Shown: piece by piece, positions 1 through 64,000 of the stretch
Numbering within the stretch: the stretch's first letter is position 1
Layout of the letters: the number at the start of each line of letters is the position of its first letter
Assembly: GCA_027946365.1 (NCBI GenBank)
Contig: JAPEUQ010000017.1
Span: 744,001-808,000 of the forward strand
Direction of reading: 5' to 3'
Length of the DNA: 64,000 nucleotides
DNA from: Kalmusia sp. IMI 367209
Taxonomy: Eukaryota; Ascomycota; Dothideomycetes; Pleosporales; Didymosphaeriaceae
Notes under the pieces: generated by a model
What the model was told of the DNA's origin: nothing
Databases searched by the model: none
The model's input: the letters and a program-made list of their open reading frames with translations, nothing else
Position numbers and translations under genes: made by a program

Positions 1-1255
1 AGCACCAATACTTTCGAGCTCCTCCTAGCGTCCTTGGTCTTGCTGCATCATTTCTCGTCATGTGACATTTCTCGTTCGGTAGATGGAAGTGATCCGAACG
101 CTGAACTTCGAGCATCATACTCTTGGATGTGTTCGTGATTGTATAAACCTAGGCTGTTCTTTGCGATTGCCATCCTTCTGGTTTGCAGTTTGCTGCAAAG
201 CTCTACGCTCTTATACTTCGCCTATTGTGGCATAGCTGTGCATAGGTTCTCGTGTTGAGTCCTTGGGCACGCAAAGTCACGCACTGCTATGCACATATCT
301 ACCTCTATTTGAGAATCAGACTTCGACTTGGTCAAACTTTGTTTGCACGCTTCGAATAATGCCGTCAAGTATGCGTGGAGACATAGCAGCGCTCTGCTAA
401 TCAAGATCTGGCGGCAGTTTTGCGATCTAGACAGCACCCTGAGCCATACTGGTGGAATGCTGGATCCAGCCCACGCGCCAATCTCTTTAATAGTTGGTTT
501 GAAAATTCAGAGCTGCTTCACGCAGTGGATAGTGTAACGCTGCCGAATCACCCTTACTTCGGCTGCTTAGGGAGATCTGGAATCGCATCTAAAACTATGT
601 GTTCTAGGGCATCGAAATCAGTACCGTGCTAATTCAGAACAAATGATCTATCCCGAACGTGATCAACAACTACGTCGACAGAAACGGTCCCTTAGTCTTT
701 AGATACCTGCAACTCTAGTAACAAGTCCATGACGAGGTTTCGAAATTCATGAATTCGCAAATCGCATTCCGCATCTAGGTCAGCTGCAGCTTCAGTCAAG
801 GTTCATAGATGCTTGAACTTTGGGCTGATCAAAAACTTCCTGGTCAGCGAGATTCAATTCGAAACGCTGTGTAGAGCGGCCATCACCTGCAGTCCTTACC
901 TAATCACACTACCGATTTGATGGATGGTGTCGCGCACATCCTGTCTCGCTTGAACAAACTTCGGATGGAACTACTCCAATATTTGCTGAGTGAGAATCAA
1001 TTGGGGCAATGCGAAGCGGCGAAGAGCCAACGAATGAAACCTTTTAGGGCTCAACAAAAAGTGTGGGCCAATTGCCCATGATGTGTTAGCTTTTTTGAAT
1101 TACACATTATGACCCTTCTAAATCTAGTTATTGGTTGAAAGGTGTACGTAGTAGTGGCACACGGGTGTCCGCAATTCTCTCCAACTTAAACATAACTCTT
1201 ATCCACATCCACCCACACCAACATTGCAAAAGTCCCCACGCAGAGCTCCCAACTG
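1..1255. other. intergenic, no gene seen
   Basis: No open frame here has a recognisable domain, plausible splice structure or protein-like composition; the short frames at 222-632 overlap on both strands and look random. The last ~100 bases lie just downstream of the DUF202 gene stop and are probably its 3' region. Confidence 0.6.
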
Positions 1256-2068
1256 TCAGCTTAAACACAAATAACAGAACAGTAGTCCACTCACAAGTAT
1301 GCTCAATACCATGATCCCCGTGATCTCCCAGCCACCAGTATATACCTTCCCCCTTATCATCGCTCCCTGCTGCCGCCAGAACCGATATGCGCCGATAAGC
1401 AACACCACCATGCCGGAAACCATGAATGATGCGGCTAGAGGCATGCCTAGGATGAAATAGCCGATAGTAGGGTTTGGCGATATAGAATGTTGCAAGCGAA
1501 AAAGCTGGGCCGTTATCACACCGGTCATGGCGAGGGCGAGAGAGGTACGGAGGTAGCCGAGGAAGGTGCGCTCGAGGGCTATGGGATGTTAGCTACAGTC
1601 CTTTCGGATATATAGATAATGCCTCTATATCCTAGACGTACCTAGATGGTCTCTATGTGCGCCCTCGTCAATCGTCACGCTGACATGCCTCTTCCAGAAA
1701 CCCACCAGACCGTGAAACCACCACACCTTCTGCCTCCGCAGGTAAAGCTGCTGCTCCTCGGGCCCTGGTACATCTGTCGCGGTAGTCGTCTGCGAGGGTC
1801 GCCTTCTCAAGCTCTCTAGTATCGTCGAGCTACACGCAGACTCCTTCGAGTGTGTACTCGGTTCCAACAACCCCGCATTAGAGCGCGACGCCGAGGCATG
1901 ATTGTTGTTTACCGGCCCTAGCTCTTGTGCCGTGCGATGTCTATCGTTGCGTAGGAATTCTTCAGAGTCTGGATGTGGTAGAGGAACAGGCGCGTTGAAT
2001 GCAGAGGCAGCGGCAAGAGGAAGGGAAAGCGGGGGTGCTTTTGGAGGGCTGCGATCTGGGTCGGTCAT
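1256..2068 (-). CDS. DUF202-domain membrane protein
   Basis: Two exons, 2068-1642 and 1578-1256, with a 63-nt intron (donor GTACGT, acceptor ATAG), give 249 residues. The join restores the DUF202 signature RDHLALERTFLGYLRTSLA at about residues 138-156, which neither open frame shows alone; this supports the splice. An N-terminal ~100-residue stretch rich in Ser, Pro and charged residues is probably disordered. Three hydrophobic segments follow, around the signature, at the G-Y-F-I-L-G-M-P stretch and at the C-terminus, which ends in a membrane helix. In fungi DUF202 occurs in small integral membrane proteins and in vacuolar transporter chaperone subunits; here there is no SPX or polyphosphate polymerase domain, so it is the stand-alone kind. 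Its biochemical role is unknown. Confidence 0.85.
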
Positions 2069-2992
2069 GGCGGGCGAGATATCGTACGTGTGCGCATAGC
2101 GAGGGTTGAATTGTGAAGCATGGCGTTATCTGTGAGTGAGGGGATGGGGAGGAGAAGATCTCCCCGTGGGTGTCACGATTGCGCTAGACGGTCAAGTTTC
2201 ATTCCCGACTGAGTAGCATGCTAAAGTTGAGATTCAAGCAAGCGACGCGGGGCGCCGCTTGTTGCCGTTGCACATTCACTATATAGATCTTGTTCTAACG
2301 TTAATGTGTTTCTTATTCTTTATTGCATCCTGTGTCTTGGTACGCTCGAGCTGTCAATACAATGTTGGGATAATGGAATGTTCGGGTCGTCGGCGGTCCA
2401 TCGGCAAGATTACATCAAATCCCTCATAATGAGCAGATGTAGATAACTCGACCATGCTAGAAGCTCGCGGATAATTCATTTACCAAGGCTATCACTGTAT
2501 AGTATAACCTACTACTATACATTTTAAATAACTTTTCACCTTTTTTCTGACGTGTTCTCAACGTAGTTTGAACTTATTTGACGAAATATCTTAAGAACAC
2601 GTTAAGGATTCGTTAGGAAGAAGTTACAATTTTATCTAAAGATAAACCTATAGGCTATAAAGATTTCTTTGAATTCGAAGAGATTCTTAACTTCTGGTTA
2701 AAGCTACCTTTAGAAAGGATAATGCGATAACTAATTTTGATTCTACAGCATTCAAAGAGGCGGCCAGATTTTTACCGTGGTAAAGTTAATTATATATATA
2801 AATGAGCATCAGTATCATTAGTTAAAGTTATTAGTGATAGTTCCTTTAAAATGATAAACGTCATCATGTTTAAGATCATTTAAATCTTGCTAGATGTTCT
2901 TGAAGCCTCACTTTGGGATGATCAAACCGCGTTTTACAGAGGATCAACATGCCCCGAGAGCTTCAAGCTGAAGATCGCCCCTATCGAGGTAT
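2069..2992. other. intergenic with AT-rich stretch
   Basis: The first ~150 bases are the presumed promoter of the DUF202 gene. From about 2480 to 2880 the DNA is strongly AT-rich with many TA-containing words and no coding signal, as in RIP-altered repeat relics. I see no intact mobile element. Confidence 0.55.
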
Positions 2993-3962
2993 CTACTTCA
3001 AGAACTTGCTCGCCAAGTTCATCAAGCCTCCCACACCTCCGCTTGAGCCGCCACCGCTGGCTCCTCCACCGCCCATCTCGCTCTTCATGTAGAACTTGAG
3101 TGCCATCTGAGCAGCCTGAGCGACCGCATCCTGCTTCGTAGCACCAGGCTGCGTCTTGCCCTGGCTGCTTTGCTGATCGAACAATTGAGCTGCCTGTCCC
3201 ATTGCGAGTCCGATAAACTTATTCTGTCCACCTTTGCCAGTCTCTTCGTTACCACCTGTAAACATCTTGAGCGCCTGCATTGCAGCAGCAGTACCTACAC
3301 TGCCAGAAGACGCTTGCTCATTGTCGTTTCCTCCACCGTAAAGCTTCTGATGCTGCTTGACAGCATCATCCTCATCAACGTCTTCTTCTTGTAGCCTTGA
3401 CTTCTTGCCGCCAAGTAGGCCGAGCGCTGTGCTGAAGAGGTCTGAATCGCCGGAGCCTCCAGCATGTGACGAGGCGTGCTCAGCTGCGCCGGAAAAGTCA
3501 TCGGAAGAGTGGCCTCCGCCACCGTAGGAGGTACCGCTTGAATGCTGCTGGCCGCCGTAGCCTCCTTCGCTCGAGTGTTGTTGACCGCCGTAGCTGCTTT
3601 CGTGGCGTCGATCGTCGCCATAGCTTCCGCCTCCACCTGAATAGCCTTGACTAGGACGATCGTTATAGTCATCACGTCCTCCTCCTCCGTAGCCTTGGCT
3701 GGGACGGTCATTGTACTCGTTGTTTCCATGTCGACGCTCCTCGCCATATCCACTATCACCTCCCCCCACCATATCCGTGGCTCGGGCGGTCGTTATAGTC
3801 GCCTCCTCCATGGCGACGCTCTTCACCGCCGCTTCCGTACTCTTGACGACGCTCTGAGCCGTACTCTTCACGTCCACCACCATATCCCTCACCGCGGCGC
3901 TCGTCTCCGCCGTACCCGCCGCCTCCGCTGCCGCCTCCGCTGTAGAAGTCGTTCGAAGCCAT
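2993..3962 (-). CDS. glycine-rich repeat protein (beta-flanking/DUF7721-like), apparent frameshift
   Basis: The start is the ATG at 3962 (MASNDFYSGGG). The N-terminal half is built of imperfect repeats such as YNDRPSQGYGGGG, with many GG, YGG, ERRH and QQHSS units. The C-terminal ~170 residues form a conserved globular part (FSTALGLLGGKKSRL ... a helical stretch with AAQLFDQQ, ending in LMNLASKFLK). That part resembles fungal proteins I recall as beta-flanking protein or DUF7721; this name is from memory. The frame breaks near 3762-3767, a run of six C on the plus strand: upstream repeats read in one frame, downstream repeats in the next, and the same repeat motif continues across. Dropping one base gives 322 residues. 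Function is unknown. A sequencing indel is more likely than a real pseudogene because both sides are intact. Confidence 0.7.
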
Positions 3963-4906
3963 TGTCAAATTGAGACTGCGAAAGGAGGTTAGTGGAAGTG
4001 TTATCACCAAATAAATGATTCGAAGCGTCGTTGGTCTAAACACCAGATCCATCCAGAATCTAGCACAAAAAGCTAGCCAAGTTACGTCAGGCGGGCACGC
4101 AGTATCAGACGGCTGCAGGCATGCAAGCTTGGAGCTCTCAACGATTTGATGATGGGTTGTTGGAGCTACTACTGTACCTATTCCAATGTCAAGAACCGTT
4201 AAATTTTAGTCAAGCTTCTGAAGTTGAGATTGAAGTCGAACAGGAGATCTCAATAGAGGGAATGGATGTTCAGATGGTACCTGGCAGGAGATCTAGACCT
4301 TTTAAAGCTGGGCTTCAGTGCCCCTCACTAGTGACGTATGCTCTTCCACGCGGCAACCCCTCCGACTTCCATTGGCGCAGGAATCGACCAACTGTAACGA
4401 CGAACACGCGACCACACCTACAATTCCTTGATTTTGAAACCAGGCTCAAACTTGCCTCACTAGTCAGACGCTCCACAAGTAGATCTTGATTGGTGCAAAA
4501 TAAAACCTGACTAAGTAAGTTATTATATAAGGTAGGAGAGAGATCAGCTGTGAAGCGTCAGAGGGACTCTGGTGATGTTTTCGTTTTTTAGCGAAAACCC
4601 CTGGAACGAAGGCACAAGTCACCTTTTTCAACGCTTTACTTGTTTTTCAACAACAACTTATTCTTGAAGATGAAAAAGCTAGATTTATAGAGACTTCTTC
4701 AAGCTTTGAGATTCATTGCTCATGATTATATAATATATAAAGAATGAAGGTGCGCATGCGTTGAAAGTCAATTTATGAGGATAGAAACTTCACGCTTGCG
4801 ATTATACTCCCTACTGTGATCAATAATGAAATTTGGATATGCCATGGCCTAATATTCGCGTCATGTAGTTGGTATAATATACCAAGTCAGGTCTATAAGC
4901 TGACTT
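3963..4906. other. intergenic, no convincing gene
   Basis: One open frame of 122 codons (4121-4489, plus) has no recognisable domain and no splice partners. The rest, especially 4500-4880, is AT-rich. Bases near 3963-4060 probably carry the leader of the glycine-rich gene. Confidence 0.55.
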
Positions 4907-6759
4907 TTACGCAAGCACTACTCCTCCAATTGCCACGATTGCGATAATCACTTTCTCCACCATACATTGTTCTAACTTCACAGCTGCCCCGCTCGTAGAG
5001 CTTGAAGGCGCTGCAATAATAGAGCTTGAAGGCGCTGCAATAATAGAGCTTGAAGGCGCTGCAACGGTAAAGCTTGAAACTGTTGGAGCCACGGACGTAC
5101 TCACTACCGAGCTAGATGTACTATTATTCTCATCTGATGCATCGCCAGAAGCATCGAAAAGCGCATTACCATCGCTGGCTTGCGTCCAGCCTAGCGCTTC
5201 ACCACTACCGTTAACTGCCTTTGCGCGAATGTACTTGTTCAGCGTAATATTTTCCAAATCGAAAGTTGTCTCGAAGCCAGTCCGAGACGCAGAAGCAGCG
5301 CGGAGCCACGTCGAGCCATTTGTAGCATTCGCCGTGTACACAATCCACTGTTCAATGTCCGTCGCACCATTCCAAGACAAATACGCTTTGTTGTCGTTTT
5401 TGTTCCAGTGGATGTCCGGCTTGGTAAGAGGCTTGCCCTGCCATGGAAGCTTGTACGCTCGATAGTTAGTCACTACATTCGTCGATCCGAATTGCACATC
5501 CAGAAGCAAGTTCCCATCTTTGTCAAATTCTGCGAAGAAAGGCTCGCTCCCGTACCCAACCAAGTAATTCGTTTCATTATTGCCCGGATCAATGGTTTGC
5601 AGACTCCCCATGAACTGCCCGAATGTCTGCGCGCCATTATAGAACTCGTGGATTAGTCTGACAGTCTTCTCATTTTGAGCGACGTTGAGGAGCAGACCGC
5701 GTGAATAGTTCCTAAAATCTGTTGGACCGTTGTCGAAGATTGTCATAAGTGTCTGTTCTTCGTCCACCCAGCGTGCGTCGTGTTGGAATGCAAAGACCGC
5801 GTCGGAGGCGATTGTGAAGTCTGACTGCTTGCCTCCTAAAGCCCAGATGATATCGCCAAGGTTAGAGCCGGATCCCGAAATTTTGTACACGCATTTCATG
5901 ACGCGGGCGGAGATAAGATAATTCCCATCCTGATCCTTGGCCACGCTGTTCATATGGAAGAAGTCAAAAGGAGCGTCCTTAGTGCCAGCATCACTTAGTG
6001 GTTCGTACGTCTCGTTAACACTGACGTGAGTGCTGGCATTCCACTCAAACAATAGGTCCCCTGACCGAATGTCGATTTCCTGAAAGATGCTGTCGAAGAT
6101 CCATCCGTCCGCTGGGCCATTCACACTGGAAAGGTCAGCTTGCTTCGGCGTATATATAATGACGAGCGCGGTATCATCAGATGTGATGCTAAATTCGTGG
6201 AGATCGCCCAGATTCTCGAAGCCAACTGGCGAGAAGACCGCAATTTCGCTGTATGACTGATTTAGGATGTAGTAAGCACCGTGACCATAGCCGCCTAAAA
6301 GTTCGCCGGACCAGAATGTGAGGACCGGTTCACCCTTGTAAGTCTGGGTTCTAAAATCGAAGGGTTCAGTGTAGTTTCCAGTCCAGACTAGGGTGCCCAT
6401 TCGTTCTTCTGACATGTCTGGAGATGAGTCAGCATCTAGTGATTCGGGACTGCCGTCAAGCCTACTTTGCGGCTAGGCAGATATACAACGTAGGAGTATT
6501 TACCCCATATCGTAGGCCAATTCTGCGTAGATGTAGGCTCGCCGTCGACGCCGATGAAGACGTAGCCATCAGCCAGTCCCGTCTTATTCGAGTTGATCTG
6601 TAGTACCGGGGGCTTCGCATTACTGTTCGACATATACGTTTGATAAGGCGTCGAAGTATTGTCTTTACTATAATTTTCACTATTATACGAAACGAAGTCT
6701 TGGCTTAAACCAAAAGGCAGCGCCGCAGTGGCGCTCAGGAGGAGCGTTTTCAATCGCAT
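4907..6759 (-). CDS. secreted arylsulfotransferase-fold (ASST) protein
   Basis: Two exons, 6759-6504 and 6417-4907, joined over an 86-nt intron (donor GTAAAT, acceptor CCAG), give 588 residues; the join reads PTIWDMSEERMGTLVW. Residues 1-20 form a signal peptide. The body matches the fungal ASST/arylsulfotransferase beta-propeller family: YKGEPVLTFWSGELLGGYG, DLHEFSIT, FQEIDIRSGDLLFEW, FFHMNSV-KDQDGNYLISAR, DIIWALGGK and FQHDARW. Many NxS/T sites fit a secreted glycoprotein. After the propeller comes a Ser/Thr/Ala-rich stalk with three copies of an 8-residue repeat, then a hydrophobic C-terminus, so a GPI or membrane anchor is possible. Real sulfotransferase activity is not shown for most fungal members; the substrate is unknown. 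Confidence 0.88.
4998..5064. repeat. 24-bp coding tandem repeat
   Basis: Two complete 24-bp units and most of a third encode the 8-residue repeat APSSSIIA in the stalk of the ASST-fold protein. Unit starts are 4998, 5022 and 5046. The copies are identical at the DNA level, which suggests recent expansion. Confidence 0.9.
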
Positions 6760-7887
6760 TCTCAATCACGAGTCAGGAAAATAAGAAACGCGTAGCGCAT
6801 ATCTCAAGGAAAAGGTGTAGGACTTTATAATCCTAATGGCTCGCAATCATGATCGCGTGGCTGCTGACCATCAGCTCGGGTAGCGGCGCGAGAAGGATTT
6901 TGGTTGGCAGTCATTGGCTTGGCGAACAGAAGGGCTAGGGTAACTCAGCTCACAAAACGTCTGAAGGTATTTTCAAATATGTAAAATCATATATTAAGTA
7001 TAGTCTGAAACTTTACAGGATTCTCGTAAGTATCATAGACCCTGTGGTAACTTAGCTTACAAAGCGTCGAAAGGTAAAATATGCAGAATTATCTCGTGGC
7101 ATAGCGTAATGTGAATTAAGATCCGCGAGCGCGAAGGACTGAGAGGGGAGAGTCTGGAAATCTTCTTCGGAAATCCCAGATGGTGATCGGTCGCCCATGC
7201 GCATTGAGAGCGCTTCCTTGGGACGATGCTAGTAGGCTGTTTGTATGTGATGCGCAGGTACCATACGACATAGGGTAAACGTGCATGACATGCAGCTACG
7301 TTCAGTATACTTTTGGTTTCATCATGTCAACCCTTCGAGGATTTTTTGACGCCAAGAGGTGTTTGAGTGATACGTTACAAAAACTCTCATGAATAAATTC
7401 ATCCTCACGATTGCGACAGAACTCGATGATTGTAGAACAAGTGCTCGTTCCCATTCCTTCCGCAATGTAACAAGCTAGGGTATTTCGCCCCTAGTGTGAC
7501 ATTGGACTCATGCCCTAGTCAACAGCAGCGTTAACGGTTGATGTGATACTCTCATAAATATTTCCGGCCACATGACGTAGACTGGGAATGGCGTAGATGG
7601 CGACCTTATGAATTCAGAGTTAAATGTGATCTTCAATTACTCGCCTATCTTTTGGTTTCGGATAGACCAGTCGCACAGCACACCCGTTTAGGTTGATAAT
7701 GCCCCACCCGACAAGGGCAAGCTAAGCCCCCAAAAATGACGAACACGGTGCTAATTGGTTGCTCTCGCTGCAGTAGTTTGCGATACCTCTTACTACAGTA
7801 CATTAAAACGACTGCCAGGGTCCTAGAGTTGAATCCGTATATGTGTCTTTTACATTTCGAATCTCTCTGCAGCAGCGCATTACCAAT
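6760..7887. other. intergenic with repeat relic
   Basis: Apart from the repeat at 6935-7072, this spacer has no coding signal that I can support. It separates the divergent ASST-fold gene and the uncharacterised gene starting at 7888, so promoters of both lie at its ends. Confidence 0.55.
6935..7072 (-). repeat. ~110-bp dispersed repeat, inverted copy
   Basis: The reverse complement contains the word GAGAATCCTGTAAAGTTT and two copies of a GACG-CTTTGTRAGC-like block about 107 bp apart. The same order of words occurs in direct orientation at 9908-10327. The copies differ mainly by transitions, as expected for old, RIP-altered repeats. Confidence 0.75.
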
Positions 7888-9180
7888 ATGGCGTCCACAA
7901 GTGGATTCGCACCTCAGCATTCACAGGCTGTAGATGCACAGCAAGAAACTGTGTTATTTGATTACATGACTTCTTGGATACCGCATGCACCAAGTATGCC
8001 AGCAAGAAACGCAGAGACATTAGCTGTAAAGCACAACTACCTTCTTAGATATATCCCGCTGAATCTACATAGAAACCAATTGTCATACCAAGAATCGACA
8101 CCGTCAATCGACTGACCGCCAAACTACCATTCATACGAGCCTACAGTCCCACTCTCCGCCCTCATAGCATCACCGAAGCAGAATTCGTCGCATTCATTGA
8201 TAATCTTGCCGTGTGTCAAGCAGCGCCCGTGCCGTTGCAAGCACTCGACAAAGCGGGCATGGCTGTTGGCGCTGTGTAAGAATTACTCCTTTACCTCCAT
8301 TAGCCGTCTCTGAACCTATCCTAGTCCACATCATTGGGCACTGGCGGCGAGCGCGAGTATGAACATTGCAGCAGGCGTAGGTACAGCTGCCGTTATCATC
8401 ATCCGTACACGTCGATTCATGGAAACGGTGAACCGTGACTTCTTCGCGCCGAGGGGACTCAAGGCTTCCATTGTTAAGAATGAAGACTTAATGGCAAAGT
8501 TGAAATGTGGATTGATCGAGCCGCAATTGCTGTGAGTACTATGTGAACGTGTTTATCTAAGAGAATAATTGACACTATTAAGGCCGATAGACGTTCTTGA
8601 AGGAAGTCCTACAAGTCTGCGAGACCGACGGATGCAGGCCTTCGCGCCGTACATTGCTCCTCTTTCACTCGATGTCCCACCACCATCACAGCAACGTCAT
8701 CTCATAGACCAGATGAGCGCAAAGGCTATGAAACGAAGATTGGAGAAGAGAGAAAAGAAGCAGCAGAAGCGGGCGGATAAAATTAATCGCAAGCAAGGGC
8801 CCAGGTCGGGAGATTCTGACCATGATGGATATAGTTCCGACACAAGCTCCGACTCCTCTTCTAGTACCACTTCTAGCCCTGGAACAGGTGACCAGCACAC
8901 AAACAAGAAGATGCAGAAGATAGAGAGAAAGGCAGAGCGCAGACTGGCTTCAGCAAGTTTAAAGAATGCCGCTAAGATAGAGGAGAAGAAGGCTATTGAA
9001 ACTGAGAAAGCAGAGCGAAAAGCAGAGCGCAAATCAGAAAAGGATAATAAAAGGCTTGCGAAAAAACACGAAAAAAGATTAGCTAAAGATCATAAAAACA
9101 CGGAGAAAAGAGCATCAAAGGATGAAGAGAAGATAGCGAGGATGGAGTTTCTCGTCATCGAAGGATTGCAGTTCTCATAA
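7888..9180 (+). CDS. conserved fungal protein of unknown function
   Basis: Four exons, 7888-8025, 8073-8275, 8325-8531 and 8583-9180, separated by introns of 47, 49 and 51 nt with good donors, give 381 residues. Frame and conservation agree across joins (LAKPIVIPRID, GAVPHHWALA, EPQLLPIDVLEGSP). The middle part (PFIRAYSPTL, IDNLAVCQAAPVPLQALDKAG, then a hydrophobic Ala/Gly stretch and TRRFMETVNRDFFAPRGL) is a pattern I know from many ascomycete hypothetical proteins without an assigned function. The last ~150 residues are very rich in Lys, Glu and Arg, with repeated AERKAER units, and are likely a long charged helix or a nucleic-acid-binding tail. The hydrophobic Ala/Gly stretch hints at membrane association. 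I do not assign a role. Confidence 0.85.
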
Positions 9181-10483
9181 CGTCCGATGGTCGTTTACAT
9201 GATACTGTTCGATGTGCTATGACTTGCTCAATATGTCGTCTTGTACGTCGTTACCTAAGTAAAGTCTTAGTAGGCAATGTATATACATATGAATAACTAA
9301 ATAGTAAAGGTGTACGTATCTAGAAGATAGTTAACCAAAAAATTAATAGCGGTTTCACTCCTACTTTAAAATAACCGACATTAAAGGCGTTTAGGTAATG
9401 TATTCGCTCCACCAATTATATAAGTAGGTAACTACTTCTAAACGTTATTTATTAAAACTATTTCCCATAAATATCAACGAGCCTTATATCTACTAAATCA
9501 CTCTTGCACAATGTATAGCTCTGGATATAATAATCGTAAATGCTTTCGTTTTACGTGCTCGTCTAGACCAGATGACCACGCGCGGTTATTGTTAGGTCAC
9601 TGGGTGAACAATTTAGAATCAATATGATAGTCAATAATAGAATATATTATATAGTAGAAAGTAGACGAATCGCTGCTAGACTAAGTCTATATAGTAGATC
9701 TCTTTTATCCCCTAGTTATAAGGTAATAGACTCTTCTTAACCTTAGTACTCCAGTTATAGAGATACATAGTCTACCTATACAAAGTGTAGAGTAAGTTAT
9801 CTAATATTAGTCTCCTCTTAGTATTTAAGGCCCCATGGGACCTCCAACCGCCGATTACCGCCTAATACCTCCTGATAGGATCGCGTCGTGATAGTTATAG
9901 CCTCAACATCTACAAAAAGGGTCTATAATGTTTATGAGAATCCTATAGCCTTTTAGATTATACTTAATACACTCTAAGATATATTACCGACTTCCTTTAG
10001 ACGCTTTATATACTAAGTTACCCTAGGGTCTATAACACTTAAAAGAATCTCATAAACTTCTAGAATATACTTGTCATACCTCAAAACACATTACTGACGA
10101 CTTCCTTAGACGCTTTGTGAGCCGAGTTACCCTAGGATCTACAATACTTATGAGAATCCTGTGAAATTTTAGACTATGTTTGTCATACCTAGAAAGGCAT
10201 TACTGACGACTTTTTTCAGACGCTTTGTGAGCCGAGTTACCCCAGGGTCTATAATATTTACGAGGATCCTGTAAAGTTTTGGACTGTACTTATTATACCT
10301 TGAAACGCATTATCGACATTCTTTGAGCTCATCATGTGCAATTCTATGACACTGAGTGCGAACGTGGAATTGTAGATTGACTCCCAAAGAAAAATGGTTA
10401 GTACAGTATGTACAACAGGGTCTGCATAAGCCCTCGCGCCCTTCATCATTCGCCTCGTTCCCTCGTCCCCCGTCCCCTATCTC
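9181..10483. other. AT-rich, RIP-like intergenic region
   Basis: From ~9240 to 10330 the DNA is AT-rich, dense in TA and nearly free of open frames, unlike its neighbours. It includes the tandem repeat at 9908-10327. The bases from about 10340 onward are the 3' flank of the complex I gene. Confidence 0.65.
9908..10327 (+). repeat. ~110-bp tandem repeat, about four degenerate copies
   Basis: The word AGACGCTTT starts copies at 9999, 10108 and 10218, a spacing of 109-110 bp, with a more decayed copy before 9999. Each copy runs GAGTTACCCTAGGGTCTA, then an A-CTTATGAGAATCCT-like block, then a GTCATACCT-like block and an ACTGACGACTTCCTT-like end. Differences are mainly C/T and G/A changes. Inverted copies lie at 6935-7072. 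Confidence 0.8.
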
Positions 10484-11973
10484 TTACCTGTCTACCTCGC
10501 CAAATACGAGGTCCATCGTCCCAATTATGGCCACAGCATCTGCAAGTAAATGCCCTCTTGAAATTTGATCCATGCAGGCCAAATGTGCGAACCCAGGCGC
10601 CCTAATTTTGCATCTGTACGGCCTCTCGCTGCCGTCTGAGACTAGGAACACACCCATCTCGCCCTTGGGAGCCTCAATGGCACTGTAAGTCTCGCCAGGT
10701 GGAACACTATACCCCTTGCTGAAGAGCAGGAAGTGGTGGATTAGAGCCTCCATGTTCTCCTTCATAGCGGCACGTGGCGGAGGGGCGATCTTGTAGTCCT
10801 CGACTTTTACGGGACCGGCAGGCATTTGATTGAGACATTGGTGGATGATACGGAGTGACTGGCGGAATTCTTCCATGCGACAGAGGTAACGGTCGTAGCA
10901 ATCACCGTTGACACCAACGGGCACGTCAAATTCTACCTTGTCGTATGCATCGTAGGGCTGCGACTTGCGGATGTCCCACGGCACACCGGAGCCTCGGAGC
11001 ATAGGGCCGGTGAAGGAGTAGTTTATGGCGTCTGCTGCTGAGACGACACCAACGCCCTTAGTGCGGCCAATCCAGATACGGTTGTCCGTCAACATCTCCT
11101 CGGTTTCGTCGAGACGATCACCGAATTGAGTTGCCCATTGGTAGATGTCATCAAGGAGGCCGATAGGGATGTCCTGCGAGACACCTCCAGGGCGCACGTA
11201 GGCTGCGTGAAGACGTGCACCAGACACACGCTCGTAGAATTCCTAGGCAACTCGGTCAGAAGCTAGCCAAATGCATCGTGCGGGGCCCAGTGGGAACCTA
11301 CCATAAGCTTCTCGCGCTCCTCAAAAGCCCACAGGAAAGGCGTCAAAGCGCCAACATCCATAGCGTGCGTGGTAACCGACATGATATGGTTGAGAATGCG
11401 GGTGATCTCTGCAAACATGGTCCTGATGTACTTGGCCCTCTCGGGGATCTCGATGTTCAGCAGCTTCTCCACAGCCAGCGAAAAACACTGCTCGTTCGTC
11501 ATCATGGAGACATAGTCCAGACGGTCGAAGTATGGCAGGGCTTGCAGATATGTCCGATACTCGATCAACTTCTCCGTCCCGCGGTGTAACAGTCCAACGT
11601 GGGGATCTGCGCGCACGATCTCCTCGCCGTTGAGCTCCAGAATCAAACGCAATACACCGTGGGCAGCCGGGTGCTGGGGGCCAAAGTTGACGGTGTAATG
11701 CCTGATCTTCCTATTCTCGGTACTCGACCCATCGTCGGAAGGCGCGTTCAAGGCCCCATGGCTCTCAGGGTCAACGGGGTGGGCGAAATCGGCATCGGTC
11801 TGAATCAATCGAGTGCGCTGGCTGTCTTCTACATCGGCGTAGTGGCGCGGCCGCGAGGTGGATAGGCAGCGGGCAATGGGTCGTAGTCGTGGTGCGTTGG
11901 CAAGGTGCGGTCGGGGCGTCTGGCACAGCCGTTTCGCGGCATGGCCGGCATAACGCGCAAGGGAGACGGGCAT
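10484..11973 (-). CDS. nuo-49: NADH:ubiquinone oxidoreductase 49-kDa subunit
   Basis: Two exons, 11973-11302 and 11242-10484, with a 59-nt intron (GTAGGT..CCTAG), give 476 residues, close to the family length. The protein is the nuclear-encoded core subunit of mitochondrial complex I (NDUFS2/NuoD) that lines the quinone site. Visible hallmarks are an Arg/Ala-rich mitochondrial presequence of ~45 residues, [28 protein letters not shown], the join [19 protein letters not shown] and the C-terminal [21 protein letters not shown] end (here [18 protein letters not shown]). The ATG at 11973 was chosen because the presequence begins there; the open frame continues upstream to 12195 but without targeting character. 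It is head-to-head with RPC40. Confidence 0.97.
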
Positions 11974-12210
11974 TGCGGGTGTGAGCGGCCGGCGATGCCC
12001 TTTTGCGACGTCAATGGGTGGGCGGAGGGGAGATTGTTGGCGTGGCGTTGGGAGGAAGCTCTGCGCTTTTCCTATGATGATGAGAGGATATTGCCGAGCT
12101 TCCAATTGGCCTAGCAGCGGGCCGGCCTTGGCACCGATGTCGAAAAAAGTTCCCAGAGTTTCGCGAAGCTCCCCGCCAAAACCACGAATCTGCACGCCAC
12201 CACTGCAACC
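11974..12210. promoter_or_regulatory. bidirectional promoter nuo-49 / RPC40
   Basis: Only 237 bp separate the start codons of two divergent housekeeping genes, so their promoters must share this segment. I identified no specific factor site. Confidence 0.7.
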
Positions 12211-13467
12211 ATGCCGGGACCGACTGCTGACGAGCTGGTGCAGCGGAAGGTGTGTGCGCGATCCATTTTCTGCCGGCCTGGCTTGCTAACAGTGCCTGCA
12301 GAAACTCCAAGTGGGCATTGAAACTGTCAGCAACCAAGCATCCACAGACTTCCCAGGCCACTGGCCCGGCGAGAGCCATGAGTGGGACTTAGATTACTTC
12401 AAAGATGTATGTCTTTTTCATGCTCACCGGATATTCCTCCCCATTAGAAGCCATACTTATTGTCTCAGAACCTTCACATCGACTTCCACTCCGAGTCCGA
12501 TAATAAATTCGACCTCACATTCTCCCTCATTGGCGTTGATACCTCCGTCGCCAATGCCCTCCGCCGCATTCTCATTGCCGAAGTCCCTACTCTCGCCATT
12601 GAAGATGTCTTCATCTACCAGAATACCTCCATTATACAAGACGAAGTGCTCGCTCACAGGCTCGGCTTGATCCCATTGCGCGGTAATCGTGAAGCCCTGC
12701 GCTGGATGAAATGGTACCAAAAGCCGAACGCTGAACTGGGGGAAGAGACAGACACCAAAAGTGACTACAATTGTGTGCGACTGGCACTGAACGTAGAGTG
12801 CAAGTGGAAAGAGGGCGGTCTGGAGGCAGCAAAGAAGGGCGAGACGAATCCTGACGAGCTCTACGTACACCACAACATCTACGCCAAAGATATCACCTTC
12901 GAGCCTTTTGAGAAGCAGACAGAAGTCTTCCCAGAGGATGACGGGATACGCTCGTCGCATCCGGACATCCTCATCGCGAAGATGAGGCCAGGACAGCACA
13001 TTGAGCTTTTGATGCATGCGTACAAGGGCATCGGACAAGACCACGCGAAATTCTCGCCTGTGGCGACGGCGACATATAGACTCATGCCGACCATCGACAT
13101 CCTGAAGCCAATCGTCGGCGCCGACGCAAAGAAATTTGCGCGCTGCTTTCCCAAGGGCGTCATTAAGTTCGGAAAAGTCACCTCATCAGACGCCGAATCC
13201 CATCCCGAGGAATGCGCCGGCAAAGAAGGCGAGGTGAAAGCCGAAGTCGACAACCCAATGGCAGACACAGTGAGCAGAGAATGCCTCCGCCACCCCGAAT
13301 TCTCAAACAAAGTCAAGCTAGGCAGACTACGGGACCACTTCATCTTCAGAGTAGAGAGTACGGGGCAGTGGGATAGCGATGAGCTGTTCCTGGAGAGCGT
13401 GCGGTTATTGAAGATCAAGGCTCAGCGGATAAAGAGGGGCTTGAACTTGATGATGAACGATCAGTGA
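12211..13467 (+). CDS. RPC40: RNA polymerase I and III subunit AC40 (RPAC1)
   Basis: Three exons, 12211-12249, 12302-12406 and 12469-13467, with introns of 52 and 62 nt, give 380 residues. The protein is the alpha-like subunit shared by RNA polymerases I and III, which pairs with AC19 in the assembly core. Seen: the alpha-motif [50 protein letters not shown], and the C-terminal D-domain part ([19 protein letters not shown]). The short first exon codes for [13 protein letters not shown], and the second for the WDLDYFK segment usual before NLHIDF in this family. Three-exon phase is consistent throughout. Confidence 0.96.
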
Positions 13468-14026
13468 GGATAACTTGGGGAGAAAGATGGACTGTGGTTG
13501 GCGTTCTATACGATAAGCATTGCAGGCGTTCACTGGCATCAACGGTGGGTTGGGAAAGCGTTACGATATCACGGAGTGCGTGTGCGATATAGATCAATGA
13601 TCACTTGCTTCAATTTGCATACGGTCTGAATACATTGTGCCTAGACGTGCGGAGCCTCATCCTAAAGCACGGGCATCCTCTCTCAGTCCTGAACAACATT
13701 CCTCGTTCGTACAATCGTCCTCCTCAGTCAGCGTCGCACGTCAATCTTCAATATCAAATACAACCAAGAATTAGAGGTGCCAGTCAACTGGCGACATACA
13801 ATATGAACACATTCAAAGGAAATCAGGTGATACAACAAAGGTAACAGTACAAAAGCTAGGAAAATAGGGTATCAAATGACTGATGCTGCCATAAAGAAAC
13901 AAAGCAAATACTTAGAGGGGTGCTATTAGGGAGGACATGTTTGGGTGGAATGTTCGGGGAGAGACATTGAGTAGATGACGATGATGTGATGTTGCTTCTC
14001 TTCCATAAAGGCTGGCTTGTTGGTGA
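13468..14026. other. intergenic between convergent genes
   Basis: This is the 3' flank of RPC40 and of the next minus-strand gene. No coding signal or RNA gene was seen. Confidence 0.6.
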
Positions 14027-14943
14027 TTAGAGCTCAGCAAGTACCTCGTTGCAAAGGTTCTGGATGCTAGCTGGATCGAACCGCGGCCGAAAGCTAACGC
14101 TCTTCCGTGCCCAGCGCAACTGCTCCATATCACTGTTGCTAGAGTTCGAAGAGTCGCGACTGACAGGTCTCGAGCTCGTGGTAGAGCTGCGTGAGCGGAC
14201 GAAAGAGAAGCGGACTGCAGGCGAGGCAGATTTCAACTGCTGGACTTCGTGCAGATGCGAATGTATCATGGCGAGGAAGGAGAATAGGTCGGCGGAGAAC
14301 TGTTCTTCGTGATAGGCTCGAGCGGCATTGATAGTCATGATTGGGGCGGGTCGTCGTTTCTCGGGTCGGAAGCTTGACTGGTGTGACATAACTGGACGGT
14401 GAACAATATTTTGGGGGCTCTTGAATACGTTCCATGCCCTCTCTTCGACGTCGTCTAGTGAGCTGGTGCTAGATGCCGTCGATTGGTATGAGTGATTGGA
14501 CATGCGGCGGAAGCTGGTAACTTGATCTTCCTCGGATTTGGGAGATGAAGGGGAGAGAATGTCATCTAGATTGTATGGTTCGCTTGGTGTGAGAATGTCA
14601 ATAGCAGCACGATAGTGTTGTTCTGCTAAGTCGAGGCCCGAAGACCGGTGCTTGAGTGTCGTTTCACGTGCCATAGTGTCGTGGACCAGAGCGAAGTAAA
14701 AATGCAAATATGCTCTGTGGACGGGATGGATCTGAGGCTAATCAGCAAGTGTCAAATTACGAGGCATTGAACTTAGAAGTAAAGTGCACACGACGTTCTT
14801 CCAGGAGTACATACCTCATCATAGCCGCGAATTAGATAGCGCTCGCAGACGCTGGCACATTGAATGTAGCGTCTTGACTGGAAGAGCTGCTTAATCTCTG
14901 GGATTTTTGCCTTCATGTGATGGTAGTCACTTTCGGGAACCAT
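14027..14943 (-). CDS. conserved fungal TPR-like protein
   Basis: Two exons, 14943-14815 and 14731-14027, with an 83-nt intron (GTATGT..CTCAG), give 277 residues. The N-terminal ~95 residues are helical (IKQLFQSRRYIQCASVCERYL, then HRAYLHFYFALVHDTMA and LDLAEQHYRAAIDIL), in the spacing of two or three tetratricopeptide-like hairpins. The remainder is Ser-rich, with many SS, RPVSR and SNSS runs suited to phosphorylation, plus a conserved helical island (AYHEEQFSADLFSFLAMIHSHL). I recognise this layout from ascomycete hypothetical proteins but know no assigned function. Confidence 0.78.
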
Positions 14944-16278
14944 TGTGTTGTGTAGTCCTAAGCCATTAGCTGGTGTACAGGATTTCTGCCCGGTTATGCA
15001 AAGAAACTTACTTGAGTAGTTCTGATCTTATGTGGCCACCAAGTAATCCTTGTAAGTTTTTTTCGGTTGATTGGCTTTGTTGGTTCAGAGTAAACCTGCA
15101 AACGACTTTGGAGGGTCTGATTGTCGAGAGCAGCTGCGGGGACAGGGCAAGATAAGAACAGAGAGTTTGGCGCCAATTCAAGCGGCAATAGGGTTCAATT
15201 GATTGGAAAGCGTGACGAACAGAAACGGGACGAGCAAATGCAGACCGGCTGAAATCCTGAGACGGGCGCTCTGCGCTGAGCAATGCAGGTGTTGCTCGTT
15301 GCCGGGCAGAGCTGCAGGGATTATGCGACCGAAACAGATTGGAGAGACGCCGACAGCCAGGTGCTTCGCAGAAGCTTGCGACGAATACCGAACAGAAAAT
15401 ATGAGAAAGGAGGGCATTACAAGGCTATGTTATAGCCTGAGGAATCTTCCTGGTAAGCGTCTATGGGAAGGTTGGGGGCGGCAGAGGCAACCAGGTAGAT
15501 TGTTTCAACGCCTGCAAGTGGGTGCAGGCGTTGAAACAACCGCGAACCATGGTCGCGCGTTCTGCTTTCCCTTTGCGGGTGAAGCTTGCCTTGTCTGGGA
15601 TGCGTGCAGCCTGATTAGGCATGAACTGGACGCATACCCGGCTCACGATACTCTGCCGTGTCGCAACTGGGACGTCTGCGCGTTGGAGTTTTTGCTGTAC
15701 TGGTGCATGGCGCCATAGACCCTGGCTTCGCTGCGAGCCAACAGAGCGGAAACACCCTTCGACGTGTTAGTAGCTCTACAACAGTCCAATCAACGATGAA
15801 CGGGACGTCGACACATTCAGCCTTTCCACCAGATTTAGCAGGGCAGACCGCCGATACAACTCAGGTGATCCTGAAGACGATCGATCACTTGCAAATCTCG
15901 AGGCCGAGCGTTGAGTGTCAACGTGAAACAGTGGGCTTTCCATTGCTCTGATCGACCGGCTAAGCAATGCAAAAGAACCTACGGAGGAAGGCAAACAAAA
16001 AGACTCTATTTGGGTCCAAATGCTGCCACAGCTTCAAGGCATACTTCGGGTCGCTTTGTCCGTCGTATCAACCTACTTCCGTTGTAATGAAGTGGTTTGA
16101 ACATCTCGTGCATCACCGAAGCATGAAAACAAGTGCAACTGTAGTACGGTAACTCTACGAAAGATTTTGAGGCTGATTAGATGACAAAGGAGTATATGGA
16201 CAAGCTTTATTCTACACAGCCTAGCTCATGGCAGGAGAGCAGACGTTTTGGGTAAGTAGTCTAACATCACAAAATCCT
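14944..16278. other. intergenic, no gene supported
   Basis: A 171-codon open frame (15203-15718, plus) has a Cys/Arg-rich, non-protein-like composition and no recognised domain. It spans a perfect hairpin at 15500-15539. Nothing else is supported. Confidence 0.55.
15500..15539. repeat. perfect 17-bp inverted repeat, 6-nt loop
   Basis: The arm TTGTTTCAACGCCTGCA (15500-15516) is followed by AGTGGG and by its exact reverse complement (15523-15539). It lies in non-coding DNA about 560 bp upstream of the start of the TPR-like gene and 740 bp downstream of the ATP3 stop. Confidence 0.9.
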
Positions 16279-17430
16279 TTAGCTGTCCTCTGAAGCAGCC
16301 GCGCCAGTAATAATTTCGACAAGTTCGCCAGTAATAACGGCTTGACGAGTGCGATTGAACAGAATCTGGAACTTGTTGATCATATCACCAGCGTTCTTGG
16401 AGGCGTTCTGCAACACGTTAGCTTCTTGATTGATCAGTCGTAGGTGTTCTTAACATACGTCCATAGCGTTTCGTCGTGCAGACTGCTCGCAAGCGTGGCC
16501 CTCAGCCAGTGCCTAGCATGTATTAGCGACAGGTTCGATCCGTGCATTGTCCAAACGTACCCAGTAGAGCGAGTTGGCGAGCGCATATTCGCGGAGGTTG
16601 CCGAGGACCTCATCGTCGATTTCGAAAGCAGCGAAGTTGGCTAGATGCACTCAGTGAAAGTGGTCATCGATCAGATTCCCATACTTACGCGACTGCTGGA
16701 TGGCCTCCTCGGAGAAGGCCTCGATGCCGATGGGCTCGTAGCTCTGGGCGTTGATGAACTTGTTGTAGATTATCTTGATGGAAGCATAGTCGGTTGGGAG
16801 GGTAGAGACCTGGTCGGCGATGGCGGCAGCATCGGCAAAGGTGGGGACGTCCTTGCCAACGCCGGCGAAGTTGAGCACAATGTTCTTGCCGTTGGAACGG
16901 CTCAATTGGGCCTTGCACTTCTCGCCAATTACGACCAGGTCGGCCTCGGGCTGCTCGAGAAGGATCTTCCTCGTCGCTCTGGACATTCCAGAGTGGATAC
17001 CACCGCAGAGACCCTTGTCCGAGCTGCAGACCACGAGCAACGTCTTCTTGCCATCACCCTCCAGCGGCTTCGTCTCGGCCTTCTCGAACACGGTGTTGGA
17101 GGTCTCGCCGTAGGTGCGGGATTCGGTCATGGCCCTCTGGGCGCGGGTGAGCTTGGTGGAGGCGACAATCTTCATCGTCTTGGTAATTTTCTCGATGTTG
17201 CGAATCGACTTCAGACGGCCCTCGATCTCGCGCAGGGTGGCGTAGGTGGCCGCATTGGGGGCATTGAGGGGGCGGGCCTAGATGACAGGGCGCGGGTCAG
17301 TTCCTGATGCAATTGGAGATGCAATGGCTGCAGAGCGGGCGAAGGGGAGGCCGCTGGCGGGAGGAGCTTCGTACCGTGCGGCGGCGGCCAGGCCAGCCCT
17401 CAGAGCCGGACGCGCAGCTCGTGAAAGCAT
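16279..17430 (-). CDS. ATP3: ATP synthase F1 gamma subunit, presequence frame problem
   Basis: Exons read 17430-17375, 17277-16689, 16640-16561, 16512-16459 and 16407-16279. This is the rotor shaft of mitochondrial F1-ATPase. Hallmarks: [39 protein letters not shown], the join [20 protein letters not shown], and the C-terminal helix ending in [20 protein letters not shown]. The presequence begins [19 protein letters not shown]. The last three introns (48, 48 and 51 nt) are clean. The first is problematic: in the open frame a TAG at 17278-17280 stops translation, and the only good GT..AG intron removing it (17374-17278, donor GTACGA, branch CTGAC) leaves exon 1 one base short. With one added base the protein is 302 residues, as expected. 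A base missing from the GC-rich first exon is the simplest explanation. Confidence 0.92.
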
Positions 17431-18142
17431 TGTGGGTGCGCAAAGGGGAATGGAGATGGAGCGGAGATGGCTGCAGCCTGCGGGTCCGAGGTCGACTGCG
17501 TGGTGCTTGCGGGAGGTGCTGCTTCTTCTTCGGGGTTGCAAGAGTTGCACCTGCGTTGCGCTAGTGCAAGCGGTAACATTACATAAGGCAGCTGCCGGCA
17601 GCGGCGGCGGTGGAAGGCGCGCCCGGCCAAGACCAAGCAAGCACGGCAGCGGCCACCACGGCGAAGGCAACTTGCAGCGCGACAATAACTTTTCACGGCC
17701 AGCGGTGCACAATGGCTTCGCTCTCGTTCCGCTCACCAACAATATGCCGTGTCTGCGCGCGCCAGCCGAGGTGAGGGCGCGCTATTCGCGTACAAGTGGT
17801 GATTGTTACGGAATATTACCGGCTGGAGTGGACTTAGCGGCTGCAGCAGGGACTCAATCGCGAGTCTCGTTCGTTCGTGCCTTTCGACACTTAAGAGCCC
17901 GCGGTCCCTTTCTTCGCCCATCTCTCGCCTTTTCTTTTCTTTCCACCCTCCCTCCACCCTCACCTCTCATCCGTTGACCCTGTCACCGCCTCGCACACGC
18001 CCTCTCTCAAATATCGCCACGCCCTTGTGCGCGCTCGTTTGCTGCATCGCCGTCCCACGGGCCCTCGCCGGGCAAAGCTGAACTTCGTCGTTCTCGCACT
18101 CTCACCTGCAATCGCTCGCACCAGCAACCATCCGCCATCACC
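17431..18142. promoter_or_regulatory. bidirectional promoter ATP3 / TOP1
   Basis: This 712-bp spacer separates divergent ATP3 and TOP1. It is GC-rich near ATP3 and has pyrimidine-rich tracts from 17900 to 18010 before the TOP1 start, as in many fungal promoters. No protein gene is supported, despite long GC-rich open frames on both strands. Confidence 0.6.
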
Positions 18143-21100
18143 ATGTCATCGTCCGACGACGATGCGCCTATTGCGCGGGGCAGACCCAACGGAGGTGAGT
18201 TCTTTTACCTTTGGCGCAAACTGTTCGTTTCACCTTCCACGTATCTCTCTTCATAGGCTGCACGCGACGTCTGCGTACTTAGTCGCGCAGACCTCACCCC
18301 AATCACCCTCTGCTTCTGCCACGCCTCAACATCATGGCCAAATCTAACGCTCGCTTTGCAGCAAAATCCGAAGACCGCATACCCAAAGACGTTGACCAAA
18401 AATTGGACAAGGAGTTCCCCTCCAACGGCCATGTCGAGCCTGGTGTGTCCATTCGCATGGGCCCAGTCGAGGAGATGGAAGTCGATGTTCCGGCCACAAA
18501 TGGCAACCTCAACGGGAAGCGCAAGGCCCGCAGCAGCATCACGAACGGGACCACCTACAAAGAAGAGACCTCCGACGAAGATGATAAGCCGTTGGTGCGT
18601 TCTAGTCCTGGCCCCTTTGTGGGTTTTGCGCGCTGACTAGACCTAGAACAAACGCAGGCGAACATATCAGCAAGTCACGAAGCCCAAAGAAGAATCTGAC
18701 TCCGAACAAAGCGATGTACCTCTGGTCGCGCGTAAACCGCCCAAGGCCACCGCTGCTCAAATCGGAGAGTCGTCAGACTCGGACACGCCTTTGACCGAGA
18801 AGCTGGTCAAGCAAAAGGAGAAGATTGAAAAGGCAGCCACCAAGGAGGCCAAAGCCATTCGCAGCAAAGCGAAGGCTGCACCGACGCGCAAACCTAAGGA
18901 AGAGAGTGATAGTGACGACGAGCCCATCGCCAAGAAAAAGCAACCAGCGAAGCGGGCATCGAACGGCGTGAAAAAGGTAGAGTCCGACTCAGATGCGCCC
19001 CTTGCGAGGAAGGCACCACCAAAGAAAAAGATAAAAGCTGAAATCGCGACGCCTGCAAAGAAAGCTAAGGGAAAGACTAAAGTCGAGCCAAAGTCCGAGC
19101 AAGATCAGGAGGCAGAGGACGAAGAGGAGGAATATCGCTGGTGGGAAGACCCGACCAAAGGCGATGGCACCAAAAAGTGGACTACCTTGGAACACAACGG
19201 TGTCGTGTTCCCACCGCCATACCAGCCGCTACCCAAACATGTGAAGCTCATCTATAATGGCATTCCAGTGACGCTCCATCAAGATGCCGAAGAGGTTGCC
19301 ACTTTCTTTGGAAGCATGCTGAACTCCACCCACAACGTCGAGAACCCGACGTTCGTCAAGAACTTCTTCGAAGACTTCACAAGCATTTTGAACAAGACTG
19401 GCCATGCAAAAGACAAAGATGGCAACAATATAAAAATAAAGACATTCGAAAAATGCGATTTCAAGCCGATCTTCGAGTGGTTTGAGGCTGAACGTCTGAA
19501 GAAGAAGGCCCTCCCGGCTGCCGAAAAGAAGGCCCTCAAAGCAGAGAAGGATGCCGCCGAGGCACCATACATGTTTTGTACGTGGGATGGGCGCAAGCAA
19601 AAGGTTGGCAACTTCCGAGTCGAACCACCAGGCCTTTTCCGGGGCCGTGGTGAGCATCCCAAGACTGGACGCGTCAAGAAGCGCGTGACGCCGGAGCAAA
19701 TTACTATAAATATCGGCAAGGAGGCGAAAGTACCAGAACCTCCGGCGGGTCATCGCTGGAAGGAAGTTAAGCATGATCAAGAAGGCACGTGGCTTGCAAT
19801 GTGGCAAGAGAACATCAATGGCGCCTACAAGTACGTGATGCTTGCTGCCAACTCTGACATCAAGGGCCAAAGCGACTATAAGAAGTTTGAGAAGGCGCGA
19901 GAGCTCAAAAAGCACATCGATCGGATCAGAAATGATTATCGACGTGACCTGAAAGGAGAGAAGATGGGTAAGTCCAAAGTCGAAAGTGCGGTGTGACATA
20001 CAACTACTTCATGTATTAACTTTGCCCAGCAGACCGTCAGCGCGCTACCGCCATCTATCTCATCGATCAATTCGCTCTTCGTGCAGGTAATGAGAAAGGC
20101 GAAGATGAAGCAGAGACCGTAGGCTGCTGCTCACTGAAATTTGAGCATATTACCCTAAAGCCTCCTAATATCGTCATCTTCGATTTCTTGGGTAAAGACA
20201 GCATTCGCTTTTACGACGAAGTGACGGTTGATGAACAGGTTTTCAAGAACCTGAAGATCTTCAAAAAGCCGCCAAAGACAACCGGAGACGACATCTTCGA
20301 CAGGCTCACAACGTCCGCCTTGAACAAGCATTTGACCACCTATATGCCGGGCTTGACCGCCAAGGTCTTCCGTACATATAACGCGTCCTGGACCATGGCC
20401 AATCTTTTGAAGAAAATGAAGGCGACCGGCACAATTCCCGAGAAGGTTAAAGAGTACAATGACGCCAACCGCGAAGTGGCTATCCTGTGTAACCACAAGC
20501 GAACTGTAGCTGCTGGCCATGCTGGATCCATAGAGAAGATGCAAGAGAAGGTGAGGAATCCTCTGCCATTTCTTTTATTGATACTGACGGGTCGTAGATT
20601 AATGGTCTCCGGTATCAAGTCTGGAGGACCAAGCAGATGATTCTCGACATTGAGCCTAAGCTCAAAAAGAAGAAGGGGGCGGAGTTCTTCGAGCGGCCTG
20701 AAGACCTCGATGACGAGTGGGTCAAACAGCACATCGAGGGCCTCGTCGAAGAAAAGCGCCAGAAGACGCAGAAGAAGTTCGAAAAGGACAACGAAAAGCT
20801 CAAGGCGGATGGCAAAAAAGAAATGAAGGCTAGTGAGCTCAACGAGCTTCTCAAGGAGGCGGAAGACTTTGGCAAGAAAATGCGCAAAGAGCACAAGACG
20901 GGCAAGGTCGCAGCTGAGGGCAAAGGTCCTACGGTTGAGAAGATGGAAGCAGCCATCGACAAGCTCAGCCAACGAATTGAGACGATGAAGGTGCAAATGG
21001 AGGACAAGGAGGGCAACAAGGAGGTAGCTTTGGGCACCTCCAAAATTGTAAGTTTTCCCGGCATCTGTCATAGGCGAGGAGGCGGTGGACACTACTAACC

Positions 21101-21244
21101 TTTGGCCAGAACTACATTGACCCACGTCTCACGGTTGTCTTCTCGAAGAAGTTCAATGTGCCCATCGAGCGTTTCTTCTCGAAGACGCTGCGCGAGAAGT
21201 TTGATTGGGCAATCAAGTCGGTGGATGAAGATTGGGAGTTCTGA
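18143..21244 (+). CDS. TOP1: DNA topoisomerase I (type IB)
   Basis: Six exons, 18143-18194, 18362-18594, 18647-19967, 20030-20550, 20598-21047 and 21110-21244, with introns of 167, 52, 62, 47 and 62 nt, give 903 residues. It relaxes supercoils in the nucleus through a transient 3'-phosphotyrosine. Order: an acidic and Lys-rich N-terminal domain (~250 residues, with SDSE and KK clusters likely holding nuclear signals); the core from [54 protein letters not shown]; a charged coiled linker; and the C-terminal SKINYIDPR motif, whose Tyr (about residue 861) is the nucleophile and lies two codons into the last exon. Length fits the family. Confidence 0.97.
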
Positions 21245-22289
21245 GCCTATCTATATATATACACAACGGCTTTCAACTCCATGTAGGATGGTACATTTTG
21301 CATTTGGGGTGGAAAGTCGCGAAAGATGCCATGTAGCAGTCAAGAGGAGGCCATGGTCGGCCCCAGGATCAGCCAATCCTGCACGGACAGGGGTCGGCTT
21401 GTATGGAGTATGCGCTTGTTTGGATTTGGTGGTTTTGTTCTTTCCAGCATAGCGGTCGGGTTTTCCTCGTCAAGATTCCAGCCTCAGCATACACTCTCGA
21501 TAGAACTTGCTCAGTGCTTGTTTTGGGGGGGAAACATTCTATCATCACATCGACATGCTAGCAATATATACAATACAGGCAGCCCGAGTTGGCCTATGCA
21601 GATGTCGTGTGGTGGTGAAGGTCGAAGGTGAATGCAGGCAGGCATGTGGGTACGAAACCCTCGGATGCATGCGAGTGCGGGACGACGAGGGGACGGATGT
21701 TGCATCGGCGGTGTGCCTGCAGCGACCTCTACTTACTGGAACGATGATGGAAGGTGGGAAAAATGGAAGGTATCAGTGTTGGGCCAGACCGCGATCTTCC
21801 TCTTCTTGTGGTACGCGGGGCGTCATAGAAGGGCGCTTCGCCGGAAAAGCGTGCTGCTCGTGCATATCCATATTCAGTCGTGACGTCTGCCCTCGCATTG
21901 CACAGAATGAGGATCTGAGGTGCGCTGGCGACAAGGCGACACGGGCTGCGTTGTTTTTGTTGTTGTTGTCTGACCGCCTTATTTGTTGGAGGGTGCATGG
22001 TTCTGGGGGCGGGCGGGGGCGTCCAATACAATTCGAGTGTGCATGCAGCCTCGTCATGTCCGCCCGTTTGATATGCGCTGCTCGATCTGTGCGATCTGTG
22101 CCCTCAGGTGATGCAGAGATGGCATGTTTGCGTCCGGCATGGGGGCTGTTGGGGCATGGAGAGCGAGGTGTTGGGTGGACGTGATCCTATGCCAGCGTGC
22201 CATTGCCGATGCATGTGAGAATGAAGGCACGAGCTGGAGAGACTTGGAACGATTGAGATGGACCAGGCCGTGGGTCTGTCTGCTCAGGT

Positions 22290-22318
22290 CCCACGCCCAC
22301 GCCCACGCCCACGCCCAC
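22290..22318. repeat. CCCACG hexanucleotide microsatellite
   Basis: Four uninterrupted CCCACG units followed by CCCACA lie in the non-coding spacer upstream of the SDR gene. Confidence 0.9.
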
Positions 22319-22935
22319 AGCCGCCCCGCAAGCCGCGATGGATGCGGGAACGTTGAGCATGGCAGATCGCCCGATGGGCTGCGCAGCTCATGCGAGCAGC
22401 CCTGGGGCGTGTTTGCTGTTGGAGGGCTCGACGAACCACACGCCGGCCGATGACGGGGTACGGAGCAGCTCCCAACCGTGCAGATGCATGTCTAAGTTGG
22501 AGTGTTAACTCGCAAGTAGGGGATGGAGCCCCTGGAACACCCCGCCCGCTCAGGATGAACGTTCGTCATGCGACAACGGGGAGCAGCCGTCGAAGCGCCC
22601 CGGTGGAGCCCAGCGGTGCCCGTGTAGCTAGACCTGGGCATCGAAGCGTGGTACCGCACCTACAGCCTGCAGTGCCGCCATATCAGAGACGCCTTTTCTC
22701 TCTCTCTCTTTCTTCTTTGCCCTTTCAAGCTCGGATGGTGCATGCACCATGTCTGCAGCCACTGCTCCACAGCGTTCCCGCCATGGGGCTGCATCCAATA
22801 CAAAGCCTATCGACATGCTCTGCGCTACCGCACGCCTCGGGGCAAATCTGAAGCTTGCTGCGGGCCACTGACTCCCCGTGCACATTTATGTTCGCCCGCA
22901 CGCTCGTTGGGCACGCGTCGCTGATATTCTTCTCC

Positions 22936-22938
<3 letters not shown>

Positions 22939-23010
<72 letters not shown>
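22939..23010. repeat. compound microsatellite (CT)22-(GTCT)7
   Basis: A run of 22 CT units (22939-22982) passes directly into seven GTCT units (22983-23010), 330 bp before the SDR start codon. The tract is all pyrimidine on one strand in its first part. Confidence 0.93.
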
Positions 23011-23012
<2 letters not shown>

Positions 23013-23341
23013 GATCCTGATCCTCTTTCGCTCCGTCGTTGATCCTGATCCTCGCTGGGCTTGCTGAAACGGCATCTCCAATCGCGGACCAAGCGCCCCC
23101 TGCAATTGCATGCCCAAGCATCGAGTGCATACAGACGAGGCCCCGACGGCTGCGCTCTGACGGAACCAAAGACCTTGTTGTGCCCTTGACCCTGGCGGTT
23201 GCAGCCTGAGCACCGTCAACGTCCATCCTCCGCTCCGTGCAGCCACCCTAAGATTACAGATACACAGCGCGCCCACCGCCGCAACAATATTCGCATCTTG
23301 CTCTCCCAGTCCCAGTTCCCCCCCTGTGCGCGTCGCTCGTC

Positions 23342-24822
23342 ATGGCTGATGAGGCGGGGAGCAGCCCCGCGCCTGGCGACAAGCCGGCGGTTCTGATCAT
23401 CGGCGGTCTGGGTGCGTCATGTGAGAGGCACATGGGACGATGCTTCTGGCTAACCGCGTGCAGGCTACACCGGACGCTTTCTTGCAAAATATATCCACGA
23501 CAACAACCTCGCCTCCGAGATCCGCCTCGTCGACAAGCACCTGCCAGAACTAGCCTGGCTCGCCCCCGAATTCAAACAAGTGTGCACGCGAGAGCGCTTC
23601 GTCCAGGCCGACGCCTCGAGAGAACGTACGTACCATGCATACCACGCCGTAACCACACATTCCGCCAGCGTGCTGGTCCGGCGTTTGGGCGTGCACCATG
23701 TCTGGTCTGGGTGGGAGCAGCTGGCTAATGGCGTGCAGAGTCGTTCCCCCGCATATTCGACCGCGCAAACGGCAAAGAGTTCGACTACGTCTTCAACTGC
23801 GGCGGCGAGACGCGCTTCTCCCAGGAGGATGAGGTCTACAAGCTGCGCACCTACGGGCTCTCCATGGCCATGGGCAAGGAGGCCGCACGACGCAAAGTGA
23901 AGTGCTTCGTCGAGAGCAGCACAGGCATGGTCTACAAGCCCGACTCGGTCCCGCGCAAGGAGACCGACAAGACGAAACCGTGGTCGAAGCTGGCAAAGTG
24001 GAAACTGCAGGCCGAGGAAGATCTGGCCAAGGTCGAGGGTTTGAACCTGCTTGTGATGCGCATGCCGCACGTCTACGGCCCGTATACGAGTAAATTCCTC
24101 GGAACAGCCCTGTGCATGGCCCGCGTATACCAGTCTCTGGGCAAGGAGATGAAGTTCCTGTGGAAAGAAGACCTGCGGTCCAATACCGTCCATGTCGACG
24201 ACGTGGTGCGGGCACTGTGGACGGGCGCAGAGTGGTACGTCAAAGCGCCGCGGACAACAACACCCACCTTCAACATTGTAGATCACAGCAACACCTGTAA
24301 GTCGATCCAACCCCCCCTCCATCCGTCTAATTTCCCCGATGATTGCGAAATCTCGCTTCTCGGAGCATGGACCCTTCTCCACTCCGACAACTATCGGCAT
24401 TCGCTAAACATTCGATAGCTCAAGGCATTATGGCGCGCCTCATGCACGATACTTTCAACATCGAGACAGGCTTCCACGGCACGCTTATCTCGGCATTCGC
24501 GAGGATGAACCTTGATCACGTAGTCGACGAGGTCAACGACGAGACGCTAGATCCGTGGGCCGAATTGCAGTCGAAAGCTAATATCAGTCAATCGACGCCG
24601 CTGAGTCCGTTCATGGAGAAGGAGCTGCTCCGAGATATGGATCTGAGCATGGACGGGAGCTTGTTCGAGAAGGAAACGGGGTTCAAGTGAGTCATGCCAA
24701 GGTTGTGGGTCCTTGCGAGACGAGAGACTAACGAGTCGTGCAGGTATCTCCACGAGAAGCTTACCAAAGACGAGGTGGAGAAGGTGGTAGAGAGCTACAA
24801 GACCATGGGCTGGTGGCCGTAG
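23342..24822 (+). CDS. extended short-chain dehydrogenase (NAD-dependent epimerase family)
   Basis: Five exons, 23342-23411, 23464-23625, 23739-24296, 24419-24686 and 24744-24822, with introns of 52, 113, 122 and 57 nt, give 378 residues. The first intron splits the nucleotide-binding loop; after splicing it reads VLIIGGLGYTGRFLAKYI, a Rossmann G-x-G-x-x-G motif. Further family marks are CGGETRFSQEDEVYKL, VESSTGMVYKP with the catalytic Ser region, KWKLQAEEDL at the place of the YxxxK helix (a Trp replaces the usual Tyr), MRMPHVYGP and NTVHVDDVVRALW. The W-x-x-x-K variation means that classical SDR catalysis is uncertain. The protein ends in a short helix and GWWP. Cellular role and substrate are not evident from the neighbours. 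Confidence 0.87.
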
Positions 24823-25876
24823 CCATTCCTTCCTCCGTCGTCCGCATCTCCTCCCATCCCAGATACCCCTTCTTTCTGTTCCTACGCGCCTCACGATTTC
24901 GGACCCCGCACGATGCCCTGCTCACGCTTCCCAGCTTCCTCTCCCCGATACCATTTTAATTCTATCTACCGATCCGCACTCTCAGCATCTGCACTGTCAC
25001 TTACTCATCCCATCCAACGTATGAGCCCTTGCATAAGCGGAGTTCCCCTGCATTGTTCGGAGCGTTTTCCTCATCATCTACACTACGCGCACCTCGTACC
25101 TTTTTTCTATGTAATAGACGGGCATCTGTACGGTATTTTTACTTTCATTGTTGCAGGCTCAGGTGTTGAGCTGCTATTTTGTCGGACGCCAAGGTTACTG
25201 GCTGGATTGTGGAGTTTAGTGATAAGTTGACATACCCTGAATGCAATAACATGCTCAAATGATGGCTTCGTGTGGCTTTGATTGTGGGGGAATACGAGGA
25301 GGAAAGGAGATATCGTGAGTGGATGGTTGACGAGGCGAAATGTATTCGTGTTCAAAGAATTTGATATCGTACTTAAAGTGGATGTTTGAGGTGAACTATT
25401 GAAATTGTGGATCACGGCGGTTCCTCGACGCGCCTCTGTCGTGCTACGTTCATTGCGTCTCGCACATCAGATTACGACTGTGGAAATTTGGCATCGGGAA
25501 GTGGACTTCGTGCATGCAAGGCAAGGAGAGGAGGAGTGCAAACCTACCCCTTCGTATTACTATTGAGCTTGGGTTCTTTATCTCGAGTACAACATGACTA
25601 TGCACCTGTCTGCAAGTTATAGTCACGTGGTACTAATGCAGCTCGTTGATCTTGACTTGCGCCTTCCGTAAGTTAGGTGAGATGCTTGAAAAGGCATGGC
25701 TTATAAATTGCCGACTGTACGTCACCGGAATGAATTGCCTGCGGAATGACTAGCCTGGCTGAGCTTCGCAGCTTCCCAGTCATTCCTAAAATTTTGTATC
25801 ATGAAGCTTTGCATCCCTCACTTCTTAATTCTTAAAACCTTCGAGCTTTACGTATTTCTCTCTACTTTTCGTGACC
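24823..25876. other. intergenic, no gene seen
   Basis: This holds the 3' flank of the SDR gene and the promoter of the proline-racemase-family gene. No frame with a recognisable protein was found. Confidence 0.6.
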
Positions 25877-26968
25877 ATGCGTTTCTCGCGAAAGCTCGAC
25901 GTTGTCGGTGTCCATGCAGAAGGCGAAGTCGGCGATGTTATCGTGGGCGGCGTCTTGGACCCGCCCGGGCATCGAATGTACGACAAGATGATCAATCTAT
26001 GGGAAACGAACGATGGCATCAGAAAGTTATTGCTCAACGAACCTCGTGGTCGGTCGTCGATGAGCACCAACTTGATTGTGTCTCCGTGCAATCCTCAAGC
26101 ACACGCAGGCTTAATAATCATGGAGACTGACGAATACGTGCCCATGTCCGGCTCAAACGTAATATGCACGGTAACAGCCCTCCTAGAGACCGGGATGATT
26201 GCCATGCAAGAGCCCTTGACCGAGTTGACGCTGGACACGGCTGCTGGACTCGTGACAGTCAGGGCTGAATGCAGCAACGGCAAATGCAAGAGCGTGGAAT
26301 TCCACAATGCACCATCTTTCGTCTTTGGACTTGACCAAGAGATACTTGTCCCAGGTCTAGGCACGATCAAAGTCGACCTCGCTTATGGAGGTATGATATT
26401 TGCTTTCGTCGACGTTGCGGCCGTTGGACACAGCCTAGAGGATCATCAAGAAGACGGCGCCACCCTCGTTCAGCTAGGAGAGAAGATCAAAGCAGCAGTA
26501 AGGGCGCATATCACCCCAGTGCATCCGGAAAATCCTGCCATTCGAGGTGTAACCAACGTGGTGTTTGTCGACCCCTTAACAGACACGCCTTCGGGCAAGG
26601 CTAGCAAGAATGCAACCGTCGTCATGCCTGGGAGGCTTGACAGAAGCCCTTGCGGTACTGGAACCTGTGCTCGCATGGCGGTCTTGCATGCACGAGGGCT
26701 ATTGAATGTTGGAGACACCTTTCTCAACCGAAGTATCATAGATACTGAATTCTTGGGTCGAGTCGTAAACACAACAATAATCGGCAACTACCCGGCTATC
26801 GTCCCTTCTGTCAAAGGGAGAGGCTGGATAACAAGTTTCAAACAGGTCGTGTTAGATCCGTCGGACCCTTTCCCTGAGGGCTTTCGCGTTGGCGATTCGT
26901 GGCATCCTCCTGTGCCAGGACCGTCTGTCAAAGAGAACGTATTGAAAGCATATCATGCTAAAAAGTAA
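25877..26968 (+). CDS. proline racemase superfamily enzyme with Ser/Cys catalytic pair
   Basis: A single exon of 363 residues, starting at the ATG at 25877. The fold is that of proline racemase, hydroxyproline 2-epimerase and trans-3-hydroxy-L-proline dehydratase. The second catalytic motif DRSPCGTGTCARMA (about residues 255-268) keeps its Cys. The first, usually M-C-G-H, reads PMSGSNVIC here (about residues 92-100), so Ser replaces the first catalytic Cys. In this superfamily a Ser/Cys pair has been linked to trans-3-hydroxyproline dehydratase or 4-hydroxyproline epimerase activities rather than simple proline racemisation. RGWITSFKQVVLDPSDPFPEGF is the typical C-terminal part. It opens a block of catabolic-looking genes; there is no proven link with them. 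Confidence 0.92.
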   Translation: MRFSRKLDVVGVHAEGEVGDVIVGGVLDPPGHRMYDKMINLWETNDGIRKLLLNEPRGRSSMSTNLIVSPCNPQAHAGLIIMETDEYVPMSGSNVICTVTALLETGMIAMQEPLTELTLDTAAGLVTVRAECSNGKCKSVEFHNAPSFVFGLDQEILVPGLGTIKVDLAYGGMIFAFVDVAAVGHSLEDHQEDGATLVQLGEKIKAAVRAHITPVHPENPAIRGVTNVVFVDPLTDTPSGKASKNATVVMPGRLDRSPCGTGTCARMAVLHARGLLNVGDTFLNRSIIDTEFLGRVVNTTIIGNYPAIVPSVKGRGWITSFKQVVLDPSDPFPEGFRVGDSWHPPVPGPSVKENVLKAYHAKK

Positions 26969-28229
26969 ATGGTTACCATATTTGAATGTCTCTTGGAACC
27001 ATATGTGGTTAGCGGATGGTAAGTACTATAGAATTTACACCTAACTAGGAAGGGGGAAGACCATGGCCCATCGCAAACAATTCAGGTACTCTTGGCTCAC
27101 TTCCATACGTTCTGTAAAAATATCAAGTAGTAATGCGCCTTTTTTCCAAAAATTTTCCAAAGCTCACCTGTTTAATTTGTGTTAATTTTTGTCCTCCAAT
27201 AGCTTTAAAATTGTGAGACGAACTAAATTTATGGACCTACTGGTCCATCTATATTCGTACTTGGTTTGCGCCATCATACTTGGCTAATTACCGGCGTTCT
27301 CCAAAACATAACTGGTACGTCTGAAATTTACTATTGAACATTTTTGCGAACACTGTGATTCCATCCAAGTCCTGCTCTAATTCAAAAGAGGCTCACTCGC
27401 CTCCTAACTCATCAGCGCCAGTATCCGACACTTCAAGTCCTAGCCAGGATCCGAGGAGATTTGTCGCAATCTTGAATCCACCGTATCATAAGCTAACTTG
27501 AATATAGTAATTTCCATCGACGCAGTTGCGAGCGGGTGTTCTACTACGCCTTGTGAGGGTGGGCTCTGTTAAGTATGACTCATGTTTTGGTGAAGTAGAT
27601 TGCTGCATCTAGAAAGTATGAGTGCAGTTGTGGTAAAGTTTTTTCATAATAGATTCCATGGCTCTACTAGCGTGACCCAACTGGGTAATAGTGTCTCAGT
27701 GAAGGTACAAATCGCTCCCTCGTGTCAAGGTAGCTTTATGGCACACAAATGAAGGAGTGGCGTCTAGATGCGCTATTTACAGTAACAAGATATGTTAAGT
27801 TGAACAGTGACTCGCATATACGTCTACGATAGTGTAGTATAGTTCAGAACGATCGAGTGTTCAGACGCGTTTGTGGTCCCCTAGGGTAATCAATTATTCG
27901 TGGACGCTTCGGTTCACCAGCTGCAGCGGCCGCTGCATGAACGCCAATGAGTCCATCAAACAACCAGATTTGCACTCTGATAAAGGTCCAGAGGCGCCGC
28001 TAGTCGTGAGTAATCTTGTCAAAGAGTGCCGCAAGCAGAACAGAGAGTGAGTATCTGATTGAGAAATCGATGAGAAATGCTGACCAAGGCAGACTCGGAT
28101 TGAATACGTTGCAGCTACTGTTTGTCTGAACAGGGAGTTTAGTGCTACGAGCGTAGTATATTCGGTACGAAAAGGATTACGACAACTCAGGTAACATACC
28201 ATTCGTCCCCGAGGCTTGTAGCTGGAAGA
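26969..28229. other. intergenic, possible gene debris
   Basis: No intact gene is seen. The segment is moderately AT-rich. Given the decayed dehydrogenase just downstream, the missing N-terminal part of that gene may once have lain near the end of this stretch, but I cannot recognise it. Confidence 0.5.
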
Positions 28230-29021
28230 TCAACAGCGAGTACTATATCGGAATCGAAACGAAATTGCACAAGATGCCGAATAACCTTACTAGTGAGCAC
28301 GCTGCACCGTTGCCGTGCGCTGGGGCCACAACGTACAACGTACAACGCTCCCATATCGATGGTCAAGCCTGGCGAGCGCGTCGGGTTTCATCGGCATCAG
28401 CGGTCTGGACCATCTTGCCATCCAGTTCGCTAGAAAGCTTGGTACTGAGGTCGTAGTCTTCAGTACGAGTCAGAGCAAAGAACAAGGAAGCTCGTGAACT
28501 TGAGGCGTCCGAGTTTTATCTACTAGACGAGCTCGATAAAGTACAGGAGCCAATCAACACAATTGTAATCGGTGGAAACAGATACCCCGAATGGGGCAAG
28601 TACGTTCTTCCTAGCGTTATGGTGAGATGAACACAAATGAATCGGAATGTAGGTTCCTTATCAAAAACATTCTTGCTCCCGCCGGCAATGTTGTGCCTCT
28701 AGCGGCTCCTCATGGAAAGATGGATCTGCCATGATTTTTCTATACCAAAGGTATTACTGATCGCTAACGAACGGTTGATTCATATTTTCAAAGTGCCTTC
28801 CAACTCTTCTTCAATGGGTATAATATTCGATCCTCACTCGTTGCGTTGCTCGCAAGACACGACGAGATGCTTGCATCTGCAGCGGCGCATAATGTGAAGC
28901 CCTGAGTAGAAAAGTTTGAACTGAGTGAAAGGGAGATTGGGGGAGCGGTGGAAAAGCTCAACGCCAACAAAATGAGATATCGAGGCGTTTTAGTCGCAGG
29001 AGGCGTGCAGGCTGACTGATA
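28230..29021 (+). pseudogene. decayed zinc-type alcohol dehydrogenase (MDR family)
   Basis: Successive pieces in different frames match the C-terminal two thirds of a fungal medium-chain alcohol dehydrogenase: NNLTSEHAAPLPCAGATTYN near 28275; VKPGERVG near 28360; a shifted GISGLDHLAIQFARKLG with VVVFSTSQSKEQ near 28398-28485; then DELDKVQEPINTIVIGGN near 28530; ILAPAGNVVPLAAPHGKMDL near 28670; and MRYRGVLVAGG at 28974-29006. In-frame stops and at least three frame changes separate them. The N-terminal catalytic zinc domain is not recognisable. The coding order is preserved, so this is a relatively young dead gene in place, not scattered fragments. Confidence 0.85.
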
Positions 29022-29301
29022 TAAAGGGTCTCACATTGTGTCGCCGTTGCGCCCTTTGATAGCTCTGCTTAAATACGTTCACAATAGAAGGATACTCAAT
29101 ACCTAGTATTCGATTAAGGATGTGATTGAAGGAAATGAGGCACTATGGCTCCAGCCTCACGCGCTCGCACGTGACGATGACGGAACCTGATTGCACTAAC
29201 CCCTAATTCGGCTCTCGGTTACCAACCTAGGCCTACAATCTTCCAAGCTGCAGACCAACCACCATTACAACACTATCCTTCACTCTATATCTTACCTTCC
29301 A

Positions 29302-30457
29302 ATGGTGTCCGGCTCAAATGTAGCGCTTTTCCCACTTCTGTGCCCATCATATTGCTAACCTTTGATTGCCAGGATTCGAAAACGCCGCCGTTAGTGTCAC
29401 TGGCTGCAGGCGGTGTGGCAGGCGGTATCGAAGCATTTACCTCCGTAAGGGTTGCAGATGTTCAGAGGTAGACCAAATTTGACATTTTCCTGTGTAGTAC
29501 CCTTTGGAATTCGCAAAGACGAGAGTACAATTGCGCAGTCAGAAAGGTATACCAACTCCTCGGAACCCGTTTCGGGTAGTTACACAAGTATATCAGAAAG
29601 AGGGCGTGAGAGCTCTGTATAAAGGCTGTGGTGCGCTTGTTGTCGTACGTCTCTCTTACTTCTCGTTCTGTACCTTGCCGCCTCCAAATTGTACTTCGAA
29701 GTTATTTTTAATGCTTTTCGTCTTATCTCGGGATTGCTTTTCCGAGAAATCCCGAATCCTCCCTGTTGACTAACACATACTCCAGGGCTCCATAGCAAAA
29801 GATGGTGTTCGCTTCCTGTTCTTTGATCAAATTAAGCATGCATTCGCCGACCCAGAAACCGGCACCCTCTCACCCGGCCGCAACTTGCTCGCCGGGATGA
29901 CAGCCGGCGTAGTGGCCTCCATAACAGCAGTCACGCCGACCGAGCGCATCAAGACCGCACTCATTGATGATGCTCGAAACGAGAAACGGTTCCGTTCAGG
30001 ACTGCACGCTACGAAGGTTATCTGGCAAGAACATGGAATCCTTGGTCTGTATCGTGGTTTCGCTGGTACCACCTTGAAGCAAGCCTCTGCCACTGCGTTC
30101 CGCATGGGAACGTATAATATCTTGAAAGACTACGAAACGAAGCGGGACATCAAGCAGAATACGCTTGTTAATTTTGCGAACGGATCTGTAGCGGGCGTCG
30201 TGACAACTCTAGCTACGCAACCCTTTGATGTTATCAAGACCAGAAGTCAGTCCGCGCGAGGCACAAGTACAGTGGAGGCTGTGAAGAGTATTCTGATTGA
30301 TTATGGGATCCGAGGATTTTGGAAGGGAACGACGATGAGGTTAGGGAGGACGGTGTTCAGTGGAGGTATCCTGTTTACGAGCTATGAGGCGGCAGTTAAG
30401 GTCATTGAGCCGCTATATTCTGGGGTCAAGCATAAGGTCATTGCCGAAGTAGCTTGA
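29302..30457 (+). CDS. CTP1: mitochondrial tricarboxylate (citrate) carrier
   Basis: Four exons, 29302-29319, 29373-29444, 29498-29644 and 29786-30457, with introns of 53, 53 and 141 nt, give 302 residues. The first exon is only 18 nt. It belongs to the SLC25 inner-membrane family, with three carrier repeats, each with the P-x-[DE]-x-x-[KR] signature: YPLEFAKTRVQLR, TPTERIKTALIDD and QPFDVIKTRSQ. The sequence around these signatures, with SLAAGGVAGGIEAFTSYPLEF and FTSYEAAVKVIEPLY, is that of the citrate transport protein Ctp1/SLC25A1, which exchanges citrate for malate or another tricarboxylate. Its stop lies 78 bp from the convergent hydantoinase stop. Confidence 0.92.
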
Positions 30458-30535
30458 ATGAACTCTGTCCTCGCCACGCCATTACTACATTTGTGATGGC
30501 TACCTATCGCCTTCAGGGGCAGAGATCTTCTCTGC

Positions 30536-33500
30536 CTATGATTTTCCGTCATACTCATCGATCACACTGACCGGCTTTGCGAACTTCCCCAGTGGCTTAT
30601 ACTCCAGATGATCCAAGCCGAAACCCTTAGGCCCTCCGATCTCAACGCCCTTCGGACTGGTCCATCGCTCACTCGCCGTAATGCCTACCACAAGCACCAA
30701 TAGTCCATATCGGTACTCCGGCGTCCCAATGGCCTCCCCATTCTGCGCATCGATGACCGAAATCAAATCAGGCACAATTGCCAGCACATCCTCGTTCTTC
30801 TCTTCACCAGTCTTGCTCTCTATGCCGTCATGCAACCGGATTGCAGCAATGTTCTCGTTCTTGAATGGAATCTTGATCTTACCAGCAAACTCTGTGCCCT
30901 TGGCACCTTCGACAATCACTTCGCCGTAGATGTGTCCCATCCAAAGCTTGCGCTCCACGCCGACTATCTTGCCTTTGAAGAGTACACGTCCGGTCTCAGG
31001 GCCTCCAACCGCATTTATAATCGATTCAGCGACGTTGTCAATCCGGTTTTCTTTTCGCGCGCGGGCTACTTCCCGGCCGATGCGCCACGACAAAGAAATT
31101 GTGTGTTCAACCGCCCACCTTCTCGTCTCTGCACCCGTCACTGGGCCATCGGCGCAACCTACATGACTTCCCATTTGGCTTAGGGCTGCTCTGATCACTT
31201 GTTCGACTTTCAAGTCGCTCGTCGCTGTAGGCATGTACAAGATGTTGCCGTTGCCATCGGCTACGGAAACTGGTGCGAAAACGATCTTGCGTTCACCAAA
31301 GACCACAGGAGTCGTCTGCCACTTCGTCGGATACGCACGACCCATCCAGTCACCGTCAACGCAAGGGATGTTCATGTTGCTAGATGCGCCTAGCACAAGG
31401 CCCTGGAGTCCGTTAGAGCCACCAATCTCGAGTGGAATGATATGTGTCGCGCGACCCCCCGGGAAAAGTTTGTACATGTGTTCTTGAGCGTCCATCATCC
31501 TATAGGAGAAATCAGCGAGTATCTTTGTAGACGTCATCTATAAAGACTGGAGAGTTCTGGACGTACTCATCTCCAGCTAGCTTCTCAATGCCTACAGTAG
31601 GACTGCCTGCACCACCTCCGCTTCCCACTCGATCATCGTCTTTGAGGTCATCCGGGTTTACAACACGGATATTCGCCCCAGCTCGTAGTAGACCGCGCAC
31701 ACGCAGCATCGAAGAATAAGGAGAGCCACCACCGCCTGTGCCAAGAATGTAGCATCCAATTGTTATCCACTGGAGGTCTGTTTCTGAAATTAGCCATTCG
31801 CGGTTCACCACTTTCGGCTTGTAAGTTGCGAAATCGACATCCACAGCCGGGTCTGGCTCAACGTCGTTTTCTCCGATTGATGGAGGTTCGAGGCTGCTTG
31901 CTTCTCGGTTCGTGTCTGGTGTTGAAACTTCGGCATCAGTTGCAACATGAAGCTTTGCAAAGTCTGTAGAACGGGCATAGTCGAAGTCTCCTGCCGCTCT
32001 CACGATAAACCGTGATTTATGCGCAATGTACGGCAGCGGCAGTGACTCTACCTCAACAATCTCTACAGACTCTGCCGATGCACCTGCTTCGATCGTCTTC
32101 TGTCGGGCTGCCTCTTCTATCTCCAATTGCAGTTCCTTTGCGCTTTTCTTCTCCGTAGACTTCACTGTGTCGATGACAGAGCTCACTCTTGCCATCGCGG
32201 CACCGATCGCGTTGGCAACGCCAGACCATTCTGGTTTGATCACGCGTCTCGCTCCTTTCAATTCGTCGGGTGCAATTACGGCGCCTCCGCCTACGAGAAG
32301 AACCGGAAGGTCTTCGGGTGAGGTCTTCATAGTGTCGATGATGTCCTCCAGCATGCGTTTTGTTTCAGCTTTGAACGCTTCGATGTCGTCGCTGATCAAT
32401 TTTCCACGGACCTTACTTGGTTCACCAATGGCTAACTCAGTAGCTGCGGCGACTGTGTAGTCGGTGGCAGTCGGTACGTCACCTCCGAACACGAGTGACT
32501 TTTCAGTAAGTTTGTAGCCTACTGACTCTGGCCCAACATGCATCTTTCCATCGATTCTGCGTACAAGCGAACCACCTCCGAGGCCAATGCTTTTCACATC
32601 CGGATACGAAAAATTCATGCGCACGCCGGAAAGCTCAGAATACGCAGCTTGTTGCCTGGGAAAGCCGTTCGAAAGTAACAATCCTACATCTGTCGTGGTA
32701 CCACCAACATCAACTACCATCATCGCTTCGCCGTGGTTTTCTTTGCCGACTAGGAAAGCAGCACCGCGCATACTGTTTGTTGGACCTGAGCTGAATGTGC
32801 GGATGGGCAGATGAGCGGCTGCATCGCCGGATAAGATCGTGCCGTCGTTCTGTGTAATGAATACTGGACAACGTAGACCAAGCTTTTTAATAGGCGTTTG
32901 GAAAGAAGCGATCGTTCGTCGTGCAAATGACAGTACAGAGGCATTCAGAATGGCCGCATTTTCTCGCTCGAGAAAGCCGAGGTTTGCCACGGTCTTGCTC
33001 AAAACTACGTCCACATCACCTAATTCTCTCTTAACGATCTCAGCTGCTCTTTCCTCCTGCTTCTCCACTGTGTCTATTGGCGAGAAGATACCGTTGATGA
33101 CTATACTCTTGATCCCTTTTTCCTTGATGGTTTTACACTGTTCAACTATCTCATTTTCCCCGATATCGGAAATCAAATTGCCATCAACCTCCAGACCACC
33201 TCTTAACAGAGCGTGATGACTGAGTATAAGGTTGCGCAAGGGGGTGGGCCAGTCTATACAGGGCGGAGCATGCTTGCTGAAGGGAGCACCCAGACGAAGC
33301 ACAGCAACGCGCGAGAGGCGCGTACGATCGCGCGTTATTACGGCATTGACGAAGTGAGTGGTTCCAATCGTGACGCTGGCTACGGATGATGGATCCACGG
33401 AACCCGATTTGAACATGGTTGTAATTGCCTCCGCGATGCCATGACTGGGGTCTGTAGTAGTCGGGGCTTTATGCCTGCACTGTGGATTAGTGACATGCTC

Positions 33501-33783
33501 TATAGAAGGTAGTGTCACTCGGTATTGATGCTTCATAGCCCTGTGCGATGCAAAGTCACGTGCCAATATCATCCACCTAATCGCCCCCAACATAGCTCAC
33601 ATCGTCACTTACCACGCAATGATACCCCTGTCAGCCTCCCCCGACCTTGTAGGGTCGATAATGACTCCATCCGTGTTCGTGCTGAAAGATTATTAGTTGT
33701 CTCGCTCTTGAGGTAGTTGTGGTGACTTACCCGCCAACATCCACACCAATGCGCAAGTTCTTTTGCCCAGATGCAGAGCTCAT
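30536..33783 (-). CDS. hydantoinase/5-oxoprolinase fused to DUF917 domain
   Basis: Four exons, 33783-33731, 33681-33613, 33474-31567 and 31499-30536, with introns of 49, 138 and 67 nt, give 997 residues. N-terminal part: hydantoinase/oxoprolinase, an ATPase of the ASKHA fold that opens cyclic amide rings. Seen are the phosphate loops RIGVDVGGTNTDGVI and VVDVGGTTTDVGLL, SVTIGTTHFVNAVI, and LLVGGGAVIAP. From about residue 615 the DUF917 fold follows (QWITIGCYILGTGGGGSPY, GSGGGAGSPTVGIEKLAGDE, PLEIGGSNGLQGL, VPCVDGDWMGRAYP-like NIPCVDGDWMGRAYP). In bacteria the two parts are usually separate neighbouring genes; some DUF917 relatives are thought to be thiohydantoin desulfurases (from memory). It is divergent to an NCS1 permease, so a role in ureide or lactam catabolism is likely. 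Exact substrate unknown. Confidence 0.93.
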
Positions 33784-33816
33784 GATTTTAGTTTGTGCCA
33801 CGAGGAACGAGCCCGC

Positions 33817-33822
33817 GATAAG
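33817..33822 (+). promoter_or_regulatory. GATA-factor site (CGATAAG)
   Basis: GATAAG preceded by C, 34 bp upstream of the hydantoinase start codon. It matches the HGATAR consensus of AreA/NIT2-type factors. Confidence 0.5.
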
Positions 33823-33872
33823 TCAGAAGAGGGGAAATGCGTGCCTGCGTGGGGTGCTGCAGAATCAGATCT

Positions 33873-33878
33873 GATAAG
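33873..33878 (+). promoter_or_regulatory. GATA-factor site (TGATAAGA)
   Basis: GATAAG preceded by T, 90 bp upstream of the hydantoinase start and 366 bp upstream of the permease start. Confidence 0.55.
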
Positions 33879-34025
33879 ATACGTCACAGCCGAAAATCGG
33901 ACGGCAAAATCCCGAGGCGGGGTCCACACCTACCTTCCCAAACCTAGACATTATGCCGTTGCGACAAGGTCACTTAGCGATTCTTATTCGATGAATCAAC
34001 CGTCTTGTCGCATTTCTGCTAGGTT

Positions 34026-34031
34026 CTTATC
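34026..34031 (-). promoter_or_regulatory. GATA-factor site, reverse strand
   Basis: CTTATC on the plus strand gives TGATAAG on the minus strand, 213 bp before the permease start codon. Confidence 0.55.
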
Positions 34032-34243
34032 AATCAGATTAGATGGAAGCCCCACACCCGCTCTTTGCTCGTATCACAGTCGCTGCTCCTAGCTTGTACG
34101 CCGATCTGCACAACTCGAGTCCAACAAACCCTCGGCTGACTTGCATGATCCTTTTACCATGCGATTAACTTCACTCTCTCATTCTCTGGGCGAATCCCCG
34201 CACTGAACCTTCGTACCGTTTCGTCCTTTAACATCAATCCACT

Positions 34244-36091
34244 ATGGCTGTTCGCCAGCGCCTCGTTGCCATCGATCACAAGATCCGACTACAGGGCGAC
34301 GTAGCGCAGCATGAGCAGACCGATGGTTGGAGTAATCGCGATCTGATTCCTTTACCTCCATCGCGCAGAACATGGGGTTGGTTCAACTTTTTCGGCTTCT
34401 GGTCAATCGCGAGTCTTAACCTGGCGAACTGGCAAACGCCCAATACGTATCTAAGTACTAATGAAATAATCATTTCAACGCCCAGATACTGACTGACGAC
34501 AGCAATGGGCCTTTCGGTTCGCCAGGCTATGCTCATCATTGTAATCGGACGAGTTCTCATCACTATGTTTTCGACTCTAATTGCCTGGGCTGGTCTGAAA
34601 TGGCATATTGGCTTTACAGTCCAAAATCGGTACTCGTGGGGCATGAGAGCAAGCTACATTCCGCTCTTGCAGCGTATCCTCCTGAACTTCATCTGGAATG
34701 CTGTTCAATGTATGTTTATACGCTTGAAGTCTCTGGATCGTCAGTAAACATTGACCAATTACTAGGTTGGAACGGCGGCAGGCTCTGCGCAGTCTGCATC
34801 ACTGCAATTTGGCCTTCTTTTGCACGCATCAAGAACAGGTTCGGCCCTGATATGCCTACCACTACCTACGAATTTGTTGGCTTCGTGGTGTTTTGGTTTT
34901 TGTCGACTCCTTTTCTGTGGCTCCGACCGGAAAAATTTAAGATACCATTCTTGATAGTCTGCACTTGGTGCAGTGTAGGCATGCTCGCATGGATGATCTG
35001 GGCGTTAGCAGTTGCGAAAGGACTTGGACCTTTGTGGAATACTGGACAACAGCTCCCGGCAGGATCGCCTTGGAGTTCCTCGTGGTTGATCATGGCTGGC
35101 ATCAACCAGTCTCTCGGAAGTCTAGCAGCTGGCATCACGAATGGCTCCGACTTCTCCCGTTACGCCTCCGCCCGAAGGCACTATGTCATTGGAGCAATTA
35201 CTAGCTGTCTTTTCACCGGTGTTATTGTGTCTCTAATCGGATTAGTCACTGCCTCTGCTGCACAGAAGATATATGGCGAGGTATATTGGAATCCTCCAGA
35301 TTTACTCATGGTCATGATGGATAACGGAAATGGCTCATCAAAGTCGCGCGCTGCCGTGTTTTTCCTGTCTGCTGGGTTCGCATTCACAGCCATGTTCGAA
35401 AACATCTGCGGTAACGCAATTGCTGGAGGAATCGACCTGGCCGGCCTTTTCCCACGTTATATCGACATTAGACGCGGAGCTATCATAACTTTTCTAGCAG
35501 CTTGGGTGGTACAACCTTGGCAGCTAATCAATCGCGCGACGACATTCATCGCCGTCCTTTCGTCTTTCTCGGTGTTCCTGGCACCCATGATCGGTATTAT
35601 GGCATGCGACTATTACATACTTCGCAAACGCAGAGTTAGACTCAGTCACCTATACCGTACCTCAGATTCGTCATACTATTTCTGGAAAGGCGTTAATTGG
35701 CGGGCAATACCGGCATGGATTTGTGGATGGGCACCAACAATCGGTGGACTCATTGTGACAGTTCGCATGGACCCGAATCCCCCAAGACCGTTGGTGCAGT
35801 TGTACTATCTGGCATTCTTTATTGGTCAGTATCTCGCACTTCCTGATTAGGCCTACTAGACTCTGACCACCTGTAGGGTTCTTCATAAGTGCTTTGGTAT
35901 TTTACTTGCTCAACCTCGCTTTTCCAGTACCAGACATGGACCAGATCGACGATGTGGACGTATATGGCACTTTTACTGCTGCAGAGGCGCGCAGAATCGG
36001 TGTCGTACCCCTTTCCGACGATGCTTCCATCTCTGGACTTAACGACGCCGAGTTTGTTCGCCCATCGGAGGGATTGAAGTCATCAGACTAG
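34244..36091 (+). CDS. NCS1-family nucleobase/allantoin-type permease
   Basis: Four exons, 34244-34454, 34503-34709, 34766-35824 and 35877-36091, with introns of 48, 56 and 52 nt, give 563 residues. It is a plasma-membrane secondary transporter of the fungal Fur branch of NCS1 (uracil, allantoin, uridine, thiamine or related cyclic substrates). Seen: cytosolic N-terminus with DLIPLPPSRRTWGWFNFFGF, the join TYLTMGLSVRQAMLIIVIGR, FTVQNRYSWGMRASYIPLL, NGSDFSRYA, MFENICGNAIAGGIDLAGLFPRY-type loop, and a CDYYILRKRRV loop before the last helices. Hydrophobicity fits about 12 helices. The acidic C-terminal tail suits ubiquitin-dependent turnover. Divergent pairing with a hydantoinase suggests that a hydantoin, allantoin or oxoproline-like ring is its cargo. 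Confidence 0.93.
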
Positions 36092-36556
36092 CTCGCCTAC
36101 AGAGCCTCGCTGCATTTCAAATAATTATTCTCGAATTAGAGTGTAAGCAATGATTTGTCACAGCCCTGCTACGTTGCTCCGCCGCGCCGAGTAAGCCTTC
36201 CTATCTCGCATAGCTTCACGCTAGCCGTGAAAGGTGTCGCCTGCTAGTAATTTGTTCAATCATTGCTGCATTATTCTTCCATATTTCCACTCATGATGGG
36301 TTCTATACGACGTGGGTCTCAACCGAGTCGGCCGAGTCGTTTTTCCGTTTTTGGCATGAGCATTAGCAAATTTCACACACGAGGTGTGAGCACATCCAAT
36401 TTTTACATTTCAAATTCTAACATGATCAATGAAGGCAATCATGAAGCGTGTATATGTAAAAAAAATTATATAAAGGCCTGCTAGACTGACTGTCCATTTT
36501 AATATCGGTCAACTCGACTCCCTCATTAGCCGACTTCGAACTTGTTATCTTCGAAA
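36092..36556. other. intergenic
   Basis: This is the 3' flank of the permease and the promoter of the alpha/beta hydrolase gene. No gene was seen. Confidence 0.6.
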
Positions 36557-37816
36557 ATGATACCATCCAGACCCCAGATCTTGCTTTTTGCACTTAGTCT
36601 TTATCCTTTCGTTACGTCTAGTACAGCACTTGAGCCCCGAGCAAAGACAGCATACCCTGATTTCGTACATCCCTCGAATGGCGACTGTACGGACTACACG
36701 GTGAAGAGCACTGTCACTTATTCAGAACTCCAATGGATCCAACCGCCCTTTAACAACAACTATGACGTTGTCGCTCTCTTGACCAACATCGCAACCCAGG
36801 CCAAAGTGCCGTTCAATCCCTTTTCCGGAGCCAAGAACGTCACCAAGTCTTACCAGCTCGCAGGCACGTTCTGCAAACCCAAGACTCAAAACAATGGGAA
36901 GCAGAATACTGTTCTAGTTGCTACGCATGGCGCGGGTTTTGATAGGCGGTAAGCTCTCAAGTAGTCCCATTCGTCGGATTTCTGTTGCTCATGCAAGCTT
37001 AGCTACTGGGCATCATCCTACAAGCCCGAGGACTACAATTTCGCGCAGTACGCTCTAGATGCGGGCTACTCTGTCTTTTATTACGATCGCCTTGGTGTCG
37101 GTCTCTCCTCACGCGTATCAGGTTACGAAATCGAAGCGAACCCCCAGACCGAACTGCTTGCCTCCCTCCTTAAATCCCTCCGTGCAGGCAAATATACCTC
37201 CAACATCAAGCCTTCCAAGCTCATCCTCGTTGGTCACTCCTTCGGAACCGCGATCTCAAATTTCATCTTGGGAAAGTACCCGGAGCTCGCTGACGCGGCG
37301 GTCCTGACAGGCTACTCGTTTCCCAATATGACTGATCCAGCTTTCTTCACCAGTGCCTTTGGCCTCTCAGTATTCGCTTCGCGCATTGTTTCTACCCTCC
37401 CAGAGTCCTCAAAGCCCCAATTTGCGGACAGTTTCGACAGCGGCTGGGTCTCCTTCGCCGACAAGTACTCCTACACGCAGTCTTTCCTTGGCGCAGTAGA
37501 CTACAGCATCCCCGCTGCGGAATACTCGTACAAAATTACGCAGCCGTACTCTGGCGTTGATTTCCTGTCGGCATTTGCGGAGCACACCGTTGCAGACAGA
37601 TTTGAGGGCAAGGTGTTGTTGGCCCCGGCGGGTAGGGACCTGTTCTTCTGCGCCGGAGATTGCAAAGACACGTTTGAGCGAGGATTGCAAAAAGATGCGT
37701 TTCCGAAGGCAAATATTACGGTATGGGTGCAGGATGGTGCGGGGCATGGGCAGAACTTTGCACAGAATGCGAAGGAACTGTACGGGCAGATTGTGAAGTT
37801 TGCGGATGAGTTGTAG
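36557..37816 (+). CDS. secreted alpha/beta hydrolase
   Basis: Two exons, 36557-36948 and 37003-37816, with a 54-nt intron (GTAAGC..TTAG), give 401 residues. Residues 1-24 form a signal peptide. The nucleophile elbow is VGHSFGTAIS, with Ser as nucleophile; the oxyanion strand is VLVATHGAGFDRRYW (made by the splice join); the acid region is LAPAGRDLFFCAGDC; the catalytic His lies in GAGHGQN near the C-terminus. Two Cys in FFCAGDC could form a disulfide. The fold is that of esterases, lipases and peptidases; the substrate cannot be told. The start was set at the ATG at 36557 because the frame upstream lacks another ATG. Confidence 0.9.
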
Positions 37817-38626
37817 GGAGATAAGCGTTGTTGCGGCGATGCGTACAGGGTAGCGGTGGAGGATTATTGCGGACACTCTTTTTTAATCCTATTGATTAAG
37901 TCACTTTCGTGTATTTAAACATACAAATTGAACGCAGAGTTTATGAACTAAGTTGATTGGATTATTGACAGAGAAGTTTTTAAGCATTGGGGAATACATT
38001 ATAATACCGTCTATGGTCTTGGGAAATGTTGTCCACCCTGATTTCTTACCAGTGTCTGAATGCTTAAGCTGACAATGTCTCTTCTCCGTCTCCGGACCCG
38101 CAGCTCAAAGTACACAGCATTAGTAGGATTCCCGAAGACTTTGCTCCAAAACCTCTGGCTACGGGTATACAACATCGGGTTATGAACATCCGACAGACTT
38201 TCGGAGGGGTTTCTTTTACTTCCCTTGGCTGCTGATCTGTAATTGGGTGACTCATAATCTGATCAAGTTGACTTGACTATAGACGGGAGACAAATGATGA
38301 GGCTTGGCTTTTTTATCTACAATTGCGCAGAGCTCACTACTTTGCCGCAATGCGTCCTTTGTTCATCTTAAAGCTGTAAACATGCAATGACGTTGGATGT
38401 TACATTGTGAATTCATTGTTTCAATTCGTTGTCCGGCCCTGGCGGGCAAGTTCTTCTGATCACTGAAGCCTTCTGATGAAGCCCCATGCTTATAACCAGC
38501 GCAGCTATCTACCTCACCGCGCGTCGACTGTGTTCATTCAAAACGGGAGACACTATACATGTACAAGTCGTAATACAGGGTAACACCCTCTCGCCCGCTC
38601 GCGAGATGGCCCATTTATGCAAATGC
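37817..38626. other. intergenic between convergent genes
   Basis: AT-rich around 37890-38030; no gene or RNA was recognised. Confidence 0.6.
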
Positions 38627-41287
38627 CTAGACCTCTACTGCTCCATTTGCGTATTGCCTCTTCACCTCGCCACCATCTCCAGCTGTCTCCTGTAGGACTT
38701 CTGGCCTCCAAACCTTCAACAGAGACCCCGCTTTAGGTTTTGCACGGTCGTTGCCCCGCCACATCTCTGCTGTGACGTCGACGACAATGTCTTTGACAGG
38801 TGGTCGGAACATGTGCAGGTATTGCAGTACCTGGCAAGCAAGGCCGATCCGTTCCGGGTCTTCAGCCATCTTCTTCACCTTGAGGAGAATATCGTAGTCG
38901 ATAGCGGGAAGTTCCGAGTAAAAACGGATAAGACCTTTATCAGAGGGTGTGACGTAAGGCAGGATACCATCGATGAGCCGGAGCGCGTTTCGGGTGTAAT
39001 TGGCCTTATATGGACGAACATCGCCGTTAGCGTTCGCTTTCGCTGCAATCTTTGCGGATTGTGCGAGGACAGTATCGTTATACCATTCTTCGTTCAGCCA
39101 AGAGACTGCGACGTCAATGCGTTTCTTCCAGTCACGTATGACATATTCGTGTAAAAGATCTCGGATCGTGTCGCTGATCGATTGATTTCCTTTCACGTTT
39201 TTCACAGCAAACTCGTCTTTGATGCCATCGTCTGGGTCATCAAGATCTGCGCTTGCACGGGAAGCAAGCCGAGACGCGATTGTAATCCAAGCATCTCTTC
39301 CGTAATCACTCGCAGCAAGCCGATTGAATCCGCCTTTTGTACCCTTTCCTTTCTCGTCAAGCTCGGTAATCATGCCAAATGTGCGCCTCACTGCCAGTTC
39401 TCCGAATTTCTGGAATTCCTGTGGCGTCAAAGGTGGAGCCTCAGGGAGTTTGTAGGGTGCCAGTGGCGCAGCTGGGGTAGCAGAGAAGTCGGTAGATGCG
39501 AGACCATCAAGTCTATTCACCACCTGCTCAGCGTCTTCCGGCTCGAAATCCGGCTCGTACTCGTCATCGTCATCGACGGTCGGGGCGGAAGCTGCCTGGC
39601 TAGGCGTGGCTTTGCTGAGGCCAAGATAGCGAGTGCGAACAATCTGAGCGGAGAAGGTGACGTTAGCGTTGTTCAATCAGACTATGGAGACAGAGGCGAG
39701 GCTGGAGCAATGTGCAGGCTGATCGTAGTTGTCCAATTGTGGTTAGACGATTGAGATCACGTGAGACCGCGTCTACACAATCCAGGTAGCCTACGATTTC
39801 TGCGTGAATGATTGAAGTATCACGTACATTACTAGCTTCAAGAAGTTTCGTAGCATCAACCGACTGTAAGACAGGCACAAGTATCTGCACAAGCAGCTGC
39901 GGATCCTTGAACATCTGTACGTCGAACCCCGCAGTGTTATCGTCTGGATTTAAAGTGAATAGCTGTCGATAGCTCACGGGGCCCGGAGGTAGAGGAGCGA
40001 CGACTGGGGCAGGTGTAGGCATATTGGCTCCCAGGCGCTGTCGTTTGGCGGCATCTAAACCGTCAGTGGGCTCCACCGGAGCGGGCCGTTTACGATTAGC
40101 TTCCTGGAGTATATCATTATGCATGCGATTCATACGATCCAGAAACTGCTGTACACGCCCATTGTTCGGGTCATTTGGCCTCTCCATGTGGTTCCTATAT
40201 TCTAAATTTAGCGAGTAGAGCTAGGAATATAGCGGCGAAGCATACCTCTTGAGAAGATTCACGAGTAGTGCTCGCGTGGTCCGCTCTATCGACCTCATGC
40301 TAACTTTGTTTTTGGGTGTCATGGGTGAGTTCGCTAGCTTGAGAGGGTTGAAGCTGAGAACACTGTTCAGAATCTTGTTGGCGGCAATTGGTCGTCGATG
40401 TATCAAGACACCCAAGCTGTTGAGAACAGCGGTAACTAACAAGGCATCACTGTATCCCGTCAGAACTATCCTGCCACCCTGTATAATACTATCTGACCTG
40501 TGATCCCCATGTATAACGTCCAGCAATCGATCTAGCAACCCGTGTCCTTCGGCTTCGAGATGCGCGTATGTCATCAGTGGATGATCTCGGGGCACGAGGG
40601 CTAGGGAAATGTCGCTGTGGTCGGGTCGCTATGGTGCGTGAGTAAAACGGATGCAGCAGTCGTGTGTGGCTATAATCACCCTAGGATCTATCATCCCTGG
40701 TGTTTGCACAAGGACTACCTGCTGCACAAACTTGACGCAGCATATTCGGACGCCGGGAGTGGCAGAGTCCATCCGGTTTAATATATTCGACTTGATCGCG
40801 GTCATGAGTTTCCAATGGTGGATATCGCTGGGGTCCGAGATACTACAAGTACATTCAAACATAAGATAGCGTTCTCAGGTGGTATGGGTGGAGCACTGAT
40901 GCGAAGCTGCGCATTTTCCACATGGTCCAAAACAGTCTCCGAGTCTATATAGTATGTAGGGGTCACTTACGTGTGTCTGTATACCAACGGGTAGACAGAT
41001 GCCGCAGCCTGCACAGCGCTTTTGATGACGCCTCTGTCGTGCACTTCCTCCAAATACTCCTTGATTGTCTCCAGCACCGTCAGTGCTACGGGCTGCTTTG
41101 CATCTGCAGACCATATGGGCGAAGCGAACGTCTCAGCTAGGAAGTCGGCTCCGAAGCGCTGTATCTCGAGTGTGGCATTTGAATTGGGGCCGATGATGGG
41201 GAGCACGCCGGGGAGGATAGTGGGATAGTATCTACCGTCCCCCAGCGCAAGGGTGCGCGCATCCTTCAACTGTCGCAGTGTGCCCAT
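38627..41287 (-). CDS. PTA1: mRNA cleavage and polyadenylation factor subunit Pta1 (symplekin)
   Basis: Six exons, 41287-40971, 40842-40680, 40628-40498, 40449-40246, 40194-39828 and 39643-38627, with introns of 128, 51, 48, 51 and 184 nt, give 732 residues. Pta1 is the scaffold of the cleavage and polyadenylation factor in the nucleus. Phases agree, and the joins give the conserved N-terminal HEAT-type repeat region (TAIKSNILNRMDSATPGVRI, CVKFVQQVV, LVPRDHPLM, LLVTAVLNSLGVLI, FNPLKLANSPMTPKNKV, IERTTRALLVNLLKR). Then come KRPAPVEPTDGLDAAKRQR with a likely nuclear signal, an acidic linker (DDDDEYEPDFEPED) and a second helical part with FNRLAASDYGRDAWITI and SWLNEEWYND. It is head-to-head with COA3. 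Confidence 0.93.
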
Positions 41288-41660
41288 AGCTGTGGTGGTT
41301 TGTGAGAGAAGTGCACGATGCGACGGGCCCTGTTTCTTTGAGGTGAAGGTGTAAAGTTGCTAACACGCGCCGAGCAGGCGAACAAGCACGCTTGACAAAG
41401 CCCCGATGTCCTCCGCCAAGGGCAATTTCATCCCCGTCAGTTGCAGCAGATTAAATCAAAGTAGGAGGAGGAGCGCGAGAAGCGAAGTGGTGCATTCTAT
41501 GTCGACGGCCGATGAGAGTGGGAAGCCACAGGCCCCGGCGCGTGCTGCCTGGGAGAGAGGCGACGGGCGCCAAGGGCGTCCGTGCGCCGAGCCTCAATCG
41601 GTGGCCAGACATCAACGGCTTTCCCCGCAAAAAAGCTGATCTCCATTGCTCACCGTCACG
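41288..41660. promoter_or_regulatory. bidirectional promoter PTA1 / COA3
   Basis: A 373-bp spacer lies between divergent start codons. Open frames crossing it belong to no recognised protein; translation of COA3 starts at the last ATG before its exon 2. Confidence 0.6.
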
Positions 41661-42032
41661 ATGCCTTAGTGAGTGCCGCTGTACTGGTGGCGTCTACGAT
41701 ACTGACGACCGCAGCAAGCCATTTCAGTCGACGTACTACGACGAGCGCATGCGGGCGCAGCCTGCCCTGCTGCGTGCCCGAGCCCCGTACCTGATCAAGA
41801 ACACTATCACCGGGTTTGCCATCTGCTCGCTGGTCATTGGCATCTGTACGCATCCAGGACAGCACGTAAAGATCTATGCTCACACCATCCAGACACGTAC
41901 ACCATCAATGTCATCTCTCAAGACGAGTTTGACGATGTCATCGTTCCTGATGAGCCCATAAAGCGACCCGTAGTGCAACAACCGAGCGCTACCCAAAGCG
42001 TACAGCAAGCCGTCGCAGCGCGCAAGCAATAA
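41661..42032 (+). CDS. COA3: cytochrome c oxidase assembly factor Coa3
   Basis: Three exons, 41661-41668, 41715-41845 and 41893-42032, with introns of 46 and 47 nt, give only 92 residues, the usual size. Exon 1 has 8 nt (MP plus two bases of the Tyr codon). Coa3 sits in the mitochondrial inner membrane and helps regulate Cox1 translation and assembly. Seen: STYYDERMRAQPALLRARAP, then one membrane helix (YLIKNTITGFAICSLVIGIY), the join YTYTINVISQDEFDDV and a Gln/Ala-rich tail ending AARKQ. The intermembrane QDEFDDV block is the strongest family mark and appears only after splicing. Confidence 0.93.
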
Positions 42033-43896
42033 TTGAACGGGCACGGTAAATACCGAGGGAATCCACCACCATCTCGGGAGGTAGAATACTGCCAGAGAAT
42101 GTAAAATACATGTAAATTGTGTACCAATACATCTGCATGATATGGCGTTAAGAGGCAGACCAGGAAGGATTATCACATTGTTGTATCTCAAATTCAGCGA
42201 ATTAATTGCTGGAATGCAATTCCTCCACTCTTGACCGATTTGGCTTCAACAATTCAAACACAGTCTACCGCAGATTGCAAAACGAGGACGGTGCTGTACG
42301 GACGAAATGCAAAGGTGTGGATCTAAGGAAAGAGACGCTAAAACCAAAAGCTACAAGGTCTTCCTTGATTGACATTTAGTAAAGGAGTACAAACTTTAGT
42401 CACTGTCCTGTTCCGGCAAAGGCAACTTCAGGGCGTCTTTCACTTCCGTGAATACTCAAACTTTCCGAGGGTTTGTGTTCAGGCAACAATTATCACAGTA
42501 TCAACGAACCTACACCGCTCAACACGCTGCTGACAACATGACGTCTAATCTGGTGATATTATATGTTGAGACTGCATAGGTTGAACAGTCAAAATTCAAG
42601 GCGCGGCTTGAACGAGACTGTATAGTCAAAACCGAACCGTGGTTCTATTACATTTGTGCTTTTCATGGGCGTCGACGAACGCTCCAACTCATGCGGATGC
42701 CTCGGGACAAGGACCCCAAGATGCTGCGCTTCCGTCCCAAGCGATTAGAGGCAATACCTTCCGAGCTGGGAAATTCAAATGCTTGGCTTTCATAGCGTCA
42801 TCCAAGGAAAACTCGTATGGAAAACTACAGAGAACAAGACTGTCCGGGTTCATGACAGCATGTGTGATAAGTCACCTGTGACAAGACTCTGCATTCACAG
42901 TACGAAAAAACATGAAACTAAACCCATCTTCCCATCTTCATCCAAACCTACATGAGCTCAAATGTGATCACAAGGAACGATAGGCGCCACTTCCGCTTCA
43001 AGGTCCGAGCTTTCCCCACCTTGTTGGCCTTCCTCCGATCTCACTCCAGCACTTGAACAATTCTCCTCCATCCGTCTAAAACCCTTTGCGCAGGTACGCA
43101 GCACATTCACCCGCTTCTGATTTCTTATGTTTCCAAGAAGCTATGGATCTAGGTCAGGTGGAAGACCTTCAAGCGTCTTGGGATGGTCCACCTCATCCGC
43201 CCCCAGGCTTGAAAAATGCGTTTGCAAACTCAGACTAAGAATCCTGAAAGCGTCGAGATCTTACTATTGCATGCCATTCTCGCAGTTTCCTACTCCGACA
43301 GTATCCGGCGCACTGGTTGCCAAGGCCTTATTTATCCTGCAATATCGACCATGCAGATGCCCATCTCCCTGCACCTTCCCAGTTGAGCCATCGAACATTC
43401 TTCTTACCAGTCCATCTATCCACATTCAACTCGAAGCGTAACATATGTCAAGTTGCTGTGCTAGCTACACTTATGATGTGTTTGCTTCAATATTGCTTGT
43501 AGCGCAAGAGCCGCGTTGAGCCTCAACAAATGTTGACCGTGGATGTGCCAACTGTCCTACGTGACACTATTCCCGCCTAATGCCAAGCAAAATCGCAATA
43601 TGCCAAGTGATTATTGTGCCCAGACAGAAGCTTGATCCAAACAAACTGTCCTGGGCCCTCCCTCTGCGCATACGCGGGGCCGTACCACCTTCCGCTTGAA
43701 GCCGTGTATAGTACTTTGTACCATGTATGCCCCTGTTTACCGGTAAGTCTAGAGCGAGTCATCTCTAGGCCACCGATAAGTCGCAATCAGCATAGACTAT
43801 ATCGCCACGATGGAAGGCTTGTCTTTATAAGACAAGCACTGCGGCGCATATGAGAATGTTTCAGTGATTCGGAGTTCACCCCCAAACCTGGACACC
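42033..43896. other. 1.9-kb spacer, no gene supported
   Basis: No frame gives a recognised protein. On the minus strand between ~43480 and 42970 there are short protein-like stretches (for example 43259-43143, which reads DLDAFRILSLSLQTHF near its start) broken by stops. They may be a small orphan gene with introns or a relic, but splice signals do not make one model convincing. Bases after ~43600 precede the LVIVD-repeat gene. Confidence 0.5.
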
Positions 43897-45606
43897 ATGA
43901 AGTACGCTGCAGCAATCACTGCCCTTGCGGCAGCGGCTTTCGCCAAAGAGATTCCCAAGGACCCGGAACGCGCTGCCGAGCTGTATGATTCCGGTATCAT
44001 GCATGAGAGGATCATGGCCGACAAAAACCAGCAATGGGACCAGCAAGAGAGCATGGGGGTCTTGAACTCGCTCGCTGGACCGCAGTTTCCGGAACTGCCT
44101 TTCGCTCAGTGCAAGAACGGTTTGGCTTCGCCAGTCCCATTCGGGGGTGACAACACAACCTATGGACACAACTTCCGCTGCAACAACGCAAGTCCCCTCG
44201 AGCTCAAGGTTCCAATTGCTTGCTCACATGGTCATAGATAAACCTTCATCATTTCCTTTCCCACACTGACCTTGGTTCATCGATTGGCAAGGGCTCCAGT
44301 TCATGGGGATGGGTCAGTGACGATGGCCGCGAATTTGCCATTATTGCTCAGGGTGACGGTGCGGCGTTCGCAGAGATTACTACGGCAGGCAAGCTTCGTT
44401 ATCTTGGTCGCCTTCCTCAGACCACGGGTGTCGCCCCTAGCCAATGGCGAGAGATTCGCACGTTCAAGCATTACATTGTTGTCGGTAGCGAGGAGCCAGG
44501 CCACGGGGTCCAGATCTTTGATTTGAAAAAGGTGCTCTTCAAGTTAACTTCTTGGATGACTGAGACTAATCTCTCCTTAGCTTCTCGACATCGATTACAG
44601 GAAGGGTCCTGTGACGTTCAATCCTGATACGGACCTGACAGCTTTCTGGAACGACCTTCCTTTGGGACGTGTGCACAACGTCCTCGCTAACTCGGAAAGT
44701 AACTTCGCCTACGTGGTTGGTGCTCAGCCTCGTAACAGTAGTTGCTTAAGTGGTCTGATCTTTCTTGACCTGACAGACCCAGCCAATCCCAAGAATCCAG
44801 GCTGGTAAGGGAAACCTCTTGACTTCCATACGAATGCTAATTTTGGATTAGTGCCAGAGATGATGGCTACGTTCATGATGCGCAATGTCTAATTTATAAG
44901 GTATGTGTCCTATCATAACTGCCCTAGGCAATTCGCTCATGTGCACAAGGGACCTCACACCAAATATCTCGGTCGTGAGATTTGCTACGGGTATAACGAG
45001 GACTCTATCACCATTTGTAAGTCCACTAGCATTCAAATCTTACAATCAATACGTTACGTACTAACAAGCATAGACGATGTGACCGATAAGAAATTTCCTG
45101 AAACTATCTCCATCACGTCGTACGAGGGTGCCACGTATACGCATCAAGGCTGGGTACTTGACCCCGAGAACCAAGAGTGGCTTATCTCAGATGATGAGTA
45201 CGACGAGGTTGAGGGTCGCGGACTTGCTGCAAATGGCCGTCCTGTGACATTCATCTGGGACATCCGCGATTTAGAACATCCCAAACAAACTGGAGCGTAT
45301 CAGGGTCCGCGTAAAACTATTGACCACAACCAGTATATTGTCGGCAAGTACTCGTACCAAAGCATGTACACGTCTGGCCTCAGCATTCTGGACATCTCAT
45401 CGATCCCCACTGACCCGACTGGCGCCGGAGTAAAGGAGGTTGGTTGGTTCGATACCTACCCAGAAGATGACAATCTCGAGGGAGGTGGCTCATTGAAATT
45501 CAGCGGTTCATGGAGCAACTATGCCAACTACCCATCCGGGTTCATCTTGATCAACACGATGGATCGTGGAGCATTTGTTGTGAAGACGCAGAAACCTCTT
45601 CCATAG
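43897..45606 (+). CDS. secreted LVIVD-repeat / choice-of-anchor-B protein
   Basis: Six exons, 43897-44187, 44238-44531, 44581-44804, 44852-44900, 44950-45016 and 45074-45606, give 485 residues. Introns are 50, 49, 47, 49 and 57 nt; the first uses a GC donor (GCAAGT). A signal peptide (MKYAAAITALAAAAFA) is followed by a domain known from bacterial and fungal choice-of-anchor-B or LVIVD-repeat proteins, predicted beta-propellers: SSSWGWVSDDGREFAIIAQG, GVAPSQWREIRTFKHYIVVG, NSESNFAYVVGAQP, DDGYVHDAQCLIYKGPHTKY, ITSYEGATYTHQGWV, TIDHNQYIVGKYSYQSMYTS and SGLSILDISSIP. Conserved Asp, His and Gln residues (YVHDAQ, YTHQGW, DHNQY) could bind a metal. No biochemical role is known to me. It is probably extracellular. 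Confidence 0.88.
44188..44237 (+). other. GC-AG intron
   Basis: The donor is GCAAGT after AAC-AAC, and the acceptor is CATAG. No GT donor nearby keeps the frame. The join restores FRCNNINLHHFLSHTDLG, conserved in the family. GCAAGT is the classic strong context for rare GC donors. Confidence 0.8.
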
Positions 45607-46783
45607 GCCGCCTGTTTTCTAGGCAATGATGATTCAATCTGAGCGATTGAACATAATTAGATCTAACATTTGGACATTCAATGCATGTAACTGGCGGTGA
45701 TGGTAAATTTGAAGGTCCAGAAATCCTATTGGACAAAATTCCCACTCATTCGAGCACCGTAAGCATCGGATACCAAGATCAGCCCTCTTCTTTCTTGCAT
45801 TTCTCCTCGCCTACGATCCGAATCTTTTGCATTTGCGCAGACGCGCGTCGTTCTCTTATTATGAATGTTTACATGCCGTAATGCCAATAGCCACCAGGTT
45901 GCTGTCGCAGCCTGACCGCCGCTATTACAGCCACTAGATTACTGCATCGCATCGCGACATCCAATCATCGAATGATGTGAAAACACAATGATTATTCAGG
46001 ACCAAATTGCATAGCGCCTCCGACAGACTTGAGGCTCCTTAGCACTTGGCAGGCTTCCCATCGTGAACATCTGGGCCCCCCTGTTTCAGCCATCCCCGGA
46101 ATCCGCTACCGATCCCTGCCACCATCACGTCCGTGCATGGGGTTGAGGAAAAATGTCCGCTGACTTCGCCTACTCCTGTTCGCTAGAAATTGATTTTCGA
46201 CTTGGATGCAACGTCCTTTCGTCTTGTACGAGACTCCTGCGAAGCTTGGCTGTTTAGAAGCACTGCCGAATTCGAAGACCAGCCGCGCAAGACCCACTCA
46301 AAACACCTTTCTTGGCCGTCACAGGCGCTCTACCTTGAGCCAGAGTGTTATGACAGGAGACCGAATCCCTAGGTATCCACGTGCTTTCCCGTCCTGTCAA
46401 CATGGACCCCGTCAGCGAGTCGCCGCCCAGAACCTCGGCGCCTCAGGACTACGTAGACTTTACCCAATGTAGGTGTCCACGCCAGAAAAGTGTGAACCAG
46501 ATTGCCATTGTGCCATACCTTTCACGGAAGTCTGACGCGTGCTGCCGCCGTGCCGGACATCAGTGGGTCGATGGACTGAGCTTGGGCGGATACCGTGTGA
46601 AAAGTCACAATAAGATCCCTCAGGCCTTCTCTTGTCGACTGCAGGCCGAAAGTCTGTCTTTGCTGGGTTCTCCGCTATCACTTCGCTTCTCGAGGCCAGG
46701 AGCCATATTGTTTAATTCGGCGCCGGTCGCAAACACCTTAACATTCTAATTTTTACTGTTAGTGACTAGCAATCTCAACCAGA
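45607..46783. other. intergenic
   Basis: This holds the 3' flank of the LVIVD gene and the promoter of the heme-dioxygenase fusion. A short frame starting at 46402 (MDPVSESPP...) looks protein-like for ~22 codons and then meets a GTAGGT donor-like site, but I find no following exon. Confidence 0.5.
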
Positions 46784-49700
46784 ATGGCTGCACCATCATG
46801 TCCTGTCAGTGGACAAAGTGGTCTTTCCGGTGGCACATGTCCGGCAGGTCAAGCTCGCCTTGGACCGCGTGGATGTGCTTTCGCAGCCTTCCAGCCGAAC
46901 TTGGGAGCACCTACAGTCTACTCGGACGTGAGTAGCCCCATATTTGACATTTGGGCGTTCTAAATTGTACCAGAGCACAAACAATGTCAGTATCCTTCAC
47001 GAAAAGGAAAGGAAAGCTTTGAATGAGATGTTACTTCCCGAAGCACCTTTACGGGAAACGACCAAAGGTCTAAAGAACGCCGACGAGCTCCAACCAGCTG
47101 ATGACGACCTTCTTGCATTTGCACTTGGTGCCCCAGCACGAAGAGTATTGACCCGAGCAGAGGAGATTGGTCCACGGACAGGGTGGAAAGACGGCTACCT
47201 CTCCTCTACATACGGTTTCCTCCCCCCCGATCCATCTGACTCTCCAGTTGCCCTTCGAGCCTCTCCTGGCCGCATATGGTCGGACCTTTGCGAACGCATG
47301 CCTGGGGTTGTAGCACGAGGAAATATGCGCAACTCGATTCTTGCTCTACCACTAGTGTACGGAACTCCTGATGTCATACCGGATCGAGCTTTATGGGCAG
47401 CAACAGTCTGCCTTGGCATCTTAGCCAGTGTATACCGGTACGAAGAGGCCAATGATGGCAATGAAGGAGTGGCAGTCGTACCTCCACAGGGTGCATTCAA
47501 GAATATACATGGTGATGATGACGAAGAAGAGGAAACAAAGGGTGTTCCTAGAAACATAGCAATCCCTCTACGTCAAGTCTGCACGAGAATGGGACGAGCG
47601 CTACCGCATCTAACCCAGTTTGATGTATCGATATACAATTATAAGCTTCGAGACCCGACCAGTATCCAGCCTTACGTTGTAAGGACGGAGAATATGGACC
47701 TACGATGGCCTGTAAGTGATGCATCTCAAGCTGATGGTGCAGTGGTGTGCTAAGCATCTCAGGTGTTTAATGACAGAGGAGAGGCCATGTTCCTTCTTTG
47801 CATGGCAGAAGTGCATGGTTGCTTTCAAACCGGCATCGAAACGATAACGCGATGCCAGGAAGCTGTCATGAACCGGGACGACGAAACCCTACTCCGTGAA
47901 ATGGTCACGTTAAAGGAACTTGTCGACCAGCTGGCCTACGTCTTCCACAAGATTAGTGTCAATCCTAATGCTGGCGAGCAATTTGCGAATCCCGTTGAGT
48001 GGGGCCAACGGTACGCAAAATTCAGTGCACCTTTGTCAAAACGGGTGCCGGCCCTCTCTGGATTAGCTCTTCCACTCTTCCTTTTAATGGACGCTTTCAT
48101 TGGACGAACCAAGTACACTTCTTTTCTCGGAATCGAGGCTGTCCACTTGCGAAGGTGGCTGCCACTCAATATCCGGGCCTTTATCACCGCAGTTGAGAAT
48201 CACTATCGGGTACCTGAGTATGTGAAGTCGACTGGTGATCCGAGGCTTGCGGGAGTCATGGAAGGCATTATTGAGTCCTACGCTGGAGAGCGAGGTTTTA
48301 TGGGCACTCACCGGTACAAAGTATACGGGTTCCTCGAGGTGGTCGCTAAGACTGGTCGTACAGAAACCAACGGAAATGCAGGTTCAGGCGACTCTGACGG
48401 AAGAGCCTGGGAAGAGGTCCATCGGACGTTGTCTGACTCTATGAAGGAGAGGCTGGATCCGTATCGTGGCGAGGTCAAAGTACAGCCTCATCAGATGCGA
48501 GGTAGCTTCGAGGAGTGTAGATTTCAAGCCCGCATCTTAGATCGACAGTCTATTGACCAAGATCCGCAGAGGCTGACCGGTATGGTCACATTTGACTTGC
48601 ACAATACGGGCATCACGTTCCAACCAGGTGAGCTACTTCCGCGATGGTTTCTACTAGCGACTATCGTCAAGATGTAGACATAGGATGATTACTGAACGTA
48701 AATCTAGGCGATCGTCTAGCAGTCATGCCAGTCAATCCATCCTACGAGGCAGCAAAGGTTGCAGCCGCTCTAGGTCTAGACGAGATGTGGGACGTGCTTG
48801 TCCCAGTCGAACAGGGCTCCATATGGGCGCGATTCTCCAAGCATCTGGACATCGTGTCTAAGACACCTGGCGCAGGATTAACTGTTAAGGACATTCTGAA
48901 GCGGGGACACTTGGCACCGCTCACGAAGGACTTAGTTCTTTCGGTAGGACACCAACTTTGCTTCGAATATTAAGTATTAACTAACTTTCCCCAGCTTCAC
49001 CAGTTGCTTCGCGCATCATCACAGATCACACTCAAGATCCTCGCTTCGGATGAGTGGCCTGTCAAAGGTAGTGTGGGTGATCTCCTGCAGACTGCTATTG
49101 CCGAAGTCCCACAAGACATTTGGGACCGTGCATTTGATCTTTCCAACCTTGCATGGCTACCAAAGCTTATTGCTCTCGAGGTGCCACGCACCTACTCAAT
49201 CTCAAATGCGTCGAGCGAATTGCTCCCGAGTATGATCGATCTAACCGTCTCCCGAACAGAATCCGAACGCAATCCTCTCTTTCGTGGAGTGCAACCAGAC
49301 TTCCCACTGTATGGTGTATCAAGTGGTTTCTTAAACCCAGCCCCCGGGGTGCTCCAGTATCCATGCGACACTACAGATGACCAAGCAGTGCTCATTGGAG
49401 TATCTAGGCCGATCCAATTCCAGCTTCCACCATCAACAACAGTTCCCGTCGCGATGTTCGCTGGTGGATCTGGTATCGCACCTTTCCGTGGCTTCTGGCA
49501 GAAACGCGTGCAGAGCGGCATCGGGCGCAATATTCTATTCCTCGGCGTACAGTCGCGCGAGAAGTTCGTCCACGAAGCCGAGCTCCAAGGTCTCGTACAA
49601 TCAGGGTCCCTCGAGCTTCACACTGCATTCTCACGAGATAGACGAGGCTTAGTCTACGATCCAGTAATGAGAGAGCTAGTCGAACAAGATATGGATCCCC

Positions 49701-51981
49701 GATATATCGACACTACGATCGTTGACCAAGGACGGCTAGTTTCCGAACTCGTAATGTCAAAAAATCAAGGTGGATTGGGCGGGTACTTATACATTTGCGG
49801 TTCTGTGTCCGTCTATGAAACTGTAATGTCAGGCATCAAAAAAGCCATCTACAAGTATCAAGCATCTACACAGTCTACGGCTGACTCGCTGTTGGCCACC
49901 GCTTTTGCTGAGCGTCGATTCATGCTAGGTAAATCCATCCCACTATTATACGCGCCATTCGGCTGATTTAGGATTCCAGACATTTTTATGACTCCACGAT
50001 CCATGTCCAATTTGAGCCCTACGATTCCGATGTCCCAACTTGCAGCCCATACTGGCCATAGAAAGGGCTCACGCATGTGGATCGGGGTGCATGGTGGAGT
50101 ATACGATGTGACCGACTTCTTGCCTATGCATCCAGGTGGCACTCTTATCGTCGCCGCAAGTGCTGGGCTTGATGCTACCAAAACCTTTCACGAGTTAGCT
50201 CATGATGTAAGCTCCGCCCTCCAATACCAAAATTTCAGCTAAAGTTATCAGACCAACCCTGAAGTCTCATCCTTGCTGTCGAAGTATTTTATCGGCCACC
50301 TTCACACGAAACCGGATTTTCACTCGAAAGAGATAAGCAGTCTCTACGACATGTGGTACCAATACCTCCGAACCAGTGTTGAAAGCCTGACCACATTATA
50401 CTTTGAAGCAAACAACATCCTGGAAGATTCGAAAATCTGGTTTTCCGGCGGCTTGTTCAACATCGGTGGTGTACGTAAGTTCTATCAGTTCCAGAGCAGG
50501 CTGATGCAGAACGGATTCTCCACTCTCTTTGGGGTACGTACACAAACTTAACTTCAAAGATTATTTCTAAAGGTCTACAGGCTAAGCTCCAAGAGATCTA
50601 CCTGAAGCTATCATTTACGATGGCGAATGCTGTTGCCCCTACCGTCAGGTTACCCGACATCATCGGCACGATTACTAGAGCACATTCATTGCCCGATGCG
50701 AGGAAAGCTATGCGAGAGGTTTCTCACATAGGCCAATTCGTAAGCAACAATAGCAAGTCTGCACGCTTTCACGAGAACGGCATCCTGCGATATGCTCAGG
50801 CAGCAACCGAGCTTGACGTCTCATTCCTTGAACAAATCAGAGACGAGGCTGGGCAAGGGATGGATGCATTCGACTTGATCGCTGCTTTGGATGAGCCAGC
50901 CTCTTCAAAACAGATTAAGCTCGCTTCCTATCTTCTTACTGTTCTAGAACGAATCGCTGCGCGATTAGAGGCTTATTACGCATCCCTGTCACAAGAGTCG
51001 ATTTATCGCCCTGAGATCGAGAACAATCCTGCGCGCACGCGATGGAACAATGTTCGACGCAAGATAGTTGATGGCTCGTTCTTCGTTCTAGCAAGCCCAC
51101 CATCCATGTCGGCCAGTGACGGGATGTCTGGATTACGCTCACGCCCTGGGCCAAATGGTGTCGAAATCGACTTTGCTCAAATATTTGCCAACGCCCAAAA
51201 GACACTACAGTATAGCCCACAGGCGGCATTAAGCTCATCATCTAGTGCGCAACCCAGACGTCTAGCAGACATGCACACAGACCGCGCTGCAAATAACACC
51301 CAGGCGCCGAGCACTTTCGATATGCAGCAGCAAGGCAATGCATTGCGACGGATGTCAAATTTCATCACTGACAACATGTCCACCATCCGGCGCCTAAGCC
51401 GCCTTCCCGCCGAGTACGATTTCGCGAGTTTGATGGCAACGTACGGAAAGCACCCGCAGCAACCTCCAACACAGTCTTTACCTAGTCACGCAAAGAGTCC
51501 AAGCACGGCGTCAAGTACTAGCAGTCAAGGCCTACGCGTACGTGCCCACACAAACAATCGCTCGATCTCTCCTCTTCCAGCCCCAGCGCCTCTCCGCATC
51601 AGATCCCGCACACCCTCGCTCGAGAAGAACCTCCAGCTCCACCATCGGCAGACCGTACAACAATCCGCTCGTACCGATGCATTGCCGGCAGTCCAATCCC
51701 TGTCATACTCGTCTCCTATGAATGCACAGTCGACTCATGCTGCCCTCAACGCGGCTGTTGCCCAACTTCACCGCCGCCAGCCTCCTCGCAGTACCACACC
51801 ACTACCTGCATCGCCGCGCGCGTCGCTTGCTTTGAGCGCAACGAGCTCGAGGAGGAATTTGACTGCTGATGGGCCTCTACCACCAGTACCAGGTGTGCCC
51901 GCGGGGCTGAATGCGTTGAAGATGGCTGCTAGTGTCAGTGGGGATGAGTTGAGGTTTCAGCAGGTGCAGATGAGAATATAA
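46784..51981 (+). CDS. IDO-like heme domain fused to FAD/NAD(P)H reductase and cytochrome b5
   Basis: Eight exons, 46784-46927, 46974-47711, 47763-48627, 48708-48943, 48995-49928, 49980-50206, 50252-50533 and 50581-51981 (introns 46-80 nt, all phases consistent), give 1608 residues. Residues ~129-495 resemble indoleamine 2,3-dioxygenase: GFLPPDPSDSP; DRGEAMFLLCMAEVHGC; HLRRWLPLNIRAFI, then STGDPRLAGVMEGII and THRYKVYGFLEVV, whose His (~477) matches the proximal heme ligand. Residues ~530-973 are a P450-reductase-like FAD and NAD(P)H module: ITFQPGDRLAVMPVN, VPRTYSIS (~724-731), GGSGIAPFRGF (~818), ICGS (~928); no FMN domain. Residues ~985-1070 are cytochrome b5 with HPGG (His ~1023) and FHELAHD (His ~1047). 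The tail of ~540 residues is helical, then Ser/Pro/Gln-rich and disordered. The likely electron path is NAD(P)H, FAD, b5, IDO heme. The substrate is unknown. Confidence 0.9.
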
Positions 51982-52871
51982 GTTTCATTAGTGTGTTGGT
52001 TATGTGTAGGTTTGAGGGGTATCAACTTCACATCATTATGTCGATTTTTTTATTAGGTTTACGCGGAGGTATGCTACCTAATGCATATATGAATATATTT
52101 CTAGTAGCATACTTAAAACTCTCATGCGCCGGTGAAGCTATTCATCTTATCTTGTACGTACGGTCACGAGTGAGTTGCGGTACTATGTCAGTCTAAGTCT
52201 ACACCTATTCCCAAACTCCGTCAAAGCTTGTCATCAATCTATGACTCTATCCTTGGATGAGAATTACTATATAAGTTTTACGAAGCTTCGAAGCGTTGTA
52301 CGTAGTTCAAAGGATAGTAGACTAACAAAAATAGTAGCGTTTCCCTCCTGCTTTTACAACTAGAAAGGCTGTTGAAAGGTGGTGACAGTAAAAGCTTTAG
52401 CATTACTATTACTACTTGCTACTCAATGTCAATGACTCCGTCCAATATTCGCTTTGGTGTCAAGTATAGATGGTGTTCAACAAGCTTGTCGCCTCGACAA
52501 ATTCATAAGACTACCAAGCGACTGGTCAGCTAAAGATTAGAAGAGATGGCACAAGAAGAAGAGGTTATCCTCTGGGGCATGTGGATTACATGCATAGCTA
52601 CGAATACAATTTGTGTTGAATTATAGTAAGACGGAGGCCCGCTAGTGTGGCGTTGGTCTAGCAACGCATATCGCCTAGCCTGATGTAACCAACCCCTCTT
52701 TCCGCATGTTCCTTATGTACCGTGTGCATACACGGGTGTATACTCCATTCTCTGCACAATAGAAAAACCATCACAGATATTCACAATATTTATACAAGGG
52801 TATCTATCGTATGTGATATCCCAAGAAGGCCGATTCCAGTCTTCTCCAATTATCAATTGGTATCGCACGCG
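51982..52871. other. intergenic, partly AT-rich
   Basis: No gene was seen. From 52000 to 52400 the DNA is AT-rich with no lasting open frame. The last ~150 bases are the leader of the DUF4267 gene. Confidence 0.6.
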
Positions 52872-53369
52872 ATGCCATACTCCCCGAACACCAGCATTCT
52901 CTCCCAAACTGTGCCCATTATTCTTCCTAGTCTTACATCCATCCTCGGTCTCACAGCCATCGCAGGTGGCACGTACTCCTTCATCTCCCCACTCACCGTC
53001 ATCAAAGGCTTTGGCCTCAGCCCACCTCCTTCGCCATCGTCTTCTCCTCGAGCAGAAGCCTTCCGAACCGCGATCATTCACGCCTACGGTATTCGCAATG
53101 TAGCCTCCGGCCTCTCTATTCTCAGTCTTACGTATTCTTGGCTGATTGAAAAAGATGCAGCGACGAAGTTGGTGGTGAAGAACTGTTTGGGTACGATTTT
53201 GGCGATTGGAACGGTGGTGGCGTTCGGAGACGCATGGCTGGTGGGTGATTATGTGGCGTGTGAGGGGGTGAATGGCGATGATGAGGAGGCGGGAAAGAAG
53301 GCTGCAAGAGGGCATGCAATTGCGGGTGTAATTGTTGCGCTAGTAGGTTCAGCCTGGCTTTTCGGGTGA
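52872..53369 (+). CDS. DUF4267-like small membrane protein
   Basis: A single exon of 165 residues from the ATG at 52872 (MPYSPNTSILSQ). Four hydrophobic segments are visible: PSLTSILGLTAIAGGTYSF; IRNVASGLSILSLTYSWLI; NCLGTILAIGTVVAFGDAW; and AIAGVIVALVGSAWLFG at the end. AYGIRNVASGLSIL is the conserved core seen in DUF4267 proteins of fungi. The frame is open upstream to 52722, but the family pattern begins at the chosen Met. The function of the family is unknown. Confidence 0.8.
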   Translation: MPYSPNTSILSQTVPIILPSLTSILGLTAIAGGTYSFISPLTVIKGFGLSPPPSPSSSPRAEAFRTAIIHAYGIRNVASGLSILSLTYSWLIEKDAATKLVVKNCLGTILAIGTVVAFGDAWLVGDYVACEGVNGDDEEAGKKAARGHAIAGVIVALVGSAWLFG

Positions 53370-53548
53370 TGCATCCACAGTGGTGCTTTAGTGAAATCAA
53401 GATACAAAAGAACGATGTAGGGACTAATTAGGTGATACATAATTGGGTGATATTTTGTATTTATAAGGACTATGTAGTATTGTACAGGCTCCCGCTAAAA
53501 GACGTCATGAAGGCACTGAGGACGCTTCTGTACACGCACTGTTCACGC

Positions 53549-55131
53549 TCAGAGTTCGCCATGCTCGGGGATAGATGGCTCTGGTGGTATTTCAGGCTCA
53601 TCTACAATCTCTTCGATCTCGATCTTTATGGGCTCTTGCTCTGTTGGCTTCGCATGTTTCACCTCTTCCGTCTCAGCCGCAGTCAGTAATGAGTCTGGCA
53701 GTTTCTCCTTCTTTCCCTCGCCCATGCGAATAGCATCTACCCAAGACTCGACTGCAGTGAGGCCAAAAGTTTCACCAGAGTACTTCTTGTACCAGGCCCG
53801 CTTGCCATGGGTCGCGACTAGGTGGACTTGGTCGCCACTTCCAAGATTTAATTCTTTCAGAAGAGAAGTTGCGAGAGGATTCGAAGCTGGGATACCGAAG
53901 AAAGGGAACAAGTTGGTCTTTAGTCCATCATGTTTCTTGTGAATGGAAGCGAGGGAGGCGAGGGCGGTTGTCGCAGCCGCTGCTGATTCATCCTTCGGTA
54001 GGATGGCCAGAATGCAGGTCTTGCTCTTCTCGTTCAGGCAAGAGGCCTGCAACTCAGATGATTCGGTGATGACTGGGATAGTGGGCTTGGCCTCTGCTTC
54101 AGGGATGATGACTGGCTCAGCAGTGTCTTCGGTCTTGATGCTTGGATCAGGGGACTCAGTCGGCTTGTTGGCTTCCTCGAGAGTTTCGTCTGCAGCCGAC
54201 GCCGCCGCCGATGATGCCTCGGAGGACTTATGAGATGCCGAAGCCTTTGAGAATTTGGACGATGCGCTCGACTCCTTTGCCTTCTTTTTGTCATCCTTCT
54301 TCGCCTTAGGTTTCGAGGCCTTGGCGGGAGGGCAGTCAGGATTTGGTGGAGCGACCTGAGAAAGGAAGTCTACCAAGCCCTTTTTCTCCATAGATCCGTC
54401 GTACTTGATGGGCTCGTCTGAGCCGACTGGGAGGAGTACGAGGGACGGGTATTTGGTTACACCGTACTTCTCCACTGCGGCAGCCTCGCTCTTCTTGATT
54501 TGGGCTATTGAGACTTTGCCAGCGAAATCGATAGCCAGCGTCCTCAGCGTAGCGCTGATGGCGCCCCTGTCACTGAACAGGATAGCCTTTGCACTGTCCT
54601 TGTTCCCCTCCAGCCACTCGTCCAGCTTCGCGTCCGTCACCCGCTTGACGTTGTTTGGAATCTTGTCCTTGACCATCTCGACGATGGCTTTCGCCTGTCG
54701 CGGGCCCTGATAGTCTTCGACTGTCGGTTTACCCGCTTTCTTGCCCGGTCGCACGAGCTTGAGGGTCGGGAAGCCCTGGACGCCCATCTGGCCGCACAAC
54801 GGCTTGTTGATCTCATCGTCGCAGTTTACGGCGGCAACTTTTGCGATACCTTCGAGGGACTTGGCGGCTGTTTCATAGGCGGGCTTGAGGTTCTGGCAAT
54901 GGCCGCACCACGGCGCATAGAATCTGGCTTTGGTTAGATGTAGCATGGCACTCCTCGGGGAGGTGGAAAGACCTACTCAACGATTGAAGTATAATTCGAC
55001 TTTGCAATCAGCCGGTCGTAGTCGGCGCTGGTGACCTGGAGTACTTTGGAGCTCTTGGGATATAGGCCGGCGGCGTCGGCATGGAGGGCGAGAGCTGCGA
55101 CGGCTGCCGCAACGGCGGATGAGCGCACCAT
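53549..55131 (-). CDS. ER protein disulfide isomerase (Mpd1-like), HGEL end
   Basis: Two exons, 55131-54977 and 54923-53549, with a 53-nt intron, give 509 residues; the join restores [20 protein letters not shown]. Residues 1-20 are a signal peptide. A thioredoxin domain with active-site CGHC follows, then a second thioredoxin-like domain without Cys pairs (AILFSDRGAISATLRTLA ... YGVTKYPSLVLLPVG). A long Lys/Ser/Ala-rich acidic-basic linker (~100 residues) comes next, then a third folded part (SCLNEKSKTCILAILPKDES ... LVATHGKRAWYKKYSGETFG). It ends HGEL, a variant of the HDEL/KDEL retrieval signal, so it should stay in the ER lumen to form or shuffle disulfides. The order resembles Mpd1 and related fungal PDIs. 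It is head-to-head with VTA1. Confidence 0.92.
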
Positions 55132-55428
55132 GTTGAGAAGGGGTAAAGTATGGTCGACGGGAGAAAACGATTGAGCTGGCCAGCTCGGCGTCCGGGCGGT
55201 GCTTATGTAGCAGTGGCTCACATCATGTTCATTGAAGCCAGGTTGTCCTTTATGCTGCGAAGCTCCTGCTCTTCCCCGCGCGCGCTAGAGCCACCGACAG
55301 GGGCGCCGCATGACATAACCACCTGCTGTCTACAGCTCCCCGCCCTTTGAGCTATCCACAGTGCAGCTGCCGTTCCCTTACCTTCGTGTCCTCCTCTCGC
55401 CCGCTGTCCGCGCGCAACCCTACACATC
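55132..55428. promoter_or_regulatory. bidirectional promoter PDI / VTA1
   Basis: A 297-bp spacer lies between divergent start codons; I identified no specific factor sites. Confidence 0.6.
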
Positions 55429-56839
55429 ATGGCAGACAACATACCAGCGAAGCTCAAACCGTCGCAGATCGGACCTTTTGCCAAACGCGCTGTCCAACTG
55501 GAGCGCTTCAAGCCCATTGTCACATACTGGCGTGAGTCTGCGCATACAGCCGCAAATAAGGAACTTGTGCTGAACACCTCCAGTGCGATTCTTCATTATT
55601 CAGAAGATCATCGATGCGGGCCTTCAATCGGCCGATCCAGCATGCACCGCGTACACGTCGGACCTCATGGACAAGCTCGAGCAAACCAAGGCAGCGAACC
55701 CGCACGAGGATGCGCTGCTGGACGACATGGCCGCATATGCATATTGCGAGCAATTTGCACTGCAGACTTTCGCGAAGGGAGAAAAGGATATGACCGCGAA
55801 CAACGTAACTAAGAACACCGCCGACACACTAGCCGCAGCATCTACATTCCTCGAGATGCTCGAAATTTGGAAGAAGGATCCAGAGCCTGAGATCAGGTCA
55901 AAGCAGACTTTTGCAAAATTTCACGCCGTGCGTATTCTCAAAGCCATTCAAAAAGGCGAGGATCCCAACCTCACGAATCCCGTCCACGAGCCCCCTGCGG
56001 CAGCTTCGCCCTCCGCTCTTGACCCCAATGATCCAGACGTTCAGAGCTTGAACCAAAACGCCGAAAATCCTTATGCGCAGAATCCATATCAGCCCTACGT
56101 TGAGTCGGCGCCCAACACCACTGCGCAGCCTTCGCCAATACTCTCAGCACCAAGGGTTTCGCCTCCGCCAAATCTGCCCGCAGCACCTACAGACTACTCC
56201 TCACATCGCGACGTCTCACCCATCTCGCAGCCAGCAACATCGCGTCAAGGGTCTGTGGTATCTGAGGGGGGCGGCTACTTCCCTAGGGTCAACGTCCCGA
56301 CCTTTACGGCCGATGCCGCTGCACCTAACCTGCCCACTGCACCGTCAGTCGAGGACGAGCCGATGGGAGCCAGTCCATTCGATGCATCGTCTCTACCTAC
56401 AGGCCCACAGGTTCCACAAGCTCCTCAGCCCCCCAGTCCTCAAACATTCTACCAGACCCCAGCGTCTCCTCCATCAATCCCTCAGCCACCACTACAGCCC
56501 CCTCAACAGAATGCATTCCAGTCATCTTCAAATCCATATGCAACCCCACCCCCCCAACCTCCATCACACCCGCCGCCTTTCCAAACGCCACAGCAGCCAC
56601 AATTTAATAACTCTTTTGCGCCAACACAGTCTCAACATGCGCCTCCTTCACAGCAATACTACCATCCTGGCCAACCTTTACCCCAGGCTCTGCACCAGGG
56701 TCCATTCAAGACAGACGAGGAGGCGCAGATGGCCGCTTCGAAACATGCCAAATGGGCCATATCAGCGCTAAACTTCGAGGACGTTAACACCGCAGTCAAG
56801 GAGCTCAGATTAGCGCTCCAGGCGCTAGGTGCAAACTAG
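55429..56839 (+). CDS. VTA1: ESCRT-associated protein Vta1 (LIP5)
   Basis: Two exons, 55429-55531 and 55584-56839, with a 52-nt intron (GTGAGT..CCAG), give 452 residues. Vta1 activates the Vps4 ATPase during multivesicular-body sorting. N-terminal tandem MIT-like helices: LKPSQIGPFAKRAVQLERF, the join TYWLRFFIIQKIIDAGLQS, DLMDKLEQTKAANP, EQFALQTFAKGEKDM and FLEMLEIWKKDPEPEI. A long Pro/Gln/Ser-rich disordered linker follows (~230 residues, longer than in yeast). The conserved C-terminal helical domain that binds Vps4 is KHAKWAISALNFEDVNTAVK followed by ELRLALQALG. The domain order and both ends match the family well. Confidence 0.95.
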
Positions 56840-57252
56840 CATCGCTTTTTATGATGTAGGATATGACTTGACGAGTTGATGGATATTTCGCTTGGCCAGT
56901 CCCACTGTATACCCCATATGAGCACATAGAAAGACAGCAGCGTTAGAAAATATATCTATATATTTGGACACCTTATGAGATACCACGAACGCGAAAATTA
57001 GATTGTCTACTTTGGATGTGTGGTGGGTTGTGTATGTGTGCTACGCAACTCCGTGTACCTCCGTAGTCGGATATCGTTGACACCTAGTCTGCAGCTCGCA
57101 TGACTAAGCAAATGCACGTGCCCGTTTTTTCTGCGGACCCCACGGCTCTTGTCGACCTCGCTCCATCAAGCTCGTGCGGAGGCAACATCATAGGCATCAA
57201 CATGCCTGCGTATCTCAATCTTGCCTTGAACGTCTCTTGAGCTGTGGTCAAC
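56840..57252. other. intergenic
   Basis: This spacer contains the VTA1 3' flank, an AT-rich patch near 56945-56970, and the VPS33 promoter. No gene was seen. Confidence 0.6.
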
Positions 57253-59516
57253 ATGGCTCCGATAACGCCATTCAGTGCCTCGGAGACATCCGAGAAAGCT
57301 CGCCGAGACCTGCTGCTTCTGCTTGAGGGTGTAGGGTAATATCGTCATCGCTGCGTGCTTCCTCCGTTAACATATTTATCAGATAAGAGGCAAAAAGAAT
57401 CTGGTTCTTGAAAAGGCGCTCGCGGGGTCTCTGAACCTTCTAGTCAAATTCTCAACACTCCAGGAATACGGCGTCGACAAACCGTTCTTTCTCGAAAACA
57501 ACCATGTCGACTCGTCGCAGCGGAATGTAGTGTTTCTTGTCAGAGGAGAGAAAGCGAAGTCCGTAATGGCTGTTGCTGGTAAGTCTGTTTGTCTTCTTAC
57601 TATTCTCAGATACCGTGGGCGTTCGGGACAAAAAGTAGACTAGGCAGATAGTATCCCACTCTGTCTAGTCAGTCTTGCGCCCTAGATCAATTTATAGCAT
57701 TTTTATTGGATTTCCTCTTATATACTATAGGGGCACAATCTATTGTACGATGTTAACAAAATCTTAGATCAAATTAAGCGTCTGCGTCGAGAAAGTCAAA
57801 TCGAGCATGAATTCTCCATCTTCTGGGTTCCGCGGCGAACGCTCGTCTCGGACCAGCTTCTCGAAGAGGCGGGTGTTCTTGGTGAGGCAAGCGTGAGCGA
57901 ATGGCCGCTCTTCTTCGTTCCACTTGCAGACGATGTCCTATCCTTGGAGCTTGACGATGCCGTGACAGATCTTTACTTGGTATGTTTGATGTCACCGGTC
58001 CCGAGCTAGGCTAATATTTTGCAGCGTCAAGATCCAACATCCATATATCTCGCCGCCAAAGCTCTTATGCTTCAGCAACAGAAGCATGGCCTCTTCCCGC
58101 GCATTATCGGCAAGGGCGATAACGGTCAGCGTCTCGCCGACTTGCTGATACGCATGCGCACTGAAGTCACTGCCGGTGAATCTTCAAGTAGTACTGGCCC
58201 ATCGTACTTGGGCCTGGCTCCCAGCTCCATGGTTGACAGCCTCATTATCATCGACCGGGAGGTAGACTTTCCGACTGTTCTTCTTACACAGCTCACTTAT
58301 GAAGGTCTCATTGATGAAGTCTTCGGCATCACTGCGAACCAGACAGAAGTTGATTCATCTGTCGTTGGGGGGACTACACCGCAACCTGGCCAGACCGGGT
58401 CAGCATCAACGAGCATGAAGCGCAAGATAATGATTGACTCGAAAGATTCGTTATACTCTACGCTCGGAGACTCCAATTTTGCGATAGTAGGGAATTTGCT
58501 AAACAAGGCAGCCAGACGACTCCAAAGTAGTACTGAGCGGAACCAACTGGCAGCAAAAAACCACAGCCGAGCTTCGCGAGTTCGTTGCAAAATTACCGGG
58601 CTACCAGGCTGAGCAGGCAAGCTTGAAGCTTCACACTTCACTTGCTGAAGAGATTATCAAATTTACCCACACCGACATTTTCCGACGGTCATTAGAAGTC
58701 CAACAGAATATCATGTCAGGCTTGGACCCCACAACACAGCATGAGACTATCAACGAGCTCATCAGTCGCGACGTTCCATTGCCTGCGATTCTTCGACTGC
58801 TTTGTTTAGAAAGCACCACCAATGCCGGCATGCGACCCAAAGATCTCGAAAGTTTCAAGCGAACCGTGATTCAAGCTTATGGTCCACAGCACATCCTTAC
58901 ACTGTCATCTCTTGAGAAGATGAATCTTCTACAACCTCGTGGTGGTTCAGGACTGGGAGCTACACCAGCCGCGAAGCCAGGATCAGTCACGAATTATACT
59001 CCACTACGCAAGTCTCTAAAGATTTGGGACGATGAAGTCAACGAGGCGGAGCCGAACGATATTTCCTACACTTTCTCGGGCTATGCGCCACTCTCTGTCC
59101 GCATCATACAATCCATCATCCAGAAACAAACCCTTGCCAATGCTATCAAACCGCCTTCCGATCCCCGAGCTGCAGCGCAAGCAAACCCACTTGCACAAGG
59201 CCTTCGTATCTTCGACGATGCCTGCAAATATGTGCGCGGAGCAACATTTGATGAGACGCAGACTGGGGAAGAAAAGGCCATCAAGGCACGAAGCATGCTC
59301 AACGGGAGCCATAACGATGCCGCGAAGACCATTGTGGTGTTCTTTGTAGGAGGTGTAACAAGGGCTGAAATTGCAGCCCTTAGATTCATAGGTAGCAAGC
59401 TTAAGGAGGTCGGAGGCGAGGGTAGGGGCAGCAGAATCGTTATTTGCTCGACGAATATCATAAAGGGTGGCAGTTTGGTGGAATGTGCCATTGAGGCGGG
59501 ACGGTTTACGACTTGA
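57253..59516 (+). CDS. VPS33: vacuolar sorting SM protein Vps33, one-base frame slip
   Basis: Exons are 57253-57330, 57383-57578, 57768-57979 and 58025-59516; introns 52, 189 and 45 nt. Vps33 is the Sec1/Munc18 subunit of the HOPS/CORVET tethers and binds vacuolar SNAREs. Seen: ARRDLLLLLEG then IRGKKNLVLEKALAGSLNLL, GVDKPFFLENN, the join VADQIKRL-type VAGDQIKRLRRES region, EHEFSIFWVPRRTLVSDQLL, GLFPRIIGKGDNGQRLADLL, LIIIDREVDFPTVLLTQLTY and the C-terminal VVFFVGGVTRAEIAALRFIG. In exon 4 the frame slips at 58555-58560, a run of six A: LQSSTERNQLAAK before it and TAELREFVAKLPGYQAEQ after it are both conserved. Removing one A gives 658 residues. The first donor (GTAGGG) is the least certain join. 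Confidence 0.9.
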
Positions 59517-59899
59517 AGACTGGCAGTAGGCATACACAGCAAAATGAAACCTGCCCTACATCTCATTTTTGTACGCATGGAATGCGTTAGCAACCAGATC
59601 TTGCACTCGTACTAGTTCATGTCCCCTCAGGCGACGCCAGGCAATATTCCGCCAACGCTGATTGTTCTGCGAGAGGCAAAAACGCACCTATAATGATCCG
59701 CGCGATCGACGCACGGACCACCGCATGTTTCGTGAACATCGAAACTTCCTCATCTTTTTTCTGTTCCCTGCGCGCGTTGCGAGAATGCCCACTAACTCAA
59801 CGTAGTATACCCGGATGCGCCCGTTACATCTTGAAGCTTTAAGGCTATAAATTTCCTGCCATTGTCGAAAATAGCGCTGACCGTCGCACACCACTCAGC
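59517..59899. other. intergenic
   Basis: This is the spacer between co-oriented VPS33 and REX1. No gene or RNA was recognised. Confidence 0.6.
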
Positions 59900-62349
59900 A
59901 TGACGAAACGCAAGAGAGGAAGCTTCCATTTCCAAACCCACGGTGCCGACGACGCAGCTGCGGACTATGGTCTAGGTGCTACCTTGTCCTATTTAAAAGA
60001 TAACGGCGACGCTGCCGCACCTATGGCAAGCACGGTAGTATCGAGCGATGACGATGCAGGCTGGACAGTGGTCGGAGGCAACAAGCGGAGGCGACAACAG
60101 CGTATGCCCGACGCTGCCGCTGGTCGTGCGCATAGCAGCCCGCGTCGGTCACAATCCATCGATCCGCCGCCCGCCGGAGAGAATGTTCACGAGGTCACCG
60201 ATCGTTCTAAAATCCAGGAAGACAGAAGGGAGCGCCGGAAAGAGCGCAAGCTCGAGCGGCACTATCCCACTATTAGGCATTCGAATCACGCTCGCTTGAA
60301 TGGTTTCACGAGAATCTCAGACTTGCAATCTCTTGCACTATACATACTTGCCGACGGCACTGCACCCCAATGGGTTTCAGTGCAGAGTCGTGAAAGCATC
60401 CGCCGAGTCGTTGTACTCATGGTTCCAGGCCTGGACTTGGACATGTTTAACGGCAGAGTGTCTTTGGATTCAAGCTCCAATGATGATGCTGCAACGGAAG
60501 CTAACACGGCCACAAAACCAAAGCGAATCCGAATAGATCCTGATGATTACTATCCCGCAGAACTGAAAACTCACAGGCTACCAGACCCGCTCAAGCCTTT
60601 GTCCGACATATTCGATCATGTATGGCCTATCCAAGGTCCAGTAGAGAACCGTGGGAAGACTTTCATGAAGCTGCATTCACCTATTCATGCCATGCTATCC
60701 TCACAAATCCCGAGGACGCGAGAAGAGAAGCAACTGAAGAAAAGTGGCAGCCATAAGGGTCCACTTCCCCCAAAACTCTAAGCATTGGGAAAATAAGCGC
60801 ACGCCTGTCACTGAATTTCTTACTACCCTTGCCGATCAGCAAGAGAATGAGTATATTCCTCATCCGGCCTGGTTCACTACAGACGAGGCCAAAAAAGCCG
60901 CGCAACAGCGACGCAAAGCTGCTTGTTGCACGGCCGAAGATGGCTGGGTAGACAGTAATATACTCCGCCTCGAAGACGCAGACGGTAGTCTTGAAGATAC
61001 AAACGGGAGCAAAACTGACGGTCCTCGTGCCAAAGCGCCCTCGACGTTCGAAAATCCTTTCGCACCGAAAATTGCTGACTTGGGCGAACATCTACCACAA
61101 CCGACCAATCCTTTCTCTACTCGGGAGAAGGAAGTCGAGCGTGCAAGTGTTCCCAAGCAAGATATTGAACAAGGCAGTGTGTTTGCCAAAACTGAAAGAC
61201 GTGTCCTAGCCGTTGACTGCGAGATGTGTAAAGACGAAGACGACAATTCAGTACTGACGCGAATCAGCCTCGTTGACTGGGACGGGAATGTCGTAATGGA
61301 CAAGCTTGTCAAGCCTGACGTCCCTATCAAAGATTACGTGACACAGTACTCAGGTATAACAGAAGCTATGCTCCGACATGTCACGACCACGCTCGCGGAC
61401 ATCCAAGAGGAGCTGTTAAGCATTCTCACGCCACATGCTATCCTCGTGGGACACTCGCTGAATTCGGACCTTAGAGCGCTCAAACTTACACATCCTTTCG
61501 TGATTGATACGGGCATCTTGTTCCCCCACATCAAAGGCCCTCCCTACAAGCAGTCACTCAAATGGTTGGCGCAGAAATTCCTCATGAAAGACATACAAAA
61601 AGGAACAGGGGGTCACGACAGCATTGAGGATGCTCGTGCCTTGCCTTGATCTCGTCAAACAAAAGTGCGAACGAGGACCTGGATGGGGGACCAGCGAAAC
61701 TAACACCGAGTCCATCTTCAAGAGACTGCACCGCGCAAAGCGACCAAAGTCAAACAATGCTTCACGGGCCGGGGCCTTTGTCGACTGGGGCAATCCCAAT
61801 CAGGGCCCCGGTGCACAGGCAAACGTGTGCATAGGAGGCGACAGCGATTCCGACATTGTCCAAGGCATTGAGCATGTCTTGAGCGGACTTGCGGTAGGCA
61901 AAAGTGGCGCTACTGAGGAAGTGGATTTCGTTTGGGCACGCCTGAGGGAGCTCGAGCTGGTTCGCGGATGGTGGGACGACGGCAGGTCGACGGAAGATGG
62001 AAAAGCTAGACGACGAGCAGCTTTGGAGCGACTCGGCCTACGGTCGGATTGGGACGAGGACGCAGACTTGCATGGAGAGGTTCTCGGAAAACAGGTGTCC
62101 AAGACCATCGGCAGCATCGTCCAGATCTACGAATCCTTGCCACGTTGCACAGCATTTATTGTGTACAGCGGCACTGGCGACCCTCGAGAAGTTCGTCGGC
62201 TACGCAAGATGCACGACCAACACAAGAACGAGTACGCAACGAAGAACTGGGACCAGCTCAGCGTCAAGTGGACCGACAGCGAAGTCCGAGCTCTTTCCAA
62301 AGCGGTGCAGCGCGCGCGCAATGGCGTCGGATTCATGGTGGTCAAGTGA
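59900..62349 (+). CDS. REX1: RNA exonuclease Rex1/Rnh70, two one-base frame slips
   Basis: Apparently one exon from the ATG at 59900. Rex1 is a nuclear 3'-5' DEDDh exonuclease that trims 5S rRNA and tRNA precursors. Seen: a basic N-terminus (KERKLERHYPTIRHSNHARL); KHWENKRTPVTEFL; the catalytic blocks VLAVDCEMCKDEDD, HSLNSDLRALKLTHP and GGHDSIEDARA; and YSGITEAML. The C-terminal ~240 residues after the nuclease domain contain YESLPRCTAFIVYSGTGDP. The frame changes twice: at 60740-60743 (four A), and at 61639-61642 (CCTT), inside the third catalytic block, where DSIEDAR is in one frame and CLDLVKQKCERG in the next. Removing one base at each gives 815 residues and an uninterrupted match to the family. 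The three blocks being intact argues for sequence error, not decay. Confidence 0.88.
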
Positions 62350-64000
62350 AGGAAAGAATATATTTGTGACTCGGGTTGTGCTACGCGCGTCAAGCTTAGC
62401 GTGGTACGGCGTTTCAAGCTGAAGGTGGATTGTTGCATGTCATTGCGCATCGATATAGGATGCGTCAGGGGTGTGGCATTTTTGGCTTTTACGTTACGGG
62501 CGTTAGGCCCAATATAGGCGGGTGGAGTAGTGTTAGGGCATTATAGACGGCTGAGCGATGGCGCAACGGCTGTGTTGCATTGCCATGATGCAACGCAAAC
62601 GCAGGAGCCTGGAAGGCAAAAATGGGATTTGCCCCCGAGGATTAATAAGATGCGAGATTGAACGAAGAAAGCTGTTACGAGGATTCTGTCATCAAAGTGC
62701 AATGCTTAGCGTTTCGGTGGATGCATTGTCCTTATTTGTGAGACGGGGCCGAGAGGGAAGGACCCCTGCGGGGCTCATCGCATTCGATCCCTTGCTTGAA
62801 CATGGTATGTAAAATGGACTAGGTGAAGCATGCTGGCGTATCGTAATGGACAGGGGGGTGAGGAAGATCGTAAAGGGTAAATCTGTTCGGCGTTTGCCGC
62901 GCCACCTTGGCGGAGGAACACGCGTAAGAGGAAAAATAGATGACGCTATGTATGTATAGTAGTGCATACATGTAGGCATGTATTTGCGACGTGTGCTTAC
63001 GGCATACTCAGGATACAGACCAGATCAGATAGGAAGTAACGGGGGTTGGTGTCGTGCGAGAGAAGCGTGGTGGCGGAGAGCGAGGGGCTGCAAGCGTGTA
63101 GACTTTGTTTGCTTCGATGGCGGAGGTCCGGCCTTTTCACGAGCTGGAAGCAGAAGCTTAAAGAGAAATGGTGATTGCGACTTGCATGCGTAGGTGGCCT
63201 AGCGAGAGATAGCGAGTTTGGATGCGCAAAGAGACGTGTGCGGACGGACAGGGGATAGCGAGTTAGCGAAAGGCAAAAGCGCTCACACACTACTACCTGC
63301 TCGAATCATCCCACGTATCCATGGACAAGAGAATGAGGGATGACCGGCACCGCCGAGGCGTGTGCGATGTGTACAATGGCACGGCCGCGCTAAGGCGACT
63401 TGTTTGACGCAGAGTGTTAGCGCGTGCGGATTATTATTAAATGCTAATCTGTGAGGTGGGCAGGTGAGCGATAATGCGACGCGCGGCGCTGTGGTTGGCT
63501 GGCTCGGGAGACGAAGTCGACGGCAGCTGAGGATGACAATCTGGCTGGCAGGGCGCTATAGCGAGGGAGCAGCGTGGAGACCAGGGCCGTCGGTCGTATT
63601 GACGAGCGGGTACGAAGACGCGGTGTTGGAGAGCAGATGAGATAACTGCAGCGCCATGGCGACATGCGGATCGGCGGTGCAGACTTAGGGCTGCACATAG
63701 ACGGCTTTCGTAATAGACTGCTTATAGTCATCAGCCCGCCTAGGCTGCGACGGGTAAGGGGCCTCCTGCTGCCATGCTAAACTTGGGTAGACTTTTGTGT
63801 GCTAATTTCTAATTTCTAATTTCTGAACTGACTCCCTAGTTGCAAGCTTCCCTGTCTGTTTTGTAATTTTGTTGTCTTTTTTTTTTTTCTTTACTCCCCG
63901 TTGGACCCAACGAGAAGGCCGCCGTCCGTGTAGCCTGTAGTACTCGTGCCCATCCCCCGCTACAGCCACGCGTTCTGAAACGGTCTGGCACGCTGCACTA
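62350..64000. other. 1.65-kb terminal stretch, no gene supported
   Basis: Short frames on both strands (for example 63444-63731, minus) show no domain. It holds a 7-bp CTAATTT repeat in three copies (63803-63823) and a run of 12 T (63877-63888) in pyrimidine-rich DNA that resembles fungal promoters, so a gene may begin just beyond the window. Confidence 0.5.

What the first reader, a model, noticed from the sequence alone, without database searches (positions are those of the whole stretch)
46784..51981. Natural fusion of an IDO-like heme domain, an FAD/NAD(P)H reductase and cytochrome b5
Seen: eight exons in consistent phase give one 1608-residue protein with IDO-like, CPR-like FAD/NAD(P)H and cytochrome b5 motifs in that order. 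Known: heme dioxygenases of the IDO/TDO family need a ferrous heme and are normally single-domain; cytochrome b5 with P450 reductase can reduce mammalian IDO1. Inference: this protein carries its own reducing chain, as P450-BM3 does for P450 chemistry, and would be a self-sufficient heme dioxygenase or oxygenase. I do not know whether this architecture has been characterised.
Basis: partly seen in the sequence, partly recalled or inferred. Interest (0 to 1): 0.93.

Follow-up and report, generated by a model that had tools for sequence, protein, structure and literature searches.

The report
Fungal self-reducing IDO-like heme enzyme family
A fungal gene encodes one large protein that joins an IDO-like heme enzyme to its own NADPH-driven electron supply; many fungi carry it, databases label it inconsistently, and its job is unknown.

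Summary

It is not unique. One search gave 374 relatives; 105 of the 120 listed carry all four Pfam domains, and the named ones I recognised are fungi, from ascomycetes to a chytrid, labelled sulfite reductase, nitrate reductase or NOS-related. The genome has a second full copy and three other IDO genes.

No FMN domain was found, so the likely route is NADPH > FAD > b5 > IDO-type heme. b5 is a proposed reductant of human IDO1. Canonical IDO substrate motifs are not kept, so tryptophan dioxygenase is unlikely.

I read it as a widespread fungal, self-sufficient IDO-superfamily heme oxygenase with an unknown substrate. Five searches of open-licence papers found no description of the architecture.

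The parts
46784..51981 (+). whole gene, 8 exons, 1608-residue protein
   Evidence: Splice model with all GT-AG introns, no internal stop; 84% identical over 100% length to a Lentithecium protein
46784..46927 (+). exon 1, N-terminal region with conserved Cys motifs (CPVSG, CPA, GPRGC)
   Evidence: C6, C19, C31 are Cys in 128, 126, 135 of 174 rows, with gaps in 41, 44, 38; 3' boundary least certain (junction 1 gap-free in 9 of 173)
46974..47711 (+). exon 2 (aa 49-294), N-terminal half of the IDO-like domain
   Evidence: Pfam IDO 124-359
47763..48627 (+). exon 3 (aa 295-582), C-terminal half of the IDO-like domain running unbroken into the FAD domain
48708..48943 (+). exon 4, FAD domain
48995..49928 (+). 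exon 5, rest of FAD domain and NADP domain
49980..50206 (+). exon 6, end of reductase and most of cytochrome b5
50252..50533 (+). exon 7, end of b5 and start of helical module
50581..51981 (+). exon 8, helical module, variable tail, stop codon
47100..48470 (+). IDO-fold heme domain, aa 91-530 (intron 47712-47762 inside)
48309..48311 (+). codon of H477, candidate proximal heme ligand (IDO1 His346; numbering recalled)
   Evidence: His in 173 of 174 rows, one gap; pairs with the His of all three canonical IDOs of this genome in three MAFFT modes, 18 of 18 family rows
48498..49990 (+). CPR-type FAD/NADPH reductase, aa 540-976, no FMN domain found (introns inside)
50015..50302 (+). cytochrome b5 domain, aa 985-1065; axial His 1023 (50129-50131) and 1047 (50201-50203)
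   Evidence: Pfam; H1023 172 of 174 rows (2 gaps), H1047 174 of 174
50345..51114 (+). conserved helical module, aa 1080-1320, no Pfam match
   Evidence: 36 of 241 columns >=98% conserved; helical, at modest confidence, in the AF2 model, which covers it to about aa 1286; no family; one PDB sequence at E 1.3
51115..51978 (+). variable C-terminal tail, aa 1321-1608
   Evidence: mean majority fraction 0.34, 5 of 288 columns >=98%
51388..51399 (+). RRLS motif in the tail (aa 1412-1415), kinase-site-like
   Evidence: R1412 163, R1413 173, L1414 173, S1415 174 of 174 rows; F1403 174 of 174

Best explanation
This is one member of a widespread fungal family of self-sufficient, His-ligated heme oxygenases built on the IDO fold. 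NADPH reduces the FAD of the CPR-type module. FAD passes single electrons to the fused cytochrome b5, because there is no FMN domain. b5 reduces the heme iron of the IDO-like domain, which binds O2 and oxidises a small, probably endogenous and probably aromatic, substrate. That substrate is unlikely to be L-tryptophan. The helical module and the tail (invariant Ser in RRLS, possibly a kinase site) would position b5 or regulate electron flow. Shown: one gene model, domain identities, predicted IDO fold, conservation of the cofactor-binding residues examined. Inferred: cofactor loading, electron route, oxygenase chemistry, substrate class, regulation.
Against: No biochemical or expression data. 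The b5-to-IDO contact is not modelled: neither AF2 job held a complete IDO domain together with b5, and coordinates and PAE were not shown. Only the N-terminal half of the Pfam IDO profile matches (positions 7-211 of 412). The substrate-pocket comparison rests on remote alignments. The same review says human IDO1 was less active with b5 than in the methylene blue assay, and the IDO-superfamily enzyme PrnB gave no product with b5 or P450 reductase among other donors (PMC11791213, passages). Two of 174 rows (P0107, P0286) lack the b5 HPGG. b5 could serve an outside partner. The IDO-like heme might sense gas rather than catalyse.
Confidence: 0.6

Rival explanations
1. A nitric-oxide enzyme: the NADPH-FAD-b5 chain keeps the IDO-type heme ferrous so that it turns NO into nitrate (as flavohaemoglobins do), or makes NO from nitrite.
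Against: The NOS label probably follows the reductase similarity alone (inference). There is no globin and no NOS oxygenase family in the Pfam scans. A loop in the IDO domain (APLSKRxPAxSGL) is nearly invariant, which a plain NO scavenger would not obviously need.
Confidence: 0.14
2. An NADPH-cytochrome b5 donor for outside enzymes (sterol or fatty-acid pathways), with the IDO-like domain acting as an O2 or heme sensor.
For: b5 domains usually serve outside acceptors (general knowledge). The helical module and the tail with an invariant Ser in RRLS look regulatory.
Against: The IDO domain is at least as conserved as the reductase. The 101 hits of an IDO-domain search look, from the table, like fragments or members of the same fusion; they were not examined one by one.
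Confidence: 0.15
3. A tryptophan (or indoleamine) 2,3-dioxygenase that simply carries its own reducing system.
Against: Canonical substrate motifs absent; one of the genome's own three IDOs is also divergent there. Three other IDO genes in the genome could cover tryptophan breakdown.
Confidence: 0.07
4. Artefact: adjacent genes joined by a wrong splice model.
For: No transcript data at hand.
Against: 105 of 120 listed homologues carry all four domains. Domain borders lie inside open frames here and in the paralogue.
Confidence: 0.01

Closest known systems
Indoleamine 2,3-dioxygenase (IDO1/IDO2 and fungal IDOs), PF01231
   Different: Fused to reductase and b5; substrate motifs not kept; 19-20% identity in the fold alignments
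Histidine-ligated heme-dependent aromatic oxygenases (TyrH, SfmD, MarE, PrnB)
   Same: Superfamily of His-ligated heme proteins that holds IDO and TDO; members do chemistry other than Trp dioxygenation (PMC11791213, passages)
   Different: Natural-product enzymes without a fused reductase or b5 (recalled); no sequence comparison made here
Self-sufficient P450s (P450-BM3, P450foxy/CYP505)
   Different: Cys-ligated P450 heme and an FMN domain there (recalled); here an IDO fold, no FMN domain found, and b5 added
Nitric-oxide synthase
   Different: No NOS oxygenase domain and no FMN domain found
Cyt b5-FAD fusions (nitrate reductase, NCB5OR)
   Same: FAD-to-b5 electron route in one chain (recalled)
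   Different: The FAD module here is CPR/SiR-type, and no Mo domain was found

Membership tests
IDO family (PF01231) | profile score above curated cut-off | tested here: met
   56 bits v 26, but only profile positions 7-211 of 412
IDO family (PF01231) | IDO fold | tested here: met
IDO family (PF01231) | proximal heme-ligand His | tested here: met
   H477 in 173 of 174 rows; in the same column as the His of three canonical IDOs in three MAFFT modes, 18 of 18 family rows, and in a forced profile alignment. The phmmer match to human IDO1 and the default profile match stop before it
IDO enzyme acting on L-Trp | canonical substrate motifs (IRPxLxG, GGSNxQSS, GTGGT) | tested here: not met
   Not kept in the family; remote alignment, canonical IDOs of the same genome as reference, of which two of three have the motifs
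IDO enzyme acting on L-Trp | N-formylkynurenine formation | not testable with these tools
   needs purified protein
CPR-type FAD/NADPH reductase | FAD_binding_1 + NAD_binding_1, FAD and NADPH motifs, fold | tested here: met
Diflavin reductase (CPR/NOS/SiR) | FMN-binding flavodoxin domain | tested here: not met
   No flavodoxin family at E<=1, nor in six relatives at E<=0.1
Cytochrome b5 | profile and two axial His | tested here: met
[quoted passage not shown]
   Absent from Pfam scans
Self-sufficient cytochrome P450 | P450 domain | tested here: not met
   Absent from Pfam scans
Heme-dependent aromatic oxygenases (PrnB, TyrH and others) | sequence relation to these members | not tested
   Only passages of one paper were seen

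The most novel reading that the evidence does not exclude
A new class of self-sufficient heme oxygenase, found from chytrids to mushrooms and ascomycetes, in which an IDO-fold heme enzyme is fed by its own NADPH > FAD > cytochrome b5 chain and carries out a conserved fungal reaction that no one has described. It would be a natural, covalent version of the b5-IDO1 partnership proposed for human cells.
Probability: 0.5. Interest if true: 0.82.

Novelty: new variant of a known kind. Interest (0 to 1): 0.68.

Why it matters
If true, fungi have a widespread heme oxygenase class with an unknown reaction, hidden behind labels such as sulfite reductase, nitrate reductase and NOS. It would give a one-chain system to settle how b5 reduces IDO-type hemes, an argued point for IDO1. 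It would also add a His-heme counterpart to self-sufficient P450s, and warn that fungal 'NOS-like' lists may hold such proteins.

Tried and rejected
Link to M. oryzae NOL2/NOL3 and N. crassa NCU05185/NCU05006: I first suspected that these 'NOS-like' knock-out genes belong to this family. I could not confirm it by sequence. Other papers call NCU05185 'NADPH-P450 reductase' or P450-related, and from recall it may be a P450foxy-type protein; searches did not settle it. Left open and not used.

IDO-only relatives: (101 hits) showed, as judged from the table, fragments or members of the same fusion and no clear stand-alone ancestor. Many rows look like exon-level gene calls. They were not examined one by one.

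Prokaryotes and viruses: a two-pattern scan of genome contigs matched 49 stretches, of which one was a relative, a reductase-only stretch of a Chlamydiae MAG at 27%. Viral contigs: 12 stretches, none a relative. Two short patterns cannot exclude remote relatives.

Helical module: no Pfam family; in PDB sequences only one match, E 1.3, treated as chance. The fold comparison of that model was filled by reductase hits, so this part is barely tested.

Motif counts: a first pass with strict patterns gave lower numbers, for example 109 of 173 for the proximal-His motif, because the residue before the His varies; the column counts are used instead. All such counts use the window plus the 173 of 300 fetched proteins with at least 1480 residues; 127 shorter ones were left out, among them the chytrid P0095 (1448 residues).

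Structure models are of homologues P0049 and P0031, not of the window protein. P0049 lacks the N-terminus and b5 and ends in about 20 unrelated residues; P0031 lacks the N-terminal part of the IDO domain and also has an unrelated end.

The tree used 80 of the 174 rows after redundancy and gap filters, by a fast method. Clade counts reflect my two full-length searches, one with the window protein and one with a Podospora protein. The genome's second copy was not placed on it; P0074, the protein used to match that copy, was dropped as redundant and is nearest to rows of the larger clade.

Neighbouring genes: 20 stop-to-stop frames were scanned. Six have housekeeping-type families, nine have other families, five none. 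Nothing tells the substrate.

Full report
What is there. I rebuilt the gene from the window: eight exons, 46784-51981 on the + strand, seven GT-AG introns of 45-80 bases, 1608 residues. A first attempt with an earlier AG for intron 5 broke the frame; the acceptor at 49979 keeps it. Pfam puts IDO at 124-359, FAD_binding_1 at 547-760, NAD_binding_1 at 815-871 and Cyt-b5 at 991-1065, all above curated cut-offs.

Is it one protein? A homologue search with the whole chain found 374 proteins at E<=0.001, 120 of them listed. By my count 105 of these 120 carry all four Pfam domains. Exon junctions 2-7 are gap-free in 158-172 of 173 homologues of at least 1480 residues; junction 1, in a variable region, in 9 of 173. 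The IDO-FAD border lies inside exon 3. In a second copy elsewhere in the same genome (C27, 2215594-2220048, minus strand, 50-62% identical in pieces) one open frame runs from the IDO end into the FAD domain and another from the end of the NADP domain through b5 to the C-terminus. Separate genes are therefore very unlikely, although no transcript was seen.

Why probably not a tryptophan dioxygenase. Three other IDO genes are in the same genome (C1 at 3646935, C29 at 766391, C1 at 3258169); the search with the whole fusion protein reported no reductase or b5 match beside them. Two of the three have the motifs IRPxLxG, GGSNxQSS and GTGGT, the third is divergent. The fusion family lacks them and has its own nearly invariant stretches, APLSKRxPAxSGL and TNG. 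The default profile comparison gave E 1.4e-12 at 17% identity over window residues of about 124-450, so single-residue equivalences are weak. The IDO-like domain is as conserved as the reductase (124 of 440 v 107 of 437 columns at 98% or more), which suggests one conserved substrate rather than a fast-changing one. Members of the wider superfamily do other chemistry.

Residues 1-36 hold three Cys motifs (C6, C19, C31 in 128, 126 and 135 of 174 rows, the rest mostly gaps). Residues 1080-1320 form a conserved helical module without a Pfam match. The tail is variable except around the consensus RMSxFxxxNMxxIRRLS, where F1403 and S1415 are invariant in 174 rows. RRxS resembles a PKA-type site (recalled, untested).

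Distribution. The named hits that I recognised are all fungi: Dothideomycetes, Eurotiomycetes, Leotiomycetes, Sordariomycetes, Pezizomycetes, Agaricomycetes and the chytrid Gaertneriomyces (class names from recall; two lineages looked up). Many rows from metagenomes have no name, and 254 of 374 and 248 of 368 hits were not listed. A fast tree of 80 rows splits into a clade of 25 with the window protein, basidiomycetes and Pezizomycetes, and one of 55. P0074, which matches the genome's second copy almost end to end at 59-86% in pieces, is nearest to rows of the larger clade. One two-pattern scan of prokaryote species genomes gave only a reductase-like stretch, and one of viral contigs none.

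Literature. Five of my ten paper searches were aimed at the architecture; they listed 3 of 3, 15 of 25, 15 of 57, 15 of 263 and 10 of 870 papers. None of the listings, nor the passages of the twelve papers I looked into, describes it. No paper was read whole. The library holds open-licence papers only, so a description elsewhere is possible. Database names for members include 'NADPH--hemoprotein reductase', 'sulfite reductase flavoprotein alpha-component', 'Nitrate reductase [NADPH]', 'related to nitric-oxide synthase, salivary gland' and 'putative indoleamine 2,3-dioxygenase'. The suspected link to the N. crassa and M. oryzae 'NOS-like' genes was not established and is not used.

Verdict. Function is untested. 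I rate it a new variant of a known kind (self-sufficient heme oxygenase; IDO superfamily), interest 0.68.

Noticed in passing
G000:C27:2215594-2220048 (L017): Second full-architecture copy of the same fusion in this genome, 50-62% identical in pieces; residues 9-1599 of the Lentithecium protein P0074 match it at 59-86%.
   Followed up: partly
window 51388-51399: Highly conserved RRLS (Ser invariant in 174 rows) in an otherwise variable tail; looks like an AGC/PKA kinase site (recalled motif). Could switch electron flow.
   Followed up: partly
window 46784-46891: Conserved N-terminal Cys motifs (CPVSG, CPA, GPRGC) of unknown role; they resemble heme-regulatory CP motifs or acylation sites (recalled).
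   Followed up: partly
database records P0005, P0040, P0045, P0083, P0282: The family carries contradictory names (sulfite reductase, nitrate reductase, nitric-oxide synthase, IDO), which may mislead fungal NOS surveys.
   Followed up: no
window 30536-33596, minus strand: Hydantoinase-type and S-Me-THD-like domains in two overlapping frames that share one S-Me-THD_N domain, so probably one protein; near a purine/cytosine-type permease (34465-35850) and a proline racemase (25829-26968): perhaps a small catabolic group.
   Followed up: no
window 52689-53369: Downstream neighbour holds a DUF4267 domain (E 1.3e-17).
   Followed up: no
window 11266-12285, minus strand: Weak NiFeSe hydrogenase match below its cut-off (E 7.7e-4, 19 v 25.8 bits); not examined.
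   Followed up: no
L005, G000:C1:3258169-3259451: A third, divergent IDO gene, perhaps of the fungal gamma type (not tested).
   Followed up: no
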